Positions 1 to 64,000 of a stretch of DNA of 64,000 nucleotides are shown in pieces (position 1 is the first letter of the stretch; each line of letters opens with the position of its first letter). Made by a program: the position numbers and the translations under genes. A model generated the notes under the pieces. The model did not search any database, had not been told where the DNA came from, and saw nothing but the letters and a program-made list of their open reading frames with translations. Where the stretch lies: the NCBI RefSeq assembly GCF_002706375.1, contig NZ_CP017706.1, positions 1,922,001 through 1,986,000 on the forward strand. The letters run 5' to 3'. The DNA comes from Lactobacillus amylovorus DSM 20531. Lineage in GTDB: Bacteria; Bacillota; Bacilli; Lactobacillales; Lactobacillaceae.

Positions 1-1298
1 ATTCTTGCACCGTTTGGACCAAAGCAGACAACTTCACCGTTAGACAGAACGAATGTATTTTCTGCAGGAACACCAGCTTCTTGAGCAAGTTGGGTGTGAA
101 TTACCTGCATTCTGTATTCGCCGTGAACAGGAATCATGTACTTAGGTTTGGTTAAACGAACCATCATCTTAAGTTCTTCTTGACCACCGTGTCCAGAAGT
201 GTGGACGTTGTTTACACGTCCGTGAATTACATTGGCTCCGCCTTCCATTAATTTGTTAATTAAGTGGTTAACGCTCAACGTATTACCTGGAATTGGGTTA
301 GAAGAGAAGATTACTGTATCACCAGGTTGCAAAGTGATTTGTCTGTGAGTACCGTTAGCAATTCTAGATAAAGCTGCTAAAGGTTCACCCTGTGAACCAG
401 TACATAAGATCATCACTTTGTCAGGTGGTAATTTGTTAATTTCATCAGCATCAACAATTAAATCCTTAGGTACATGCAAGTAGCCTAAATCAATACCATT
501 GTCGACACCATTTTCCATGCTTCGCCCGAAGATAGCCACCTTTCTGCCGGTATCAATTGCTGCTTGAATTGCAGTAGATACACGGTAAAGGTTAGAAGCG
601 AAAGTGGCAAAGATGATTCTGCCATGAATACCAGTAATGATATTATGAAGCGATTGTGCAACGAATCTTTCAGACTTCGTAAATTGCGTAACTTCAGCGT
701 TAGTTGAGTCTGAAAGAAGGGCAAGCACACCTTCGTTTCCTAATTTAGCCATCTTTTGGAAATCTGGAGCTGGCTGATTCATTACAGGAGTCAAGTCAAA
801 CTTGAAGTCACCGGTAAAGACAACAGCACCAAGTGGTGTATGAACAGCGATTCCCAAAGTATCAGGAATTGAGTGAGTTGTTCTAAAGAATGAAACGGAA
901 AGTTTCTTGAACTTCAAAACAGTGTCTTCATGCTCTTCATGTAGTTCGGTCGTCTTTAAAATTCCATGTTCTTCCAACTTACCTTTAATTAAGGATAGGG
1001 CAAATGGAGTTGCATAAACTGGAATTTCAGGGATCTTTTCCAATAAGAATGGAATACCACCAATGTGGTCTTCGTGTCCGTGACTAACTACTAGCGCCTT
1101 GATTTTCTTACGATTTTTAACTAGGTAGGAGTAATCTGAGATTACGTAGTTGATACCTAATAAATCATCTTCGGGGAATTTAATACCACAGTCCATGATG
1201 ATAATTTCATCCTGGTACTGCACACAATACATATTCTTGCCAATTTCATGCAAACCCCCGATTGCATAAACGGCTACTTCATTATTTTTAATTCGCAC
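1..1298 (-). CDS. rnjA: Ribonuclease J1 (partial, C-terminus outside window)
   Basis: Metallo-beta-lactamase/beta-CASP ribonuclease with 5'-to-3' exo- and endonuclease activity in mRNA decay and rRNA maturation, acting in the cytoplasm. The N-terminal 432 codons are present and the 3' end lies beyond position 1. The catalytic HGHEDH motif is at about residues 73-78, so this is the active J1-type paralogue. It starts with GTG at 1296-1298 (reading MRIKNNEVAVYAIGG), only 6 nt after the rpoY stop, so the two are translationally linked. rpoY-rnjA is the conserved Firmicute arrangement. A second, degenerate RNase J lies at 14800-16605. Confidence 0.95.
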   Translation of the reverse strand, partial: MRIKNNEVAVYAIGGLHEIGKNMYCVQYQDEIIIMDCGIKFPEDDLLGINYVISDYSYLVKNRKKIKALVVSHGHEDHIGGIPFLLEKIPEIPVYATPFALSLIKGKLEEHGILKTTELHEEHEDTVLKFKKLSVSFFRTTHSIPDTLGIAVHTPLGAVVFTGDFKFDLTPVMNQPAPDFQKMAKLGNEGVLALLSDSTNAEVTQFTKSERFVAQSLHNIITGIHGRIIFATFASNLYRVSTAIQAAIDTGRKVAIFGRSMENGVDNGIDLGYLHVPKDLIVDADEINKLPPDKVMILCTGSQGEPLAALSRIANGTHRQITLQPGDTVIFSSNPIPGNTLSVNHLINKLMEGGANVIHGRVNNVHTSGHGGQEELKMMVRLTKPKYMIPVHGEYRMQVIHTQLAQEAGVPAENTFVLSNGEVVCFGPNGAR

Positions 1299-1304
1299 TC
1301 TTTA

Positions 1305-1526
1305 TTACTTCTTGTCGAACGTCGTTAACTTGAAGTCAGCGTGTTCTTTTTCGTAAGCTAAAGAATTACCTGTTAATTCTTGGATGAGTTCAATGTTATA
1401 GGGGGTGTTGTCCTCAACCATGCTTCTTGCTTCGACCATGTTGTCAGCCTCCATGTAAAGAGTCTTAGTAGTTTCTCTACGAGGATTGACAATCTTGTCT
1501 TTTTGATACAAAACTTTGTAAATCAT
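1305..1526 (-). CDS. rpoY: RNA polymerase epsilon subunit RpoY (YkzG family)
   Basis: A 73-residue protein matching the small epsilon subunit of Firmicute RNA polymerase (DUF1447), an accessory subunit of the enzyme. It begins [19 protein letters not shown], typical of the family. It lies immediately upstream of rnjA with a 6-nt gap, the usual neighbour, and has a good ribosome binding site (AAGGAG) just before the ATG. No internal damage is visible. The assignment rests on size, N-terminal sequence and synteny. Confidence 0.9.
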
Positions 1527-1669
1527 AAATGATTCTCCTTATTAATGTATAAACGTTCAATTTTGAGTAAAAAATACTCAATAGCTATTAAAAATTCTAT
1601 CATATTTATAAAACTAAGTATATAAATATGTTTGAATCGATTTAGAGTGATAATTTTTTAGTAATATTA

Positions 1670-1698
1670 TTGACGTAAAATAACGTAGGTTGTACCAT
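1670..1698 (+). promoter_or_regulatory. Sigma-A type promoter for a possible small RNA
   Basis: TTGACG at 1670-1675, a 17-nt spacer, then TACCAT at 1693-1698. No open reading frame with a ribosome binding site follows on the plus strand before the terminator at 1779-1807, so the promoter probably drives a non-coding RNA. Confidence 0.5.
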
Positions 1699-1704
1699 GA
1701 ACGT

Positions 1705-1807
1705 GTAGTAAATGATTAATAAACTCATTTGCTCGCTGTAAGAAGTCTCTTCAATCTTCTTAATTCCCAATGTATGAGCCACTGGTTTAGTCGCCCAGTG
1801 GTTTTTT
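1705..1807 (+). ncRNA. Candidate small RNA with three hairpins
   Basis: The rpoY-def intergenic stretch (1527-1856, 330 nt) has no convincing gene but holds three successive stem-loops: AAATGA 1710-1715 with TCATTT 1725-1730; TAAGAAG 1739-1745 with CTTCTTA 1756-1762; CCACTGG 1779-1785 with CCAGTGG 1795-1801, followed by six T residues. The last is a rho-independent terminator that works only on the plus strand, opposite to both flanking genes. With the promoter at 1670 this predicts a transcript of about 100 nt. I cannot match it to a known RNA family. Confidence 0.45.
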
Positions 1808-1812
1808 GTATC

Positions 1813-1841
1813 AAAAAAGGCCTGCAATTGCAGGTCTTTTT
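1813..1841 (-). terminator. Terminator of def
   Basis: The 14-bp palindrome CCTGCAATTGCAGG (1821-1834) is flanked by an A-run on the left and T-run on the right, so it can terminate in both directions. It lies just beyond the def stop codon. Confidence 0.75.
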
Positions 1842-1856
1842 GCGTTTAAATAACGA

Positions 1857-2411
1857 TTAAGAAATCACTACTGTATCTTCTTTAAGGTCATATGGGTTTT
1901 GCTTGTTGATTCTGTCGTAGAACAAGTGGCCGTTTAAGTGATCGATTTCGTGAGAAGATACGATAGCTGGGTAATCCTTTAAACGGATAGTCTTTTCTTC
2001 ACCGTCAACAGTGTAGTAGTGAATAGTCAACTTGTCTGGACGAGGAACGTAGCCGTTGATTACTTCATCAACACTTAAGCAACCCTCACCTTCGCTTAAG
2101 CAAGCTTGGCGAACAGATTCAGAAATAATTTCAGGGTTAACGTAAATTTCTTTGAAAATAATTTTACCTTCGTCGTCAGGAACTAAAAGTGCAGCCATTT
2201 GAACACTTTCGCCGACTTGAGGAGCTGCTAAACCAACACCTGCTCTAAGTTGGTGCTTTTCAGCAATCTTTGGATCTTGTGAGTTGACCAAGTATTCCAT
2301 CATATCGTCTGCTAATTTTTGGTAGTGATCGCTAAGTGGAAAAGTAAGTGGCTTAGCGACTTTGCGCAAGACAGGATCGCCGTCGCGCACAATGTCTTTC
2401 ATTAAAATCAA
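1857..2411 (-). CDS. def: Peptide deformylase
   Basis: Removes the N-terminal formyl group from nascent proteins, using a metal ion. All three family motifs are present: [10 protein letters not shown] (58-67), EGCLSV (109-114, metal-binding Cys) and HEIDH (154-158, catalytic Glu and two metal-binding His). At 184 residues it is the size of Gram-positive type 2 deformylases. The TTG start at 2411 is preferred because AAGGAG lies 8 nt upstream; an in-frame ATG three codons later is too far from it. It is a single gene with its own terminator at 1813-1841. Confidence 0.95.
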
Positions 2412-2521
2412 AATAATTACTCCTTTTTAAAAAATAAGATCTAACTATATTTTTACCATAATTCAGAGGATTTTGCTTGATTAAAGATAAAATAAATGAA
2501 AAGTTAAATGAGTGTTAAGCG

Positions 2522-2550
2522 TTGACCGGCGTGCAGTTAGGTGGTAAAAT
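2522..2550 (+). promoter_or_regulatory. typA promoter
   Basis: TTGACC (2522-2527), 17-nt spacer, TAAAAT (2545-2550). Transcription would begin near 2557, giving a leader of roughly 110 nt that contains a terminator-like hairpin before the typA ribosome binding site. Confidence 0.65.
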
Positions 2551-2613
2551 TCACTAACGTAACTATACAGATCAAAAAAAGAAGCACTTCGATAAAGCGC
2601 AGAAGCGTTACCG

Positions 2614-2640
2614 AAACTGTGGCCTAGTCACAGTTTTTTT
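2614..2640 (+). terminator. Terminator-like hairpin in the typA leader
   Basis: AAACTGTG (2614-2621) pairs with CACAGTTT (2629-2636) and the T-run extends to 2640. It sits between the typA promoter and the ribosome binding site at 2651-2660, so it may act as an attenuator; no upstream plus-strand gene needs it. Confidence 0.6.
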
Positions 2641-2665
2641 ATTGAAGAGTGGGGAGGAAATACTT

Positions 2666-4510
2666 TTGTCAGAAAAAAGAAGAGACGATCTTAGAAATAT
2701 CGCTATTATTGCCCATGTTGACCATGGTAAAACTACTTTGGTCAACCAATTATTGAAGCAATCCGATACTTTACCAGAACACATGAATCTTGAAGATCGT
2801 GCTATGGACTCAAACGCCATTGAACGTGAACGTGGTATTACTATTTTGTCAAAGAACACTGCTGTTCGTTACAAGGATACTACTATTAATATCTTGGATA
2901 CGCCAGGACACGCTGACTTCGGTGGTGAAGTAGAACGTGTTATGCACATGGTAGACGGAGCATTGCTTTTGGTTGATGCTTACGAAGGTCCAATGCCACA
3001 AACTCGTTTCGTATTGAAGAAGGCTTTGGAAGCTGGTGTAAAGCCAATTGTTGTTTTAAACAAGATTGATCGTCCAGGCGCTCGTCCTAAGAAAGTTTTG
3101 GATGACGTACTTGAACTCTTCATTGAATTAGGTGCTAACGATGAACAACTTGACTTCCCAGTTGTTTACGCATCAGCTTTGAATGGTACTTCATCATATG
3201 ATCCAGATCCAAGTACTCAAAAGGAAACTATGGATCCTATCTTTGATACCATTCTTAAGTACATTCCTGCTCCAATCGACAACTCAGATGAACCACTTCA
3301 ATTCCAAATCACTATGCTTGATTGGGATGACTACGTTGGTCGTATTGGTGTAGGTAGAATTTACCGTGGTAAGGTTAAGGTTGGCGACAACATCACTGTT
3401 ATGAAGCGTGATGGTTCAACTCAAAACTTCCGCGTTACTAAGTTGTTTGGTTACTTCGGTTTGAAGCGTAACGAAATTAAAGAAGCTAAGGCCGGCGATA
3501 TCGTTGCCATCAGTGGTATTAATGATATTTACGTTGGTGAAACTATTGCTTCGGCAGATCACCCAGAAGCTTTGCCACTTCTTAAGATCGATCCACCAAC
3601 ACTTCAAATGGACTTCGTTGCCAACGACTCACCATTTGCTGGTCGTGAAGGTGACCAAGTAACTCCTAAGAAGCTTGAAGACCGTTTAATTCGTCAAACT
3701 CGTACTGATGTTTCTTTGAAGGTTGAACCTACTGATCAATTAAACGCTTGGACTGTTTCAGGTCGTGGTGAACTTCACCTTTCAATTTTGGTTGAAGAAC
3801 TTCGTCGTGAAGGTTTCGAATTACAACTTTCACGTCCTAAGGTTATTTACCGTGAAATTGATGGTACTATGTGTGAACCATTCGAATCTGTTCAAGTTGA
3901 TACTCCAGATGAATACGTTGGTTCAGTTATTGACTCCCTTTCACAAAGAAAAGGTGAAATGCAAAACATGGAGTCAACTGGTAACGGCCAAACCCGTCTT
4001 GAATTCTTAGTTCCATCACGTGGTTTGATTGGTTACAATAACGAATTCATGTCACAAACTGGTGGTTACGGTATCATGAACCACACCTTCGCAGCTTACA
4101 AGCCAGTTGTTAAGAACTGGAACCCAGGCCGTCGTAATGGTGCTTTGGTATCAATCAACCAAGGTCAATCAACTACTTACTCACTTCAATCAGTTGAACA
4201 ACGTGGTGAATTATTCATCGGTGCCGGTGTTGAAGTTTACGAAGGTATGATTGTTGGTCAATCAAGTCGTGAACGTGATATTGCCGTTAACGTAACTAAG
4301 GGTAAGAACTTGACTAACACTCGTGCTGCTGGTAAGGACCACGCTGCTGCAATCAAGACTCCAAAGACTTTGACTCTTGAAGAAGCCATTGAGTTCTTGA
4401 ACGATGACGAATACTGTGAAGTAACTCCAGAATCAATTCGTTTACGTAAGAAGATCTTAAACACTTCGGAACGTCAAAAGGCTGACAAGAAGCGTAACCG
4501 TACTAAATAA
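2666..4510 (+). CDS. typA: Ribosome-associated GTPase TypA/BipA
   Basis: Translational GTPase related to EF-G that binds ribosomes and helps assembly and growth under stress. It has the G1 loop AHVDHGKTT at residues 16-24, the G3 sequence DTPGHADF, the G4 motif NKID, then EF-Tu domain 2-like and BipA C-terminal domains ending in a basic tail ([12 protein letters not shown]). The start chosen is TTG at 2666, 5 nt after the strong GGGGAGGAAA ribosome binding site; an upstream in-frame TTG at 2642 overlaps the hairpin and has no such site. The resulting 614 residues are normal for the family. A leader hairpin may attenuate transcription. Confidence 0.95.
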
Positions 4511-4530
4511 TTATTTTTACATAATTGCTA

Positions 4531-4566
4531 AAAAGTCATTGCTTAATAGAAGCGATGACTTTTTTG
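4531..4566 (+). terminator. typA terminator
   Basis: AAAGTCATTGCTT pairs with AAGCGATGACTTT across a short loop and ends in a T-run, 20 nt after the typA stop. Confidence 0.8.
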
Positions 4567-4608
4567 TTTTATAATTAAAAAGTAATTTCACATAAAGGGG
4601 CAACGCTC

Positions 4609-5793
4609 GTGCGTCGAAAATTAAATTATCTTAATTACCGAATTTTTATCCCTTACTTAATTTTGGTAGTAATCGGAGTAATTTTGGTATATTCAGCTAG
4701 TTCTGATATTTTATTAGTTAATGGTTTTAAACCAGATGTTTATGGAATAAGACAGGCAATTTATGCTGTAGCTGCATTCTTCGGCTTTGGTGTACCGTTT
4801 TTTGCAGTAAAACTAAAAGTCATCAAAAATCCAAAATTTGTGGCAGGCTTTCTAATACTTTGTATTCTGATGCTTTTTTGGTTGGTAATATTGAAGTTTG
4901 CCCATGTTAGCTCAGCGGAAGTTAATGGGGCCGTGGGTTGGATCAACTTAGGTTTTATTAATTTGCAGCCACTGGAAGTAACAAAATTGGCATTGGTTAT
5001 CTATTTAGCCTATGTTTTGGACCGAAGAGATGGGAAGTTTGTAAGAGGAAAAATTAAAGGCAATCTTTCTCATCCTGCCATTTTGTCAGCATTCTTGATG
5101 TGCTTGGTAATTGTGGAACCTGACTTTGGTGGTACAGCTATTTTGTTCATGATCACTTTGGTTATGTTCTCAGTTTCAGGTGTACCAACCAGATTAGCTT
5201 TAACTTGGTTAGTTGGTATTGCAATCCTTGTCGGCATAGTATTTATTATTCTCGTTACTTGGAATCCAAAATTCTTGCAGGAAAGTTATCAATTCCAACG
5301 ACTAATGTCATTTTTGCATCCCTTCCAGCTTGAAAGAAAAGGTGGAGCCCAGCTAGTTAACTCATATTATGCAATTCATAATGGTGGTTTATTTGGCGTA
5401 GGACTAGGAAACAGTATGCAAAAACGCGGCTATTTGCCAGAACCTTATACTGACTTCATTTTGTCAATTACCGCTGAAGAACTTGGTGTCGTTGTTACGA
5501 TTCTTTTGGTAGGACTTTTATTCTACTTAATGTGGGAAATCATGGAAGTGGGCATCAATGCTAGTTCACAATTTAACGCTCTGATCTGCTTTGGTGTTGC
5601 CACAATTCTATTCACAGAAGCCTTATTCAATATTGGTGCGGTATTGGGCTTATTGCCAATTACTGGGGTAACGCTGCCGTTTATTTCATATGGTGGTTCA
5701 TCAATGATCGTTTTGACAGCTGCAGTTGGTTTAGTCCTGAATGTCTCCGCAAACGAAAAAATGTTACAAGAAAAGGATGAAACGGTCGCATGA
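4609..5793 (+). CDS. ftsW: FtsW/RodA/SpoVE family peptidoglycan glycosyltransferase
   Basis: SEDS-family multi-pass membrane protein that polymerises peptidoglycan from lipid II during division, working with a class B penicillin-binding protein. Its 394 residues carry about ten hydrophobic segments. The conserved C-terminal stretch LPFISYGGSSMIV and the loop region ending NSYYAIHNGGLFGVGLG are SEDS hallmarks. It starts with GTG at 4609 behind AAAGGGG. The last four bases overlap the start of the next gene (ATGA), so it heads the run ftsW-ylbG-rsmD-coaD. FtsW rather than RodA is inferred from this neighbourhood. Confidence 0.88.
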   Translation: MRRKLNYLNYRIFIPYLILVVIGVILVYSASSDILLVNGFKPDVYGIRQAIYAVAAFFGFGVPFFAVKLKVIKNPKFVAGFLILCILMLFWLVILKFAHVSSAEVNGAVGWINLGFINLQPLEVTKLALVIYLAYVLDRRDGKFVRGKIKGNLSHPAILSAFLMCLVIVEPDFGGTAILFMITLVMFSVSGVPTRLALTWLVGIAILVGIVFIILVTWNPKFLQESYQFQRLMSFLHPFQLERKGGAQLVNSYYAIHNGGLFGVGLGNSMQKRGYLPEPYTDFILSITAEELGVVVTILLVGLLFYLMWEIMEVGINASSQFNALICFGVATILFTEALFNIGAVLGLLPITGVTLPFISYGGSSMIVLTAAVGLVLNVSANEKMLQEKDETVA

Positions 5794-6134
5794 GTATAAA
5801 TAAAGAAATCGAAGGTACGCATTTAATTAAACGCGTTGCACTGATTATTTATTTAAAATCAGTAAGTGATCAATACAAATTACGGCGCTATGGTGACATT
5901 GTTTATTTCTCTAAAAAAATGAAATATTGTATGCTTTATGTTAACCGTAGAGAAGCTAAAGAAATGCAAAGGCAAATTGCTAGTCTTGATTTTGTTACTT
6001 ATGTAGAAATATCAGCTGAAGATGAAGTTAATCTGAATAGCGAACACATTGAAAAGCAGATAACCGAGATGGCTAAAGCAGCTGAGGAAAAACTGCAGTT
6101 AGAACAAGAAAAAAATGAGGATCAGATGCAATGA
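5790..6134 (+). CDS. YlbG family protein (DUF2129)
   Basis: A 114-residue protein of the YlbG family, of unknown function and always found beside rsmD and coaD in Firmicutes. The first 90 residues form the conserved domain (RRYGDIVYFSKKMKYCMLYV and the following VTYVEIS region); the tail is a charged, Glu/Lys-rich stretch that is probably helical. It overlaps ftsW by 4 nt at its start and rsmD by 4 nt at its end, so it is translated as part of the operon. A function is not assigned here. Confidence 0.85.
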   Translation: MSINKEIEGTHLIKRVALIIYLKSVSDQYKLRRYGDIVYFSKKMKYCMLYVNRREAKEMQRQIASLDFVTYVEISAEDEVNLNSEHIEKQITEMAKAAEEKLQLEQEKNEDQMQ

Positions 6135-6682
6135 GAATTATTTCAGGAAAATATGCTAAGAGAAATTTATTTACTTTAAAGAGTAATCGTACGCGACCAA
6201 CTAGCGATAAAGTAAAAGAATCCTTGTTTAATTCATTGGGACAATTTTTCAATGGCGGCAATGTACTTGATTTATACGCTGGTAGTGGTGCTTTAGGAAT
6301 TGAAGCTGTATCAAGAGGTTGTGATCACGCTAGCTTAGTAGATATTAACCATGCAGCATGTTCAATCATTAAAAAGAACGTCGCATTAACTAAGGAAGAA
6401 AATCGCTTTGATATTTACAATATGCGTAGTTCAGCAGCCTTAAAGCTGTTTGCGGAAAAAGAACTAAAATTTGATTTAGTATTTTTGGATCCTCCTTATG
6501 CAAAAGAAAAAATTGCTAAGGATATGTTGCAGATGAATAAATTAGGCTTGCTAAATGATGATGCAATTGTCGTTGCTGAAACTGATGATCACACCGAATT
6601 AGGACCAATTGAGGGCTTCTCTTTAGTTAAGGAGCATCATTTAGGCAAAACAATTGTAAGAATTTATCGAAAGGATAAATAA
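6131..6682 (+). CDS. rsmD: 16S rRNA (guanine966-N2)-methyltransferase
   Basis: SAM-dependent methyltransferase that modifies G966 (E. coli numbering) of 16S rRNA on the small ribosomal subunit. It shows MRIISGKYAKR at the N-terminus, the SAM-binding LDLYAGSGALGIEAVSRG and the catalytic FLDPPY motif, all typical of RsmD. Its length of 183 residues is normal. It is coupled by ATGA overlap to the YlbG gene and by a TAATG overlap to coaD. Confidence 0.93.
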   Translation: MRIISGKYAKRNLFTLKSNRTRPTSDKVKESLFNSLGQFFNGGNVLDLYAGSGALGIEAVSRGCDHASLVDINHAACSIIKKNVALTKEENRFDIYNMRSSAALKLFAEKELKFDLVFLDPPYAKEKIAKDMLQMNKLGLLNDDAIVVAETDDHTELGPIEGFSLVKEHHLGKTIVRIYRKDK

Positions 6683-7176
6683 TGACTGTCGCACTTTTTC
6701 CAGGAAGCTTTGATCCAATTACCAATGGTCATGTAGAAACCGCTAAGAAGGCCGCTCAGATCTTCGACAAGGTATACGTTGTAGCGATGACCAATACGTC
6801 TAAACATTATTTATTTACGGCAAAAGAACGGGCTGATTTTATTAGGGATGCACTAAAGAATATTCCTAATATTGAGGTGCTAGATAAACCAGATATGTTA
6901 ACCGTTAATTTGGCACATGAATTACATGCTAGGGCCATCGTTCGCGGCGTCCGCAATAGTGCTGATTTTCGTTATGAGCAAGAAATTGCTGGCATTAATA
7001 AAAGACTAGCTCCTGATATTAATACAGTTTTGCTGTTTAGCAGTCCAGAAAATTCTTTTGTAGCTTCAAGCATGATTAAGGAATTGGCTCGTTTTGACGA
7101 AGACGTGCACCAGTTTTTGCCGGAGAAGGCTGCTAAAGCACTAAGGAAGAAATTAAATCATGAACAATCAAAATAA
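6682..7176 (+). CDS. coaD: Phosphopantetheine adenylyltransferase
   Basis: Catalyses the fourth step of coenzyme A synthesis, ATP + 4'-phosphopantetheine to dephospho-CoA. The N-terminal FPGSFDPITNGH contains the nucleotidyltransferase TxGH-type motif, and near the C-terminus NSFVASSMIKELARF matches the ISSTxVRE-like region of the family. It is 164 residues, the usual size. Its start overlaps the rsmD stop by one base, and its end overlaps the next gene by 17 nt. Confidence 0.95.
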   Translation: MTVALFPGSFDPITNGHVETAKKAAQIFDKVYVVAMTNTSKHYLFTAKERADFIRDALKNIPNIEVLDKPDMLTVNLAHELHARAIVRGVRNSADFRYEQEIAGINKRLAPDINTVLLFSSPENSFVASSMIKELARFDEDVHQFLPEKAAKALRKKLNHEQSK

Positions 7177-8194
7177 ATCTCATCGATTACGCAATTGGCT
7201 AATTACAATTATTGCAATCATAGCCGTTGCGTTTTTGGCCTTTTGGCCAACTGATTATTATATTGAGTCACCGGGTGAGGCGGTTCCTGTAGGACAATTT
7301 ATTAAATCACCCAATAAGAAACCCAATAACTTTTATCTGGTAACGGTAAGCGTTACTAGCCGGCCGGCTTCGATTTTGCAATATTTGTGGAGTTATACTA
7401 GACCGTATAATGATCGTGTGCCTAGCAAAGAGCTGTTAGGCGGTCAGACAAGCGCTCAATATAATGAATTGCAAAATTGGTATATGGAAACTAGCCAACA
7501 AAATGCAATATATTATGCGGCTAAAAAAGCTGGTAAAAAGCATAGCTTAAAATATCTTGGCGTTTACGTAATGGAGGTACAAAAGGGTTCTAGCTTTAAG
7601 AACAAACTCCAAATTGGCGATACGGTTTTAGGTGCCAATGGTCATCGTTTCCATTCAACTGAAGAAATGATGACGTATTTACGTAAACAAAAGATAGGTA
7701 GCCCTGTGACAATCTCTGTTCTAAGAGGTAAAAAGAAAAAGCAGTTTACCGGTAAGATTGTCAAAGTTAAAGGGACTAATAAACCTGGCATCGGTATTCA
7801 ATTGGTAGAACACGTAGAAGTTAAAACTAAGCCTAAACTATCAATCAATGCTGGTGAGATAGGTGGTCCATCTGCTGGCTTAATGTTCACACTAGAAAGT
7901 TATGAAGTCTTTACCAAGCAGAATTTAAGTCATGGTCACAAGATTGCCGGAACAGGTACAATTGCACCAAATGGTAAGGTTGGTATCATTGGCGGCGTTG
8001 ACAAGAAAGTCGTTGCCGCTAGTCGAGAAGGTGCAGAAGTCTTCTTTGCTCCAACAGACTCAACTGATGTTAAGAAGAGTCAGACGAATTATGCGGTAGC
8101 CAAACGAACTGCCAAGAAAATTCATACTAAAATGAAAATTGTTCCTGTCGCTAATTTTGATGATGCACTCAACTATTTAAAGAAACATTATTAG
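7160..8194 (+). CDS. Membrane-anchored PDZ-domain S16 (Lon-like) protease, SepM/YlbL type
   Basis: Predicted extracellular serine protease tethered by one N-terminal membrane helix (about 12-30). A PDZ domain spans about 133-200 (VMEVQKGSSFKNKL, DTVLGANG) and a Lon-type protease domain follows, with the catalytic Ser in EIGGPSAGLM (Ser 238) and Lys in the GGVDKKVVAA segment (about 282-283). In streptococci SepM trims the competence peptide; the Bacillus homologue YlbL is next to coaD as here. The substrate in this organism is unknown. It overlaps coaD by 17 nt and ends the operon at a terminator. Confidence 0.88.
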   Translation: MNNQNKSHRLRNWLITIIAIIAVAFLAFWPTDYYIESPGEAVPVGQFIKSPNKKPNNFYLVTVSVTSRPASILQYLWSYTRPYNDRVPSKELLGGQTSAQYNELQNWYMETSQQNAIYYAAKKAGKKHSLKYLGVYVMEVQKGSSFKNKLQIGDTVLGANGHRFHSTEEMMTYLRKQKIGSPVTISVLRGKKKKQFTGKIVKVKGTNKPGIGIQLVEHVEVKTKPKLSINAGEIGGPSAGLMFTLESYEVFTKQNLSHGHKIAGTGTIAPNGKVGIIGGVDKKVVAASREGAEVFFAPTDSTDVKKSQTNYAVAKRTAKKIHTKMKIVPVANFDDALNYLKKHY

Positions 8195-8210
8195 AAAAAG
8201 ATAAAAAATA

Positions 8211-8240
8211 AAAGTCCAGAAAAAATTCTGGGCTTTTTTT
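8211..8240 (+). terminator. Terminator after the PDZ/Lon protease gene
   Basis: AAAGTCCAGA and TTCTGGGCTT pair across a short A-rich loop and are followed by T residues. Confidence 0.75.
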
Positions 8241-8267
8241 GCGTAATAAATAGTAGAGGTGAATTAT

Positions 8268-8951
8268 ATGAATTTTGAAAAAATAAAGGAATTTGCAATC
8301 GAAAAGAAGGTGTATTTGATTGCAGTAGGAATTATTTTAGTGGGCTTTTTTTATTTTAAAAAAGGGGATAGTACTGATAAAAATACTGAAACAGAGAATA
8401 CACAATTGATGCAGAAAAATAGCAGTTCTTCATCTAGTACTGATGTAGCGAATATGGCAAGCAGTTCTTCTGCTAGTGAATCAAAAACTGTAACTTGCGA
8501 TATTTCAGGAGCAGTAAAACATGAAGGAGTCTATACATTAAAAAATGGTGCCAGATTGCAGGAGCTAATTGAAGCTGCGGGCGGGACGACTAGTAGAGCC
8601 CAATTAAAGGCAATCAATCGCGCTGTCTTGTTAAAAGACCAGGATAAAATTCATATCCCTTATAAAGGTGAGAAAGTAGAAAATGCGGCTACGGCTGGTA
8701 CTGAGAGTCAAGCAAGTGCTACTAGTGGTGATTCAAGCTCATCACAGCAAGGAAGTGGTGAAAAAGTTAATTTAAATACAGCTAATGCGGCCGATCTGCA
8801 AAAATTAACGGGAATTGGTGAAAAGAAAGCAGAACAAATTATTGCCTATCGTGAACAAAAGGGGTCTTTTAAAAAGATCGAAGATTTAATGCAGGTATCT
8901 GGAATAGGAGAAAAGACCTTTGCAAGTCTCAAAGACCAATTGGCTGTTTAG
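8268..8951 (+). CDS. comEA: Competence DNA-binding protein ComEA
   Basis: Membrane-anchored receptor for incoming double-stranded DNA during natural transformation. Order of parts: one membrane helix (about 14-31), a Ser-rich linker, an SLBB domain (VTCDISGAVKHEGVY onward, about 75-130), a second Ser/Gln-rich linker, and a C-terminal helix-hairpin-helix domain (VNLNTANAADLQKLTGIG, about 165-227) that binds DNA. The ATG at 8268 is preferred because GAGGTG lies 6 nt upstream; a GTG at 8259 sits inside that site. comEC begins inside the end of this gene. Confidence 0.92.
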   Translation: MNFEKIKEFAIEKKVYLIAVGIILVGFFYFKKGDSTDKNTETENTQLMQKNSSSSSSTDVANMASSSSASESKTVTCDISGAVKHEGVYTLKNGARLQELIEAAGGTTSRAQLKAINRAVLLKDQDKIHIPYKGEKVENAATAGTESQASATSGDSSSSQQGSGEKVNLNTANAADLQKLTGIGEKKAEQIIAYREQKGSFKKIEDLMQVSGIGEKTFASLKDQLAV

Positions 8952-11205
8952 AAATGATGCAGGCTTTTATCTGATTTTGGCTTTGCTTTTAGTAGCAATC
9001 TCTTTTTGGTTATTCGCCAGTGATTCATTAGTTCAAAAAATTGTTTGTCTTTTGTTTAGCCTATATTTTCTATTTTTATTAATCAAAAAATATAGTGCTA
9101 ATATGCAGATCATAGTTCTGATTCTATTGTCTTTTAGCTTGATTGCATTCTTGAATAAAAAAACTACAAATTTTAATTTGAATAGCCAAAGTCAGCTAAC
9201 AATTTATCCTGATCAGGTTCGCGTTAAGGATGATTTTCTGTCAGGTACTGGTCATTTTAAAGGTGGAGATATTTTAATTGCTGGCAAAATTAACGATGAA
9301 CAAAAAAGACTATTAAAAACCGGACAACCAATTTTAATGAGTCAGATTGAAGGTAAGTGCGAACCGATTGAGCCGGCTACGAATATTGGTGAGTTTAATT
9401 ATCAGAATTATTATGCAGCGAAAAAGATTTTTCAAAGAGTTAAATTTACTAGCATGCAAATGAGTGTTCTTCGTCCTGACTTAATAGGAAAACTACATCA
9501 AATGCGCTATCGTCTGCAGAAATATTTTAAAACGATGCCGCAGTTGCTCGGCTTTTTTGCCAGTGAATTGATTTTGGGTGAAAACAATGCGCAAGAGAAT
9601 CAAGAAATTTTGAATAATTATCGCGATTTAGGTGTTATTCACTTGTTAAGTATCTCGGGTTTGCATGTTGGTATCTATGTCTTGATCATCAGTACGATTT
9701 GTTACAGTTTAAAGATGACCGATGAAGAAACATTTTTGTTTTGCGTAATAATTCTATTATTGGGAATCTTTTTAAGTAGTGGTCAAGCTGGTTCTGTCCG
9801 TGCAAGCTTAACTTATTTTTTAGGTAGAGTTAGCAAGTACAAAGGATTGCACATCACACAAGTTGATTTATTAGGCCTAACTTGTATTATTCATCTGCTA
9901 TTTGTACCGCGATTATTTATGGCTGCCGGTGCGCTGTTAAGTTATATTTTGGCGTTGGGGTTGCAATTGACTGATTCATTTAACGGGCTGAAGCAATCGA
10001 TTTTGCTTAATTTATTATTGACGCCGCTTTTGCTTTTATTCTTTTATCAGATCAACTTTTTGACCGTTTTATTCAATATGCTGGTTGTACCATATTTCAA
10101 CTGGGTTGTTATGTCGTTAGCATTCATTAACGTCTTAACTTTTGGTTTCACTAAACGGCTAGCACCATTTTTTGAAAAGATATTGGAATTAGGCGAGCAA
10201 CTCATTGAACGACTTTCGCAAACTAAATTGGGCTTGCTTGATTTTGGTCAAATTAATTGGTGGCAATGTTTGCTTTTGCTGATAGTGTCAATTGCCTTAA
10301 TTATCGCTTTAAGAGAAAAGCCAGAGTGGCGTTTTAATTGTAAAAAGATCGGCCTAACTTTAACTGTTTTTTATGCAGTTTTCTTCAGCATGATTCATTT
10401 TCCATTGCGCGGGCAGGTAACGTTCATTGATGTAGGGCAGGGTGACAGTATTTTGGTTACTACACCTTTTCCACGCAGAGCCTACATAATTGATACAGGA
10501 GGCAAGCTTAATTTTAGTGGTAAAAAAGTAACACCGCAGATCAATCGAATTACGATCCCGTTTTTAAAAAGTCAGGGAATTAATAGTCTGGATGGCGTGT
10601 TTGTATCTCACCAAGATGCCGATCACGTGGGAGATTTAGGACCATTATTGGAACAAATTAAGGTAAAGAAATTGTTTATGGCACAAGGTTTGCTTAAGAA
10701 TCCTTCTTTTCAAAAAAGAATTGATGGCAGAATTAAAAATACTAAATTAGTGGAACTGCTAGCGGGGATGCAGGTGAAGGAACCACAGATTACGTTCAAT
10801 GTCGTTTATCCTTATCAAGCAGGTGAAGGTAAAAATGAGGATTCATTGAGTTTGCTTTTTAGATTAGCTAATAAAAACTGGCTTTTTACAGGAGATTTGG
10901 GTCAAGATGGAGAAAGTGAAATAATGCAAAAGATGACTCTTAATGTAGATTATTTCAAGTTAGGGCACCATGGCAGTAAGACATCCTCTAAGCCGGAGTT
11001 TTTGCAGGCGATTCATCCTAAGAAGGTCTTTATCTCAGCCGGGCGCAATAATCGTTTTGGTCATCCGCATCAGGAAACCTTGACGACACTGGCCAACCAA
11101 CAAATACCGTGGGTTTCAACTCAAGACTGTGGTATGATTAGCTGGTATTATGGTGGAATGAAAGAACTAGAATTTAATTGCTTTTTGAAGCGGGGTAAAA
11201 AATGA
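8920..11205 (+). CDS. comEC: Competence DNA channel protein ComEC/Rec2
   Basis: Polytopic membrane protein forming the channel for single-stranded DNA uptake. The 761 residues comprise an N-terminal DUF4131-type region, a central ComEC/Rec2 membrane domain (HLLSISGLHVGIYVL is the signature) and a C-terminal metallo-beta-lactamase domain with HQDADHVGD and the later LGHHGSKTS. Nothing is interrupted. The start is TTG at 8920, with GGAG 9 nt upstream, 32 nt inside comEA; nearby ATGs at 8954 and 8957 are out of frame. It overlaps holA by 4 nt. Confidence 0.92.
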   Translation: MQVSKTNWLFRNDAGFYLILALLLVAISFWLFASDSLVQKIVCLLFSLYFLFLLIKKYSANMQIIVLILLSFSLIAFLNKKTTNFNLNSQSQLTIYPDQVRVKDDFLSGTGHFKGGDILIAGKINDEQKRLLKTGQPILMSQIEGKCEPIEPATNIGEFNYQNYYAAKKIFQRVKFTSMQMSVLRPDLIGKLHQMRYRLQKYFKTMPQLLGFFASELILGENNAQENQEILNNYRDLGVIHLLSISGLHVGIYVLIISTICYSLKMTDEETFLFCVIILLLGIFLSSGQAGSVRASLTYFLGRVSKYKGLHITQVDLLGLTCIIHLLFVPRLFMAAGALLSYILALGLQLTDSFNGLKQSILLNLLLTPLLLLFFYQINFLTVLFNMLVVPYFNWVVMSLAFINVLTFGFTKRLAPFFEKILELGEQLIERLSQTKLGLLDFGQINWWQCLLLLIVSIALIIALREKPEWRFNCKKIGLTLTVFYAVFFSMIHFPLRGQVTFIDVGQGDSILVTTPFPRRAYIIDTGGKLNFSGKKVTPQINRITIPFLKSQGINSLDGVFVSHQDADHVGDLGPLLEQIKVKKLFMAQGLLKNPSFQKRIDGRIKNTKLVELLAGMQVKEPQITFNVVYPYQAGEGKNEDSLSLLFRLANKNWLFTGDLGQDGESEIMQKMTLNVDYFKLGHHGSKTSSKPEFLQAIHPKKVFISAGRNNRFGHPHQETLTTLANQQIPWVSTQDCGMISWYYGGMKELEFNCFLKRGKK

Positions 11206-12188
11206 CCTTACTTTCCTTATTTAAAAATACAAATAATAATAATCCGCATACTTTAATTTGGAGTGAAGATGATTTTGTCAATGACTATCTCGCTAAGTCT
11301 TATGCTAAAGAGGATCAATTTAAAGACTGCGAACACGTAATTATCGACTGCGAAACGGATGGGCTAGACGAACTGATTGCTAGTTTGACTGAATCAAGTT
11401 TGTTTAGTGAACAAAAACTGATTATGGTTAAAAATCCATTCTTTTTGACAGCCAAAGTACCTAAAAAGTATCAAAAGCAAATCAATGACTTGATAAAGAT
11501 TTTTGAGAATTTGTCAGATTTAGAAGATACGATCGTAATTGTAGCTTCATATGAAAAACTGGATCGACGTAAAAAACTCACCAAGACTGTTTTAAAACAA
11601 TTCAACGTAGTAGAACCTAAAATCCGTTCTTATGAAGTAGGTGCAATTACTAAAGCACTGATTAAAGCAGAAGGTTACACAATTACGCAATCTGCTTTGC
11701 AGCTTCTGATTGAGCGCAGCGACCAAGTGATGGATACTGTGCTGAGCAATTATCAAAAATTGAAGATGACAGCTACTGATAACAAGATTACTGAAAAGTC
11801 CGTCATGCAAAATGTTGATTTGTCACTGGCACAAAATATTTTTGCAATTTTGGAATCAGCTCTTAATCGAAATTATCAAGAAGCAGTTGATCGATTGGAG
11901 AATCAATTACGAGAAGGAACGTCTCCAATTCAATTGCTGGCTGTCTTTGAAAATCAGCTTGAACTGTTGTTAGTAGTTAAAATTTTAGCTCAAAGAGGTC
12001 GCAGTGAGCCACAAATAGTTAAAGATTTAGGCGTTCACCCATATCGAGTTAAGTTGGCTTTGAAAAATAGGGTGAAGATTAGTAAATTAGAAAAATTGTT
12101 GCGGGATGCTATTGATTTGGAATTCAATTATAAGAATGGTACTTATCACGAAGATAATTTCTTGAAACTATTCGTTTTAAACGTGTAG
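11202..12188 (+). CDS. holA: DNA polymerase III delta subunit
   Basis: Clamp-loader subunit that opens the beta sliding clamp during replication. It is 328 residues, with the N-terminal nucleotide-binding-like fold (ending VIVASYEKLDRRKKLTKTVL) and a C-terminal helical collar domain. The ATGA overlap with comEC indicates cotranscription; comEC-holA-rpsT is the usual Firmicute order. Its natural terminator, shared with rpsT, has been split by the IS element that starts at 12219. Confidence 0.9.
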   Translation: MTLLSLFKNTNNNNPHTLIWSEDDFVNDYLAKSYAKEDQFKDCEHVIIDCETDGLDELIASLTESSLFSEQKLIMVKNPFFLTAKVPKKYQKQINDLIKIFENLSDLEDTIVIVASYEKLDRRKKLTKTVLKQFNVVEPKIRSYEVGAITKALIKAEGYTITQSALQLLIERSDQVMDTVLSNYQKLKMTATDNKITEKSVMQNVDLSLAQNIFAILESALNRNYQEAVDRLENQLREGTSPIQLLAVFENQLELLLVVKILAQRGRSEPQIVKDLGVHPYRVKLALKNRVKISKLEKLLRDAIDLEFNYKNGTYHEDNFLKLFVLNV

Positions 12189-12208
12189 AAAACAAAAAAA
12201 GAGAAAAG

Positions 12209-12218
12209 ATCATAATTT
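12209..12218 (+). repeat. Left target-site duplication of the first IS4-type element
   Basis: ATCATAATTT is repeated exactly at 13883-13892. A 10-bp duplication fits IS4-family transposition. It comes from the top of the former holA/rpsT terminator hairpin. Confidence 0.9.
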
Positions 12219-12264
12219 CAATGTCATTAAGTTAAGACATTGACAAATTATCGACTCAATTTTT

Positions 12265-12309
12265 AAGATCATTCATTTGCGATTTATCGCATTTGAATGA
12301 TCTTTTTTT
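12265..12309 (+). terminator. Inward-facing terminator inside left end of IS copy A
   Basis: AAGATCATTCA pairs with TGAATGATCTT, with TGCGAT/ATCGCA further up the stem; T-run to 12309. It would stop holA transcripts entering the element. Confidence 0.8.
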
Positions 12310-12340
12310 ATGTCAAACAAGCCCAAATCTTGTTTAGAAA

Positions 12341-13720
12341 TTAGGCTACACGATATAAATAATATACAGCTGATTTTGGTTTGAAATTTCTTTTGTCTTT
12401 TCGTCCTGGTCTGATTGGAATTGTGTAATGACCAATTTGAATAAGAATCTTTTTAAAGATTTTAGTTGAAGAAGAAATTATATACATAGCTTGGATGATA
12501 AAGCATGACTGTTTGAAATTAAGCGCATATTGATACTTGCAGTTTTTTTGTGGTATATATGCTTGAGCATCAATTTGACTGACTGCGTTAAACATAATCA
12601 TGTGGGCATAGATTTCCATTTCGATAAATTTATCCTGCTTGGAGTGAAACTGTACGCTTCCCAAAGCATATTTCAATTTTTTGAATGAAGTTTCAATACC
12701 CCAGCGCAAATGGTAGATTTCTTTGATCCTTTTTAAGGGATAATCGGCTCTATTTAGATTGGTTAGAACAACTTCCCATTCTTCTTTGCCTGATTTAGGA
12801 TCATTAATTCTAAATTTACAAGTGCGAAATTTTATTGTACATAACTCTCCAAAGTCCCAGCTGCCATCTTTGGTATTTTTAGACCGATATTTGATATATT
12901 GACGATAATGATGGTTAACAAGATGAACGTTTTCTGTGGCTTTATGGATTTCATAATAATAATTAGAGGTAGTCACCCAGCAAGCTATATCCTTATCACA
13001 CTCTTGATTAGGCAACTCAGCTATTTCCTTAAATGCGCCATATCCCGTTTTAGTACGTATGACATAATAACAGTTAGGCAGGCGATTACAATTTTCAATC
13101 ATGTTAAAGCCGGTATAACCTCGATCCATAGTAACTATATATGGTCCGCAATTTAGCTTTTTAAGCATTTGAACGGCGGCTTTACGTTCATCCATCTTTG
13201 ACTTAGGCTGAAAGATGCAGTCTTGATAAGTATTATTTAACAGGTCATAGAGTGCATTAACATGAATTTGGCAATATGGCTTTCCTTTATGATTGAGATT
13301 TCCAACAATATTCTCTGATTTAGGATTCCAGATTTGATTAAAATCAGACCCATCGATGGCAAATATACGATATTTATGATCAAATAACTGGATATTAAAC
13401 AAATTCTGATTAAATACGGTTAGAATATGCTTAAAACATGCGGGTGAAAGCTGACCTTTGCGTTGGACATAAGCGGAAGTACTGACTACTTTATCGTTAT
13501 TTTTAATAGCTTTTTGGCCAAAAGCTCTAAACAACTCACTGGTCAAATCTTTTCCTTGCATATTAATAGTAGTTTTAATGACTGTAGCTGCATCTAAAGA
13601 CCGCTTCCTAGTGAAGGCATGAGGATCATCGATAAAATCATGAATATGCTTTCCAGTATCATTGATAATTTGATCAAGACGATCTAAAATATTTTTATGA
13701 AGGGCTTTCATAATTAACAC
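12341..13720 (-). CDS. IS4-family DDE transposase (copy A)
   Basis: A 459-residue transposase of the IS4 superfamily. The catalytic residues are visible: first Asp in FAIDGSDFNQ, second Asp in TMDRGYTGF, and Glu in the YREK-type signature YHLRWGIETSFKKLK. It ends in the basic RPGRKDKRNFKPK segment. The reading frame is intact, so the element may be active. The outermost start is GTG at 13720; an ATG three codons later (13711) is equally possible because the ribosome binding site is weak. It is clearly related to the copy B transposase, but the two differ at many positions. Confidence 0.92.
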   Translation of the reverse strand: MLIMKALHKNILDRLDQIINDTGKHIHDFIDDPHAFTRKRSLDAATVIKTTINMQGKDLTSELFRAFGQKAIKNNDKVVSTSAYVQRKGQLSPACFKHILTVFNQNLFNIQLFDHKYRIFAIDGSDFNQIWNPKSENIVGNLNHKGKPYCQIHVNALYDLLNNTYQDCIFQPKSKMDERKAAVQMLKKLNCGPYIVTMDRGYTGFNMIENCNRLPNCYYVIRTKTGYGAFKEIAELPNQECDKDIACWVTTSNYYYEIHKATENVHLVNHHYRQYIKYRSKNTKDGSWDFGELCTIKFRTCKFRINDPKSGKEEWEVVLTNLNRADYPLKRIKEIYHLRWGIETSFKKLKYALGSVQFHSKQDKFIEMEIYAHMIMFNAVSQIDAQAYIPQKNCKYQYALNFKQSCFIIQAMYIISSSTKIFKKILIQIGHYTIPIRPGRKDKRNFKPKSAVYYLYRVA

Positions 13721-13802
13721 CAGCTTTCTGGCAATAGTTTTGAAGGTTTAATAATTTAATCAGAGGGCGAAAAGGTAGGGTTCTTTTCGCCTTTATTTTA
13801 TG

Positions 13803-13836
13803 CAAAAAAAGAACCAAATCATAATGATTCGGTTCT
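13803..13836 (-). terminator. Inward-facing terminator inside right end of IS copy A
   Basis: Read on the minus strand, AGAACCGAATCA pairs with TGATTTGGTTCT and is followed by T residues. It lies upstream of the transposase and would stop rpsT transcripts entering the element. Confidence 0.8.
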
Positions 13837-13882
13837 ACAGAGATTAGATTCAATTTGTCAATGTCTTAACTTAATGACATTG

Positions 13883-13892
13883 ATCATAATTT
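13883..13892 (+). repeat. Right target-site duplication of IS copy A
   Basis: Exact copy of ATCATAATTT at 12209-12218. Confidence 0.9.
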
Positions 13893-13930
13893 ATGACCTT
13901 CTCTCTTTTTTGATTAGTAATAAGTATTAA

Positions 13931-14188
13931 TTACTTGTTTGCTAATTTGTTTAAACGACTCTTGTCACGAGCAGCCTTGTTCTTGTGGATTAAGCCTTTT
14001 GAAGCAGCCTTGTCCAAAGCGCGAACAGCTTCTAAATGCAACTTGGAGACGTCTTCTTTACTATCAGTTTCAACAGCGTTCTTGAATTTCTTAACAGCAG
14101 TTCTTAACTTGCTTAATTCAGAAGCGTTACGTTCTTTAGCAGCGTTTTGCGTCTTAACACGTTTAATAGCTGATTTGATTTGTGGCAT
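13931..14188 (-). CDS. rpsT: 30S ribosomal protein S20
   Basis: Small-subunit protein that binds 16S rRNA. The 85 residues begin [20 protein letters not shown] and are rich in Lys and Ala. The ATG at 14188 is used because GGAGGTGA lies just upstream; a TTG five codons earlier overlaps that site. The gene is convergent with holA and has lost its native terminator structure to the IS inserted 39 nt past its stop codon. Confidence 0.95.
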
Positions 14189-14299
14189 GAAATTCACCTC
14201 CAATGATTTAGAAATTTACTTCATACATTATACTTAAGAAGCATCTTTGATGCAAGGTAATTTATGCTTGCTTTTTGAAAAAATAATGTGTATCATAAT

Positions 14300-14387
14300 T
14301 TTCGTGAACCATTAACGCTGTTTATTTGCTCACGCCGACGATAAACGTTGTTAGTGGCAATTATTTATATGAAAGGTGAAATTTTTT
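14300..14387 (+). promoter_or_regulatory. Structured leader of rpsO, probable S15 autoregulation site
   Basis: The rpsO leader can form nested, competing pairings: CGTGA with TCACG, and AACG...TTTAT with ATAAACGTT, then CCA/TGG outer pairing. S15 is known to repress its own mRNA through leader structures in several bacteria. Which structure is used here is inference. A possible promoter (TTGCTT, 17 nt, TATCAT) lies at 14268-14296. Confidence 0.45.
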
Positions 14388-14657
14388 ATGGCAATTTCAA
14401 AGACTGAAAAAGACAACATTATTAAAGAATACGCAACTCACGAAGGTGACACTGGTTCTGTTGAAGTACAAGTTGCTCTCTTAACTGCAGACATCAACAA
14501 CTTGACTGAACACATGAAGAACCACAAGCACGACCACCACTCATACGTTGGTTTGCTTAAGAAGATTGGTCACCGTCGTAACTTACTTCGTTACTTAGAA
14601 GATAACGACATTAACCGTTACCGTGAATTGATCAAGAAGTTAGGTCTTCGTCGTTAA
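14388..14657 (+). CDS. rpsO: 30S ribosomal protein S15
   Basis: Primary 16S rRNA-binding protein of the platform of the small subunit. It has 89 residues, the standard length, with the conserved [20 protein letters not shown] region and [23 protein letters not shown] C-terminus. The ATG at 14388 follows AAAGGTGA; an earlier in-frame start at 14376 overlaps the ribosome binding site. It is divergent from rpsT and followed by its own terminator, then rnjB. Confidence 0.96.
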
Positions 14658-14675
14658 TTCTAACGATAAAAGAAG

Positions 14676-14702
14676 AAGTCAGCCACTTGGCTGGCTTTTT
14701 TT
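14676..14702 (+). terminator. rpsO terminator
   Basis: GTCAGCC pairs with GGCTGGC around ACTT and is followed by T residues. Confidence 0.8.
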
Positions 14703-14799
14703 GTTTCCTTGTTTATGCTAAAATTGAAACAGATTATTTTTACGTTGTGATCAATTGATCCATAAGAAAATTGAATATTTAAATAGAAAAGGAAATATA

Positions 14800-16605
14800 A
14801 TGGCTAATCAACTTAAGATTATGATCTTGAGCGGTGTGCGTGAACAGGGAAAAGACATGTTTGCCGTTCAAGTTAATGATGAAATTTTTGTCCTTGATGC
14901 CGGATTAAAGTACCCTGATAGTTCTTTATTTGGTATCGATGTCGTAATTCCTGATATGGATTTCTTTGAACAATATGGAGATCGAGTAGCAGGTATTTTT
15001 ATTACACACGGACATGCTGACTCAATTGGTGCTTTGCCTTACATCTTGAGAGAGTATGATATTCCAGTGTTTGGTTCACAATTAAGTATCGAACTTGCCA
15101 AGATTGAAGTTCAACGTGAGAACAAGCACCGCAAGAATAGTTTGTTCCATGTAATAGATGCTGATACTGAAATTGAATTTAAGAATGCAAGTATCTCTTT
15201 CTTCCATACTACACACTCAATTCCAGATTCACTTGGTATTGATGTACATACTCCAGAAGGCGAAATCGTTTATACTGGTGACTTTAAGTTCGATCCAACA
15301 GCAGCTAAGAATTATCATACTGATATGGATCGCTTGGCAGAGATTGAACACAGAGTCGTACTCGCACTTTTAAGTGATTCTTCTAATGCAGAAGCATCAT
15401 TCCCTAATGCTTCTGAACAAGATATTGGTAATTTTGTTACTAACGTATTTAGAAACGCTAAGGGCAGAATTATCGTTGCTGCCAAGGCTTCAAACTTGAA
15501 TCGTGTACAAGAAGTTTTAAATGCGGCTAAGGCAACAGGCAAGCGAGTATTGCTTACTGGTCGTGACCTAGCTAAGATTGTAAGAACTTCAATGAAATTA
15601 GGCTATTTGGACGTACCAGATGGCCTCTTGATGCGTGTTAAGGATTTAAAGACTGTTCCTAATAATAAGACTGTAATTTTGGAAACTGGTCGAATGGGTG
15701 AACCATTGAATTCTTTGCAAAAGATGGCTAAAAAGCGTCACAGTATGATCACTATTAATAAGGGCGACTTAGTCTTCATTGCAACTACACCATCTCACTC
15801 TGTTGAAACGATGGTAGCCGAAACCAGTGACTTGGTTTACAAGGCTGGTGGTACCGTCATTCAACTTGGCCGCAACATTCATACCAGTGGTCACGCTACT
15901 GGTCGTGATATTCAATTGTTGATTGATACTTTGAAGCCAAAATTCTTGATCCCAGTAATTGGTGAATATCGTTTGCTTGAAATCGTGCGTGACTTAGCTG
16001 TTAAGGCTGGCATGAATTCAAAGGATATTTACATTACCAAAAATGGTGATTGCTTGGACTACGACTTTAAGAAAAAGCGTTTCTATCTTTCTGATCCAGT
16101 TCCAGGCGAAGACACGATGATTGACGGTTCAGGCGTTGGTGATGTTGGTAACATCGTTTTGCGTGACCGTGAAGTTTTGTCAGACGATGGTATCTTTATT
16201 GCAGTTGTAACTATCGATCGTAAGAAGAAAAAGATTATTGCGGAACCTAAGGTTACTAGCCGTGGATTTGTTTATATCAAGGCTAACCGTCAATTGATGA
16301 ACGACTCAATTGAAGTAATCAAGAAGGCAATCAACAATAACTTTGAACATAAGAAGTTTGATTGGACAGAGTTAAAGCAAGACATTCGTGGCGATTTGGA
16401 GAAGTTTTTATACAAGAGAACTAACCGTCGTCCAGTAATTTTGCCAGTTGTCATGGAAGTAAACCAAAACCGTCATCGTGCTATGCAAAAACACAATGAA
16501 AAGACGCAAAATGACAACAAGACCAATAATACTGCCAAGAAGTCAAACTCTAAACGTCAAACAAATAATAAAAAGAAAGAAAATACTAAGAGCAAGGAAA
16601 AATAA
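14800..16605 (+). CDS. rnjB: Ribonuclease J2
   Basis: Second RNase J paralogue, partner of J1 in a ribonuclease complex. The 601 residues have the beta-lactamase/beta-CASP core, an RNase J C-terminal region and a long Asn/Lys/Thr-rich tail (about 560-601). The metal-binding motif reads HGHADS (residues 70-75) instead of HGHEDH in rnjA, so two ligands or catalytic residues are replaced; J2 enzymes are known to be weakly active. The ATG at 14800 follows AAAGGAAA. The rpsO-rnjB neighbourhood is also found in Bacillus. The TPR gene follows 5 nt after. Confidence 0.92.
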   Translation: MANQLKIMILSGVREQGKDMFAVQVNDEIFVLDAGLKYPDSSLFGIDVVIPDMDFFEQYGDRVAGIFITHGHADSIGALPYILREYDIPVFGSQLSIELAKIEVQRENKHRKNSLFHVIDADTEIEFKNASISFFHTTHSIPDSLGIDVHTPEGEIVYTGDFKFDPTAAKNYHTDMDRLAEIEHRVVLALLSDSSNAEASFPNASEQDIGNFVTNVFRNAKGRIIVAAKASNLNRVQEVLNAAKATGKRVLLTGRDLAKIVRTSMKLGYLDVPDGLLMRVKDLKTVPNNKTVILETGRMGEPLNSLQKMAKKRHSMITINKGDLVFIATTPSHSVETMVAETSDLVYKAGGTVIQLGRNIHTSGHATGRDIQLLIDTLKPKFLIPVIGEYRLLEIVRDLAVKAGMNSKDIYITKNGDCLDYDFKKKRFYLSDPVPGEDTMIDGSGVGDVGNIVLRDREVLSDDGIFIAVVTIDRKKKKIIAEPKVTSRGFVYIKANRQLMNDSIEVIKKAINNNFEHKKFDWTELKQDIRGDLEKFLYKRTNRRPVILPVVMEVNQNRHRAMQKHNEKTQNDNKTNNTAKKSNSKRQTNNKKKENTKSKEK

Positions 16606-16610
16606 GATCT

Positions 16611-17444
16611 ATGACGTCAATTAGTCAAAAAAACTTATTGAAGCTTGCTGAAGAAAATAAGCGCAAGGGCGATATTGAAGCTGCTATTCAGAATTTAGAA
16701 GAAGCATTGCGAGGAGAACATTCTCTAGATGTAATTCTTCAGCTTTGTGAGCTATATTGCGCTAATAAACAAGAAGATCAGGCATACGCTTTAATTAAAG
16801 AAGAGCCTGATCTTTTTTCAGATCAGCGAGTTTATCAAACCTATTGTAAAATTCTGCAAAAAAATCATTTTTTAATAGAAGCTTTGCAGCTGAAACATAT
16901 TACGGGATTGGATTTGCCAGTTAAGGTAGAGCCGGTTTCTGAAGAAGATCAGCGACAGATTATGCAAAAGTTTAAACAGAAAAAGCAGGTTAGTCAGGCT
17001 GATTTTCAAAGTTTGCATAAATTGAATTTAATCAATTTTAAGGCTTTTACTCAAAGCGTTCTTTTAGATCCAACACCAGATTTTGCCGTACGATTGGCAC
17101 TGTGTGAAGATTTAGTACGATTGGGTTTAAAGGATTCATTTAAAATTTGGGTTGTCGATAATTTAGAAGAATTTGTTCCTGCAGAGACGCTTTTATTAGA
17201 GAAGGAACCAGCATATCGAGAAATAATTACTGCAGTCGGTTCGCACTTTGCGCATAATCCAAGTCAATTACCATTAATGATTGGAGAAACTAATTTGGTT
17301 GTTGGTAGTTTATATCCTAAAGTGAAGAAATATGTCGATGAACCAGATAGCTTTGCTAGTGATTTGGTATCTTTTTTGCAAACTAAAGAGGGCCGCAGTC
17401 ACCAAAAATTGTTTAATAAGATTTATCAGCACTTACCTAAATAA
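16611..17444 (+). CDS. Tetratricopeptide-like repeat protein
   Basis: A 277-residue soluble protein of unknown function. The first 90 residues read as TPR-like helix pairs (LLKLAEENKRKGDIEAAIQN, then LQLCELYCANKQEDQAYAL); the rest is mostly helical without a motif I recognise. No signal peptide or membrane helix. It begins 5 nt after rnjB and is probably cotranscribed with it. A role as a protein-protein adaptor is only inferred from the repeats. Confidence 0.75.
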   Translation: MTSISQKNLLKLAEENKRKGDIEAAIQNLEEALRGEHSLDVILQLCELYCANKQEDQAYALIKEEPDLFSDQRVYQTYCKILQKNHFLIEALQLKHITGLDLPVKVEPVSEEDQRQIMQKFKQKKQVSQADFQSLHKLNLINFKAFTQSVLLDPTPDFAVRLALCEDLVRLGLKDSFKIWVVDNLEEFVPAETLLLEKEPAYREIITAVGSHFAHNPSQLPLMIGETNLVVGSLYPKVKKYVDEPDSFASDLVSFLQTKEGRSHQKLFNKIYQHLPK

Positions 17445-17460
17445 AAATAAGCAAAAAAGG

Positions 17461-17488
17461 TTTACTTTTTTGAACTATTTAGTATAAT
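17461..17488 (+). promoter_or_regulatory. tuf promoter
   Basis: TTTACT (17461-17466), 16-nt spacer, TATAAT (17483-17488). It gives a leader of about 140 nt that includes a CCGTT/AACGG hairpin near 17581-17600. Confidence 0.55.
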
Positions 17489-17632
17489 TAGCAAAGGATA
17501 TTTTCGTTAGGCAAGTTAGCTTAAGCTTTTTTACTAGGCATTTGCCGAAGAAAGTAGTACAATATTCAACAGAGAATTATCCGTTAACTTATCTCAACGG
17601 ACTTCTTGCAAATTTACAGGAGGGTCATTTTA

Positions 17633-18823
17633 ATGGCAGAAAAAGAACATTACGTTAGAACTAAGCCACACGTAAACATTGGTACTATCGGTCACGTTGA
17701 CCACGGTAAGACCACTTTAACTGCGGCTATTACTACTGTTTTAGCTGAAAAAGGTTTGGCTAAGGCTGAAGATTACTCACAAATCGATGCTGCACCAGAA
17801 GAAAAGGAACGTGGTATCACTATTAACACCGCCCACGTAGAATACGAAACTGAAAATCGTCACTACGCTCACATGGACGCTCCGGGCCACGCCGACTACA
17901 TCAAGAACATGATTACCGGTGCTGCACAAATGGATGGTGCTATCTTAGTTGTTGCTGCAACTGATGGTCCTATGCCACAAACTCGTGAACACATTTTGCT
18001 TGCTCGTCAAGTTGGTGTTAACTACATCGTAGTATTCTTGAACAAGTGCGATTTGGTTGACGACCCAGAATTGATCGACTTAGTTGAAATGGAAGTTCGT
18101 GACTTGTTAACTGAATACGATTACCCTGGTGACGATATTCCAGTTGTTCGTGGCTCAGCTTTGAAGGCTTTGCAAGGCGACAAGGAAGCTCAAGAACAAA
18201 TCTTGAAGTTGATGGACATCGTTGATGAATACATCCCAACTCCAGAACGTCAAACTGACAAGCCATTCTTAATGCCAGTTGAAGACGTATTCACTATCAC
18301 TGGTCGTGGTACTGTTGCTTCAGGTCGTATCGACCGTGGTACTGTTAAGATCGGTGACGAAGTTGAAATCGTTGGTTTGGTAGACAAGGTTCTTAAGTCA
18401 GTTGTTACTGGTTTGGAAATGTTCCACAAGACTTTGGACTTAGGTGAAGCCGGCGATAACGTTGGTGTATTGCTTCGTGGTATCGACCGTGACCAAGTTG
18501 TTCGTGGTCAAGTATTGGCTGCTCCAGGCTCAATCCAAACCCACAAGAAGTTTAAGGGTCAAGTTTATGTTTTGAAGAAGGACGAAGGTGGTCGTCACAC
18601 CCCATTCTTCTCAGACTACCGTCCACAATTCTACTTCCACACCACTGATATTACTGGTGAAATCGAGTTGCCAGAAGGTACTGAAATGGTTATGCCTGGT
18701 GATAACACTGAATTCACTGTTACCTTAATTAAGCCAGCTGCTATCGAAAAGGGTACTAAGTTCACCATCCGTGAAGGTGGTCGTACCGTTGGTGCCGGTC
18801 AGGTTACTGAAATCCTTGACTAA
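17633..18823 (+). CDS. tuf: Elongation factor Tu
   Basis: GTPase that delivers aminoacyl-tRNA to the ribosome. It is 396 residues, with GHVDHGKTT in the P-loop, DAPGHADY in switch II and NKCD for guanine recognition, then domains 2 and 3 ending [11 protein letters not shown]. Codon use is strongly biased, as expected for one of the most abundant proteins. The ATG at 17633 follows AGGAGG (17618-17623). It stands alone between a promoter and terminator. Confidence 0.98.
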
Positions 18824-18837
18824 TTTCTAACGATATA

Positions 18838-18879
18838 GTAAAAAAAGATGCACTTCTTCACTGGAGCGCATCTTTTTTT
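18838..18879 (+). terminator. tuf terminator
   Basis: AAAAAAGATGC and GCATCTTTTTT form the stem, 15 nt after the stop codon. Confidence 0.85.
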
Positions 18880-18971
18880 CTTTTAGATATTTGTTTTTTG
18901 TGCTAGTTTAAGGTAAGATAACTTAGTATGCAAGAAGCAAACTCAAACTTGACATTGGAGGTATTTTATTA

Positions 18972-20303
18972 ATGTCTGTAAAATGGGAAAAAACCGGTAA
19001 GACAACCGGTGAACTTACTTTTGATATTTCACAAGATGAAATTAAATTAGGTTTAGACCAAGCATTTAGAAGAGTAAAGAAAAACTTGCGTGTTCCTGGC
19101 TTTAGAAAGGGCCACGTTTCTCGTGTGATTTTTGATCAATACTACGGTGAAGAAGCATTATATGAAGATGCTTTAAACATCGTATTACCAAATGCATATT
19201 CTGCTGCTGTTAAGGAAGCAGGTATTGCTGCAGTTGGTCAACCACAAATTACTCCTGTATCAATGGACAAGGGTAAGGACTGGACTATGAAGGCTACTGT
19301 TACTGTAGAACCAGAAGTTAAGTTAGGCGACTACAAGGGTATTGAAGTTCCTAAGCAAAACACTCGTGTTTACCAAAAGGACGTTGATGTTGAACTTGAC
19401 AAGCGTCGTGAACAAAACGCTGAACTTGTTCTTAAGAAGGGTAAGTCAGAAAAAGGCGATACTGTAACTATCGACTACAAGGGTACTATTGATGGTAAGG
19501 AATTTGAAGGCGGCTCAGCTGAAAACTACTCACTTGAATTAGGTTCAGGTGCATTTATCCCAGGCTTTGAAGATCAACTTATTGGTCACGAAGCAGGCGA
19601 CGACGTTGATGTTGTTGTAACCTTCCCTAAGGATTACGGCGCAAAGGACTTAGCAGGTAAGGAAGCTCACTTCGCAACTAAGATCCACGAAGTTAAGTCA
19701 AAGCAACTTCCTAAGTTAGACGACGAATTTGCTAAGGACGTTGATGACTCTGTAGATACTCTTGACGAATTAAAGGACAAGATCAAGAAGGACTTGAAGG
19801 CACAAAAGGAAGAAGCTGCTAAGGACGCAATCCAAGAAGCTGCTATCGAAGGTGCTGTAAAGAACGCTACTGTTGATGAAATTCCTGACGCAATGATCCA
19901 AGAAGATGTTGATACTCAATTGAACCAATACTTGGGCAACATGCAACGTCAAGGTATCGATCCTCAAACTTACTACAAGTTGACTAACACCAACGAACAA
20001 CAATTACGTTCACAATTTGCTAAGAACGCTGCTGAAAGAGTTAAGACTAACTTAGTTCTTGAAGCTATTGTTGATGCAGAAGACCTTAAGGCAACTAAGG
20101 ACGAAATTGATAAGGAAATCAAGGACCTTTCTTCTGAATACAACATGGATGAAAAGACTGTACGTAACACCTTAACTGATGATATGTTAAGTCACGACAT
20201 CACTGTACGTAAGGCTATGGATCTTATTACTGATAATGCTAAGCAAGTTGCTAAGGCAAAGCTTGAAGCAAAAGACTTAGATGATAATAAGGAAGACAAA
20301 TAA
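18972..20303 (+). CDS. tig: Trigger factor (ribosome-bound chaperone, prolyl isomerase)
   Basis: Binds nascent chains at the ribosome exit tunnel. The N-terminal domain carries the ribosome-binding loop ([13 protein letters not shown], about 39-52), followed by an FKBP-type prolyl isomerase domain ([20 protein letters not shown]) and a helical C-terminal chaperone domain ending in an acidic tail (about 443 residues). The start follows GGAGG. A TTGTTT-17-TAAGAT promoter candidate lies at 18891-18919. It is the usual neighbour of clpX. Confidence 0.96.
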
Positions 20304-20325
20304 TAAAATTTATTGCTGATTCCTC

Positions 20326-20355
20326 AAAAAAAGGCGGCTTTAGGCCGCTTTTTTT
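20326..20355 (+). terminator. tig terminator
   Basis: GGCGGC...GCCGC hairpin flanked by A- and T-runs. Confidence 0.85.
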
Positions 20356-20433
20356 GATTTTTAAGCCTAATATTTATCAATCTTAGTTAAAGTATGATAA
20401 TCTAATTTTTGGTAGATATAGGAGGAAAAGTTA

Positions 20434-21705
20434 ATGGCAAATCAGTTTACAGAACAAGAAGAGATTAAATGCGCTTTTTGTGGTAAAACTCAAGACCAAG
20501 TCAAGAAAATGATTGCTGGCAACGGCGTTTATATTTGTAACGAATGTGTTGACTTGGCTAAAAAAATTATTGACGATGAATTACGAGCAGATTCTCTTAA
20601 GACAGCTCGTGAATTACCTAAACCAGTTGAAATTAAGAAGCAACTTGATCAATATGTAATTGGTCAAGATCGTGCTAAAAAAGTGTTGTCAGTTGCTGTA
20701 TATAATCACTACAAGCGAATCAGTCAAATGGATGTCGATTCATCAACTGAATTACAAAAGTCTAACATTGCAATGATTGGACCTACCGGTTCAGGTAAAA
20801 CTTATTTGGCACAAACTCTTGCACGAATTTTGAATGTGCCTTTTGCAATTGCCGATGCAACTACTTTAACTGAAGCGGGTTATGTTGGTGAAGACGTAGA
20901 AAACATCTTGCTAAAATTGCTTCAAAACGCAGATTACGATATTGAACGTGCTCAACGCGGTATCATTTATATCGACGAAATTGATAAGATTTCTAAGAAG
21001 TCAGAAAATGTTTCAATCACTCGTGATGTATCAGGTGAAGGTGTACAACAATCTCTTTTGAAGATTTTGGAAGGTACTATCGCATCTGTTCCACCACAGG
21101 GTGGTCGTAAGCACCCACAACAAGAAATGATTAAGATGGATACTACTAATATTCTGTTTATTGTTGGTGGTGCCTTTGACGGAATTGAACAAATCGTAAA
21201 GAATCGTCTTGGCAAGAAGACAATCGGCTTTGGTGCTGAAAACGAAGCTGACAAGGTAGATGCTGATGATTGGACTCGCCATTTGACTACAGCTGATTTG
21301 GTTAAGTTTGGTATGATTCCAGAATTTATCGGTAGAATTCCTATCATTACTACTTTGGACAAGCTTAACAGTGAAGACTTAGTAAGAGTATTGACTGAAC
21401 CAAAGAACGCCTTGGTAAAGCAATATAAGAAGCTTCTTTCACTTGATGGCGTTGACCTTAAGTTTACTGATGGTGCTTTAAAGTCAATTGCTGATTTGGC
21501 TATTCAAAGAAATATGGGTGCTCGTGGTTTGAGAACAATTATTGAAAACTCAATCATGGATATCATGTATGAAACTCCAAGTGAAGAAGACATCGAATCA
21601 GTTGAAGTTACAAAAGACGTAATAACTAAACATGCTAAACCACGCGTTGTTCGTAAAAATTCAGACGACGTCGAAAGTTCTCAGGTAAGTGCCAATGATA
21701 ATTAA
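20434..21705 (+). CDS. clpX: ATP-dependent Clp protease ATP-binding subunit ClpX
   Basis: AAA+ unfoldase that feeds substrates to ClpP. It has the N-terminal Cys4 zinc domain ([14 protein letters not shown] and CNECV), Walker A GPTGSGKT, Walker [10 protein letters not shown], and the ClpP-docking IGF loop (KKTIGFGAE). Length 423 is normal. Preceded by AGGAGG. The last few codons overlap engB, whose start lies 11 nt before the clpX stop. Confidence 0.97.
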
Positions 21706-22285
21706 AAGCAGCAGTTATGCAGTTAGCGCTGTAAAGGAAAGCCAATATCCTAAGGACGATTTGCCTGAGATCGCGTTAGCGGGCCGCTCAAACGTAGGAA
21801 AATCTAGCTTGATTAATACCCTGCTTAAGCGTAAAAACTTGGCTAGAACGTCTTCACAGCCTGGTAAGACCCAAACTCTTAACTTCTATCTAGTAAATGA
21901 TGAATTTTACTTAGTGGATGTTCCAGGATATGGCTATGCTAAAGTTTCCCAAAAAAGACGACAAGAATTTGGCGAAATGATCCAAGACTATTTGGAGACA
22001 AGACCTAATCTAAAAGGGTTGATCATCTTGATCGATAGTCGTCATGAACCGACTAAGGATGATATTGCGATGTATGAATATGCCCAATATCTAAATATCC
22101 CAATTCTAGTTGTCTGCACGAAAATGGACAAAATCAAGAAGAGCCAAACCAATAAAGTGATGTCAGGTTTGAAAAAGAACTTAGATCTTAATTATGATCA
22201 CGTAACAGTCTTAACTTTTAGTTCATTCACCAAATTACATGTAGCTGAATTAGGGGATTGGATTGAAGACAAGATCAATCAATAA
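21695..22285 (+). CDS. engB: Ribosome biogenesis GTPase EngB/YsxC
   Basis: Essential GTPase needed for 50S subunit assembly. It shows GRSNVGKSS (P-loop), DVPGYGYA (G3) and CTKMDK (G4). The start is ATG at 21695, inside the end of clpX; a GTG two codons earlier is possible. Length 196 fits the family. clpX-engB is the usual Firmicute pair. Confidence 0.95.
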
Positions 22286-22317
22286 AAGCGTTGCTCAAAA
22301 GAGCAATGCTTTTTTTG
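22284..22317 (+). terminator. engB terminator
   Basis: GCGTTGCTC pairs with GAGCAATGC around AAAA and is followed by seven T residues. Confidence 0.85.
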
Positions 22318-22404
22318 TATCATGAGACAAATATTAGAATGAATGCGGTTAAAAAGATCAATGATAAAATAAGGAGGTAAACAGAAAGTAGAGGTTTTAT
22401 TGTT

Positions 22405-23916
22405 TTGGATGATGAAAATACACAGACGAAAAAGACAATAACCACTATGAGCCTGGTTTTGATGATCATTACGACGGTTTATGGTTTTGGTAATGTCTCT
22501 GTTTCGTACCGGCAAATGACATATGCCGGAATTATTTGGTTTATTTTGGCCGGAATTTGTTTCTTTTTCCCGGCTGGATTAATGATGGCGGAATATGGTT
22601 CTGCTTTTCATGATGCCAAAGGGGGTATTTATTCTTGGTTAGCAGGCTCAATTGGCGAAAAATGGGCCTTTATTGGGACTTTCGTTTGGCTTGCTAACTG
22701 GGTACTATGGTTGGTTTCAAGCGCATCTAGACTATGGATTTCGATTTCTGCGCTTGTTTTTGGTAAAGATACCACTCAAAGTTGGGATCTATTTGGCTTA
22801 CATGGCACCCAACTGATTGGTGTTTTGGCCATTTTATTCATGATTTTGTCTACTTATCTTTCTTCAAGAGGGATGACTGGAATTAAGCTCATGTCCTCAA
22901 TTGGTGGGTGGTTCATGATTGGAATGAACTTGGTCTTCATTATTTCTAGTTTGATAGTAATTATTATGAACCACGGACAATTAGCACAACCAATCAATGG
23001 CTGGCAAAGCTTTATTGTCTCACCTAACAAGGACTTCCAAACTCCGATCACAATTATTTCCTTTGTTGTCTATGCCGTCTTTGCATATGGTGGTATGGAG
23101 ACTGTCGGTGGTGTGATCGATAGTATGAAGCATCCAGAAAAGGACTTCCCAAAGGGTTTAATTATTGGTAGTTTATTTACGATTATTTCTTATGTTTTGA
23201 TGATCTTTATGACTGGTTTTTCAGTCAACTATCAAAAAGATATCGTTGAAACAGGAGCCAATACCGGTAATATCACTTACGTGGTTTATGGAACCTTGGG
23301 TAAAGCGGTTGGTCATGCTTTGAATCTTGACCCTCATACTAGCTTGATGATTGGTAAAGTCTTCACTAGAGCTATTGCTTTATCTGGTTTAATGGGCATG
23401 ATGGGTGCCTTCTTCGTATTGCTTTACTCACCAGTTAAATCATTTATTATGGGTTCAGACCCAAGACTCTGGCCTAAGGCTGCTACCAAATTAAACAAGC
23501 ATGGTATTCCAGCTAATGCAATGTGGGCACAAACAATTTTTGTATGTTTGCTGATCGCAGTGGTTTCCTTTGGTGGTAGTGCAGCAACCAGTTTCTATCA
23601 GATTTTGACGGATATGGGGAATGTCGCAGCCACAGCACCATATATTTTCTTAATTGGTGCATTCCCATTCTTCCTTAAAAAGGATTATCCACGTAAATTT
23701 AGAGTATTTACAAACTATAAATGGACTGTAGCTTTGGTCGTCTTTGTTGAGCTTATTGTCTGCACGGGTATTCTCTTTACTGTTTTGCAGCCGGTTCTTG
23801 AACACAGATATGCTACAGCATTCTGGACTGCTTTTGGTCCAATCTTCTTTGGTTTGGTAGCTTACATTTTCTACTGCGTTTCTAAAAAGAGACATGGACT
23901 AAAAGATTTGGATTAA
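22405..23916 (+). CDS. APC-family amino acid permease, YjeM-like
   Basis: A 503-residue transporter with about twelve membrane helices, of the amino acid-polyamine-organocation superfamily. The sequence (VYGFGNVSVSYRQMTYAG, FFFPAGLMMAEYGSAFHD, KGGIYSWLAGSIGEKWAF) resembles the YjeM / glutamate-GABA antiporter subgroup, but the substrate cannot be told from sequence. The start is TTG at 22405 with AGAGG 10 nt upstream; a much stronger AAGGAGGT at 22371-22378 has no usable start behind it. It is a single gene ending at a bidirectional terminator shared with dapF. Confidence 0.82.
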   Translation: MDDENTQTKKTITTMSLVLMIITTVYGFGNVSVSYRQMTYAGIIWFILAGICFFFPAGLMMAEYGSAFHDAKGGIYSWLAGSIGEKWAFIGTFVWLANWVLWLVSSASRLWISISALVFGKDTTQSWDLFGLHGTQLIGVLAILFMILSTYLSSRGMTGIKLMSSIGGWFMIGMNLVFIISSLIVIIMNHGQLAQPINGWQSFIVSPNKDFQTPITIISFVVYAVFAYGGMETVGGVIDSMKHPEKDFPKGLIIGSLFTIISYVLMIFMTGFSVNYQKDIVETGANTGNITYVVYGTLGKAVGHALNLDPHTSLMIGKVFTRAIALSGLMGMMGAFFVLLYSPVKSFIMGSDPRLWPKAATKLNKHGIPANAMWAQTIFVCLLIAVVSFGGSAATSFYQILTDMGNVAATAPYIFLIGAFPFFLKKDYPRKFRVFTNYKWTVALVVFVELIVCTGILFTVLQPVLEHRYATAFWTAFGPIFFGLVAYIFYCVSKKRHGLKDLD

Positions 23917-23929
23917 ATTTAAGCAAAAT

Positions 23930-23956
23930 AAAAAGCCTGCTTTTGCAGGCTTTTTT
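23930..23956. terminator. Bidirectional terminator between permease and dapF
   Basis: AAAAAGCCTGC and GCAGGCTTTTTT form the stem around TTTT. It serves the convergent permease and dapF genes. Confidence 0.88.
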
Positions 23957-24961
23957 CTACGCTAAAGTGGTGATGTCATTATATTTCGGCAAACTGTCTA
24001 CAAAGTGTTCGTAGGCTTGTTGCTCATTAGTCTCTGAAATTTGCACATTCTCTAAATTGTTACAATGCAAATCGTTTTCAGAAATGGTGATTTGGTGAGT
24101 AAAGGTGGCATTGCCAGTTAATTCAATCCAGTATTCATTATTATCGTAATGAACTTTAGTCTTAACCATGCCGCCAGGGTTGAAGACATCAATTTGTGAA
24201 TCAGTATCAACCATTTCAGGATGAGTTAACCAAAGGGCTAATGAAGTAGCCGACATACCGGTACCACATGCATTGGTAAAGCCAACGCCTCTTTCATAGG
24301 TACGAACAAACAGTTTGTTTTTGTCTAAAATTTGGGCAAAGTTAACATTAACGCCATCAGTGAAATAAGGATTTTCACTATTTAATCTTTTACCGACGAT
24401 TCCCAAAATTGGGCCAGAAATTTGTTCTTGGTTAACAAAACTAATTAGGTGAGGGTTAGGTACGGCAATAGAAGTAAAGCGCAGACCAGGATAAAGTTCC
24501 GGTACAAAATTATCAATTATGCGGTCATGTCCTAAATTAGTGAAGGGCAAGGCCTCTTTGTTAAATCTGACTGGCGAGATTTCAACTGAATAAGCTGGTA
24601 CGTCTTTAGCAAAGTCATTTTCTTTATGAACACGCAAGCTAGCATTCATTGTATCGACTAAGAAGTGATCTTGTTGGTATTTTTCACTCAAATAACGAGC
24701 CACAGTTCTAAGACCGTTACCACACATTGAAGCTTCGCTACCGTCTTCGTTGATAACCCGCATCTGTGCTAAAGCGCCTTTACGGACGGGTTTATTAATA
24801 GCTAAGACGCCGTCTGCACCATTTAAAATACCAGTTTGAGCATTGGTGATTTTTTTAGTAAAGTCTCTTAATTCTTCGTCAGTTAGTGGCTTATCTAATT
24901 CGGTTTGGTCCAGAATAAAGAAATGATTTTGAGAGCCATGTACTTTTAATAACTTAACCAT
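23957..24961 (-). CDS. dapF: Diaminopimelate epimerase
   Basis: Converts LL- to meso-diaminopimelate, the last step before decarboxylation to lysine or use in cell-wall precursors. Both catalytic cysteines are in context: ASMCGNGLR and TNACGTGMSA. The 334 residues are longer than the roughly 275 of E. coli DapF, with an extended C-terminus, common in lactobacilli. It lies 11 nt downstream of the aspartokinase gene on the same strand, so both form a short operon divergent from the lysA operon. Confidence 0.93.
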   Translation of the reverse strand: MVKLLKVHGSQNHFFILDQTELDKPLTDEELRDFTKKITNAQTGILNGADGVLAINKPVRKGALAQMRVINEDGSEASMCGNGLRTVARYLSEKYQQDHFLVDTMNASLRVHKENDFAKDVPAYSVEISPVRFNKEALPFTNLGHDRIIDNFVPELYPGLRFTSIAVPNPHLISFVNQEQISGPILGIVGKRLNSENPYFTDGVNVNFAQILDKNKLFVRTYERGVGFTNACGTGMSATSLALWLTHPEMVDTDSQIDVFNPGGMVKTKVHYDNNEYWIELTGNATFTHQITISENDLHCNNLENVQISETNEQQAYEHFVDSLPKYNDITTLA

Positions 24962-24972
24962 GTTGCACCTTC

Positions 24973-26328
24973 TTAATTAAAAAATTGCTGATAAATAATT
25001 TTAACTGCTTCATCGGCTTTTTCTTTTTTGGTACCGATCATCATTGAGATTTGGGATGCACCTTGATTGATCATGCATGGAGAAATTCCTTGTTCATCTA
25101 AAGAGTCTAGAATTTGACGGCTTACGCCATGCGTTTTTTTCATCCCTTCGCCGACAATCATGATGATAGCATAATCGTCAATCCATTCGAGTTGATCAGG
25201 ATTGATCGTTGCTTGAATTTCGTTGCAAATTTGATCGATTAATTGATCATTTAAAAAGTCGTTGTTGAAAATAATGGTAATGTCATCAATTCCGGATGGC
25301 ATGTGTTCATAAGGAACGTTGTGATTGTATAAAATTTGCAAAATGCGCAGGGTAAAACCAGCTTCCTTGTTAAGCAAATACTTGTGCAAATATAAAGCAG
25401 AGAAATGCTTTTGACTAGTTACACCAGTAATGGTGTTGTCAGGTTCAAAGTCTTTTTCAGGTACAATCATTGTTCCTGGATTTTCTGGTTCATGTGTATT
25501 TTTTACGTTGATAGGAATTTGCCCTTGAATTGCAGGAATCAAGGCCTCGTCGTGGAAGACGGAGAAGCCAGCGTAAGACAATTCACGCATTTCACGGTAG
25601 GTCATCTTTTTAATTGACTCTGGCTGGTCAACGATATTAGGATTTGCAGCGAAAATTCCGTTAACATCAGTAAAGTTTTCGTATAAATTGGCGTGAAAAC
25701 CGCGAGCTAAAATTGCTCCTGTAATGTCAGAACCACCACGAGAAAATGTGGCAATATGGCCTGATGGAGTAATACCGAAGAAACCAGGGAAGATAATGCG
25801 TTCATCCTTAGCAATTTTTACTTGGTCAAGATTCAAATAGCTTTCTGGATTAACTAAGGCATCGTTAGGTTCACCAGTAACGATCAAACCTGCTTCAGTT
25901 GGATCAAGGAATCTACTTTTAATATTTTTATGCTGCAAAATTAGCGCGATTAAGCGTGCATTAAGACGTTCACCGTGTGCTTTAAATGCAGCCATTAAAT
26001 AGTCGGAATTAGGATAGGTTTGCTCAGGTAAAGCTACTAAAATATCTTTAATTACTTGCAACTTTTGATCGCTTAGACCAAAGTAATGTCCAATTTCTTG
26101 ATAACGAGCGAAAATTTGCTTAACGATTTCAGTTGTATCTTGTTTATTTAAGACTTCGTTTGCATATTTAATTAAAAGATCGGTGACTTTGATATCGTCA
26201 CTTTCTCGTTTTCCTGGTGCGGAAACTACGATAACTTGTCTTTGAGGATCACTTAAAATAATATTTAATGCTTGCTCAACACTAGAGCCGCTGGCTAAAG
26301 AACTGCCTCCAAATTTTACGACTTTCAT
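24973..26328 (-). CDS. Aspartate kinase
   Basis: Phosphorylates aspartate, the entry step for the lysine, threonine and methionine branches. The N-terminal VVKFGGSSLA and the FSRGGSDITG segment are the kinase signatures; the C-terminal 150 residues contain two ACT-type regulatory regions (DDITIIFNN, AIIMIVGEGM), so feedback control by an amino acid is likely. Length 451. It is cotranscribed with dapF. A promoter is visible at 26403-26430, and no lysine riboswitch is present on this strand. Confidence 0.93.
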   Translation of the reverse strand: MKVVKFGGSSLASGSSVEQALNIILSDPQRQVIVVSAPGKRESDDIKVTDLLIKYANEVLNKQDTTEIVKQIFARYQEIGHYFGLSDQKLQVIKDILVALPEQTYPNSDYLMAAFKAHGERLNARLIALILQHKNIKSRFLDPTEAGLIVTGEPNDALVNPESYLNLDQVKIAKDERIIFPGFFGITPSGHIATFSRGGSDITGAILARGFHANLYENFTDVNGIFAANPNIVDQPESIKKMTYREMRELSYAGFSVFHDEALIPAIQGQIPINVKNTHEPENPGTMIVPEKDFEPDNTITGVTSQKHFSALYLHKYLLNKEAGFTLRILQILYNHNVPYEHMPSGIDDITIIFNNDFLNDQLIDQICNEIQATINPDQLEWIDDYAIIMIVGEGMKKTHGVSRQILDSLDEQGISPCMINQGASQISMMIGTKKEKADEAVKIIYQQFFN

Positions 26329-26402
26329 AAAATTAACTCCTTAGTAATGATTTTCAGAAATCATTAATTTGAAATAATAAAGTTAGACTAATTTTTAGTT
26401 GA

Positions 26403-26430
26403 ATTTTAGCATTATTTTTTTATCATGCAA
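26403..26430 (-). promoter_or_regulatory. Promoter of aspartokinase-dapF
   Basis: On the minus strand TTGCAT (26430-26425), 16-nt spacer, TAAAAT (26408-26403). Confidence 0.5.
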
Positions 26431-26513
26431 CTAAATAGCGATAATATCAAGTGCAAAAATAACGTGAATAATAATGTAAATATAAATTAAATTAAATTTT
26501 TATAATAAAACTG

Positions 26514-26542
26514 TTGACTGAAATTTCATAAAACTGTAGACT
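26514..26542 (+). promoter_or_regulatory. Promoter of the lysine riboswitch-lysA operon
   Basis: TTGACT (26514-26519), 17-nt spacer, TAGACT (26537-26542); the riboswitch begins about 13 nt downstream. Confidence 0.65.
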
Positions 26543-26554
26543 ACACTTAAATCA

Positions 26555-26711
26555 TAGAGGTGCAGCTGACAAGAGTAGCAATTATGAGTTAGGCACAATG
26601 AAGATTAATTGTGAAAGGGAAAGTTGCCGAAGCTTATTCAAGCCAAAGAATTAAGCTGGGTCGCAATCGAAGAGGTTGCGAACTGTCGCGAATTAATCGC
26701 GGAGCGCTATC
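26555..26711 (+). promoter_or_regulatory. Lysine riboswitch (L-box) aptamer
   Basis: Conserved L-box landmarks occur in order: TAGAGGTGCAGC at the 5' side, AGAGTAGC, GAAAGGGAAAGTTGCCGAAG in the core, AAGCTGGGTCGC and the closing GGAGCGCTATC. This binds lysine and switches the leader to the terminator at 26735-26771. It controls the seven-gene lysA-to-asd run. It occupies most of the 480-nt gap between aspartokinase and lysA. Confidence 0.95.
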
Positions 26712-26734
26712 GACCATTAGATTAAGCAAAAACT

Positions 26735-26771
26735 AATCCATTGTTTGTTTGGCGCAGACAATGGATTTTTT
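26735..26771 (+). terminator. Riboswitch-controlled terminator before lysA
   Basis: AATCCATTGT pairs with ACAATGGATT and is followed by T residues, 38 nt before the lysA start. It would form when lysine is bound. Confidence 0.88.
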
Positions 26772-26808
26772 GATTAGCGTTTCGGCAAAATAAGAATGGA
26801 GCAGAAAC

Positions 26809-28119
26809 ATGAATCCTCAAATTTTAGCAAATCAGATCAATGAAAAAGGACATTTAACTATTGGTGGTGTCGATACGGTCGAGTTAGCTCAAAAGTACGG
26901 TACGCCACTAGTAGTGTATGATGTTGAACAGATTCGCAATCAAATCAGAGCTTTTAAAAAGGTATTTGAAAAAGAAAAAGTTGCTTACGCAGTTAGTTAC
27001 GCCAGCAAAGCTTTTGCTTGTATTGCGATGTATCAAGTAGCTAATGAAGAGGGAGCATATACTGATGTCGTTTCAGCAGGAGAACTTTATACTGCATTAA
27101 AGGCTAATTTCCCTACAAAACGAATTAGTTTTCATGGCAACAATAAATCATTGTTTGAAATTGAAATGGCCGTTAAAAATCATGTAGGCAAAATTATTAT
27201 TGATAACTTCCATGAGATTAAATTATTGGACAAAGTGCTTCGTGAACAAGATGCCAAAATTAACGTGATGTTGAGAATCACACCAGGCATCTCAGCTCAT
27301 ACGCATGAATACGATCAAACTGGTCAGGTGGATAGCAAGTTCGGCTTTGATCTTGAATCAGGCCAAGCCGATTTGGCTCTAGAACAGGTTTTAGCTAATT
27401 CCAGAATGAATATGGTTGGTATTCATGCTCATATTGGATCACAAATTTTTGAATTAAATGGCTTTGAGATGGCTGCTAAAAAATTGATGGAAGTAGCTGA
27501 AAATTGGCGTAGCCAATACGGCTATACAGCCAAGGTGATCAATGTGGGCGGCGGATTTGGCATTAAATATACCGCTGAAGATAATCCATTAAAACCTGAA
27601 GAATTCGTTCAAGCAATCGTTGAAACGATCAAAAAAGAAGCTAAGGAAGCTGCATTTCCAGTACCAGAAATTGATATTGAACCAGGTCGTTCAATAGTTG
27701 GCCCTGCTGGCTATAACTTGTACACGACAGGCAGTCGCAAGGTAGTTCCAGGTTATCGTCCATATGTCACTGTTGATGGCGGAATGGGAGACAACATTCG
27801 TCCAGCATTATATGGTGCAAAATACGAAACAGTTTTGGCCACAGATCCGAAAGCTCCACTTACTGAGCATGTCAGAATTGCTGGTAAATATTGTGAGAGT
27901 GGCGATATTTTAGCAGAGGATCAAGCACTTCCAGCTACCAAATCAGGTTCATTGTTGGCCATGCTTGATACTGGAGCATATGGTTATTCAATGGCTTCAA
28001 ACTATAATCGTAATCCTCGTCCAGCAGTTGTCTTTGTCGAAAATTGCAAGGCAAAACTAGTTATCAAAAGAGAAAGCTTAGAAGACTTAGTCCACTTAGA
28101 TCAATCATATGAAGATTAA
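26809..28119 (+). CDS. lysA: Diaminopimelate decarboxylase
   Basis: PLP-dependent decarboxylation of meso-diaminopimelate to lysine. The PLP lysine is in VSYASKAFAC, the phosphate-binding NVGGGFGI and the active-site YCESGDIL motif are all present. 436 residues, normal. It is the first gene behind the lysine riboswitch and terminator; the start follows GGAGC. Confidence 0.95.
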   Translation: MNPQILANQINEKGHLTIGGVDTVELAQKYGTPLVVYDVEQIRNQIRAFKKVFEKEKVAYAVSYASKAFACIAMYQVANEEGAYTDVVSAGELYTALKANFPTKRISFHGNNKSLFEIEMAVKNHVGKIIIDNFHEIKLLDKVLREQDAKINVMLRITPGISAHTHEYDQTGQVDSKFGFDLESGQADLALEQVLANSRMNMVGIHAHIGSQIFELNGFEMAAKKLMEVAENWRSQYGYTAKVINVGGGFGIKYTAEDNPLKPEEFVQAIVETIKKEAKEAAFPVPEIDIEPGRSIVGPAGYNLYTTGSRKVVPGYRPYVTVDGGMGDNIRPALYGAKYETVLATDPKAPLTEHVRIAGKYCESGDILAEDQALPATKSGSLLAMLDTGAYGYSMASNYNRNPRPAVVFVENCKAKLVIKRESLEDLVHLDQSYED

Positions 28120-28147
28120 TAAAAATAAATAATAGGAAGGTAAAAGC

Positions 28148-28858
28148 ATGTCAGAATTAGACGCAAAAAGCATTATTGAATACATTGGCAATGCACCAAA
28201 GAAGACGCCGGTAAAAGTTTTTATTAAAGGCGAGATTGATCAACTTGATTTCCCTGAAGAAATTGAGAACTTTACCGAAAAAGATTTTGGTGTGATTTTT
28301 GGCGACTGGAAAGACGTTGAACCATTTTTAAAGGAAAATAAAGCCCTGATTACTGATTATCACATCGAAAATGAAGCTAGAAATTCAGCTGTTCCATTAG
28401 TTGATTTAAAGAAGTTTGATGCTCGAATTGAACCGGGTGCAATCATTCGTGATCGAGTAGCAATTGGTAAAAATGCCGTAATTATGATGGGGGCCATTAT
28501 TAACATCGGTGCAGAAATCGGTGATGATACGATGATCGATATGGGTACCGTCTTAGGTGGTCGTGCCATTGTTGGTAAACATTGTCATATTGGAGCTGGT
28601 AGTGTTTTGGCTGGTGTCATCGAACCTGCTTCAGCTAAACCAGTTGTAATTGAAGATAATGTAGTTATGGGAGCCAATGCCGTAGTAATCGAAGGAGTTC
28701 ATGTCGGTGAAGGTGCCGTAATTGCGGCTGGTGCTGTGGTTACTAAGGATGTTGCTCCACATACGATGGTAGCTGGTGTTCCTGCTAGAGTGATTAAGAA
28801 AGTTGACGAAAAGACCGAGAGTAAGACTGGTCTTGAGGATGATCTAAGAAAGATTTAA
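28148..28858 (+). CDS. dapH: Tetrahydrodipicolinate N-acetyltransferase
   Basis: Acetylates tetrahydrodipicolinate from acetyl-CoA, the defining step of the acetylase variant of the DAP pathway. An N-terminal DapH domain (about 1-85) is followed by left-handed beta-helix hexapeptide repeats ([16 protein letters not shown] and later repeats to about 215). 236 residues, typical of Firmicute DapH (also called DapD in some annotations). It sits between lysA and the deacetylase, 2 nt before the latter. Confidence 0.93.
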
Positions 28859-28859
28859 C

Positions 28860-30014
28860 ATGGCAGTTTTAACTGAAGATGAATTAATTAAAATAAGAAG
28901 ACATTTGCATGAAATTCCTGAACTTGCCTTACAGGAAAAAGAAACTCATGCATATTTATTGGAAGTAATTCAAAATTTTAAACAAGATTATTTAACGATC
29001 AAAACACCGGAAAGCTTACCAACAGCGTTATTGGTTTTAGTCAAAGGCAAGGATCCTAAACGAACAATTGGTTATCGAACAGATATCGATGCTTTGCCAG
29101 TTACTGAAAAAACAGGTTTGCCATTTTCTTCAAAAACTCCTGGCATAATGCATGCCTGTGGTCATGATATTCATATGAGTGTAGCAATAGGGCTGCTGAG
29201 CTACTTTAGTGAACAGCAACCAAAAGATAACCTGCTGTTTTTCTTCCAACCGGCTGAAGAAAGTGAAAGTGGTGGCAAGCAGGCCTATGAAAAGGGTATT
29301 TTCCAAGGGAAATTTAAACCCGATGAATTTTATGGCTTACACGATAATCCAGCCCTGCCAGCTGGGAGCATTGGCTGCCGAATGGGTACTTTGTTTGCAG
29401 GAACTACCGAGATCAACATCGATCTTTTTGGTAAAGGCGGTCACGCTGCCTTCCCTCAAAACGCTAATGACACAGTTGTTGCGGCAGCTAGTTTGATTAT
29501 GCAGATCCAAACGATTATTTCACGCAGTATTGATCCAATTCAAAGTGGCGTAATTACGTTAGGTAAAGTTGAAGCAGGTACAATTAGAAATGTGATTGCT
29601 GGTCACACGAGAATTGAAGGAACCCTGCGGGGCTTAACGCAAGAAATGATCTTAAAAATTGATCAAAGACTGCGCGACCTATGTGAAGGAATTGCTCGTA
29701 GCTACAATATGCAAGTTAAATTAAACTTAAATCAAGGAGGCTACTGGCCTGTTGAAAATGATCCAAAATTAACGCAAAACTTTATTTCTTATATAAAAGA
29801 AAATAAGGATGTTAATTACATTGAGACCGAACCCAAAATGACTGGAGAAGACTTCGGCTTCTTGCTTGCCAAGTTTCCAGGAACGATGTTTTGGCTAGGC
29901 GTGGGTGATCCTGATTCGGAGCTTCATTCAGCTACGCTTAATCCGGATGAAAAGAGCATTCAGCGCGGCGTTGATGCAATTAAGGGATTTTTAATTAGTA
30001 GAATGGAGAAATAA
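28860..30014 (+). CDS. N-acetyldiaminopimelate deacetylase
   Basis: M20-family metallohydrolase that removes the acetyl group from N-acetyl-LL-diaminopimelate. Metal-binding features are visible: [18 protein letters not shown] and [10 protein letters not shown] dimerisation domain lies in the middle (about 180-295). 384 residues. Its position between dapH and dapA identifies the substrate among similar M20 amidohydrolases. Start ATG is 2 nt after the dapH stop. Confidence 0.92.
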
Positions 30015-30015
30015 G

Positions 30016-30951
30016 ATGGCTACATTAATTGATTCTGATTTATTAACGGCGATTGCAACGCCCTTTGATGAAAATAATGAAATTGACTTTGACGTTTTAG
30101 AAAAATTAGTCAATCGTTTAATCAATTTGGGATGTAATGGCTTTGTTGTGGGAGGAACAACTGGAGAAACTCCTACTCTTAGTCATGATGAAAAAATATT
30201 TTTGTACAAACATTTTGGTCAAATTGTTAATGGCCGTGTACCTGTTATTGCTGGTACAGGAAGCAATAACACGGAAGAAACGATTAAATTTACTAATGAA
30301 GTGGCAAAAATCGATGGCATTGATTATGCCTTAGTGGTTGTGCCACCTTACAATAAACCCAACCAACGTAGCATGATTGCTCACTTTACTGCTGTTAATG
30401 ACAAGACGCAAATGCCAATCATTATTTACAACATTCCAGGCAGAACTGGCGTCAAGATGGAAAAAGAGACCATCATTCAATTGTCGCATTTGAAAAATAT
30501 TAAAGGAATCAAACAATGTGCCTCTTTGGAAGAATTAGAATACATCATTGATCATAAAGATGATGATTTCCAAGTCTTTACAGGAGAAGATACTCAGGCT
30601 TTAACCGCACGTCTTCTAGGTGCTAACGGCGTTATTTCAGTTGCAAGTCACATTTATACTAAGGAAATGCGTCAAATGTACAACTCCTTATATGAAGGAA
30701 ATTATCCAAAGGCCGCAAAAATTCAGCGTTGGTTAACACCAAAGATGCAAGCATTATTTATGTATCCATCACCTGCACCAGTTAAGGCTGTACTTAGTGC
30801 TCAAGGCTTTGATATGGGTGGCTGCCGCTTGCCACTAGTAAGTTTAAATGATGATGAAAAAACGAGTTTGGCAAAGCATTTAGGCTTAGCTGATAATGCT
30901 TTAATGCAAAAGTTACCACTTGATTTAGGAAAGGAACTAGAAGATGACTAA
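30016..30951 (+). CDS. dapA: 4-hydroxy-tetrahydrodipicolinate synthase
   Basis: Condenses pyruvate with aspartate semialdehyde, the first committed lysine step. It has [10 protein letters not shown] (substrate loop), the YNIPGRTGV segment with the active Tyr, and the Schiff-base Lys in [10 protein letters not shown]. 311 residues. It starts 2 nt after the deacetylase and overlaps dapB by 8 nt. Confidence 0.95.
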
Positions 30952-31723
30952 AAAAGTATTAGTTGCTGGTTTTACTGGTGCGATGGGACAAAAAGCCGTC
31001 AATTTGGTGAATAGCTTAGATAACTTTGAATTAGTTGCGGGGATGTCACCCACAGCTACAAACGATCCGCAAAAATACAATTTACCAGCAGGGGCTAAAA
31101 TTTATCAAAGTTTAGCTGAAATTCCTGATCTAGCAGCAGATATTTGGATTGATTTTACTACGCCTAAAGCCGTATATGACAATGTTAAATTTGCTTTAGA
31201 GCATCATATTTCTCCAGTAGTTGGTACAACTGGAATGAGCGATGAGCAAGAAGCAGAATTAATTAAAATTTCGCAAAAAGAAAAAGTAGGTGGCTTGATT
31301 GCACCAAACTTCGGCATGTCAGCCGTACTTTTAATGAAATTTGCTAAAGAAGCGGCTAAATATTTCCCTGATGCTGAAATTATTGAAATGCACCATGCAG
31401 ATAAAAAAGATGCTCCATCAGGAACTGCTTTAGCTACTGCCAAGATGATTGCGGAAAATAGACCGGAACATGAAACGGCCCCAGATGAAGTAGAAACTTT
31501 AGAAAATGTCCGTGGTGGAGATTATCAAGGGATTAAGATTCACTCAGTTCGTTTGCCGGGCTATATTGCACATGAACAAGTTTTGTTTGGTGGACCTGGT
31601 GAAGCCTTGACTATCAGACAAGATTCTTTTGACCGTGAAAGTTTTATGGGCGGCGTTAAAGTAGCCTTAGAAAAAGTTGATCAACTCGATGAGTTGGTAG
31701 TTGGACTAGAAAACATTTTATAA
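30944..31723 (+). CDS. dapB: 4-hydroxy-tetrahydrodipicolinate reductase
   Basis: NAD(P)H-dependent reductase following DapA. N-terminal nucleotide-binding [14 protein letters not shown] and the catalytic [15 protein letters not shown] loop are clear. 259 residues. It overlaps the dapA end by 8 nt, indicating coupled translation. Confidence 0.95.
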
Positions 31724-31735
31724 AAGGAGAAACCT

Positions 31736-32911
31736 ATGCCAGAATTAGCTAATGATTTAGGATTAAGCAAAAAGATTGCTAACGTAAAAGCTTCAGGAAT
31801 TAGAATCTTCGACAATAAAGTTTCAACTATTCCTGGCATTATCAAGTTGACCTTAGGTGAACCGGATATGAATACTCCAGAGCATGTCAAACAGGCAGCA
31901 ATCAAGAGTATTGCAGATAACGATTCTCACTATGCTCCACAAAAAGGAAAGCTTGAATTAAGAAAAGCCATCAGTAAATATTTGAAAAAAGCAACTGGCA
32001 TTGATTATGATCCAGAAACAGAAATTGTAGTAACAGTTGGAGCAACGGAAGCGATTAATGCTACTTTATATGCGATTACCAATCCAGGTGATAAGATTGC
32101 TATTCCTACGCCGGTTTTCTCATTGTATTGGCCTGTAGCTACGCTGGCTGATGCCGATTATATTTTGATGAATACGGCAAAGGGTGGTTTTAAGTTAACG
32201 CCACAAAAATTAAAGGAAACGATTAAAGAAAATCCGACAATTAAGGCTGTGATTTTGAATTATCCAACCAACCCAACTGGAGTTGAATATAGCGAAGATG
32301 AAATCAGAGCTTTAGCTAAGGTAATTGAAGAAAATCATTTGTATGTTATTACAGATGAAATTTACAGTACTTTGACTTACGGTGTAAAACACTTTTCAAT
32401 TGCCAGCTTAATTCCAGAAAGAGCAATTTATATCTCTGGTTTATCTAAATCACATGCGATGACTGGTTATCGTTTAGGCTATGTTGCCGGACCTGCAAAA
32501 ATTATGGCAGAAATTGGTAAAGTTCATGGCCTTATGGTCACGACTACGACAGATTCATCACAAGCTGCCGCAATTGAAGCACTTGGGCATGGGTTAGATG
32601 ATCCAGAACAATATCGTGTGGTTTATCAAAAACGACGCGATTATGTTTTAAAGAAATTAGCCGAGATGGGGATGCAAGCAGTTAAACCTGATGGTGCTTT
32701 CTACATCTTTGCTAAAATTCCCGCTAAATATGGTCAAGATGATATGCAATTTGCGTTGGATCTAGCTTTTAAAGAAAAGGTAGGCATCACTCCAGGCAGC
32801 GCATTTGGCCCTGGTGGTGAAGGTTATGTCAGATTATCTTATGCATCAAGTGATGAAAACTTGCATGAAGCAATGAAGCGAATGAAGAAATTTTTACAAG
32901 AGGACGAATAA
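31736..32911 (+). CDS. PLP-dependent aminotransferase, probable N-acetyl-LL-DAP aminotransferase
   Basis: Fold-type I aminotransferase (class I/II) of 391 residues. The PLP lysine lies in [16 protein letters not shown] and the NYPTNPTGV motif is present. Its place in the DAP operon suggests it is the PatA-type enzyme that aminates N-acetyl-2-amino-6-oxopimelate. The substrate is inferred from context. Its stop overlaps the asd start by one base. Confidence 0.88.
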
Positions 32912-33969
32912 TGGTTAAGGAATATAATGTTGCAATTTTAGGTGCTACTGGTGCTGTTGGTAGAAGAATGATTGATCAATTAGCTAAGTCAACCATTCCA
33001 GTAAAAAGCGTCAAGTTATTAGCTTCTAGTCGTTCAGCAGGTACTGTTTTAAAATTTAGAAATCAAGATTTAACCGTTGAAGAAACTACGCCTGATTCTT
33101 TTGATGGTATCGATTTAGTTTTATCTTCAGCAGGTGGCTCCGTTTCTAAGAAGTTTTTACCAGAAGCTGTTAAAAGAGGTGCAGTTTGTGTCGACAATAC
33201 TAGTGCCTTCAGAATGGAAGAAGACGTGCCATTAGTTGTGCCAGAAGTTAACCCTGAGGCATTGAAGACTCATCATGGCATTATTGCCAATCCAAACTGT
33301 TCTACAATTCAAATGGTGATGGCTCTTGAACCAATCAGAAGAAAATTTGGTTTAAAGCAAATTATTGTTTCAACTTATCAAGCTGCTTCTGGTGCTGGTC
33401 AAGCTGCCATTAATGAATTAAAGAAGGAAGCGCAAGATTACTTAGATGGCAAGGATATGCAAAAAGACGCCCAAATTTTACCAACTAAGGGTGACAAGAA
33501 GCATTATCCATTGGCATTTAACTTATTGCCACAAATCGATGTCTTAGAAGACAGTGGCTATTCACATGAAGAGTGGAAGATGATTCACGAAACTAAGAAA
33601 ATTATGTTAGGCGATATGAATGCTAAGGACATCAAGGTAACCGCCACTTGTGTTAGAGTTCCTGTACCAATTGCCCACGGCGAAAGTGTTTACTTCACTG
33701 TTGAAGATGAAAGTGCTACTGCGCAAGATATCATGGATGCTGTCGCAAACTTCCCAGGTGTGGTTTTACAAGATGATATTAAGCATCAAATTTACCCACA
33801 ACCAATTAACGCAGAAGGCAAGCGCGAGACTTTTGTAGGTCGTATTCGTCCAGATTATGAAAACAAAGGCGCATTTAACATGTGGGTCGTAGCAGATAAC
33901 CTGCTTAAGGGTGCTGCTTGGAATACCGTTGAAAATGCGGAATACTTGGTTAAGATGAACTTGATTTAA
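32911..33969 (+). CDS. asd: Aspartate-semialdehyde dehydrogenase
   Basis: NADPH-dependent reduction of aspartyl phosphate to the semialdehyde used by DapA. It shows [13 protein letters not shown] for cofactor binding and the catalytic cysteine in [10 protein letters not shown]. 352 residues. Last gene of the lysine operon, ending at a terminator. Confidence 0.95.
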
Positions 33970-33980
33970 TTGAAAATATG

Positions 33981-34005
33981 AAAAAAGCACTTAGGTGCTT
34001 TTTTT
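33981..34005 (+). terminator. Terminator of the lysine operon
   Basis: AAAAAAGCAC and GTGCTTTTTTT form a short stem after asd. Confidence 0.82.
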
Positions 34006-34053
34006 CTTTGTGGTAAAATAGTCCAGGATTTAAGACAAAGAGGGTACTTTATT

Positions 34054-35157
34054 TTGAAACATAAGAAACAATTCTGGTTATTTTTAACCGCATTAGTCAT
34101 TGTCTTTTGCGGTTTATTTAATACACAATCGATAAAGGCGGCTTATAGTAATAAGCAATTGCGTAGCTATGCCCAGAAAACAATGAAGAAAAATCATTTA
34201 CGTGGTTCAATCGTCATCGTAAAAAATGATCATCGTCAGACTGTTAATATGGGATACGGCTATTATAAGCGTCATCTAAAAAATGGCAGCAGCAAGTTGG
34301 TTTATCCAGTTGGCTCACTACAAAAAATGGTTACAGCGGCCATGATTACACAACTTATTTATAAAGGTAAGTTTTCACAGAACACCAAGATTTCTCGTTG
34401 GTATCCATTATTAAAAAATTCTTCTAAGATTACAGTAGGTCAATTAATGACCCATACTTCAGGCATTAATGTGAGTGGTACAGAATCAAGTTACGGCGTC
34501 AGATTCTCTGAAAATGGCGCAATTAATTGGACCGTTGCCAGAGCAAATTTGTCAGGTAATACTGGATTAAATAGTTTTAACTATAATAATGCTAATTATG
34601 TTTTATTAGCGGGAATTATTCGTAAGGTTACTGGTAAATCATATGCGGCTAACCTAAAGAGCAGAATCATTAAGCCATTGCACTTATGCCATACTTATAT
34701 TTATAAGAGCATTCCACGTTCAAAGACTGATGCCATTTCATATTTGTATCGCAATGGTAAAAACTATCGTAGTGCAGCCTACGCAAATGCCAATGTAGTG
34801 TCTCAGCTTCCTGGTGCTGGCAATATGTTCTCTACTGCAGGCAATTATTACAAGATTCAACAAGGGATGTATAACGGCAAGATCTTATCAGCTAACCAAT
34901 TTAGTTACATGGCACATTTAGACTCTAAGGTAAATACCTATTCAGGTGGTTTTTATCTTAAGAAGGGTGGCACCTTAAAATTGGCATATGGTAACTTTGG
35001 CGATACGCACTTTGTTAACTGGATGCAATTGACCAAGGACAATAAGAACGGGATTGTGATGTTCTTGAATCAACCATATGGCAGCAAGAATCATATTAAG
35101 AGTGTTGGCTATGGTATTTTAAAGCACATCAAGTCTGGTACTTTTATTAAAAGATAG
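34054..35157 (+). CDS. Secreted serine hydrolase, beta-lactamase/penicillin-binding fold
   Basis: A 367-residue protein with an N-terminal hydrophobic signal sequence (about 5-30) and a class C beta-lactamase-like domain. The catalytic SxxK motif is SLQKMVTAAM (about residue 89) and the YxN-type motif is in NYNNANYVLLAG. Such proteins act as carboxypeptidases, esterases or teichoic acid D-Ala esterases, so the substrate is open. The TTG start at 34054 follows AGAGGGT 9 nt upstream. It stands alone between terminators. Confidence 0.82.
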   Translation: MKHKKQFWLFLTALVIVFCGLFNTQSIKAAYSNKQLRSYAQKTMKKNHLRGSIVIVKNDHRQTVNMGYGYYKRHLKNGSSKLVYPVGSLQKMVTAAMITQLIYKGKFSQNTKISRWYPLLKNSSKITVGQLMTHTSGINVSGTESSYGVRFSENGAINWTVARANLSGNTGLNSFNYNNANYVLLAGIIRKVTGKSYAANLKSRIIKPLHLCHTYIYKSIPRSKTDAISYLYRNGKNYRSAAYANANVVSQLPGAGNMFSTAGNYYKIQQGMYNGKILSANQFSYMAHLDSKVNTYSGGFYLKKGGTLKLAYGNFGDTHFVNWMQLTKDNKNGIVMFLNQPYGSKNHIKSVGYGILKHIKSGTFIKR

Positions 35158-35161
35158 CACT

Positions 35162-35197
35162 CAAAAAGCTCAGTTAATTTGAACTGAGCTCTTTTTG
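35162..35197. terminator. Bidirectional terminator, serine hydrolase and ABC exporter
   Basis: CAAAAAGCTCAGTT and AACTGAGCTCTTTTTG form the stem; it lies between convergent genes. Confidence 0.85.
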
Positions 35198-35198
35198 A

Positions 35199-36926
35199 TT
35201 ATTTCTTAAATTGATTCTTTACATATTCTGCGTAAAGTGGAGTAGATTTGATTAATTCTTCATGCTTTCCTGATCCAGAGACGGTGCCATGGTCGATGAA
35301 ATAGATCGTATCAGCATCAACGATTGTACTTAAACGGTGGGCGATAACTAAAGTGGTTCTGTCTTTCATCAGACTACTTAAGGCTTTTTGCACCATTGCT
35401 TCGGATTCTGAGTCAAGGCTGGCGGTTGCTTCATCAAGCATTAAGATCTTGGGATTGCGCAAGAAGGCACGGGCGATTACAATTCGCTGTCTTTGACCGC
35501 CAGAAAGCTTAATTCCGCGTTCACCAATTTGAGTGTCTAATTGATCATCCATTTCTTGAACAAATTTTTTGGCATAGGCCATATCAAGTGTCTGCCATAA
35601 TTAATCGTCGCTAACTTCACGTTCTAACCCGTAAAGCAAGTTTTCACGAATAGTACCCGGCATGACAGCGGAATTTTGACCAACTAATCCAATTTGTTTA
35701 CGCCAATTTTCCAAACTGATTTCATCAATATTTTCTCCGCCAATCGTAATCTTACCAGCAGTTGGTTTGTAAAAACGTTCAATTAATGAAAAAATAGTAG
35801 ATTTGCCGCCTCCTGAAGGGCCGGCAAAGGCAACGACCGTGTTAGGTTTGGCTTGAACATTGATATCATGCAGGATTGGCTTGCCATCTTTGTAGGAAAA
35901 ATCGACGTGTTCGAATTTAAGTTCTTTGTTGGTGATATCTACATTTTGCTCATCTTGAGCAATTTCTTCAGGTTCATTGAGCATTTCATTGATCCGCTGA
36001 GTTGAACAACTTGTCTTAGATAATTCGTTGAAGAATTGGCTGATGATAATTACTGGACTAATGATTTGGAAGAGGTTCATTAAAAATGAAACTAAAGTGT
36101 CCATCGTAAGTGAGCCATTCATTACTCGGATTGCACCGTAGCCGAGAATTCCCAAGAATAAAAGCATCATCATATTAATAATTGGCTGGGTTAAAGAATT
36201 AATGAATGCTTCTTTGACACCAATACCGTAGAGGCTAGAAATCCGATTGCTTCCAACGTTTAACTCTTTTGGTTCACCGTTGGAAGACTTAACTAATCTA
36301 ATTTCGCTTAAAACACTGGTAGAATCGCTTGAAAAGTTGGCTAGTTCGTCCTGGCGCTTACGGCCGATTTTACGTGATTGTTGCATGATTGGGAGTAGAG
36401 CCACAACTACCAGTGGAACGGCGATAAACATAATCAAGGTCATTTGCCAATCCATCGCCATCATAATTACTAATGCACCGAAAAATTGTAGTAGAGAAGT
36501 GACAGCATTAGGTAAAGTATTGGCTAGCAGATTTTTAACTTGAGACGTATCATTGACTAAACGTGAACTAATTTCACCTGTCTTGGTATTGTCAAAGTGT
36601 TTTACCGGCAAATGAAGCATTTTTTGCCAGAGCGTTTTTCTCAGTTTGGCAACTACATCTTCACCAAAAATGCCGAGGATTAAACCAGAAAGGGCACCAA
36701 CGATTAGGCCACCGATAAAAATAATGGCAGTAATGACCACCAGATTGGTGCTAATGTGTTTAAAATTATTGATTAATCGTTGCGCAAGCTGTGGCACAAA
36801 AAGGCTGGCTCCAGTTGAGATAAAGCCAAGAATGATTCCCAACACAAGTTGCCAATATTTAGGATGAATTTGGTTGATCAGACTGAAGAAGTCTTTAAAG
36901 CTGAAATTATTTTGTTTTCTATCCAT
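35199..36926 (-). pseudogene. ABC-type multidrug exporter, interrupted by one in-frame stop
   Basis: Half-transporter with an N-terminal six-helix ABC exporter domain (about 1-310) and ATPase domain (Walker A AGPSGGGKST). The frame is broken by a single TAA at 35601-35603, after GLEREVSDD. Reading continues in the same frame past it ([13 protein letters not shown]), through the signature LSGGQRQR, Walker [11 protein letters not shown] and the H-loop IAHRLS. One base change would restore about 575 residues. As it stands, the first product lacks half the ATPase site. It lies 10 nt downstream of a MarR regulator and was probably controlled by it. Confidence 0.88.
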
Positions 36927-36935
36927 AACAACCTC

Positions 36936-37520
36936 CTAGTCAAATGGGTGATGGAATAGACCACCAAATGGCATTTCACGACTGTGACGCATCATTTTTT
37001 TGAAATCTTCACTGTCCATTTTGTTACGCATGTTGAGCATCCGCTCGTGAAATTCGTCAAAACGTGCTTCATCTTCGGGACTAGCAATAGTTTTAATTTG
37101 TTGATCACAGGCTTTACGCAAGCGATCGATATAACTTGCGAATTGCTTTAGTTCTTCATTAGAAAACTCGTCAAGTACATCTAAACAATCATGTTGTACG
37201 GGCTTTATTTCTTTACCTTTTTCAGTAAGACTAATTAGCATGACGCGCCGATCTTTAGGGGATGGGGTACGTACAATGTAGCCTTCTTTTTCTAGCTTTT
37301 GCAACGTTTCATTTAAAGATTGCTGTCTGATGCCTAAAATATAACTTAAATCCTTAGCTGTTATCTCGGATTTGAGTCTAAGCATCGCCAGAATCCGTCC
37401 TTGACCACGGCTAGTGTCTTGCAAAGGACTAACATTTTTGTGAGATAGCATGTGAAATTTTCTAATGGAATAGAGTAATTCCATAAATTTCTCGTTAAAT
37501 TCTCTTTTTTCTTGATCCAT
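36936..37520 (-). CDS. MarR-family transcriptional regulator
   Basis: A 194-residue regulator with a winged-helix domain at about 30-130 (LRLKSEITAKDLSYILGIRQQSLNETLQKLEKEGY split around the recognition helix, and the wing PSPKDRRVMLISLTEKG). The C-terminal 50 residues are helical and charged. MarR genes upstream of ABC exporters usually repress them. A perfect palindrome CAGGTACCTG lies 21 nt upstream of the start and may be its operator. Confidence 0.88.
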   Translation of the reverse strand: MDQEKREFNEKFMELLYSIRKFHMLSHKNVSPLQDTSRGQGRILAMLRLKSEITAKDLSYILGIRQQSLNETLQKLEKEGYIVRTPSPKDRRVMLISLTEKGKEIKPVQHDCLDVLDEFSNEELKQFASYIDRLRKACDQQIKTIASPEDEARFDEFHERMLNMRNKMDSEDFKKMMRHSREMPFGGLFHHPFD

Positions 37521-37541
37521 ATTTAACTCCTGTATTTATAT

Positions 37542-37551
37542 CAGGTACCTG
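37542..37551. promoter_or_regulatory. Palindrome upstream of the MarR gene
   Basis: CAGGTACCTG, a perfect 10-bp dyad in the MarR promoter region; candidate autoregulatory operator. Confidence 0.4.
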
Positions 37552-37644
37552 TTAATAATTTGTGCAATGTTAATTATCTAAAAATACTATGCTAAATAAT
37601 TGAAATATGGTAAATTGATACAAAATTAAATTGGAGTTGAGAGA

Positions 37645-37983
37645 ATGGAATCATTACTATAGATTGACCCTAACATCTTTTTTCCTTGTTTTTTCGGCTT
37701 TTTATTCGTTTGTTTTGAGAACCAGTTTAAGAAAATCTCTTTGAAATGGTGTGTAGTGGGCTTATTAGCAACTATCATATTGGCTTTGCTTTTTCCTTTA
37801 ATAGGCTTGAAGCGGTATCTTATTTGGATTTTGACTTTCTCGCAAATGCTGATCTGGGCTTTAACTTATGTTCTTATGGCTAAAAAGATAAATAAAACTG
37901 TGGCCTTTTTCTTAGCCTTACTTATAGGATTTATCTGGGCCTTAGCTTTAGCTAGTTTAGTAGGAGTTATTTATAATATTTGA
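37645..37983 (+). pseudogene. Small membrane protein with a stop at codon 6
   Basis: From the ATG at 37645, which has GGAG 8 nt upstream, the frame reads MESLL, TAG (37660-37662), then continues open as IDPNIFFPCFFGFLFVCFENQ into MKWCVVGLLATIILALLFPL. The intact protein would have about 112 residues and four hydrophobic helices. An internal TTG or ATG near 37735-37743 could give an 80-residue product, but it has no ribosome binding site. I do not recognise the family. Confidence 0.6.
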
Positions 37984-37989
37984 TCAATA

Positions 37990-38022
37990 AAAAAAAGAAG
38001 AGTTATTAAACTCTTCTTTTTG
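37990..38022. terminator. Bidirectional terminator
   Basis: AAAAAGAAGAGTT and AACTCTTCTTTTT form the stem between convergent genes. Confidence 0.82.
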
Positions 38023-38023
38023 T

Positions 38024-39643
38024 CTATCTATGACTTTTTGGCATCTTAGGCCGCTGGCTGAATAACTCACCAATCAGCTTAAAGAAGCCATATATAATTA
38101 ACAAAATACCAATGGCAATGATTGACTTGCGATCGAATGCTCTTGGATTTACAATAACGACAATCCCCAAAGCAAAGGCAATGATCGCTTCAATGCCTAC
38201 TATGATTTTACGAAATACTCCAGGTATCCGCCGCAAAATGATGCTTCTGAGTCGAACGTAGGAGTAGATGATCAAAAATAGTCCTAAGAAATAGTGTGCT
38301 AAAAAGATTAAAAGGCGATTGTTCGAAATTAGTGCCGTTGAAAGCGCAAATACAACTAAGTAAGAGATAATAAAGAAATTCTTCTGTCTATCTTTTAACT
38401 GAGACTTAGCAGTATTCAATATCTGATGCACGCTGAAGCCAATACCAGTGAAGGCAACCAGCGCACCAAATGCTCGTACAGCGTATTGTGGCAAAGTCAA
38501 ACTGATAATACCAAGGATAACTAAGATCCAACCAACAATAGTATCAGTAGAAAAGAGCGTATTAATAATTTGTCGACTCTTAATTGTTTGCCAAATCGAT
38601 GAAAATAGTGATCCAAATACGAATCTGGTTCGTCTAGATGAGTCAGTTAAGGAAATCAAAATCGCACCGAATCCACCGAAGCCGTTGTTGGCCAATTCAT
38701 TGATTTTAGTAGCGCCACCGGCACCTAAAGCTGAGAAAAGATCGTTAGTCAATGATTCACGCTCTTTTAAGGTGGCATTACCAATCCATTGATTGATTAA
38801 TTGGTTATAGACGCGTGACTGAGGATTACGGTGTCTTTTGGTATCAAAATTAGAACCAATAATTTGCCAGCTGTAGGCATCATGTTGACTCAAGTTCTTT
38901 CTCGTACTATTAACGATTGTAGGATTGATACCTTCTGGTTCAAACAAACGACCAATAACGCTGAATTCTGGCACAAACCGACGCAAAGTATTTTGCAGAT
39001 ATTTTCTTGGCAATTGTGCACCAACTTCTTCGGCGATACCAGGTGAGTCAAAAGTATAAATGCGTTTGATACGCTTGCGCAATTTTGGTTCCATATTAAT
39101 CGCTGCATATTCGGCTAAGTTACCACCTTTAGAATGGCCGCCTAAATAATAGTCTTCGTTGTCTGCGTTCAGAATTCTTTCAAGCAGTTTGACGGCTTGT
39201 CTTTGGGCAATCGTAACCTTGAAACTAATTTCAAAGTCTTCCTTCCAGCCAATTAATGAATCATCGGTACCACGGAAGGCAATGAAGTTTGTGCCGTCAG
39301 TTAATGCAATCTTAATGGCACTAAACTGTGTGTGTTCGGTTAAGGTACTGACAAAATACGATAATTCTGCGTCTTTGAATCTGTCGGCTTTAGCCATTAA
39401 TTTAAATAGATCTTGGTATTGCTTAGCGTCAGTCCGTTCATGATCTGCGGCAAAATAGATTTTAGCGGCTTTTTCAAGTGTAATTGTTTTACTGCCACTA
39501 TCAACAATATCTGGTAATTCTAGATATGAAAAAATAGATAAGACGAGGGCGTCGATGTCATTAAAAGGTGATGTGCTAAAATCAACGTCGCCCCGCCATT
39601 TTAGGTATGTAAGAATATTATTGTCTGGAAACATTTCTACCAT
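38024..39643 (-). CDS. Mbeg1-like lipase-type alpha/beta hydrolase with membrane tail (DUF2974)
   Basis: About 540 residues. Residues 15-300 match the DUF2974 group of alpha/beta hydrolases: an early LKWRGDVDFSTSPFNDIDAL, the oxyanion region NFIAFRGTDDSLIGWKED and the nucleophile elbow YYLGGHSKGGNLAEYAA. The C-terminal third has about six to eight hydrophobic helices resembling small HdeD/DUF308-type membrane proteins, an unusual join. The substrate is unknown. The start is uncertain: TTG 39649, ATG 39643 or ATG 39634 are in frame and none has a good ribosome binding site. A terminator facing this gene lies upstream at 39705-39742. Confidence 0.82.
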   Translation of the reverse strand: MVEMFPDNNILTYLKWRGDVDFSTSPFNDIDALVLSIFSYLELPDIVDSGSKTITLEKAAKIYFAADHERTDAKQYQDLFKLMAKADRFKDAELSYFVSTLTEHTQFSAIKIALTDGTNFIAFRGTDDSLIGWKEDFEISFKVTIAQRQAVKLLERILNADNEDYYLGGHSKGGNLAEYAAINMEPKLRKRIKRIYTFDSPGIAEEVGAQLPRKYLQNTLRRFVPEFSVIGRLFEPEGINPTIVNSTRKNLSQHDAYSWQIIGSNFDTKRHRNPQSRVYNQLINQWIGNATLKERESLTNDLFSALGAGGATKINELANNGFGGFGAILISLTDSSRRTRFVFGSLFSSIWQTIKSRQIINTLFSTDTIVGWILVILGIISLTLPQYAVRAFGALVAFTGIGFSVHQILNTAKSQLKDRQKNFFIISYLVVFALSTALISNNRLLIFLAHYFLGLFLIIYSYVRLRSIILRRIPGVFRKIIVGIEAIIAFALGIVVIVNPRAFDRKSIIAIGILLIIYGFFKLIGELFSQRPKMPKSHR

Positions 39644-39704
39644 CTTCAATTGAATAAAATAATTCCTATATCAATTTTAACTTAACTGTTTAAAGATAGC
39701 GTAT

Positions 39705-39742
39705 AAAAAAGACCTTTTGGCATAAATTTCAAAAGATCTTAA
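39705..39742 (-). terminator. Terminator facing the DUF2974 gene
   Basis: Read on the minus strand, AAGATCTTTTG pairs with CAAAAGGTCTT and is followed by six T residues. No minus-strand gene lies directly upstream, so it is either a leader attenuator or a leftover. Confidence 0.65.
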
Positions 39743-39747
39743 AAAAA

Positions 39748-39753
39748 TATAAT
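39748..39753 (+). promoter_or_regulatory. Possible -10 element for the structured leader
   Basis: TATAAT at 39748-39753, with only a weak TTTCAA at 39727-39732 upstream. Transcription would start near 39760, at the first base pair of the structured leader. Confidence 0.35.
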
Positions 39754-39762
39754 AACGCTTGT

Positions 39763-39933
39763 AATTATTCGAGTTATAATAAAACAGGTAGAAGGGGATT
39801 CTTACTACCTGTAAATGGGTCATAATAAGGACTTATAAAACATTTTGACCCACAAGCTAGTATATCAATTATATTCGAATAATGATATGCCTAATTGTAA
39901 CTTTTTCTTTTATATCCTTTAAAAAAGAGGATA
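39763..39933 (+). promoter_or_regulatory. Structured leader upstream of the FMN-binding protein (riboswitch-like)
   Basis: A closing stem pairs ATTATTCGA (39764-39772) with TCGAATAAT (39875-39883). Inside are two perfect hairpins: ACAGGTAG (39784-39791) with CTACCTGT (39805-39812), and TGGGTCA (39816-39822) with TGACCCA (39846-39852). After the junction, TATCCTTT (39913-39920) pairs with AGAGGATA (39926-39933), hiding the ribosome binding site AGAGG of the next gene. It does not show the FMN riboswitch consensus. Whether the RNA forms, and what it senses, is inference. Confidence 0.5.
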
Positions 39934-39939
39934 CAAAAT

Positions 39940-40209
39940 ATGTTAAAAAATGGAATATATTCTGCACAAGCTCGAGGAATGGCAGGCTTTGTGACAGCTA
40001 AATTAGAAATAAGTAATAATAAAATAACTTCTGTCAATCTTGATCTATCTACTAAGACTCCACAATATGGTCAAAAAGCTAAAGGTAAGATGGAAAATGA
40101 AATTTTGGCTAAGCAGTCGGCTAACATTGATGCGGTTGCCGGAGCTACCTTTACTTCCAATGGGGCTAAGGAAGCAGTAAAAGCTGCTCTGAAAAAGGCA
40201 GAAAAATAA
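39940..40209 (+). CDS. Stand-alone FMN-binding domain protein
   Basis: An 89-residue protein consisting of one FMN_bind domain, the type found in flavoproteins such as NqrC, RnfG and extracellular fumarate/urocanate reductases. The flavin-attachment-type motif AGATFTSNGAKEAV is at about 66-80, where a Thr/Ser normally carries the FMN; the N-terminus reads NGIYSAQARGMAGFVTAKLE. There is no signal peptide or partner domain. It may be a trimmed remnant of a larger reductase or a small flavin carrier. Its ribosome binding site lies in a hairpin of the structured leader. Confidence 0.75.
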   Translation: MLKNGIYSAQARGMAGFVTAKLEISNNKITSVNLDLSTKTPQYGQKAKGKMENEILAKQSANIDAVAGATFTSNGAKEAVKAALKKAEK

Positions 40210-40286
40210 CAATATTCTATTTTTAGATAGAATAAGTAGTGGTAAAATGAGTCTGTAATTTTTTTGTTACTATATTTGGAGGAAAA

Positions 40287-41578
40287 ATGAAAAAGACATT
40301 TAAGGGTGTTATCATCACTAGTGCTCTTCTTGCAGGCTTATTTGTAGGAGTAGCATAAAGCCAACAAGTTAGTGCCAAAAGTTTTGGCAAAGCTGTAACT
40401 AAGATTGCCGGCGATGGCAATTATGCTATTTACCACAATATTTCTAAAGGTGGCCCTAGCGGCAAGTTTACTTCTACCAAGTATTTCAAGCATGGTCAAA
40501 TCCAATCTAAGGAATACGTTTCAACTAAGGAGGGTAATTTCTGGAACATTATTGTTGATGGCCGCAAGGTTGGCTGGGTTAGCGAAAAATTCTTTGCTAG
40601 AAACCAAATATTTCTTGGAGGTAGCGTTTCTGTAGTTAAGAATTCAGATTACTCATTCCCAACTAGAGATGCAATTAACTATGCTACTGACAGTCAAGGT
40701 ACTGCTGTCAACCCAAGCAAGGTTAACGTATCTAAAGCTTATGTAAGTACCAGTGACGCAACTGTCAACTACAGCTATAGCAAGGCAAAAGCATCCCTTC
40801 ACATTGACGTACGTGATGGCGATGGTGAAATGGGCCAACCTACTAAGAATCCTAAGTCAGTAACTACTTGGAATGGCGGCTCAAAGAGTTCATCAAGAAA
40901 CTGGAATGCTGCTCACCACTATACTTCAGAAACCAGCAGCAATACTTTTAAGAGCAACCGTTTAACTTTAAGAACCAGATTGTACCAACCTCGTTTTGTC
41001 AGCTTAAGCTACGGTCAAGCTGGGGATGCAATGGGTCAAGTGGGTGTTATTCCTGAAGGTATTACTGTCAACAGTGGCGTATTCACTACCTCAATGTTTA
41101 CCAACAGCAGTGACCAACACGGCCACCTCGTTTCATACAACTTGAACGCTATTAAGAGTAAGTATGCTGCTCAAAACTTGACTACTATGGGTTGGTCAAC
41201 CTTCAAGTCATATGCTAACAACAGTAAGGTTAGTTCTTACATTAAGTTAGGTCACGGTCAATCACTAGGCTCATCATCAAATTACATTTATGTTTTAGCT
41301 AATGACAATAACTACAGTAATGGGCCTCGTTCAGAAGAAGTCCTCCAAATCCGTAAGAGTGATATGAAGATCAACAAGATTTGGACTGTTAGAATTTCTG
41401 ATGACCGTTACGTTCACAACGCAACTTTTGTTGGCGACAACACTATGTATGCATTATTCCACAATGGTGGTTACGACAACTACAAATAGAAGAGAAATTG
41501 AAGGTATGTCAGTTACTGGTGCTAGCCTCTAAGTTCAATTTGCACAACGTGCTGAATTAACTCAAGGTCGTATTTAAT
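40287..41578 (+). pseudogene. Secreted cell-surface protein, multiply interrupted
   Basis: Begins with a signal peptide (MKKTFKGVIITSALLAGLF) behind GGAGG, but a TAA at 40356-40358 stops translation at codon 24, just before the likely VSAK cleavage site. The same frame then runs open for about 375 codons, with a GW/SH3-like segment (NIIVDGRKVGWVSEKFF), to a TAG at 41487. Past it, the homologous reading shifts frame (NRREIEGMSVTGASL, then another TAA, then VQFAQRAELTQGRI). So there are at least two nonsense changes and one frameshift. Probably an exported adhesin-like protein in the intact form; not recognised further. Confidence 0.8.
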
Positions 41579-41596
41579 AAAATAGATTAATAAATA

Positions 41597-41640
41597 AAAA
41601 ATACAGAGAATGTATCAATTTACATTCCCTGTATTTTTTT
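41597..41640. terminator. Bidirectional terminator
   Basis: AAAAAATACAG and CTGTATTTTTTT at the base, with GAATGT/ACATTC above; lies between the surface pseudogene and the nucleoside hydrolase. Confidence 0.85.
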
Positions 41641-41650
41641 GTTTGGTATT

Positions 41651-42580
41651 TTACTTAGTTCTTTCAAGAATTTCGTCCATTCTCTTAAAGAACAAATCTT
41701 TATTAGCTTTAGTAACCAAAGTTACTTCGCGTCCATTTGGATCACATACAAAACTACCAGCACTAAGCCCGTCGGTAATTACCTTGGCATGAGCTGTTTC
41801 TGTTTCAACAACTTCAGGATAAAGCGCACTAACAGTAGTTAAAACATCCCATAAGTATAATTCAGCTGATGGAAGAGAAACGATCATACTGTATCCTTGA
41901 CCAACTAAATCCATTGCAGGATATTTACGTAAGCTTGCCCAGTGTTGTCTTAGTTCATCATTCAATGGTACTTCTTCGGTACTCTCTAAACCTACCATTT
42001 GAATCTTAATGTTTGAATCAAAGACACGTTTAATAGCGTATGGATCCCAGAAAGCATTCCATTCTTGACTGCCATCGGCGTTGACTACTGCAACGTTGCC
42101 GTGACCATCGAGTGAACCGCCCATCCAGTAAAGCATCTTGATGTTTTTCTCAATCTCAGGATCAGCATCAAGAGCGCGGGCAAGGTCAGTTAAAGGACCA
42201 GTCATAACTAAGGTAACTGGTTCTTGGGCATGCTTAATTTTTTCTACCATATCAAGGTGAGCAGGCAATTCAGCTTGCTTGGTATCAATGTGTCCTTTTT
42301 CGTTCAACATTGGCAAATAATTGAATGAGTAAGTAGCCATTCTCCATTCGTGTGGGAATTGGTTAACTGCTCTAGAATTTGAACGAGCTACAGCAAGTTG
42401 ATCACCACGTAAATTGAATAAATCAGTCATTTTACGGCAGGCTTCAACTGAAGGATCAATATAGCCATCAGCATCGATGGCCCCAACGCCAAGTAGTTTG
42501 ATGTCAGGAGCTTGCAAGAGTAATAAATAAGATACTAAATCATCGATGTTGCCATCGTGATTAAAATAAATGTTTTCCAT
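41651..42580 (-). CDS. Inosine-uridine-preferring nucleoside hydrolase family protein
   Basis: Hydrolyses the N-glycosidic bond of ribonucleosides for base salvage. The N-terminal calcium/ribose-binding motif reads HDGNIDDLVSYLLLL (variant of DxDxxxDD), and the conserved VTLVMTGPLTDLARAL and WNAFWDPYA segments are present. 309 residues, intact. It lies 43 nt downstream of a dead AraC-type regulator that may once have controlled it. Confidence 0.88.
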   Translation of the reverse strand: MENIYFNHDGNIDDLVSYLLLLQAPDIKLLGVGAIDADGYIDPSVEACRKMTDLFNLRGDQLAVARSNSRAVNQFPHEWRMATYSFNYLPMLNEKGHIDTKQAELPAHLDMVEKIKHAQEPVTLVMTGPLTDLARALDADPEIEKNIKMLYWMGGSLDGHGNVAVVNADGSQEWNAFWDPYAIKRVFDSNIKIQMVGLESTEEVPLNDELRQHWASLRKYPAMDLVGQGYSMIVSLPSAELYLWDVLTTVSALYPEVVETETAHAKVITDGLSAGSFVCDPNGREVTLVTKANKDLFFKRMDEILERTK

Positions 42581-43193
42581 AAATCTTACCTTTCTAACTA
42601 TATATCTTTATTTTAGCAAGAGATCAGAGAAAATGATCATCCAAATAATTCTTTTTTCGATAATCACTAGGCATAATATGATATTGCTTTTTAAACTTGG
42701 TATAAAAAGAGTTTAAATTATGAATACCAACTAGGTCGCAAATTTCCGCAATGGAGTAGTCACTAGAGGTCAATAAATATTTGGCTTGTTCCAATCTTTT
42801 TCTGGTTCTTAGTTCGATAAAAGTTTGCCCAGATATTTTCTTAATCAAACTGCTCAAGTATTGTTTGGTGTAGCCATAACGATTAGCTAGCTACTCTAAA
42901 GAAATGATTTGATAATGGTTGGATATTTCAGTGAGCAGATCAACTAATATTTTTTTGTTGGTTATCATAGGTTCTTTTCTTAATCATTGGATAATTACGA
43001 ATAATTTTTGCAAGTAAAATATTGAAATAATTATCGATAATCATGCCGCGATATTTGTAACCGGAAAAGTATTCGTTGATGATCTCGTCCATCGTGTCAG
43101 TAATATCAGCGTTTTTAGGGAAGAGGATGAACTTCTGCTTATTATGATTTTGCATAGAAATGTTAAAAATGTATTGATCGTAAATTGCAATAA

Positions 43194-44324
43194 TAAATTG
43201 AACATTTATACTGCTTGATAGATATGATCTAATTCTTTCTCAAAGATTTCATCTGGAGTATGATATGCCAAGATCTTTCTTGGTAGCGAATTGCACCAGG
43301 TTTCAATATTAATGATATCTTGAAGAGAATAGTTATTGATGTAATCACCTTTGGGAATAAATCTGCGAATAAGGCCATTGTGTCTTTCAACAGTGCCTTT
43401 ATCACAAGAAGTATATGGATGAGCATAGTAAACCAGGGTTTTTGAAACTGTCTCCAGATTGGATAAATCCGCAAACTCTGATCCATTATCAGTTGTAATT
43501 GTCTTAAAGATGTCATTCCAATGTTCACTATACTGTTTGCGCAGAGCCTGAAAAGCAGTCATCACACTGGCGGCTGTCTTATCAGGAATACGCAAGATTA
43601 AAAATTCACGGCTCATTCGTTCAGACAAAGTTAGCAGTACTTGATCATCCTTAGTTTTATGTCCTAAGACTAAATCGCATTCCCAGTGGCCAAATTCCTT
43701 ACGATCATTGATCTCCTTGGGACGTTCTTCAATACTTCGGCCAAGCTTTTTCTTATTTTTACGAATGCGATGTATTTTAGTATTGCGCTTTAACTTTTCT
43801 GGCAAATCAGAATTTCTCATACCCATTAAGCATTGATCTACATAGTTGTACAAGGTTCTAGTGCAAACTACCTGATCACGAGAAAATTCTCCTAAAGCTA
43901 AGCAGCGATTGGCACATACATCAAGAGACCAGCCATCTTCGCAGAAATGCTTATTAACGTATTTGATAAAGTCAGATTTCTTTAAGAAATCTGATTTACG
44001 ACCGCAATTCTTACGATGTATTTGGTAAGCTTTATCACCTTGTTGTGCCTTATAGCGTTTTTGCTTACCATGATAAAGCAAAACAGTACCACGTTTAACC
44101 TCATAACTGATAGTAGAAGGAGAGCAATCAAGCTCACGAGCAATAGCCCTAAGAGAGAAACCGTCTTTAATACGGGTTTGAATAACAACCCGTTGCTCAA
44201 ATGATAAATGCTTTCCCTTTTGGTGCTTAGGCATGATAGAATGTAAAGAGTCCATTTGTGACCTCCAATAGATGTTTTTGTGATTATTAACATTCTATCA
44301 AACAGGTCCAAATGGACTTTTTAT
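43194..44324. mobile_element. IS30-family insertion sequence (about 1.13 kb)
   Basis: One transposase on the minus strand, bounded by imperfect inverted repeats: CATTTGGACCTGTTTGATAG read inward from the right and CATTTATACTGCTTGATAG from the left. The outer edges are approximate and no clear target duplication could be assigned. It interrupts the AraC-type gene between its sensor and DNA-binding halves. Confidence 0.85.
43206..44255 (-). CDS. IS30-family transposase
   Basis: A 349-residue transposase with an N-terminal HTH (LSFEQRVVIQTRIKDGFSLR, then IARELDCSPSTISYEV) and a C-terminal DDE domain: first Asp in HWECDLVLGH, second in TTDNGSEFAD, Glu in KGTVERHNGLIRRFIPKG. The frame is intact. 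Start may be the outer ATG (44255) or the internal MPKHQKGKHLSF. IS30 enzymes usually make 2-3 bp duplications. Confidence 0.93.
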   Translation of the reverse strand: MDSLHSIMPKHQKGKHLSFEQRVVIQTRIKDGFSLRAIARELDCSPSTISYEVKRGTVLLYHGKQKRYKAQQGDKAYQIHRKNCGRKSDFLKKSDFIKYVNKHFCEDGWSLDVCANRCLALGEFSRDQVVCTRTLYNYVDQCLMGMRNSDLPEKLKRNTKIHRIRKNKKKLGRSIEERPKEINDRKEFGHWECDLVLGHKTKDDQVLLTLSERMSREFLILRIPDKTAASVMTAFQALRKQYSEHWNDIFKTITTDNGSEFADLSNLETVSKTLVYYAHPYTSCDKGTVERHNGLIRRFIPKGDYINNYSLQDIINIETWCNSLPRKILAYHTPDEIFEKELDHIYQAV

Positions 44325-44953
44325 TTTTCTAAAGTGTTCAATTTGATTTTACAATCGGCGAAAATGTATTGATAAATGAAGCTATCCTTTTTGTGGGTTT
44401 CATCCCAGAATTTAAAGGAAATATTTTTATTATTAAAGATCAAATTAATCATTAAATCATTTTGATGAAGTGTACTAATGCTATGATGACAGCCGATATC
44501 CATCATTAAAACGTTTCCTTCTTTTAAATGAATTGGTTCGTCTTCAACTAATTCATCACATTCACCTTTAAGCATGTAGTTGATTTCAACGAATTGATGA
44601 CTATGAAGAGGATACGGAGCAAAGCGATTGTGTTTGCTTAGGTAAATAGAGTGGTGACTTAAAAGTCGTTTATTAACGACACGTTTGTCGACCGTTTTAA
44701 TTAATGTATAATGCGAAAGATCATTTCCGAACTGACTGGTTTCTGGCTTCTCTTTTTCGATTTCGGTTAAAGCAGATAATTTATCTAATACCGCTTGTTT
44801 AATCATAAGCCAGGCCTGTTTCTTTATTATAAATCTTAAAAAATAATATTCTATAAACCTGATTTTTACTATTGTAAAAATTTTCACAAAGTGTAAGATA
44901 AAAAGTGTAAAAACTTATGAATAGATAAGTAAGTAGTAAAAGAGACATGTATT

Positions 44954-45908
44954 ATGAAGATAAAAGCTGCTGTTGTTGAAAAAAGGGCGATCCTTTCGTA
45001 ATTAAAGATGATATTGAATTACATGATATTGGCCCAACCGATGTTCAAGTACATATGATGGCCAGCGGTATTTGCCACTCAGACGAAGCTATTCGTAAAG
45101 GGGATGCAAGCCTAGGCTATCCTGTAATCTTAGGTCACGAAGGTGCAGGTATTATTGAAAAAGTTGGTTCAGAAGTCCAAAACTTAAAACTTGGTGATCA
45201 CGTTGTAATGGCCTTCTATGCAGATGGTCTTTGTGATAAGTGTTTGCAAGGTATTCCAACTCAATGTCGTAACTACGCTAAATACAATTTGTCAGGTACT
45301 CGTTTTGATGGTGATGATCAATTCCAAGAAAATGGTAAGCATATCTCAGATATGTTCAACCAATCATCATTTACTACCACTACTGTGACTAACCAAAGAA
45401 ACTGTGTCAAAGTTGATAAGGATGCCGACCTTCGTCGCGTAGGTCCTTCTCGTTTGGAACTTGCTAAGGAATTAGGTGCTACTGATGCAATCAATTCTAA
45501 GGATGAAGATCCAGTTAAGAAGATTCAAGAATTGACTAATGGCTATGGTATTGACTATGCCGTTGATACTACTGGTTTGCCAGCAGTAATGAAGCCAGCT
45601 TGGGATGCCTTGCACAAGGTGGTACACTTGCAGCTATTGCCGTAACTCCACATGACTTTACCTTCTCAACTTGGAATGACCTTTGTGTTGGTGACAAGAA
45701 GGTTATCGGTGTCAACATGGGTGATGTCATTCCTCAAATCGATGTACCTCGTTTGATCAGATTCAATAAGTTAGGCATGTTTGATTACGAAAAGACTGAA
45801 AAGTTCTTTGACTTTGAAGACATTAATGAAGCAAACCAAGCTTCAGTTTCAGGTAAAGCTATCAAGCCAGTTTTGATTATCGATAAGGATTACAAACCTG
45901 GTGAATAA
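44954..45908 (+). pseudogene. Zinc-dependent alcohol dehydrogenase, decayed
   Basis: Medium-chain dehydrogenase remnant. From ATG 44954 it reads MKIKAAVVEK, then loses frame by a one-base deletion in an A-run near 44980-44985; the correct frame continues KGDPFVIKDDIELHD. The catalytic zinc region (GICHSDEAI, GHEGAG) and structural Cys cluster (CDKCLQGIPTQC) remain. The sequence then jumps from KDADLRRVGP to SRLELAKELGATDA, so about 55 residues with the Rossmann glycine motif are missing. A second one-base deletion near 45612 separates KPAWDAL from AQGGTLAAIAV. Three lesions; no functional product expected. Confidence 0.88.
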
Positions 45909-45937
45909 AATAGTTAAAAAGAGATAAATATCCGTTT

Positions 45938-45963
45938 AAAAGGCCCTTAATTGGGTCTTTTTT
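45938..45963 (+). terminator. Terminator after the dehydrogenase pseudogene
   Basis: AAAAGGCCC pairs with GGGTCTTTT around TTAATT. Confidence 0.75.
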
Positions 45964-45977
45964 AGTACAATTATTTT

Positions 45978-46649
45978 ATGAATATTGAAGACTTAAAAAA
46001 GAATTTTGAAAAGAGAGCAAACGAAGATAATGCAATTCAGATGGCTAAATATTTGCGCAATCAATTTGTCTTTTATGGGTTGAAATCACCTGCGCGTAGG
46101 GATGCATATCACCAAATTTTAAAAGATGAAAAAAAGAAAAAGCAGATCGATTGGAATTTACTTGATCAAGCGTGGAATGATAAGCATCGTGAAATGCAAT
46201 ATTTTGTTTGTGATTATTTGCTTGCAATGGAGAAATATGTCAGCTATGATGATTTATTTAAAATAGAGCATTACGTTCGAACTAAGCAGTGGTGGGACAC
46301 AATTGACAGTTTAATGAAGCTCTATGGTTATGTAGGATTAAAGGATCAACGAGTAGATCAATTAATGCTTGATTGGTCAAAGGATCCTGACAAGTGGGTA
46401 AGACGAGTTGCGATTGAACATCAATTGCTTAGAAAAGATAAGATGAATACTGCTTTACTTAGTCAAATCCTTGAAAATAATCTTGAAAGTGACGATTTTT
46501 TCATTAATAAAGCAATTGGTTGGGCACTAAGAGATTATTCTAAAACTAATCCAGAATGGGTAGGTGACTTTATTGATGGAAATTATAATCATTTGGCCAA
46601 GTTAAGTATTACGGAAGGTAGTAAATATTTAAAAAAAAACGATCTTTAG
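45978..46649 (+). CDS. AlkD-like DNA alkylation repair protein
   Basis: A 223-residue HEAT-like repeat protein of the AlkD group, which excise or recognise bulky alkylated bases. The sequence YGLKSPARRDAYHQIL and WVRRVAIEHQLL, followed by FINKAIGWALRDYSKTNP, is characteristic. Start at ATG 45978; the ribosome binding site is weak. The frame is intact. Catalytic activity is inferred from family resemblance only. Confidence 0.85.
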   Translation: MNIEDLKKNFEKRANEDNAIQMAKYLRNQFVFYGLKSPARRDAYHQILKDEKKKKQIDWNLLDQAWNDKHREMQYFVCDYLLAMEKYVSYDDLFKIEHYVRTKQWWDTIDSLMKLYGYVGLKDQRVDQLMLDWSKDPDKWVRRVAIEHQLLRKDKMNTALLSQILENNLESDDFFINKAIGWALRDYSKTNPEWVGDFIDGNYNHLAKLSITEGSKYLKKNDL

Positions 46650-46684
46650 AAAAGACCATTTGTTTTTTTGCTTTTGATATTCGT

Positions 46685-46945
46685 TTAAGAATGTTTGTGG
46701 TTAAGTTTACTTAAAAATAGAGAAACAATTAATACTAAGATAACTGCTCCTACAATAGATGGAATAATCGCCATTCCAGCTACTTGTGGTCCCCAATTGC
46801 CAAGTAATAATTCGCCAAGTGATGAACCGATCAGACCAGCTAAAATATTAGCAATCCATCCCATTGATTTGCCCTTACCGGTAATAGCACCAGCAATTAA
46901 ACCAATCACACCACCAACAATTAATGCCCATAGCCAATGTAACAT
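46685..46945 (-). CDS. GlsB/YeaQ/YmgE family stress-response membrane protein
   Basis: An 86-residue protein with three hydrophobic helices, Gly-rich (GGVIGLIAGAITGKGKSMGW, LAGLIGSSLGELLLGNWG), of the transglycosylase-associated family. Members are induced by envelope and general stress; the biochemical role is unknown. It lies 11 nt downstream of the CsbD gene and shares its promoter. Confidence 0.85.
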   Translation of the reverse strand: MLHWLWALIVGGVIGLIAGAITGKGKSMGWIANILAGLIGSSLGELLLGNWGPQVAGMAIIPSIVGAVILVLIVSLFLSKLNHKHS

Positions 46946-46956
46946 TTTAGGTCACC

Positions 46957-47133
46957 TCAGTCCTTTTCTTGTATGTCTTTTTTAACTTTAGCGGCTTTGT
47001 CCTTAAGCTTGCCTTTAGCTTGTTGGGCTTTGCCTTCGGCTTCACGAAGTTTGTTGTCAGTAATTTTACCTTCAACTTCTTTGGCCTTGCCGATAATCTT
47101 GTCTTTTAGGCCACTTTTTGCTTTAGTCATCAT
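46957..47133 (-). CDS. CsbD family stress protein
   Basis: A 58-residue Lys-rich protein read MMTKAKSGLKDKIIGKAKEV at the N-terminus and containing GKAQQAKGKLKDKAAKVKKD, the CsbD pattern of repeated GK(A) helices. CsbD proteins are stress-induced and of unknown mechanism. Two consecutive ATGs (47133 and 47130) both have AAAGGA upstream; the second gives 57 residues. A consensus promoter with an overlapping palindrome lies at 47173-47201. It is cotranscribed with the GlsB-family gene. Confidence 0.85.
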   Translation of the reverse strand: MMTKAKSGLKDKIIGKAKEVEGKITDNKLREAEGKAQQAKGKLKDKAAKVKKDIQEKD

Positions 47134-47172
47134 ATAAGTCCTTTCTATACAATTAATTTAATTGACAAGTAT

Positions 47173-47201
47173 ATTATATCTTTTTAGTGACACTGTGTCA
47201 A
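47173..47201 (-). promoter_or_regulatory. Consensus promoter of the CsbD-GlsB unit with overlapping palindrome
   Basis: On the minus strand TTGACA, 17-nt spacer, TATAAT, a perfect consensus match. The -35 hexamer is part of the 13-bp palindrome TGACACTGTGTCA (47188-47200), a likely operator. Confidence 0.75.
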
Positions 47202-47295
47202 AGCATTGAAGATGACTTAAGAAATAGTTTATAAACCAGCACTTTTAATTGCACAATAAGTAACTAGCTATAACTGAGCCTTTTTACCAAAATAA

Positions 47296-47323
47296 AAAGA
47301 GTTAGATTTTACTCTAACTCTTT
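47296..47323 (-). terminator. Terminator of the first 6-phospho-beta-glucosidase gene
   Basis: AAAGAGTTAGA pairs with TCTAACTCTTT; on the minus strand a T-run follows. Confidence 0.75.
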
Positions 47324-47342
47324 GTGTATTCGTGATGGACTT

Positions 47343-48845
<1,503 letters not shown>

Positions 48846-48876
48846 TTACATACTTACTTTTTAAAATCAAGTGGTT

Positions 48877-49584
48877 TTAATCTCCATTGACGGTCAAGGC
48901 CCCACGGTCGTAACGATTACGCGTCTCTGATAATTCAAATGGGCGACCATCATCTAGGAATGCTTTTTGATGAATGCAGAGAACAGGATCATCACGCAGG
49001 CAATCTAAATATTTCATATCGTAGGCATCAGATTTTTCGGCAGTGATAACTCGATTATCCTTACCAATCTTCAAGCCAAGATCATTCTGAATATATGAAT
49101 AGACTGATTTATGCAAGATATCAAGTGTAATGCCAGGGATCCGTTTAACTGGCATTACAGTATATTCAAGTTTGGCAGGTTTTCCATTTAAAACACGTTG
49201 GCGAATAATATCATAGACATCATCGTTTTTGCCTAAGTTTAAAGCTTTGCATTCATCGGCACTAGGTTTTCTAATATTAAAGGCAATGACATGACTCACA
49301 AGATGGAATGCAGCACTATTAACGTGTCTAGTAAAACCATTGTGTTCATTAACACCAGAATTTAGGAAAATATCAGGAATTGATTTTGTTGTAATAAATG
49401 TACCATGACCTTTAACGGTCTTAATTAATTTTTTATCTTGCAAAATCTTAAGCGCATGAACAATCGTCACTCGACTGGTGTTGTATTTCTGAGCAAGGTC
49501 AAATTGTTCAGGCAATCTTTTGGTGTATTTTTTCTCAATAATATCTTTTTCTATATCATTAGCGATTTCTTGATAGCGGCTCAA
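48877..49584 (-). CDS. GntR-family regulator with UTRA domain (first)
   Basis: A 235-residue regulator: winged-helix GntR domain at about 1-70 (LAQKYNTSRVTIVHALKILQ) and a UTRA effector-binding domain (about 85-230, with SVYSYIQNDLGLKIGKDNR). UTRA proteins of this subgroup sense phosphorylated sugars. It lies upstream of a phospho-beta-glucosidase and divergent from the EIIB-EIIA genes, so it probably represses both until a beta-glucoside phosphate appears. Confidence 0.9.
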   Translation of the reverse strand: MSRYQEIANDIEKDIIEKKYTKRLPEQFDLAQKYNTSRVTIVHALKILQDKKLIKTVKGHGTFITTKSIPDIFLNSGVNEHNGFTRHVNSAAFHLVSHVIAFNIRKPSADECKALNLGKNDDVYDIIRQRVLNGKPAKLEYTVMPVKRIPGITLDILHKSVYSYIQNDLGLKIGKDNRVITAEKSDAYDMKYLDCLRDDPVLCIHQKAFLDDGRPFELSETRNRYDRGALTVNGD

Positions 49585-49652
49585 AATTGTACCTCCTTTC
49601 TATTGTAAAGAAATATATTACATGTATATTATAACAGTTTTTTTTGTTAATA

Positions 49653-49666
49653 TGAAAGCGGTTACT
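49653..49666. promoter_or_regulatory. cre box between GntR and EIIB genes
   Basis: TGAAAGCGGTTACT, near-consensus CcpA site. Confidence 0.65.
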
Positions 49667-49782
49667 AAAAAGTGCCAAAAAATTTGTAAGTAATTTCATA
49701 AGTAAAGTGATATGCTTTACATATGTCATATATGTATTTGAAAAAGCTTACAAATGATGCATAATATTATTTGGCAAGAAAC

Positions 49783-49798
49783 AAAAGTATATATTTAT
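49783..49798 (-). promoter_or_regulatory. Beta-glucoside operator-like motif, site 1
   Basis: On the minus strand ATAAATATATACTTTT; the 14-bp core AAATATATACTTTT recurs exactly at 58738 and 59715, and with changes at 51390 and 55742. Confidence 0.55.
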
Positions 49799-49854
49799 GC
49801 TTGAAGTTGATTATATAAGCGTTAAAAAATATTTAGCGTATGTATAATTTTTTA

Positions 49855-49883
49855 TTTACAAAGCAATGAAAGCGTTTTATAAT
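49855..49883 (+). promoter_or_regulatory. Promoter of the EIIB-EIIA genes with cre in the spacer
   Basis: TTTACA (49855-49860), 17-nt spacer, TATAAT (49878-49883). The cre-like TGAAAGCGTTTTAT at 49867-49880 lies between and over the -10, so CcpA would block polymerase directly. Confidence 0.75.
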
Positions 49884-49949
49884 AATTGGCGTAGATCAAT
49901 ATAAAACTAATTAAACTATAAAACGTAATAATTAGGAGGAAATATTATT

Positions 49950-50285
49950 ATGGCTGAACAAACTATCATGTTAAACTGTGCTGCTGGTATGAGTACATCA
50001 CTTTTAGTAACTAAGATGCAAGCTGCTGCTAAAGAAGAAGGCATTGACGCAGAAATCTTTGCATGTCCTGCTTCAGAAGCTGACGAAAAGATGGAACAAC
50101 AACAAATTGACTGTGTTCTTCTTGGACCTCAAGTAAGTTACATGAAGGCTGACTTTGAAAACAAAGTTAAAGGCAAGGGTAAAGACGGCAAGGACATTCC
50201 TTTGGACGTTATTAACATGCAAGACTACGGCATGATGAACGGTAAGAACGTTTTGGCTCAAGCTGAAAAATTAATTAAGGGCTAA
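49950..50285 (+). CDS. PTS lactose/cellobiose-family IIB component
   Basis: Cytoplasmic phosphocarrier that passes phosphate from EIIA to the incoming beta-glucoside. The active-site Cys 10 is in LNCAAGMSTSLLV and 111 residues is normal. Strong AGGAGG precedes the ATG. EIIA follows 35 nt later; EIIC is 1.2 kb downstream behind its own promoter. Confidence 0.93.
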   Translation: MAEQTIMLNCAAGMSTSLLVTKMQAAAKEEGIDAEIFACPASEADEKMEQQQIDCVLLGPQVSYMKADFENKVKGKGKDGKDIPLDVINMQDYGMMNGKNVLAQAEKLIKG

Positions 50286-50320
50286 TTTTAATTAACCAAT
50301 AAAAAGGAGAGACTGATTAT

Positions 50321-50689
50321 ATGGCAGAAGAAAAACAAACTCCAGAGCAAAAAGAACAAGAAACTTTGATGGCTGCTATGGGCCTTATTGCTAACGGGGG
50401 AAACGCAAAAAGCTTAGCATTCGAAGCAATTCGTCTTGCAAAGAAGGGCGATATTGACGGAGCACGCGAGAAACTTAAGGAAAGTGACAAGTCACTTCTT
50501 GAAGCACATAACTCACAAACTAATATGCTTACTAAAGAAGCTCAAGGTGACCACATGCACGTTACTTTGCTTGTAGTTCACTCACAAGACCACTTAATGA
50601 ACGCAATCACCTTTAGAGATTTGGCTGGAGAAATGGTTGATCTTTATGAAAAGCTATATAAGTCTGGTTCTCTTAAAAAAGAAGATTAG
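50321..50689 (+). CDS. PTS lactose/cellobiose-family IIA component
   Basis: Trimeric phosphocarrier of the lactose/cellobiose PTS. The phosphorylated His is in LLVVHSQDHLMNA (about residue 87). The N-terminus has an extra charged stretch (about 1-13) before the helical core. 122 residues. Cotranscribed with EIIB and ended by a terminator. Confidence 0.93.
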   Translation: MAEEKQTPEQKEQETLMAAMGLIANGGNAKSLAFEAIRLAKKGDIDGAREKLKESDKSLLEAHNSQTNMLTKEAQGDHMHVTLLVVHSQDHLMNAITFRDLAGEMVDLYEKLYKSGSLKKED

Positions 50690-50699
50690 TAATCGCTGA

Positions 50700-50736
50700 G
50701 AAAATAACCTCTGCTTTTTAGCAGAGGCTATTTTTT
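50700..50736 (+). terminator. Terminator after the EIIA gene
   Basis: CCTCTGC pairs with GCAGAGG, with AAAATA/TATTTT extending the stem and T residues following. Confidence 0.85.
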
Positions 50737-50787
50737 ATACCAAAGAATGTTAGACTAAAAATATCGGAAAATTGATTGGAGAGAAAA

Positions 50788-51322
50788 ATGAATAAAGAAG
50801 AAGTCGAAAAGACAAAAATTGAAGTGGCTCGTAAAAAACATCAAGATAGTATCAAGTACATGTATTTCAGTCGCTATTTAATGATTAGGTATGTAGTGAC
50901 TATCTTTTTCTTTACTAACTTGATGTGGCTGATTATCAGTGCTTCATATGGTAGCGTAGTGGGCATGATTTTAACTCTAGCAATGGGAATTTATTCAGCG
51001 GTTGCTAGTTTTGAACAATTATCTAAGATGCATAATCGTAAAAGAGATATTCCGATTACTAGGATTTATCTCTATGTGCAGATGGCATTCAATGTTGTTT
51101 TAGCTGTTTTAATATTTACACCTGTTTGCAAAACAATTTTTCCATTTGCAATTAATAATTTTTCCATTTGCAATTAATAATGATGTGCAATACTTCTTAT
51201 TAGCATTATTACTAGTTGGAATTTTATTGGTTGCTTTATGTGAATACCGCATTCGTCAAATTATAAAAAATAAAGATCGCTATTATCGTGTAATTGAGAC
51301 CTTTAAAAAGCATCAGCAATAG
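50788..51322 (+). pseudogene. Membrane protein frameshifted by a 22-bp tandem duplication
   Basis: Starts at ATG 50788 behind GGAGAG and encodes MNKEEVEKTKIEVARKK then three hydrophobic helices. At 51137-51158 a 22-bp unit is exactly repeated at 51159-51180; the extra copy adds one base modulo three and ends the frame at 51177. Removing one copy restores an open frame through a further helix (FLLALLLVGILLVALCEYRI) to TAG at 51320-51322, about 170 residues in total. The family is not recognised; it lies inside the PTS locus between EIIA and EIIC. Confidence 0.82.
51137..51180 (+). repeat. Exact 22-bp tandem duplication
   Basis: Unit 1 is 51137-51158 and unit 2 is 51159-51180, each beginning TTTTTCCATTTGC. 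The repeat frameshifts the surrounding gene. Confidence 0.95.
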
Positions 51323-51389
51323 CTTATACGAAAAAATTTATGAAATATCATAAGTTTTTTTATAATGATCTAAACTGCGTCAGAACGGC

Positions 51390-51405
51390 AAAAGTCTATA
51401 TTTAA
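51390..51405 (-). promoter_or_regulatory. Beta-glucoside operator-like motif, variant site
   Basis: AAAAGTCTATATTTAA on the plus strand; its complement resembles AAATATATACTTTT. A second half-like copy, AAAAGTATACCG, lies at 51412-51423. Confidence 0.4.
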
Positions 51406-51432
51406 TGACCAAAAAGTATACCGTATGTGAAC

Positions 51433-51469
51433 AAAAAGCGTTTACATATGAAATCGCTTTCGATATAAT
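51433..51469 (+). promoter_or_regulatory. EIIC promoter with two cre boxes
   Basis: TTTACA (51441-51446), 17-nt spacer, TATAAT (51464-51469). cre-like sites AAAAAGCGTTTACA (51433-51446) and TGAAATCGCTTTCG (51449-51462) cover the -35 and the spacer, predicting strong catabolite repression. Confidence 0.75.
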
Positions 51470-51519
51470 GAACTTGTTCAGATTTAATGAGTGTTTCAGA
51501 ATATTGGAGGGAAAGAAAT

Positions 51520-52872
51520 ATGGCTGATTCAAACTCTGCATCTTTCAAAGATAGAATGGCTGCGGCTGCTGGTAAGTTCGCAGGCTCTCGCTTTGTTAGA
51601 GCTATCATGGACGCTGGTTATAGCGTTATTTCATTTTCAATTATCGGGGCAATCTTCTTAATTTTGACTATTTTGCCTCAAGCATTTCCAATTCCCGGGT
51701 TTGCTGCATTTTATGCTAATACCTTGGGTCGTTTTACTAACTTGTTCCAAGTTGTTTACAACTCAACTATGGGTATTTTAGCTTTGGTATTTGCCGGTAC
51801 TTTTGCATATTCATACACGAATATCTACCGTCAAGAAGAAAAGCTGGACTTAGTTCCAATGAACGCTTTATTGATGTTCTTAATGGCTTTCTTCATCACT
51901 GTACCAGAGCTTGTTTGGAAGAATGGTTCAATTCAATTCGTAACTATTCTTACCAAGGCTAAGATGGTTGCTGGTGGTTACGAAGCTTCAACTGGTGGTA
52001 TCACTAGAATTGCTTCTGTAGGTATCTTCACCGGTTTGGTAGTTGCTTGGTTAACGGTTCAAATTTACCGTTACACTGTAAAGCACAACTGGAGAATTAA
52101 GATGCCAGCATCTGTTCCAGCTGGTGTTTCAAACTCATTCAGTGCTTTGATTCCAGGCTTCTGTGTTGCTGTAGTAGTTGCTGTTATTGAATTGATTTTG
52201 GTAACTATGGGAACTGATATCTTCCAAGTTCTTTACATTCCATTCTCATTCATTAGTAACATTGCTGATACTTGGTGGGGCTTCCTCATCATTATCTTCT
52301 TGATCCACTTCTTATGGTGGTTCGGTATCCACGGTGCCACAATTATGAGTTCATTCTATACTCCAATTGTTTTGGCTAACATGGCTGCTAACGTAAAGGG
52401 TGCAACTCACTTCTTTGCTGGTGACCCAATGAACGCATTCGTAATTATCGGTGGTTCAGGTGCTACCTTAGGTATGGCTATTTGGTTAGCCTTTGGTTCA
52501 CGTTCAGCTCAATTGAAGGAAATTGGTAAGGTTGAATTAGTTCCAGCTATCTTCAATATTAACGAACCTATCTTGTTCGGTTTACCAATTGTTTATAACA
52601 TTAACTTGTTAGTTCCATTCATCTGTGCTCCACTTGCTTCAGGTATTGTTGGTTACCTCGCTGTAACTTCACACCTTGTTCCTAAGATCATTGTGCAACA
52701 ACCATGGCCAACTCCAGTTGGTTTAAGTGGTTTCATTGCTACTGCTAGCTGGCAAGGCGCAGTTCTTTCAATCGTTTGTGCCATCGTCGCATTCTTAGTA
52801 TGGTTCCCATTCATTAAGCACTACGACAATGTTCTTCTTAAGCAAGAAAAAGCAGACGCTGCTAAGAACTAA
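51520..52872 (+). CDS. PTS cellobiose-type IIC permease (first)
   Basis: Membrane channel of the lactose/cellobiose PTS, about ten helices in 450 residues. The conserved LVPAIFNINEPILFGLPIVYN is split around the substrate-binding Glu-Pro loop; FLWWFGIHGATIMSSFY is also family-typical. The ATG at 51520 follows GGAGGG; an earlier in-frame start is in the leader. It probably works with the EIIB/EIIA pair upstream. Confidence 0.93.
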   Translation: MADSNSASFKDRMAAAAGKFAGSRFVRAIMDAGYSVISFSIIGAIFLILTILPQAFPIPGFAAFYANTLGRFTNLFQVVYNSTMGILALVFAGTFAYSYTNIYRQEEKLDLVPMNALLMFLMAFFITVPELVWKNGSIQFVTILTKAKMVAGGYEASTGGITRIASVGIFTGLVVAWLTVQIYRYTVKHNWRIKMPASVPAGVSNSFSALIPGFCVAVVVAVIELILVTMGTDIFQVLYIPFSFISNIADTWWGFLIIIFLIHFLWWFGIHGATIMSSFYTPIVLANMAANVKGATHFFAGDPMNAFVIIGGSGATLGMAIWLAFGSRSAQLKEIGKVELVPAIFNINEPILFGLPIVYNINLLVPFICAPLASGIVGYLAVTSHLVPKIIVQQPWPTPVGLSGFIATASWQGAVLSIVCAIVAFLVWFPFIKHYDNVLLKQEKADAAKN

Positions 52873-52909
52873 GAGAGAAAATATTATTAATTATTAAACT
52901 TTGAACTAG

Positions 52910-52946
52910 AAAAAGCCGTAACTCAATTCGAGTTGTGGCTTTTTTG
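52910..52946 (+). terminator. EIIC terminator
   Basis: AAAAGCC...AACTC pairs with GAGTT...GGCTTTTTT. Confidence 0.8.
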
Positions 52947-52963
52947 ATGCTGAGAGGACGATT

Positions 52964-53374
52964 CTAAGCAGCCATATTGGCATAAACGTTGTCAGCCATT
53001 CGTTTTAATTCCTTGTTGGCGCCCATTTTAAGTTGCCAATTGTAAAACATGGTTTGCAGTTTGCCATGTTTCTCACGTTCGAAGTGAAGCATTTCCTCGC
53101 TGAAGGTGATCTTAACGCCTTGATCGTTGTCTTCAGTTACATACTTGATAATGATATCGAAGCGGTCAGAAACGAAGTGAGCGGCATATACCTTGCCTCT
53201 CTCGTATTCTGTGATCTTTACCTTAGCTCCTGATTGTTCATACTCAGTACCAGATTGCAAGGTAACAGGCATATTGTTGTTGCGAGCTTGCTTAATGCTG
53301 GTGATCAATTGATGATCAAGGTAATCAAAGAAATCCATAGCCTTAAAACTGTATTGTTTAGAAATAGTAATCAA
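52964..53374 (-). CDS. DUF3284 domain protein
   Basis: A 136-residue protein of the DUF3284 family, small soluble proteins often found in PTS beta-glucoside loci of lactobacilli, with no proven function. The sequence SGAKVKITEYERGKVYAAHF and ITFSEEMLHFEREK suggests a START/SRPBCC-like alpha+beta fold. It starts MITISKQYSFKAMDFFDYLD. It is convergent with the EIIC gene and 96 nt from the next phospho-beta-glucosidase gene end. Confidence 0.8.
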   Translation of the reverse strand: MITISKQYSFKAMDFFDYLDHQLITSIKQARNNNMPVTLQSGTEYEQSGAKVKITEYERGKVYAAHFVSDRFDIIIKYVTEDNDQGVKITFSEEMLHFEREKHGKLQTMFYNWQLKMGANKELKRMADNVYANMAA

Positions 53375-53424
53375 TAAACTTTCCTTCTCTCTATGTCACT
53401 CATAATTTAATAATATCTTTTTAC

Positions 53425-53459
53425 AAAAATAGAGTCTAGCTTTTTTCGCCAGACTCTAC
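53425..53459 (-). terminator. Terminator in the DUF3284/phospho-beta-glucosidase gap
   Basis: AGAGTCT pairs with AGACTCT; on the minus strand it is followed by T residues, ending the downstream phospho-beta-glucosidase transcript. Confidence 0.72.
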
Positions 53460-53470
53460 TGCTTTTATGG

Positions 53471-54961
<1,491 letters not shown>

Positions 54962-55684
54962 CTAAAATCTATTGTTGTCTAATAAAACGTAGTCACGTGT
55001 ATCATAACGATTACGGTTGACTGAATATTCAATTGGTTGACCGTTAGTGAGCCAAATGATCTGTTCCAATTCCAGCATTGGATCATCATCTTTGGCACCC
55101 AAATATTTCTTATCATATTCGCTAGGCTTAGCTGCGCGGATTTTACGATAAGCGTGACCAAATTTTAATTTTAATTTCTTATGAATGTAGTCATAGATTG
55201 ATGCATGTAAAATCTTTTCGTCTAAGTCAGGGACTAATTTAATTGGCATATAAGTATGCTCAATGATATATGGTTTATCATCATAAAGTCTTAAACGAAC
55301 GATATTATAGATAGGCTCATTCTTTTTAAGCTCGAGATTCTTTTGCATTTGCTCGTCTGGGAATTCTACAGAGAAGTGTAAGACCTGACTTTTAATATTC
55401 TTTTTCCCTAATAAGTTTCTTAAGCCTGTAAATGCATTGGCAGGAGAGTCTAGAGCTGATTTAATTGGAATGTCTCCAGAAACGAAAGTTCCCAGTCCTG
55501 ATTGCTTATAAACTAGACCTTGTCTCTCTAAGCCATCAAAAGCTTTCTTAACAGTTAGTCTGCTGACGTTAAATTCTTCGGCAAAGGCCTCTTGATCGGG
55601 AAGGGGCTCTTGCCTACTATAAACGTCGTTTTCAATTCTTTTCTTTAATTCGTCTGCGACCTCTAAATATTTTGCCTTTGCCAT
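54962..55684 (-). CDS. GntR-family regulator with UTRA domain (second)
   Basis: 240 residues: winged-helix domain (FAEEFNVSRLTVKKAFDGLE, about 30-65) and UTRA domain ending YSVNRNRYDTRDYVLLDNN. It is the first gene of the unit with the second phospho-beta-glucosidase. A variant of the AAATATATACTTTT motif lies at 55742-55757 just upstream, so this protein is a candidate for binding that motif and controlling the whole island. Confidence 0.88.
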   Translation of the reverse strand: MAKAKYLEVADELKKRIENDVYSRQEPLPDQEAFAEEFNVSRLTVKKAFDGLERQGLVYKQSGLGTFVSGDIPIKSALDSPANAFTGLRNLLGKKNIKSQVLHFSVEFPDEQMQKNLELKKNEPIYNIVRLRLYDDKPYIIEHTYMPIKLVPDLDEKILHASIYDYIHKKLKLKFGHAYRKIRAAKPSEYDKKYLGAKDDDPMLELEQIIWLTNGQPIEYSVNRNRYDTRDYVLLDNNRF

Positions 55685-55741
55685 ATTTTATCATCTGATT
55701 TCTAATTAATAATTTAGACTTATACACCTATTTTACAGCAA

Positions 55742-55757
55742 AAATCTATACTTTACT
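55742..55757 (+). promoter_or_regulatory. Operator-like motif upstream of the second GntR gene
   Basis: AAATCTATACTTTACT, differing by three bases from AAATATATACTTTTAT at 58738 and 59715. Confidence 0.45.
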
Positions 55758-55812
55758 AAAAAAGAGATATCATTTAACTATTTCTTTATAGTTCAACAAC
55801 ATCTCTTTTTTT
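55758..55812 (-). terminator. Terminator after the second EIIC gene
   Basis: AAAAAGAGAT and ATCTCTTTTT form the base of a long hairpin with AACTAT/ATAGTT inside; it works on both strands. Confidence 0.75.
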
Positions 55813-55842
55813 TCAATTATTTAAGCCAAATTTTGATCTAGA

Positions 55843-57264
55843 TTATTTTGCTTCTTTAGCTTCTTTTTGTTCTCTAGCAAGCAATACCTTATCGTACTTC
55901 TTAGCAAATGGCCAGTAAATAGCTGTTGAAATAAGTAGAGTACAGAATTGCCAGATGGCCATCTTCCAACCACCGATTAAGAATCCGGAAATTACGGCTG
56001 GAGTAGTCCAAGGTGCGGCAACACCGTTAAGTGGTGGAACAATACCAGTTTTAATTACTAAGTAAGTTGAAGCAGCAACTACTAATGGAGTCAAGAAGAA
56101 TGGAACAGCAAGCATTGGGTTCATAACAATTGGCAAACCGAAGAGGAATGGTTCGTTAATGTTAAAGATACCAGGTACTAATTCCAATTTACCGATTGAT
56201 TTCAATTGAACAGATTTAGCAGCAACTAAAGTGAAGACAATCAAACCAATAGTAATACCTGAACCAGTTAAGTTAATGAAGTTGTTGTAGAATTCGTTAG
56301 TAACAACGTGTGCACCATTTGCAAGTGAAAGTTTACCTGCAGCGAACAATCTTGCGTTATCAGCAGTGTTGGCTTGAAGCATTGGGGCAACAAGTGAACC
56401 CATAATCAAACCACCGTGGACACCGAAGAACCAGAAGAATGGAACAAGGAAACCGATAGCAAGAGCACCACCGAATGAGTCTGAAATACCTTGAAGAGGA
56501 ATTTGCAAAGTGTTGTAGATCCAGTTTAAGAAGTCAGTGTGTGCGAATGCGTTGAAGGCACCGTAGATTAACATTGAACCAGTAAGAATGATGCCTGAAG
56601 GAATCATAGCAGTAAATTGGTTAGATACTGCAGGTGGAACTTGCTTAGGCATCTTAATAGTCCAACCAGCCTTCATGATTGCTGTGTAAATCCAACCAAC
56701 AAGTAAACCAACGATAATAGCAGCGATCATACCGTCACCACCGAGCCACTTAGTGTTGATAACACCAGTAACAGGTGATTCAAGGAATGCTTGTAATGCG
56801 TGTGGTAACTTGTCGATGTTTTCAGTAACAACCTTACCGCTCATTTGACCATTGTTAATACCAGCGGTCAAAGCAGCCTTTAATGGGTTGTCGATTGATA
56901 AGTTTTGAAGCATTAAGAATGCAGCAGCAGAAGTAAGACCTGGTGCTAAAGGTTCGAAGTTTTCGTTTTTAACGTAAACATAAGCGATACCGATAGCAGC
57001 CCAAAGACCCATCATTTGGAAAGTAGTGTTGTTTGCTTGGGCAAAGACAGCACCCCAACCAGAAGCATTAATTGCATTTGATACAGCTGGAATAGGAATA
57101 TTTCCTAAAATTAAGAAAATAGAACCAATAATAATGAATGGCAATGAGTAAACCATACCATTTTGCAAAGCCGTAATAGCTTTGGTGTTAACGAATTTCA
57201 TTACTGGAGGCATTATTTTGCTGTTAACGAAATTGCCGAAACCAGATTGCTTTTTATCAGCCAT
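55843..57264 (-). CDS. PTS cellobiose-type IIC permease (second)
   Basis: 473-residue IIC membrane protein with about ten helices. It has the LVPGIFNINEPFLFGLPIVM substrate-binding region and FFWFFGVHGGLIMG. Relative to the first copy it has an inserted loop at about 110-165 (DNPLKAALTAGINNG and onward). Its start overlaps the stop of the third phospho-beta-glucosidase by one base, so the two are one operon. No IIA or IIB gene is attached, so it must borrow the pair at 49950-50689 or one elsewhere. Confidence 0.92.
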   Translation of the reverse strand: MADKKQSGFGNFVNSKIMPPVMKFVNTKAITALQNGMVYSLPFIIIGSIFLILGNIPIPAVSNAINASGWGAVFAQANNTTFQMMGLWAAIGIAYVYVKNENFEPLAPGLTSAAAFLMLQNLSIDNPLKAALTAGINNGQMSGKVVTENIDKLPHALQAFLESPVTGVINTKWLGGDGMIAAIIVGLLVGWIYTAIMKAGWTIKMPKQVPPAVSNQFTAMIPSGIILTGSMLIYGAFNAFAHTDFLNWIYNTLQIPLQGISDSFGGALAIGFLVPFFWFFGVHGGLIMGSLVAPMLQANTADNARLFAAGKLSLANGAHVVTNEFYNNFINLTGSGITIGLIVFTLVAAKSVQLKSIGKLELVPGIFNINEPFLFGLPIVMNPMLAVPFFLTPLVVAASTYLVIKTGIVPPLNGVAAPWTTPAVISGFLIGGWKMAIWQFCTLLISTAIYWPFAKKYDKVLLAREQKEAKEAK

Positions 57265-58646
57265 TATAATTCATCTCCATTATCTTTAAGTACCTTTTGG
57301 AACCAATAGAATGATTTCTTAGGTACACGCTTTAAATTTTTTAAATCATGGTTTGATCTGTTAACGTAAACGGCGCCGTAACGTTTTTCCATATCTGCAT
57401 GTGAACTTGGAATATCAATCAAGCCCCAGCCAAGATAGCCGAGAACTTGGGCACCGTCATCGAAAATAGCATCTTTCATAGCTTTAATATGATCACGGTG
57501 GTAAGCAATACGTTCATCATCCTCGATCATATGCTTACCATCCCAAGTTTCCTTAAGGCCGATACCATTTTCAATTGGGAAGATAGGGATGCGGTAGTAA
57601 TTATACATAGTAGTAATTGCATTCCTAAATCCAAGTGGATCAATTGCCCAGCCCCAATCGTTGGTCTTAACGTATTTGGCTTCAACGCCACCTTCGTTAA
57701 GGTAACGGTTAGGAGCTTCACCAGCAGGAATCTTATCGCTGGATAAAACCCAGGATGAGTAGTAGGAGAATGCTAAGAAGTCAGCCTTTGCTTTCTTCAT
57801 GATTTCCTTATCTTCATCAGTGATGTCCATTGCAATATTATGATTCTTTGCGTATTGCATCACTTCTGGTGAGTAGCCGCGGCCTGTGTCAGCATCATAA
57901 ATGTTGAAGTTCAAGAACTCTTGCACTTGTTTTGCTGCCCAGACATCTGCTGGCTTGCTCGTTGCTGGATAAATTTGTTGGTAAGCAAGCATACCACCGA
58001 TCTTTACATCTGAGTAATTTTCGTGGATGTAGTTTGCTAGTTGGATATGACACATCATCGTGTGGTGGAAGATAGTGTACATATCATCCAAACTCTTGTC
58101 TCCCTTTTCATAACCTGAAATATTGAATACTTCATCTTGGAAGTAGAGGTTATGCTCATTGAAGACGATCCAATACTTAACTCGATCACTAAAATGATCG
58201 ATCATCTTTTTACCAAAACGGACGAATGCATCAACAACATGCCGGGACATAAAGCCATTGTATTTCTTGGCTAAGTTCAGCGGCATGTCGAAGTGGTAAA
58301 GACAGATCATTGGTTCAATGCCACGCTTAAGCATTGCATTGATCAAACGGTCGTAGAAGTCAATGCCTTTTTGATTGAATTCGCCGTCACCGTCTGGACA
58401 CACACGAGACCAAGATATTTGAATCCGGTACATGTTCATATGCATGTCCTTCATCAAATCCAGATCTTCGTCGTATCTGTGATATTCGTCAATTGCTACA
58501 TGCCAATCAGTAGTGTTGTCAGTAGCTGGACGAACATCGTAGACGGAAAGACCTTTGCCATCTTCATTCCAGGCGCCTTCAGTTTGCATACTTGAAACTG
58601 AATTGCCCCAGAAGAATGTTGATGGTAATTTGCGCTTTTCAGTCAT
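57264..58646 (-). CDS. 6-phospho-beta-glucosidase (GH1), third copy
   Basis: 460-residue GH1 enzyme; acid/base Glu in WIVFNEHNLYF and nucleophile in FPIENGIGLKE. It is the most divergent of the three, with NSVSSMQTEGAW replacing the usual AAHQLEGA. First gene of the operon with the second EIIC. The upstream region has the exact operator-like motif at 58738-58753 and a degenerate cre at 58665-58678. Confidence 0.92.
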   Translation of the reverse strand: MTEKRKLPSTFFWGNSVSSMQTEGAWNEDGKGLSVYDVRPATDNTTDWHVAIDEYHRYDEDLDLMKDMHMNMYRIQISWSRVCPDGDGEFNQKGIDFYDRLINAMLKRGIEPMICLYHFDMPLNLAKKYNGFMSRHVVDAFVRFGKKMIDHFSDRVKYWIVFNEHNLYFQDEVFNISGYEKGDKSLDDMYTIFHHTMMCHIQLANYIHENYSDVKIGGMLAYQQIYPATSKPADVWAAKQVQEFLNFNIYDADTGRGYSPEVMQYAKNHNIAMDITDEDKEIMKKAKADFLAFSYYSSWVLSSDKIPAGEAPNRYLNEGGVEAKYVKTNDWGWAIDPLGFRNAITTMYNYYRIPIFPIENGIGLKETWDGKHMIEDDERIAYHRDHIKAMKDAIFDDGAQVLGYLGWGLIDIPSSHADMEKRYGAVYVNRSNHDLKNLKRVPKKSFYWFQKVLKDNGDEL

Positions 58647-58664
58647 CTATTTCTTCTCTCCCTC

Positions 58665-58678
58665 TGTAAGCACTTTCA
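58665..58678. promoter_or_regulatory. Degenerate cre-like site
   Basis: Minus strand TGAAAGTGCTTACA; matches the cre consensus except the central CG, which is TG. Confidence 0.4.
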
Positions 58679-58737
58679 ATTCATTACATTAATAAGTATA
58701 TCAGATTATGTTTAAAAATAAAGACTTATTTAAATAA

Positions 58738-58753
58738 AAATATATACTTTTAT
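58738..58753 (+). promoter_or_regulatory. Beta-glucoside operator-like motif, site 2
   Basis: AAATATATACTTTTAT, identical over 16 bp to the site at 59715-59730. Confidence 0.6.
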
Positions 58754-58830
58754 TTTTGCAAAAAGAAAAAAACCATAATGATGGGCTTCGTAGTATATAG
58801 ATTTATTATAAAATAACACTTATTTTGTGA

Positions 58831-59694
58831 TTATTTTGCGCTTTGCTCAAAATCAGCAACTGCACCACGCAAGTTTGCATCGCTCTTTAGCTTGCACAAA
58901 ACGATATCTGGTTTCAAAGTTACAAGATCTAAGTCGTCTCTCAAGCGATCGATTTCCTTATTTAAGAGTGGAATCAATTCAGGGTTATTAGAAATACCAC
59001 CGCCAAGGACGATCTTTTCTGGGTCAAAGCTGTGTTGAATGTTGTAAATCGCAACAGCTAAAGCGTGGATTAAAGTTTGACGTTCGTCACTAGCTACTGG
59101 ATCATCTTTATCAGCTAATTCAAAAATAGTTTTACCGTCAAGGTGCTTGCCAGTTCTTTCATTGTAGCGGTTGGCCATGGCAACAGGAGAAGCCAATTCA
59201 CTTAAAGTGTGAGCTCCCATGATCATATAACCAAATTCACCACCAAAGAGGTGAGCACCATGCCAAACTTTTTGATTAATGATCAAAGCACCACCAATAC
59301 CAGTGCCGATAACGAAGAAGGCCATACTGTCACAGCCTTTGCCGCTACCTTCAGCTAATTCGCCTAAAGCTGCAGAGTTGGCATCATTTTCGACAGAAAC
59401 TGGAAGACCGAAACGCTTTTCCAATTCATCTACAATCTTGAAGTTGTTGATGTAAGGAATAGCACTTGAGCCACCAATGATACCAGTCTTTTTATTAACG
59501 GCACCAGGGGAGGAAATAGCTACGCCCTCGATCTTAGTATCCTTTTTAATCTTATTTACTTCTTCAGTCAAAGCTTCGTAGAAACCATCTAAATCTTTTG
59601 GCGTATCAATTGCATGTTTATCTTGAAGTTGATTGTCTTTCCAAGTTGCGATTTTAATTGTTGTACCACCAATATCAATTGCGGCTAAATTCAT
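58831..59694 (-). CDS. ROK-family sugar kinase, probable beta-glucoside kinase
   Basis: 287-residue ROK protein without an N-terminal HTH, so an enzyme rather than a repressor. ATP-binding AIDIGGTTIKIATW, the PGAVNKKTG segment and FFVIGTGIGGALII are present. The consensus Cys-rich zinc motif of many ROK members is not seen. In this locus it most likely phosphorylates a beta-glucoside or glucose released by the glucosidases; exact substrate unknown. It has its own promoter with a cre and the operator-like motif. Confidence 0.88.
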   Translation of the reverse strand: MNLAAIDIGGTTIKIATWKDNQLQDKHAIDTPKDLDGFYEALTEEVNKIKKDTKIEGVAISSPGAVNKKTGIIGGSSAIPYINNFKIVDELEKRFGLPVSVENDANSAALGELAEGSGKGCDSMAFFVIGTGIGGALIINQKVWHGAHLFGGEFGYMIMGAHTLSELASPVAMANRYNERTGKHLDGKTIFELADKDDPVASDERQTLIHALAVAIYNIQHSFDPEKIVLGGGISNNPELIPLLNKEIDRLRDDLDLVTLKPDIVLCKLKSDANLRGAVADFEQSAK

Positions 59695-59714
59695 TTTCTT
59701 ATGCTCCTTATTAA

Positions 59715-59730
59715 AAATATATACTTTTAT
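59715..59730 (+). promoter_or_regulatory. Beta-glucoside operator-like motif, site 3
   Basis: AAATATATACTTTTAT between the -10 element and the start of the ROK gene, a position where a bound repressor would block transcription. Confidence 0.6.
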
Positions 59731-59735
59731 AAATT

Positions 59736-59764
59736 ATCATAAATACTTTTGAAAGCGTTGTCAA
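59736..59764 (-). promoter_or_regulatory. ROK kinase promoter with cre box
   Basis: Minus strand TTGACA, 17-nt spacer, TATGAT. The cre TGAAAGCGTTGTCA at 59750-59763 overlaps the -35. Confidence 0.75.
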
Positions 59765-59827
59765 TGAATTATCTAATAGTAAAATAAAGGTAAGTAAATA
59801 TAGAGGAAAAACTCTGAGGAGAAAAAT

Positions 59828-60316
59828 ATGATCAACGCAATTATTAAAAATAGAAGAGCAGTTAGAAAATTTACTGCAGATTCTGTATCAGCTGATGAAA
59901 TTAAAAATTTAATTGAGTCTTTTCAAACTTCACCTTGTGGCATGCATCAACCAGATGTAATGAATTTGGTAGTTGTTAAAGATAAAGGATTAAGAAATGA
60001 AATCGAAAAAGCAACAGGCGATGCTTGTTATAATGCACCAGTTTTATTCTTACTTAATACTAAAAAGGGCAACATGTTTGGTGAACGTGATGCATCTGCC
60101 GCAGCTGAAAATATTATGCTAGAAGCAACCGACTTAGGTTTAGGTTCAGTTTATGTCATGGGTGGTGCCGTAAAGTTGAATGATTATGCTGACATTCAAA
60201 AAGAATTAGGTATTGCTAGTGATTTCCAAACAACAGTAATTGTTCCTGTAGGCAAGATTGCTGAAGAACCAGCAAAGGAAGATCGAGCTAACCGTTATCA
60301 AGTAACTATTTATTAA
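59828..60316 (+). CDS. Nitroreductase family protein
   Basis: 162-residue FMN-dependent oxidoreductase: N-terminal INAIIKNRRAVRKFT (flavin-phosphate Arg region) and C-terminal GLGSVYVMGGAVKLN with the PVGKIAEEPAKEDR segment. At 162 residues it is at the short end of the family. Preceded by GAGGAG. The substrate is unknown. The lipoprotein remnant follows 9 nt later. Confidence 0.88.
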   Translation: MINAIIKNRRAVRKFTADSVSADEIKNLIESFQTSPCGMHQPDVMNLVVVKDKGLRNEIEKATGDACYNAPVLFLLNTKKGNMFGERDASAAAENIMLEATDLGLGSVYVMGGAVKLNDYADIQKELGIASDFQTTVIVPVGKIAEEPAKEDRANRYQVTIY

Positions 60317-60325
60317 GGAAAATCT

Positions 60326-61001
60326 ATGAATAAAAAACTTTTACTTGGATTGTCTGCTATTATGCTGGCGACAACTTTGACTGGTTGTAGTCAGGTTCAT
60401 TTTGGCAGGGATGCAGTTACTATTGGTACTGAGAAAAAGGCGAAACCTAAAGTAGAGCATAAGAAAGATCAGGTTGCTAAGAAACAAAAAGCAGCAAGTA
60501 GCAGTAGCAAAAAGTCAGTTAAAAAACTACTAAGAAAGTTGAAAAGACTAAAGATAAAAAGGCAAAAGATAAGAATAAAAAGAAAAAGTCCAAATCAAAA
60601 ACTAAAAAGATAGTTAAAACTAACTGAAATAAACCAAAACTAAAAAACTGCAAGCTGCAGTAAATCATCTGGTCAAACTTATCGTTTCTACGATGGTATT
60701 CATCTTTTAAAGACTAAAAAGGGCGATACTTATCCGCAAGCTTTTACGCAAGCAAGATTTGTCTTGAAGAAAAAGCCAATCAAGATCGGTTGGAGTCCTT
60801 TAGGTAAAAATAAGTACCAATACAATGTTGTGCAATTGCTAATGATAACTTTAAATCTTGGCATAATACTTATTTATTCTGTTTAAAGAATAAGAAACCC
60901 GTAATTTTACTTGATCAGTCAAAAAAGGTGGAGTTGTAGTAGTTAAACAAGTTAATGATGCCACTTTAATTAAAGGCTTTAAAAAAGCTTATCAAAAATA
61001 A
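60326..61001 (+). pseudogene. Lipoprotein, decayed by multiple frameshifts
   Basis: Intact lipoprotein signal peptide with lipobox (LLLGLSAIMLATTLTGC) and a Lys-rich linker. After about residue 66 the frame shifts (KKSVKK to TTKKVEKTKDK), a TGA follows near 60626, and later fragments in other frames read SCSKSSGQTYRFYDGIHLLK, FVLKKKPIKIGWSPLGK and GGVVVVKQVNDATLIKGFKK to a TAA at 60999. At least three frame changes are needed. Direct evidence for decay; function unknown. Confidence 0.8.
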
Positions 61002-61033
61002 ATCAGTTTAAAGATGAAACAAAAAAGCATGTA

Positions 61034-61043
61034 GAAATTAATC
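61034..61043 (+). repeat. Left target-site duplication of IS copy B
   Basis: GAAATTAATC, repeated exactly at 62703-62712. It comprises the loop and closing base pair of the former eno terminator. Confidence 0.9.
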
Positions 61044-61090
61044 CAATGTCATTAAGTTAAGACATTGACTAATCTGATGACACTTTTTGA

Positions 61091-61131
61091 GACATTTATC
61101 GAATTATTTTATTTGATAAATGTCTTTTTTT
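61091..61131 (+). terminator. Inward-facing terminator inside left end of IS copy B
   Basis: GACATTTATC (61091-61100) pairs with GATAAATGTC (61115-61124), then seven T residues. Different sequence from the copy A hairpin but same position and direction. Confidence 0.82.
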
Positions 61132-61174
61132 GATAGCACAAATAAGCCATCTTAAGATAGCCGTTTAAATTAGT

Positions 61175-62545
61175 TCAAGCTGCTAGACGATAAGGAAAGC
61201 CAACTACTAATTTAACTTTTAGATTTCGTTTATCTTTTCTTCCTGGTCGAATGGGCGTTAAATAAAATGCCACATCTAGCAGTAATTGTGTGAAGTTTTT
61301 ATCTGAATTATCACTTATACTAAAATATCGTCGCCAGATACAACAGGCCATTTTAAAATCTATTTGATATTGATATTTTCCCTGAGTATACGGTTTTGAG
61401 CTCGCAATTATTGATAAACTCACGGCATTATACATTGCAAAATGGGCGTATATTTCCATATAAACAAATTGATCTTTTTTAGAATGAAACTGTATGCCGC
61501 TTAAGTCATATTTAAGCTCCCTAAAAGAAGTTTCTATTCCCCAGCGAAGATGATAGATCTCTTTCATTCTAGCTAGAGGATATTCATTTCGATCTAAATT
61601 GGTGATGAGGACTTCCCACTCATCGTCTGAACCTGGTGGATTGATTCTAAACTTACAAACTCTAAATCTAACATCACACATATCCTCAAAATCCCAGCGT
61701 TGATCTCTGGTATTTTTAGAACGAACAGCTTTATAGTGATGCTTTTTGTGAAGAATCAGGTGAAGAAACTTTTCTGTATCTTTATGGGTGACATAATAAT
61801 AATGTGACGAAGTTACTCTGCATGATAAGTCAATATCGTATTCATGATTCGACATAGCTACAATTTCTTTAAAAGCACCATCTCCGGATTTTGATCGCAT
61901 AACATAGTGGCAATGTTTTAATCGATTGCAATTTTCAATTAAATTAAAGCTAATGTAGCCACGATCCATCAGGACTAGAAAATCTTTTTCTTGCTGGGCT
62001 AATTTCTTTATCATGGTTAAAGCTGCCTCACGTTCATCCATTTTTTGTCTAGGTTGGATAACCATGTCTAAATATAATTTATTCAAAACATCATAAAAAG
62101 CGTTTACATGTATCTGGCAATATTTTCTACCATCTTTGCCTTGAAAAATATTCTTTGATTTTGGATTAAAAGGCTGATCAAAATCGGAACCATCAATCGC
62201 TACAACTAAGTATTTGTCATCTAGTAATTGCGGTGCATTGTTTGCCTGACTAAGCTCAGCCATAATTTCTTTAAAGCATTCAGGCTTTAATTTAGCCTTT
62301 TGTTGTTCAAAAGCCGAAGCAGTCATTCTAGAATTTATGTCAGGAAAAGCATGAAAAATTTCCGAATTCAGGCTGCCAGCTCCCATGTTAAGAATTAACT
62401 TAATCAAATCAGTGGAATTGAGCTTACGACAGCGAGTAAAAGCTTGATCAGATACAGAGAAATCGTGAATGTTGTCAGCGATTTTATTGATAATACTATC
62501 CATCAGCTTTAAAATATTTGAGTGAAGGGATTTCATAAGAGGCAC
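61175..62545 (-). CDS. IS4-family DDE transposase (copy B)
   Basis: 456 residues, intact. Catalytic context: AIDGSDFDQPF, LMDRGYISFN and YHLRWGIETSFRELKY. The C-terminal RPGRKDKRNLKVK tail matches copy A. The two transposases are clearly homologous but differ widely through their length, so the copies are different IS types or long-separated. The outer start is GTG at 62545; ATG at 62536 is possible. Confidence 0.92.
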   Translation of the reverse strand: MPLMKSLHSNILKLMDSIINKIADNIHDFSVSDQAFTRCRKLNSTDLIKLILNMGAGSLNSEIFHAFPDINSRMTASAFEQQKAKLKPECFKEIMAELSQANNAPQLLDDKYLVVAIDGSDFDQPFNPKSKNIFQGKDGRKYCQIHVNAFYDVLNKLYLDMVIQPRQKMDEREAALTMIKKLAQQEKDFLVLMDRGYISFNLIENCNRLKHCHYVMRSKSGDGAFKEIVAMSNHEYDIDLSCRVTSSHYYYVTHKDTEKFLHLILHKKHHYKAVRSKNTRDQRWDFEDMCDVRFRVCKFRINPPGSDDEWEVLITNLDRNEYPLARMKEIYHLRWGIETSFRELKYDLSGIQFHSKKDQFVYMEIYAHFAMYNAVSLSIIASSKPYTQGKYQYQIDFKMACCIWRRYFSISDNSDKNFTQLLLDVAFYLTPIRPGRKDKRNLKVKLVVGFPYRLAA

Positions 62546-62624
62546 AGCTTTCTATGAAAGACCAGATAATATGACGAAAGTGAGCAGAAGGGCAAATAAA
62601 CTCTGCTTACTTTTTATTTTAAAA

Positions 62625-62658
62625 AGAAAAAAGACCGAATCAAAATGATTCGATCTTT
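62625..62658 (-). terminator. Inward-facing terminator inside right end of IS copy B
   Basis: Minus strand: AAGATCGAATCA pairs with TGATTCGGTCTT and a T-run follows; it would stop eno transcripts entering the element. Confidence 0.8.
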
Positions 62659-62702
62659 AAAAGCTGTCGATATAATGTCAATGTCTTAACTTAATGACAT
62701 TG

Positions 62703-62712
62703 GAAATTAATC
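62703..62712 (+). repeat. Right target-site duplication of IS copy B
   Basis: Exact copy of GAAATTAATC at 61034-61043. Confidence 0.9.
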
Positions 62713-62751
62713 TACATGCTTTTTGTTGAAATTGTACTCGGTTAATCGAAA

Positions 62752-64000
62752 TTAATCGTGGTCAACATCATCTGGGAAGAATGCAAGACGTTCGCCCTTG
62801 CCAAGTTCTTCTTCGATTTCAAGCAAACGGTTGTACTTTTCAACACGTTCTGAACGAGCTGGAGCACCAGTCTTAAGTTGACCACCGTTGATAGCAACAG
62901 CCAAGTCAGCGATGAAGGTGTCACCAGTTTCACCTGAACGGTGAGAAATCATAGTGTTGTAGCCGTTCTTACGTGACATACGGATAGTTTCAAGAGTTTC
63001 AGTAACAGTACCGATTTGGTTCAACTTGATTAATGAAGCGTTGCCGGCACCTTCCTTGATGGCCTTCTTCAAAAGTGCTGGGTTAGTACAAATGAAGTCG
63101 TCAAGAACGATTTGGATACGGTCCTTGTGTGATTGAGTGAACTTAACCATACCTTCAACATCGTTTTCGTCATATGGGTCTTCCATTGACATTAATTCTG
63201 GGAATTCGTCCAAAAGCTTGTCATAGTATGCAGCTAATTCTTCATCGTCAAGAACCTTGCCTTCAAGGTGGTACTTGCCGTCTTCTTTGTTGTAGAAGTA
63301 TGAAGCAGCACAGTCACATGCAATACCGATATCTTCGCCAGGCTTGTAACCAGCCTTAACGATTGATTCGTGTAAAGCCTTCAAAGCTTCTTCTGAGTTC
63401 TTCATGTTAGGTGCGAAACCACCTTCGTCACCCAAGCCAGTTTCGTAACCCATGTCTTCAAGAACTTTCTTCAAAGTGTGGTATACGTTAACGATCTTTT
63501 CGAAACCATCACGGAATGAAGTCTTAGCAATTGGAGTGATCATGAATTCTTGGATGTCGATACCGTTGTCAGCGTGTTCACCACCGTTGATAACGTTGTG
63601 GAAAGTTTGTGGCATTTCAAGATCAATACCGCCAAGGTAACGGTAAAGAGGTTGGTGGTTAGCCTTAGCTGCAGCAACAGCAGTAGCCATTGATACACCT
63701 AAGATAGCGTTAGCACCAAGACGACCCTTGTTTGGAGTACCGTCTAAGTCGATCATAGTTTGGTCAATCTTAGCTTGGTCAAATGGGTCCATACCCTTTA
63801 AAGCGTCGTTGATTTCAGTGTTAACATTGTTAACAGCCTTTGAAACGCCCTTACCACCAAGACGTGAACCACCGTCACGTAATTCAACGGCTTCGTTTTC
63901 ACCAGTTGAAGCACCTGATGGAACTTCAGCCTTACCTACGACACCGTTTGAAAGGGTAACGTGAACTTCAACAGTTGGGTTACCACGTGAGTCAAAAATT
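62752..64000 (-). CDS. eno: Enolase (partial, N-terminus outside window)
   Basis: Glycolytic 2-phosphoglycerate dehydratase. The sequence runs from IFDSRGNPTVEVHVT at the right edge, probably missing about a dozen residues, through SGASTGENEAVELRDG, the metal-binding VLDDFICTN and SLIKLNQIGTVTETL, to the catalytic SHRSGETGDTFIADLAV and the C-terminus GKGERLAFFPDDVDHD. Codon use is strongly biased as for highly expressed genes. Its terminator was split by IS copy B 40 nt past the stop. Confidence 0.96.
   Translation of the reverse strand, partial: IFDSRGNPTVEVHVTLSNGVVGKAEVPSGASTGENEAVELRDGGSRLGGKGVSKAVNNVNTEINDALKGMDPFDQAKIDQTMIDLDGTPNKGRLGANAILGVSMATAVAAAKANHQPLYRYLGGIDLEMPQTFHNVINGGEHADNGIDIQEFMITPIAKTSFRDGFEKIVNVYHTLKKVLEDMGYETGLGDEGGFAPNMKNSEEALKALHESIVKAGYKPGEDIGIACDCAASYFYNKEDGKYHLEGKVLDDEELAAYYDKLLDEFPELMSMEDPYDENDVEGMVKFTQSHKDRIQIVLDDFICTNPALLKKAIKEGAGNASLIKLNQIGTVTETLETIRMSRKNGYNTMISHRSGETGDTFIADLAVAINGGQLKTGAPARSERVEKYNRLLEIEEELGKGERLAFFPDDVDHD

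Follow-up and report, generated by a model that had tools for sequence, protein, structure and literature searches.

The insertion sequence (IS) IS200 of Salmonella carries an inward-facing intrinsic terminator against read-through from upstream genes, and a second hairpin masks its start site (PMC2515195, PMC3196728). The available portions of these papers describe one inward terminator and do not mention terminator targeting. Insertion at terminators is known from IS1272 and TnSha1 (IS1182 family), which insert at hairpins that share no primary sequence consensus and are in many cases terminators; the insertion is blunt, part of the stem is deleted and no target duplication arises (PMC4923244). 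Replacement terminators go unmentioned in the accessible part of that paper. In Streptococcus pneumoniae, the interspersed, terminator-like SPRITE repeats lie near gene 3' ends and were suggested to act as host terminators; SPRITE is a short repeat, and the breaking of terminators is not mentioned in the available text (PMC3049150). For the IS4 family, a survey reported strong target-arm specificity for some members of the IS4 subgroup, and the word 'terminator' is absent from its main text as far as this was available (PMC2266710). Among the matches listed from the open-licence literature, no IS was found that joins terminator targeting to inward terminators, or that has inward terminators at both ends. 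Here, an IS4-family lineage is described that probably breaks host terminators and supplies inward replacements, named T5 and T3. The original prediction, made for two copies in one stretch of Lactobacillus DNA, held that no described IS was known to have this combination. Within the open-licence literature this stood, although, from what the available portions of the cited papers state, an inward terminator is known from IS200 and terminator targeting from IS1272. In that literature the combination is new, and it is built from known parts.

The window, i.e., the whole stretch of 64,000 nucleotides from Lactobacillus amylovorus DSM 20531 that was analyzed, contains two copies of the element. 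Copy A (1664 bp; 12219..13882) has the terminal repeats CAATGTCATTAAGTTAAGACATTGAC, and the target-duplication test gave a 10-bp duplication on its left (ATCATAATTT; 12209..12218) and on its right (13883..13892). It lies between the convergent genes holA (DNA polymerase III delta, TIGR01128; 11202..12188, plus strand) and rpsT (ribosomal protein S20, TIGR00029; 13934..14188, minus strand), both of which are transcribed towards it. Copy B (1659 bp; 61044..62702, minus strand) belongs to the same family, shares the terminal repeat CAATGTCATTAAGTTAAGACATTGAC with copy A and, by the same test, is bordered by the 10-bp duplication GAAATTAATC on the left (61034..61043) and its counterpart on the right (62703..62712). 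It lies beyond the eno (enolase, TIGR01060) open frame (62752..63792, minus strand), which is transcribed towards it. Each copy has a single open reading frame on the minus strand, encoding transposases of 459 amino acids (A; 12341..13720) and 456 amino acids (B; 61175..62545) that are 51% identical. Near copy B, a 162-amino-acid frame (59828-60316, plus strand) matched nitroreductase well under the equivalog cut-offs and is perhaps a gene remnant.

Both transposases are of the IS4-family DDE type (PF01609; NF033592 transpos_IS4_1 with 148.3 and 156.8 bits against a cut-off of 115) and contain the Y-(2)-R-(3)-E-(6)-K (YREK) motif (YHLRWGIETSFKKLK and YHLRWGIETSFRELK). One reading frame of 456-459 amino acids and duplications of about one helix turn agree with this family. 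The IS200 transposase is unrelated to the IS4 type, and IS200/IS605 elements have a HUH (Y1) transposase and lack terminal inverted repeats. The elements described here differ from these in having a DDE transposase and terminal inverted repeats, and from IS1272-type insertions in having a 9-11 bp duplication and complete stem halves. By inspection against Table 1 of the IS4-family survey, as far as it was available, the outer repeat CAATGTCATTAAGTTAAG matched all seven positions of the IS4-subgroup ends (-AATR--------WTW----); the direct repeats of that subgroup are 10-13 bp long, compared to 9-11 bp, mostly 10 bp, in the elements here, and its typical size of 1400-1650 bp is slightly exceeded by the copies of this genome, with 1655-1664 bp (PMC2266710). 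The ends of the IS231 subgroup (CAT-------AA--TAA---) were matched at seven of eight positions, the third base here being A instead of T; by the available part of the same source, size and duplication length also fit that subgroup (PMC2266710).

For the analysis of the ends, T5 denotes the right-hand hairpin, upstream of the transposase gene and facing in its sense direction, and T3 the left-hand hairpin, downstream of the gene and facing in the antisense direction. Hairpin and U-tract were scored with a linear, d'Aubenton-Carafa-type formula in which d > 0 was taken as a terminator. In copy A, T3 (12267..12309, plus strand; hairpin 12267-12302, then T7) faces transcripts from holA, with d = 37.1 and dG -18.7, and T5 (13804..13835, minus strand; hairpin 13811-13835, T7 at 13804-13810) faces those from rpsT, with d = 29.3 and dG -12.1. 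In copy B, T3 (61091..61131, plus strand; hairpin 61091-61124, then T7) reached d = 24.9 (dG -14.6), and T5 (62627..62655, minus strand; hairpin 62633-62655, T6 at 62627-62632), which faces transcripts from eno, reached d = 35.8 (dG -10.7). Thus, all four hairpins were found at the positions and in the directions originally claimed, each directly followed by 6-7 T. The left hairpin of copy A was missed by a simple consensus scan and recovered as a 19-nt inverted repeat. T3, T5 and a third hairpin, T2, were the sole terminators with d > 0 in 11900-14300 and 60700-62900. The inventory of two terminators per copy was therefore incomplete, since each copy also has this third, antisense terminator-like hairpin. 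The hairpins of the family are not one-way throughout: T5 of L086, L089 and L116 and T3 of L077 and L093 were also positive when reversed.

The genome of the window (2.17 Mb, one contig) gave 20 transposase matches and 19 copies with both ends, which fell into six nucleotide groups. Relatives were drawn from genomes of the same family and order and from plasmids; the outer 18 bp of the terminal repeat were recognizable down to about 30% transposase identity. Dereplication of 40 upstream and 42 downstream ends at a similarity of 0.92 left 20 and 22, respectively; L143, whose ends are uncertain, was omitted. As in IS200, a terminator-like hairpin faces inward between the element end and the transposase gene: T5 was positive in 19 of the 20 upstream ends, compared to 12 of 500 dinucleotide shuffles. 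T3 was positive in 20 of the 22 downstream ends (shuffles, 9/550). Since the copies are related, these counts of ends and copies are not independent. Among the elements present in both end sets, 14 of 16 had both hairpins, the exceptions being L115, which failed by score at both ends, and IS1675 (L116), which failed for T3. When the terminal repeat was used to find further ends in six more genomes of the order, 15 of 16 assessable ends, many of them repeated copies, were positive inward, and one scored -6.1; in another five, from G591, a contig end truncated the sequence, and these lie outside this count. Transposase homology was present at L123, L136 and L141 of these loci, and none was seen at L137 and L138 with the queries used. 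The upstream hairpins of L093 (G197) and L123 (G445) start where the terminal repeat ends on its inner side, and they bear no resemblance to those of Lactobacillus.

For comparison within the genome, the 150 nt flanking the gene on each side were scored identically for the family and for other transposases. T5 and T3 were both present in all 16 family copies with an intact frame (3 of the 19 have a broken frame and were omitted). In comparison, none of the 48 scored copies of other transposases, representing 12 types, had both; singly, T5 occurred in 2 and T3 in 3 of the 12 types. These 48 are the full-size non-family loci from 89 matches after omission of family members, short fragments, duplicates and matches without a locus, and two of them (L214, L218) are below the Pfam cut-off. 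Of 16 controls from two Lactobacillus crispatus plasmids and one Lactococcus plasmid, one, a lone TnpB, had both hairpins; three had T5 and one had T3. L122:34405-35271, a fragment of the studied family, was left out of this set.

The target sites were then compared. Of the 19 copies in this genome, 17 have target duplications of 9-11 bp (10 bp in 12, 9 bp in three, 11 bp in two). Reconstruction of the empty site for the 17 cleanly duplicated cases gave a terminator spanning the duplication in 16. The background was 516 of 9507 intergenic and 18 of 1873 random positions of the window, which gave nominal Fisher values, calculated over overlapping positions, of 1e-19 and 3e-29, respectively. The site count covers loci with both ends; 14 copies without a clean duplication were excluded, and single-ended loci and repeat fetches of one place are outside it. 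The exception, L060 (G000:C1:1050679-1052336), disrupts a reading frame that encodes an SlpA-type surface-layer domain; therefore, terminator targeting is not absolute. Among both-ended loci elsewhere, the site was a terminator in 5 of 9 cases from other Lactobacillus and relatives, in 3 of 3 from G181 and in 3 of 3 from G197. In G007, another genome of this genus, nothing interrupts the rpsT/holA and eno sites, and each has a two-way terminator, with scores of 44.7/42.1 and 32.1/28.6, respectively. After insertion, none of the 17 sites kept a terminator for incoming transcripts at either junction, one kept an outward one, and T5 and T3 were positive at all 17. Median scores were 32.3 for the empty site in its better direction, 29.3 for T5 and 24.9 for T3; what is destroyed and what is supplied are thus of about the same strength by score. 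The claim that these insertions break a terminator and bring their own was supported for most of them by these comparisons. Two copies without target duplications, L054 and L055 (G000:C1, about 564 kb and 577 kb), lie about 11 kb apart, and their left flanks resemble two halves of one terminator, which suggests recombination between copies with inversion; their flanks recur in L074/L078.

A sister branch with a different target allows the purpose of the inward hairpins to be considered. IS1675 from Lactococcus and four close Enterococcus elements (L144, L145, L146, L152) share with the elements described here the outer terminal repeat CAATGTCATTAAGTTAAG, the 10-bp duplication and, where the end was found, T5; full-length transposases are 31-34% identical. 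They differ in that a palindrome around GGGTATACCC is preferred as the target, that T3 is absent (best score -18.4 or lower, or no candidate, in all five) and that T5 scores equally well or better outward. Their T5 was weak to moderate, with scores of 4.5-13.4 in four of the five for which the upstream end was found. Sites were positive as terminators in 0 of 6 cases for IS1675 and 1 of 2 for Enterococcus, the positive one being a strong terminator (d = 41.6) at L146, an element without T3. In the tree, this branch forms one clade (100/100) beside L093 (G197; 3/3 terminator sites), with long branches in this part; L082, L141 and L143 were labelled 'terminator-targeting' provisionally. The insertion site that L116, L144 and L146-L152 have in common is a plasmid palindrome close to CCAACAGGGTATACCCTGTTGG.

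It is plausible, if not the favored view, that the inward terminators serve the element alone, as in IS200, with T5 blocking external activation and T3 blocking interference with the transposase; help for the neighbors would then be a by-product, and terminators would be hit for their inverted-repeat form instead of their safety. The inward terminator of IS200 has such a role according to the available parts of its descriptions (PMC2515195, PMC3196728). The target has the form of an inverted repeat in both branches, and the target in the IS1675/Enterococcus branch is usually no terminator (1 of 8 sites with d > 0), yet T5 is positive in the four elements for which an upstream end was found, which would be expected of a T5 with a role in self-control. 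Against this stands T3, which is present in 20 of 22 ends overall and absent from IS1675, L144, L145, L146 and L152, i.e., from the branch that prefers another target. Therefore, replacement of the broken terminator fits better than self-control, although this is one evolutionary contrast. The contrast fits a need for T3 where a terminator has been broken, as a single event with one counter-example site (L146). Either the host neighbors or transposase control may be the benefit that drives selection.

The third hairpin, T2, lies in the transposase leader just inside T5 and is antisense terminator-like, at 13766..13791 in copy A (plus strand, d = 19.6) and at 62580..62610 in copy B (plus strand, d = 16.2, tail TTTTTATTTT). 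In copy A, its T-rich tail overlaps a TAAAAT promoter-like box, the U-tract of T2 being the complement of this box. T2 was positive in 19 of 20 dereplicated upstream ends, compared to 2 of 500 shuffles; in 16 of the 20, it is a separate leader hairpin, and in three (L086, L089, L116) it is T5 reversed. T2-like hairpins were common upstream of other transposases as well, i.e., in 5 of 12 types of this genome and in 7 of 16 plasmid controls; T2 is therefore not special and was rejected as a distinguishing trait of the family. The TAAAAT-like box, which directly follows the T5 U-tract in 15 aligned members, and the position of T2 at the likely mRNA start might indicate that the upstream hairpins serve chiefly as structures of the leader or promoter, such as an mRNA 5' hairpin or a mask over the ribosome site, and not as terminators. 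This appears improbable, since T5 lies upstream of the box and would be excluded from a transcript starting there, and T2 is more stable as antisense RNA (stronger in 10 and weaker in 3 of 16). A strong terminator for the transposase transcript itself, i.e., in the outward sense direction at the downstream end, was positive in 2 of 22 ends, both being the T3 hairpin reversed. Just after the stop codon, about 100 nt from the downstream end, a weak hairpin in transposase sense is followed by a CTTATTTG-like sequence (e.g., 61145-61162, minus strand, in the window); it recurs with low scores in many members, as far as G197 (L093), and may weakly terminate the transposase mRNA. Within the terminal repeat, the inner palindrome (CAATGTC..GACATTG) was considered as a hairpin of its own and rejected: relatives show GCACTTG, GCTATTG or GAGAGCTTG instead, and since this inner half varies, it is not a conserved structure.

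By permissive single-linkage, the T3 hairpins formed eight and the T5 hairpins six sequence classes, mostly at a similar distance from the end. Hairpin sequences have been replaced by unrelated ones, with position, direction and U-tract kept. Of the 11 pairs in the 15 alignable T5 sequences, 6 vary in both partners. These both-side changes and the covariation score were reached by none of 500 shuffles, which ignore relatedness; further pair types, one of five covariation measures, were not above shuffles (204/500). A single covariation count for T3 was abandoned because the T3 hairpins do not align. In mirror pairs, G.U exceeded A.C on the predicted RNA strand for T3 (30:1), T5 (13:3) and T2 (22:6), a bias that is supportive only, since selecting hairpins by their predicted strand favors G.U, and the copies are related. 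The original prediction of selection on hairpin function was supported by the turnover at a fixed position, direction and U-tract and by the covarying upstream stem. These data support the view that the hairpins are kept by function. In L079 (Lactobacillus xujianguonis), the T5 and T3 sequences are almost the same, which gives the impression that one end is a copy of the other; such copying is a possible route for hairpin turnover. The position near the ends and its conservation would also suit a role as DNA, in which subterminal inverted repeats are bound by the transposase or extruded as cruciforms, but this is very unlikely, as the T5 sequence of an element is usually not that of its T3, hairpin classes are unrelated between relatives despite the conserved outer terminal repeat, U-tracts are mostly one-sided and base-pair changes favor one RNA strand.

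The DNA itself shows the hairpins with their U-tracts and the fact that these are conserved, turn over, covary and are biased to one strand; it also shows which targets are chosen and that the target terminator is lost. In the proposed break-and-replace mechanism, host intrinsic terminators would be entered at the loop or in the upper part of the stem, with a duplication of about 10 bp, by the Lactobacillus branch and by elements of no fewer than two further genera (G181, G197). The insertion would part the host hairpin into two halves, and because these are then 1.66 kb apart, transcripts from neither side would still meet the host terminator. In the main clade, T5 lies about 40-75 nt inside the upstream end; it would stop transcripts in sense direction, such as those from rpsT and eno, and T3, about 40-86 nt inside the downstream end, would stop those in antisense direction, such as those from holA; T2 may stop antisense RNA that escapes T3. 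With the TAAAAT-like box behind the U-tract of T5, the transposase would be transcribed from within the insulated interval. We infer that T5 and T3 terminate transcription; the neighbors would then stay insulated and the insertions be nearly neutral, and the transposase would be kept free of read-through in sense and antisense. It is proposed with moderate confidence that the lineage seeks shared host terminators, destroys them and restores two-sided termination, and that its own terminators evolve by wholesale hairpin replacement with function kept, the antisense one having been lost in the branch with another target. As two inward terminators would restore termination, insertions beside highly expressed or essential genes such as rpsT, holA and eno would therefore cost little.

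This reading offers an answer to how 19 both-ended copies in a 2.17-Mb genome may sit by essential genes without disturbance. It would link target choice and regulation within one small element, for which the sister branch with another target and without T3 offers a natural test, and it yields natural terminators. Moreover, it suggests that expression can stay almost the same when an IS inserts, a point of importance wherever such insertions are interpreted as mutations.
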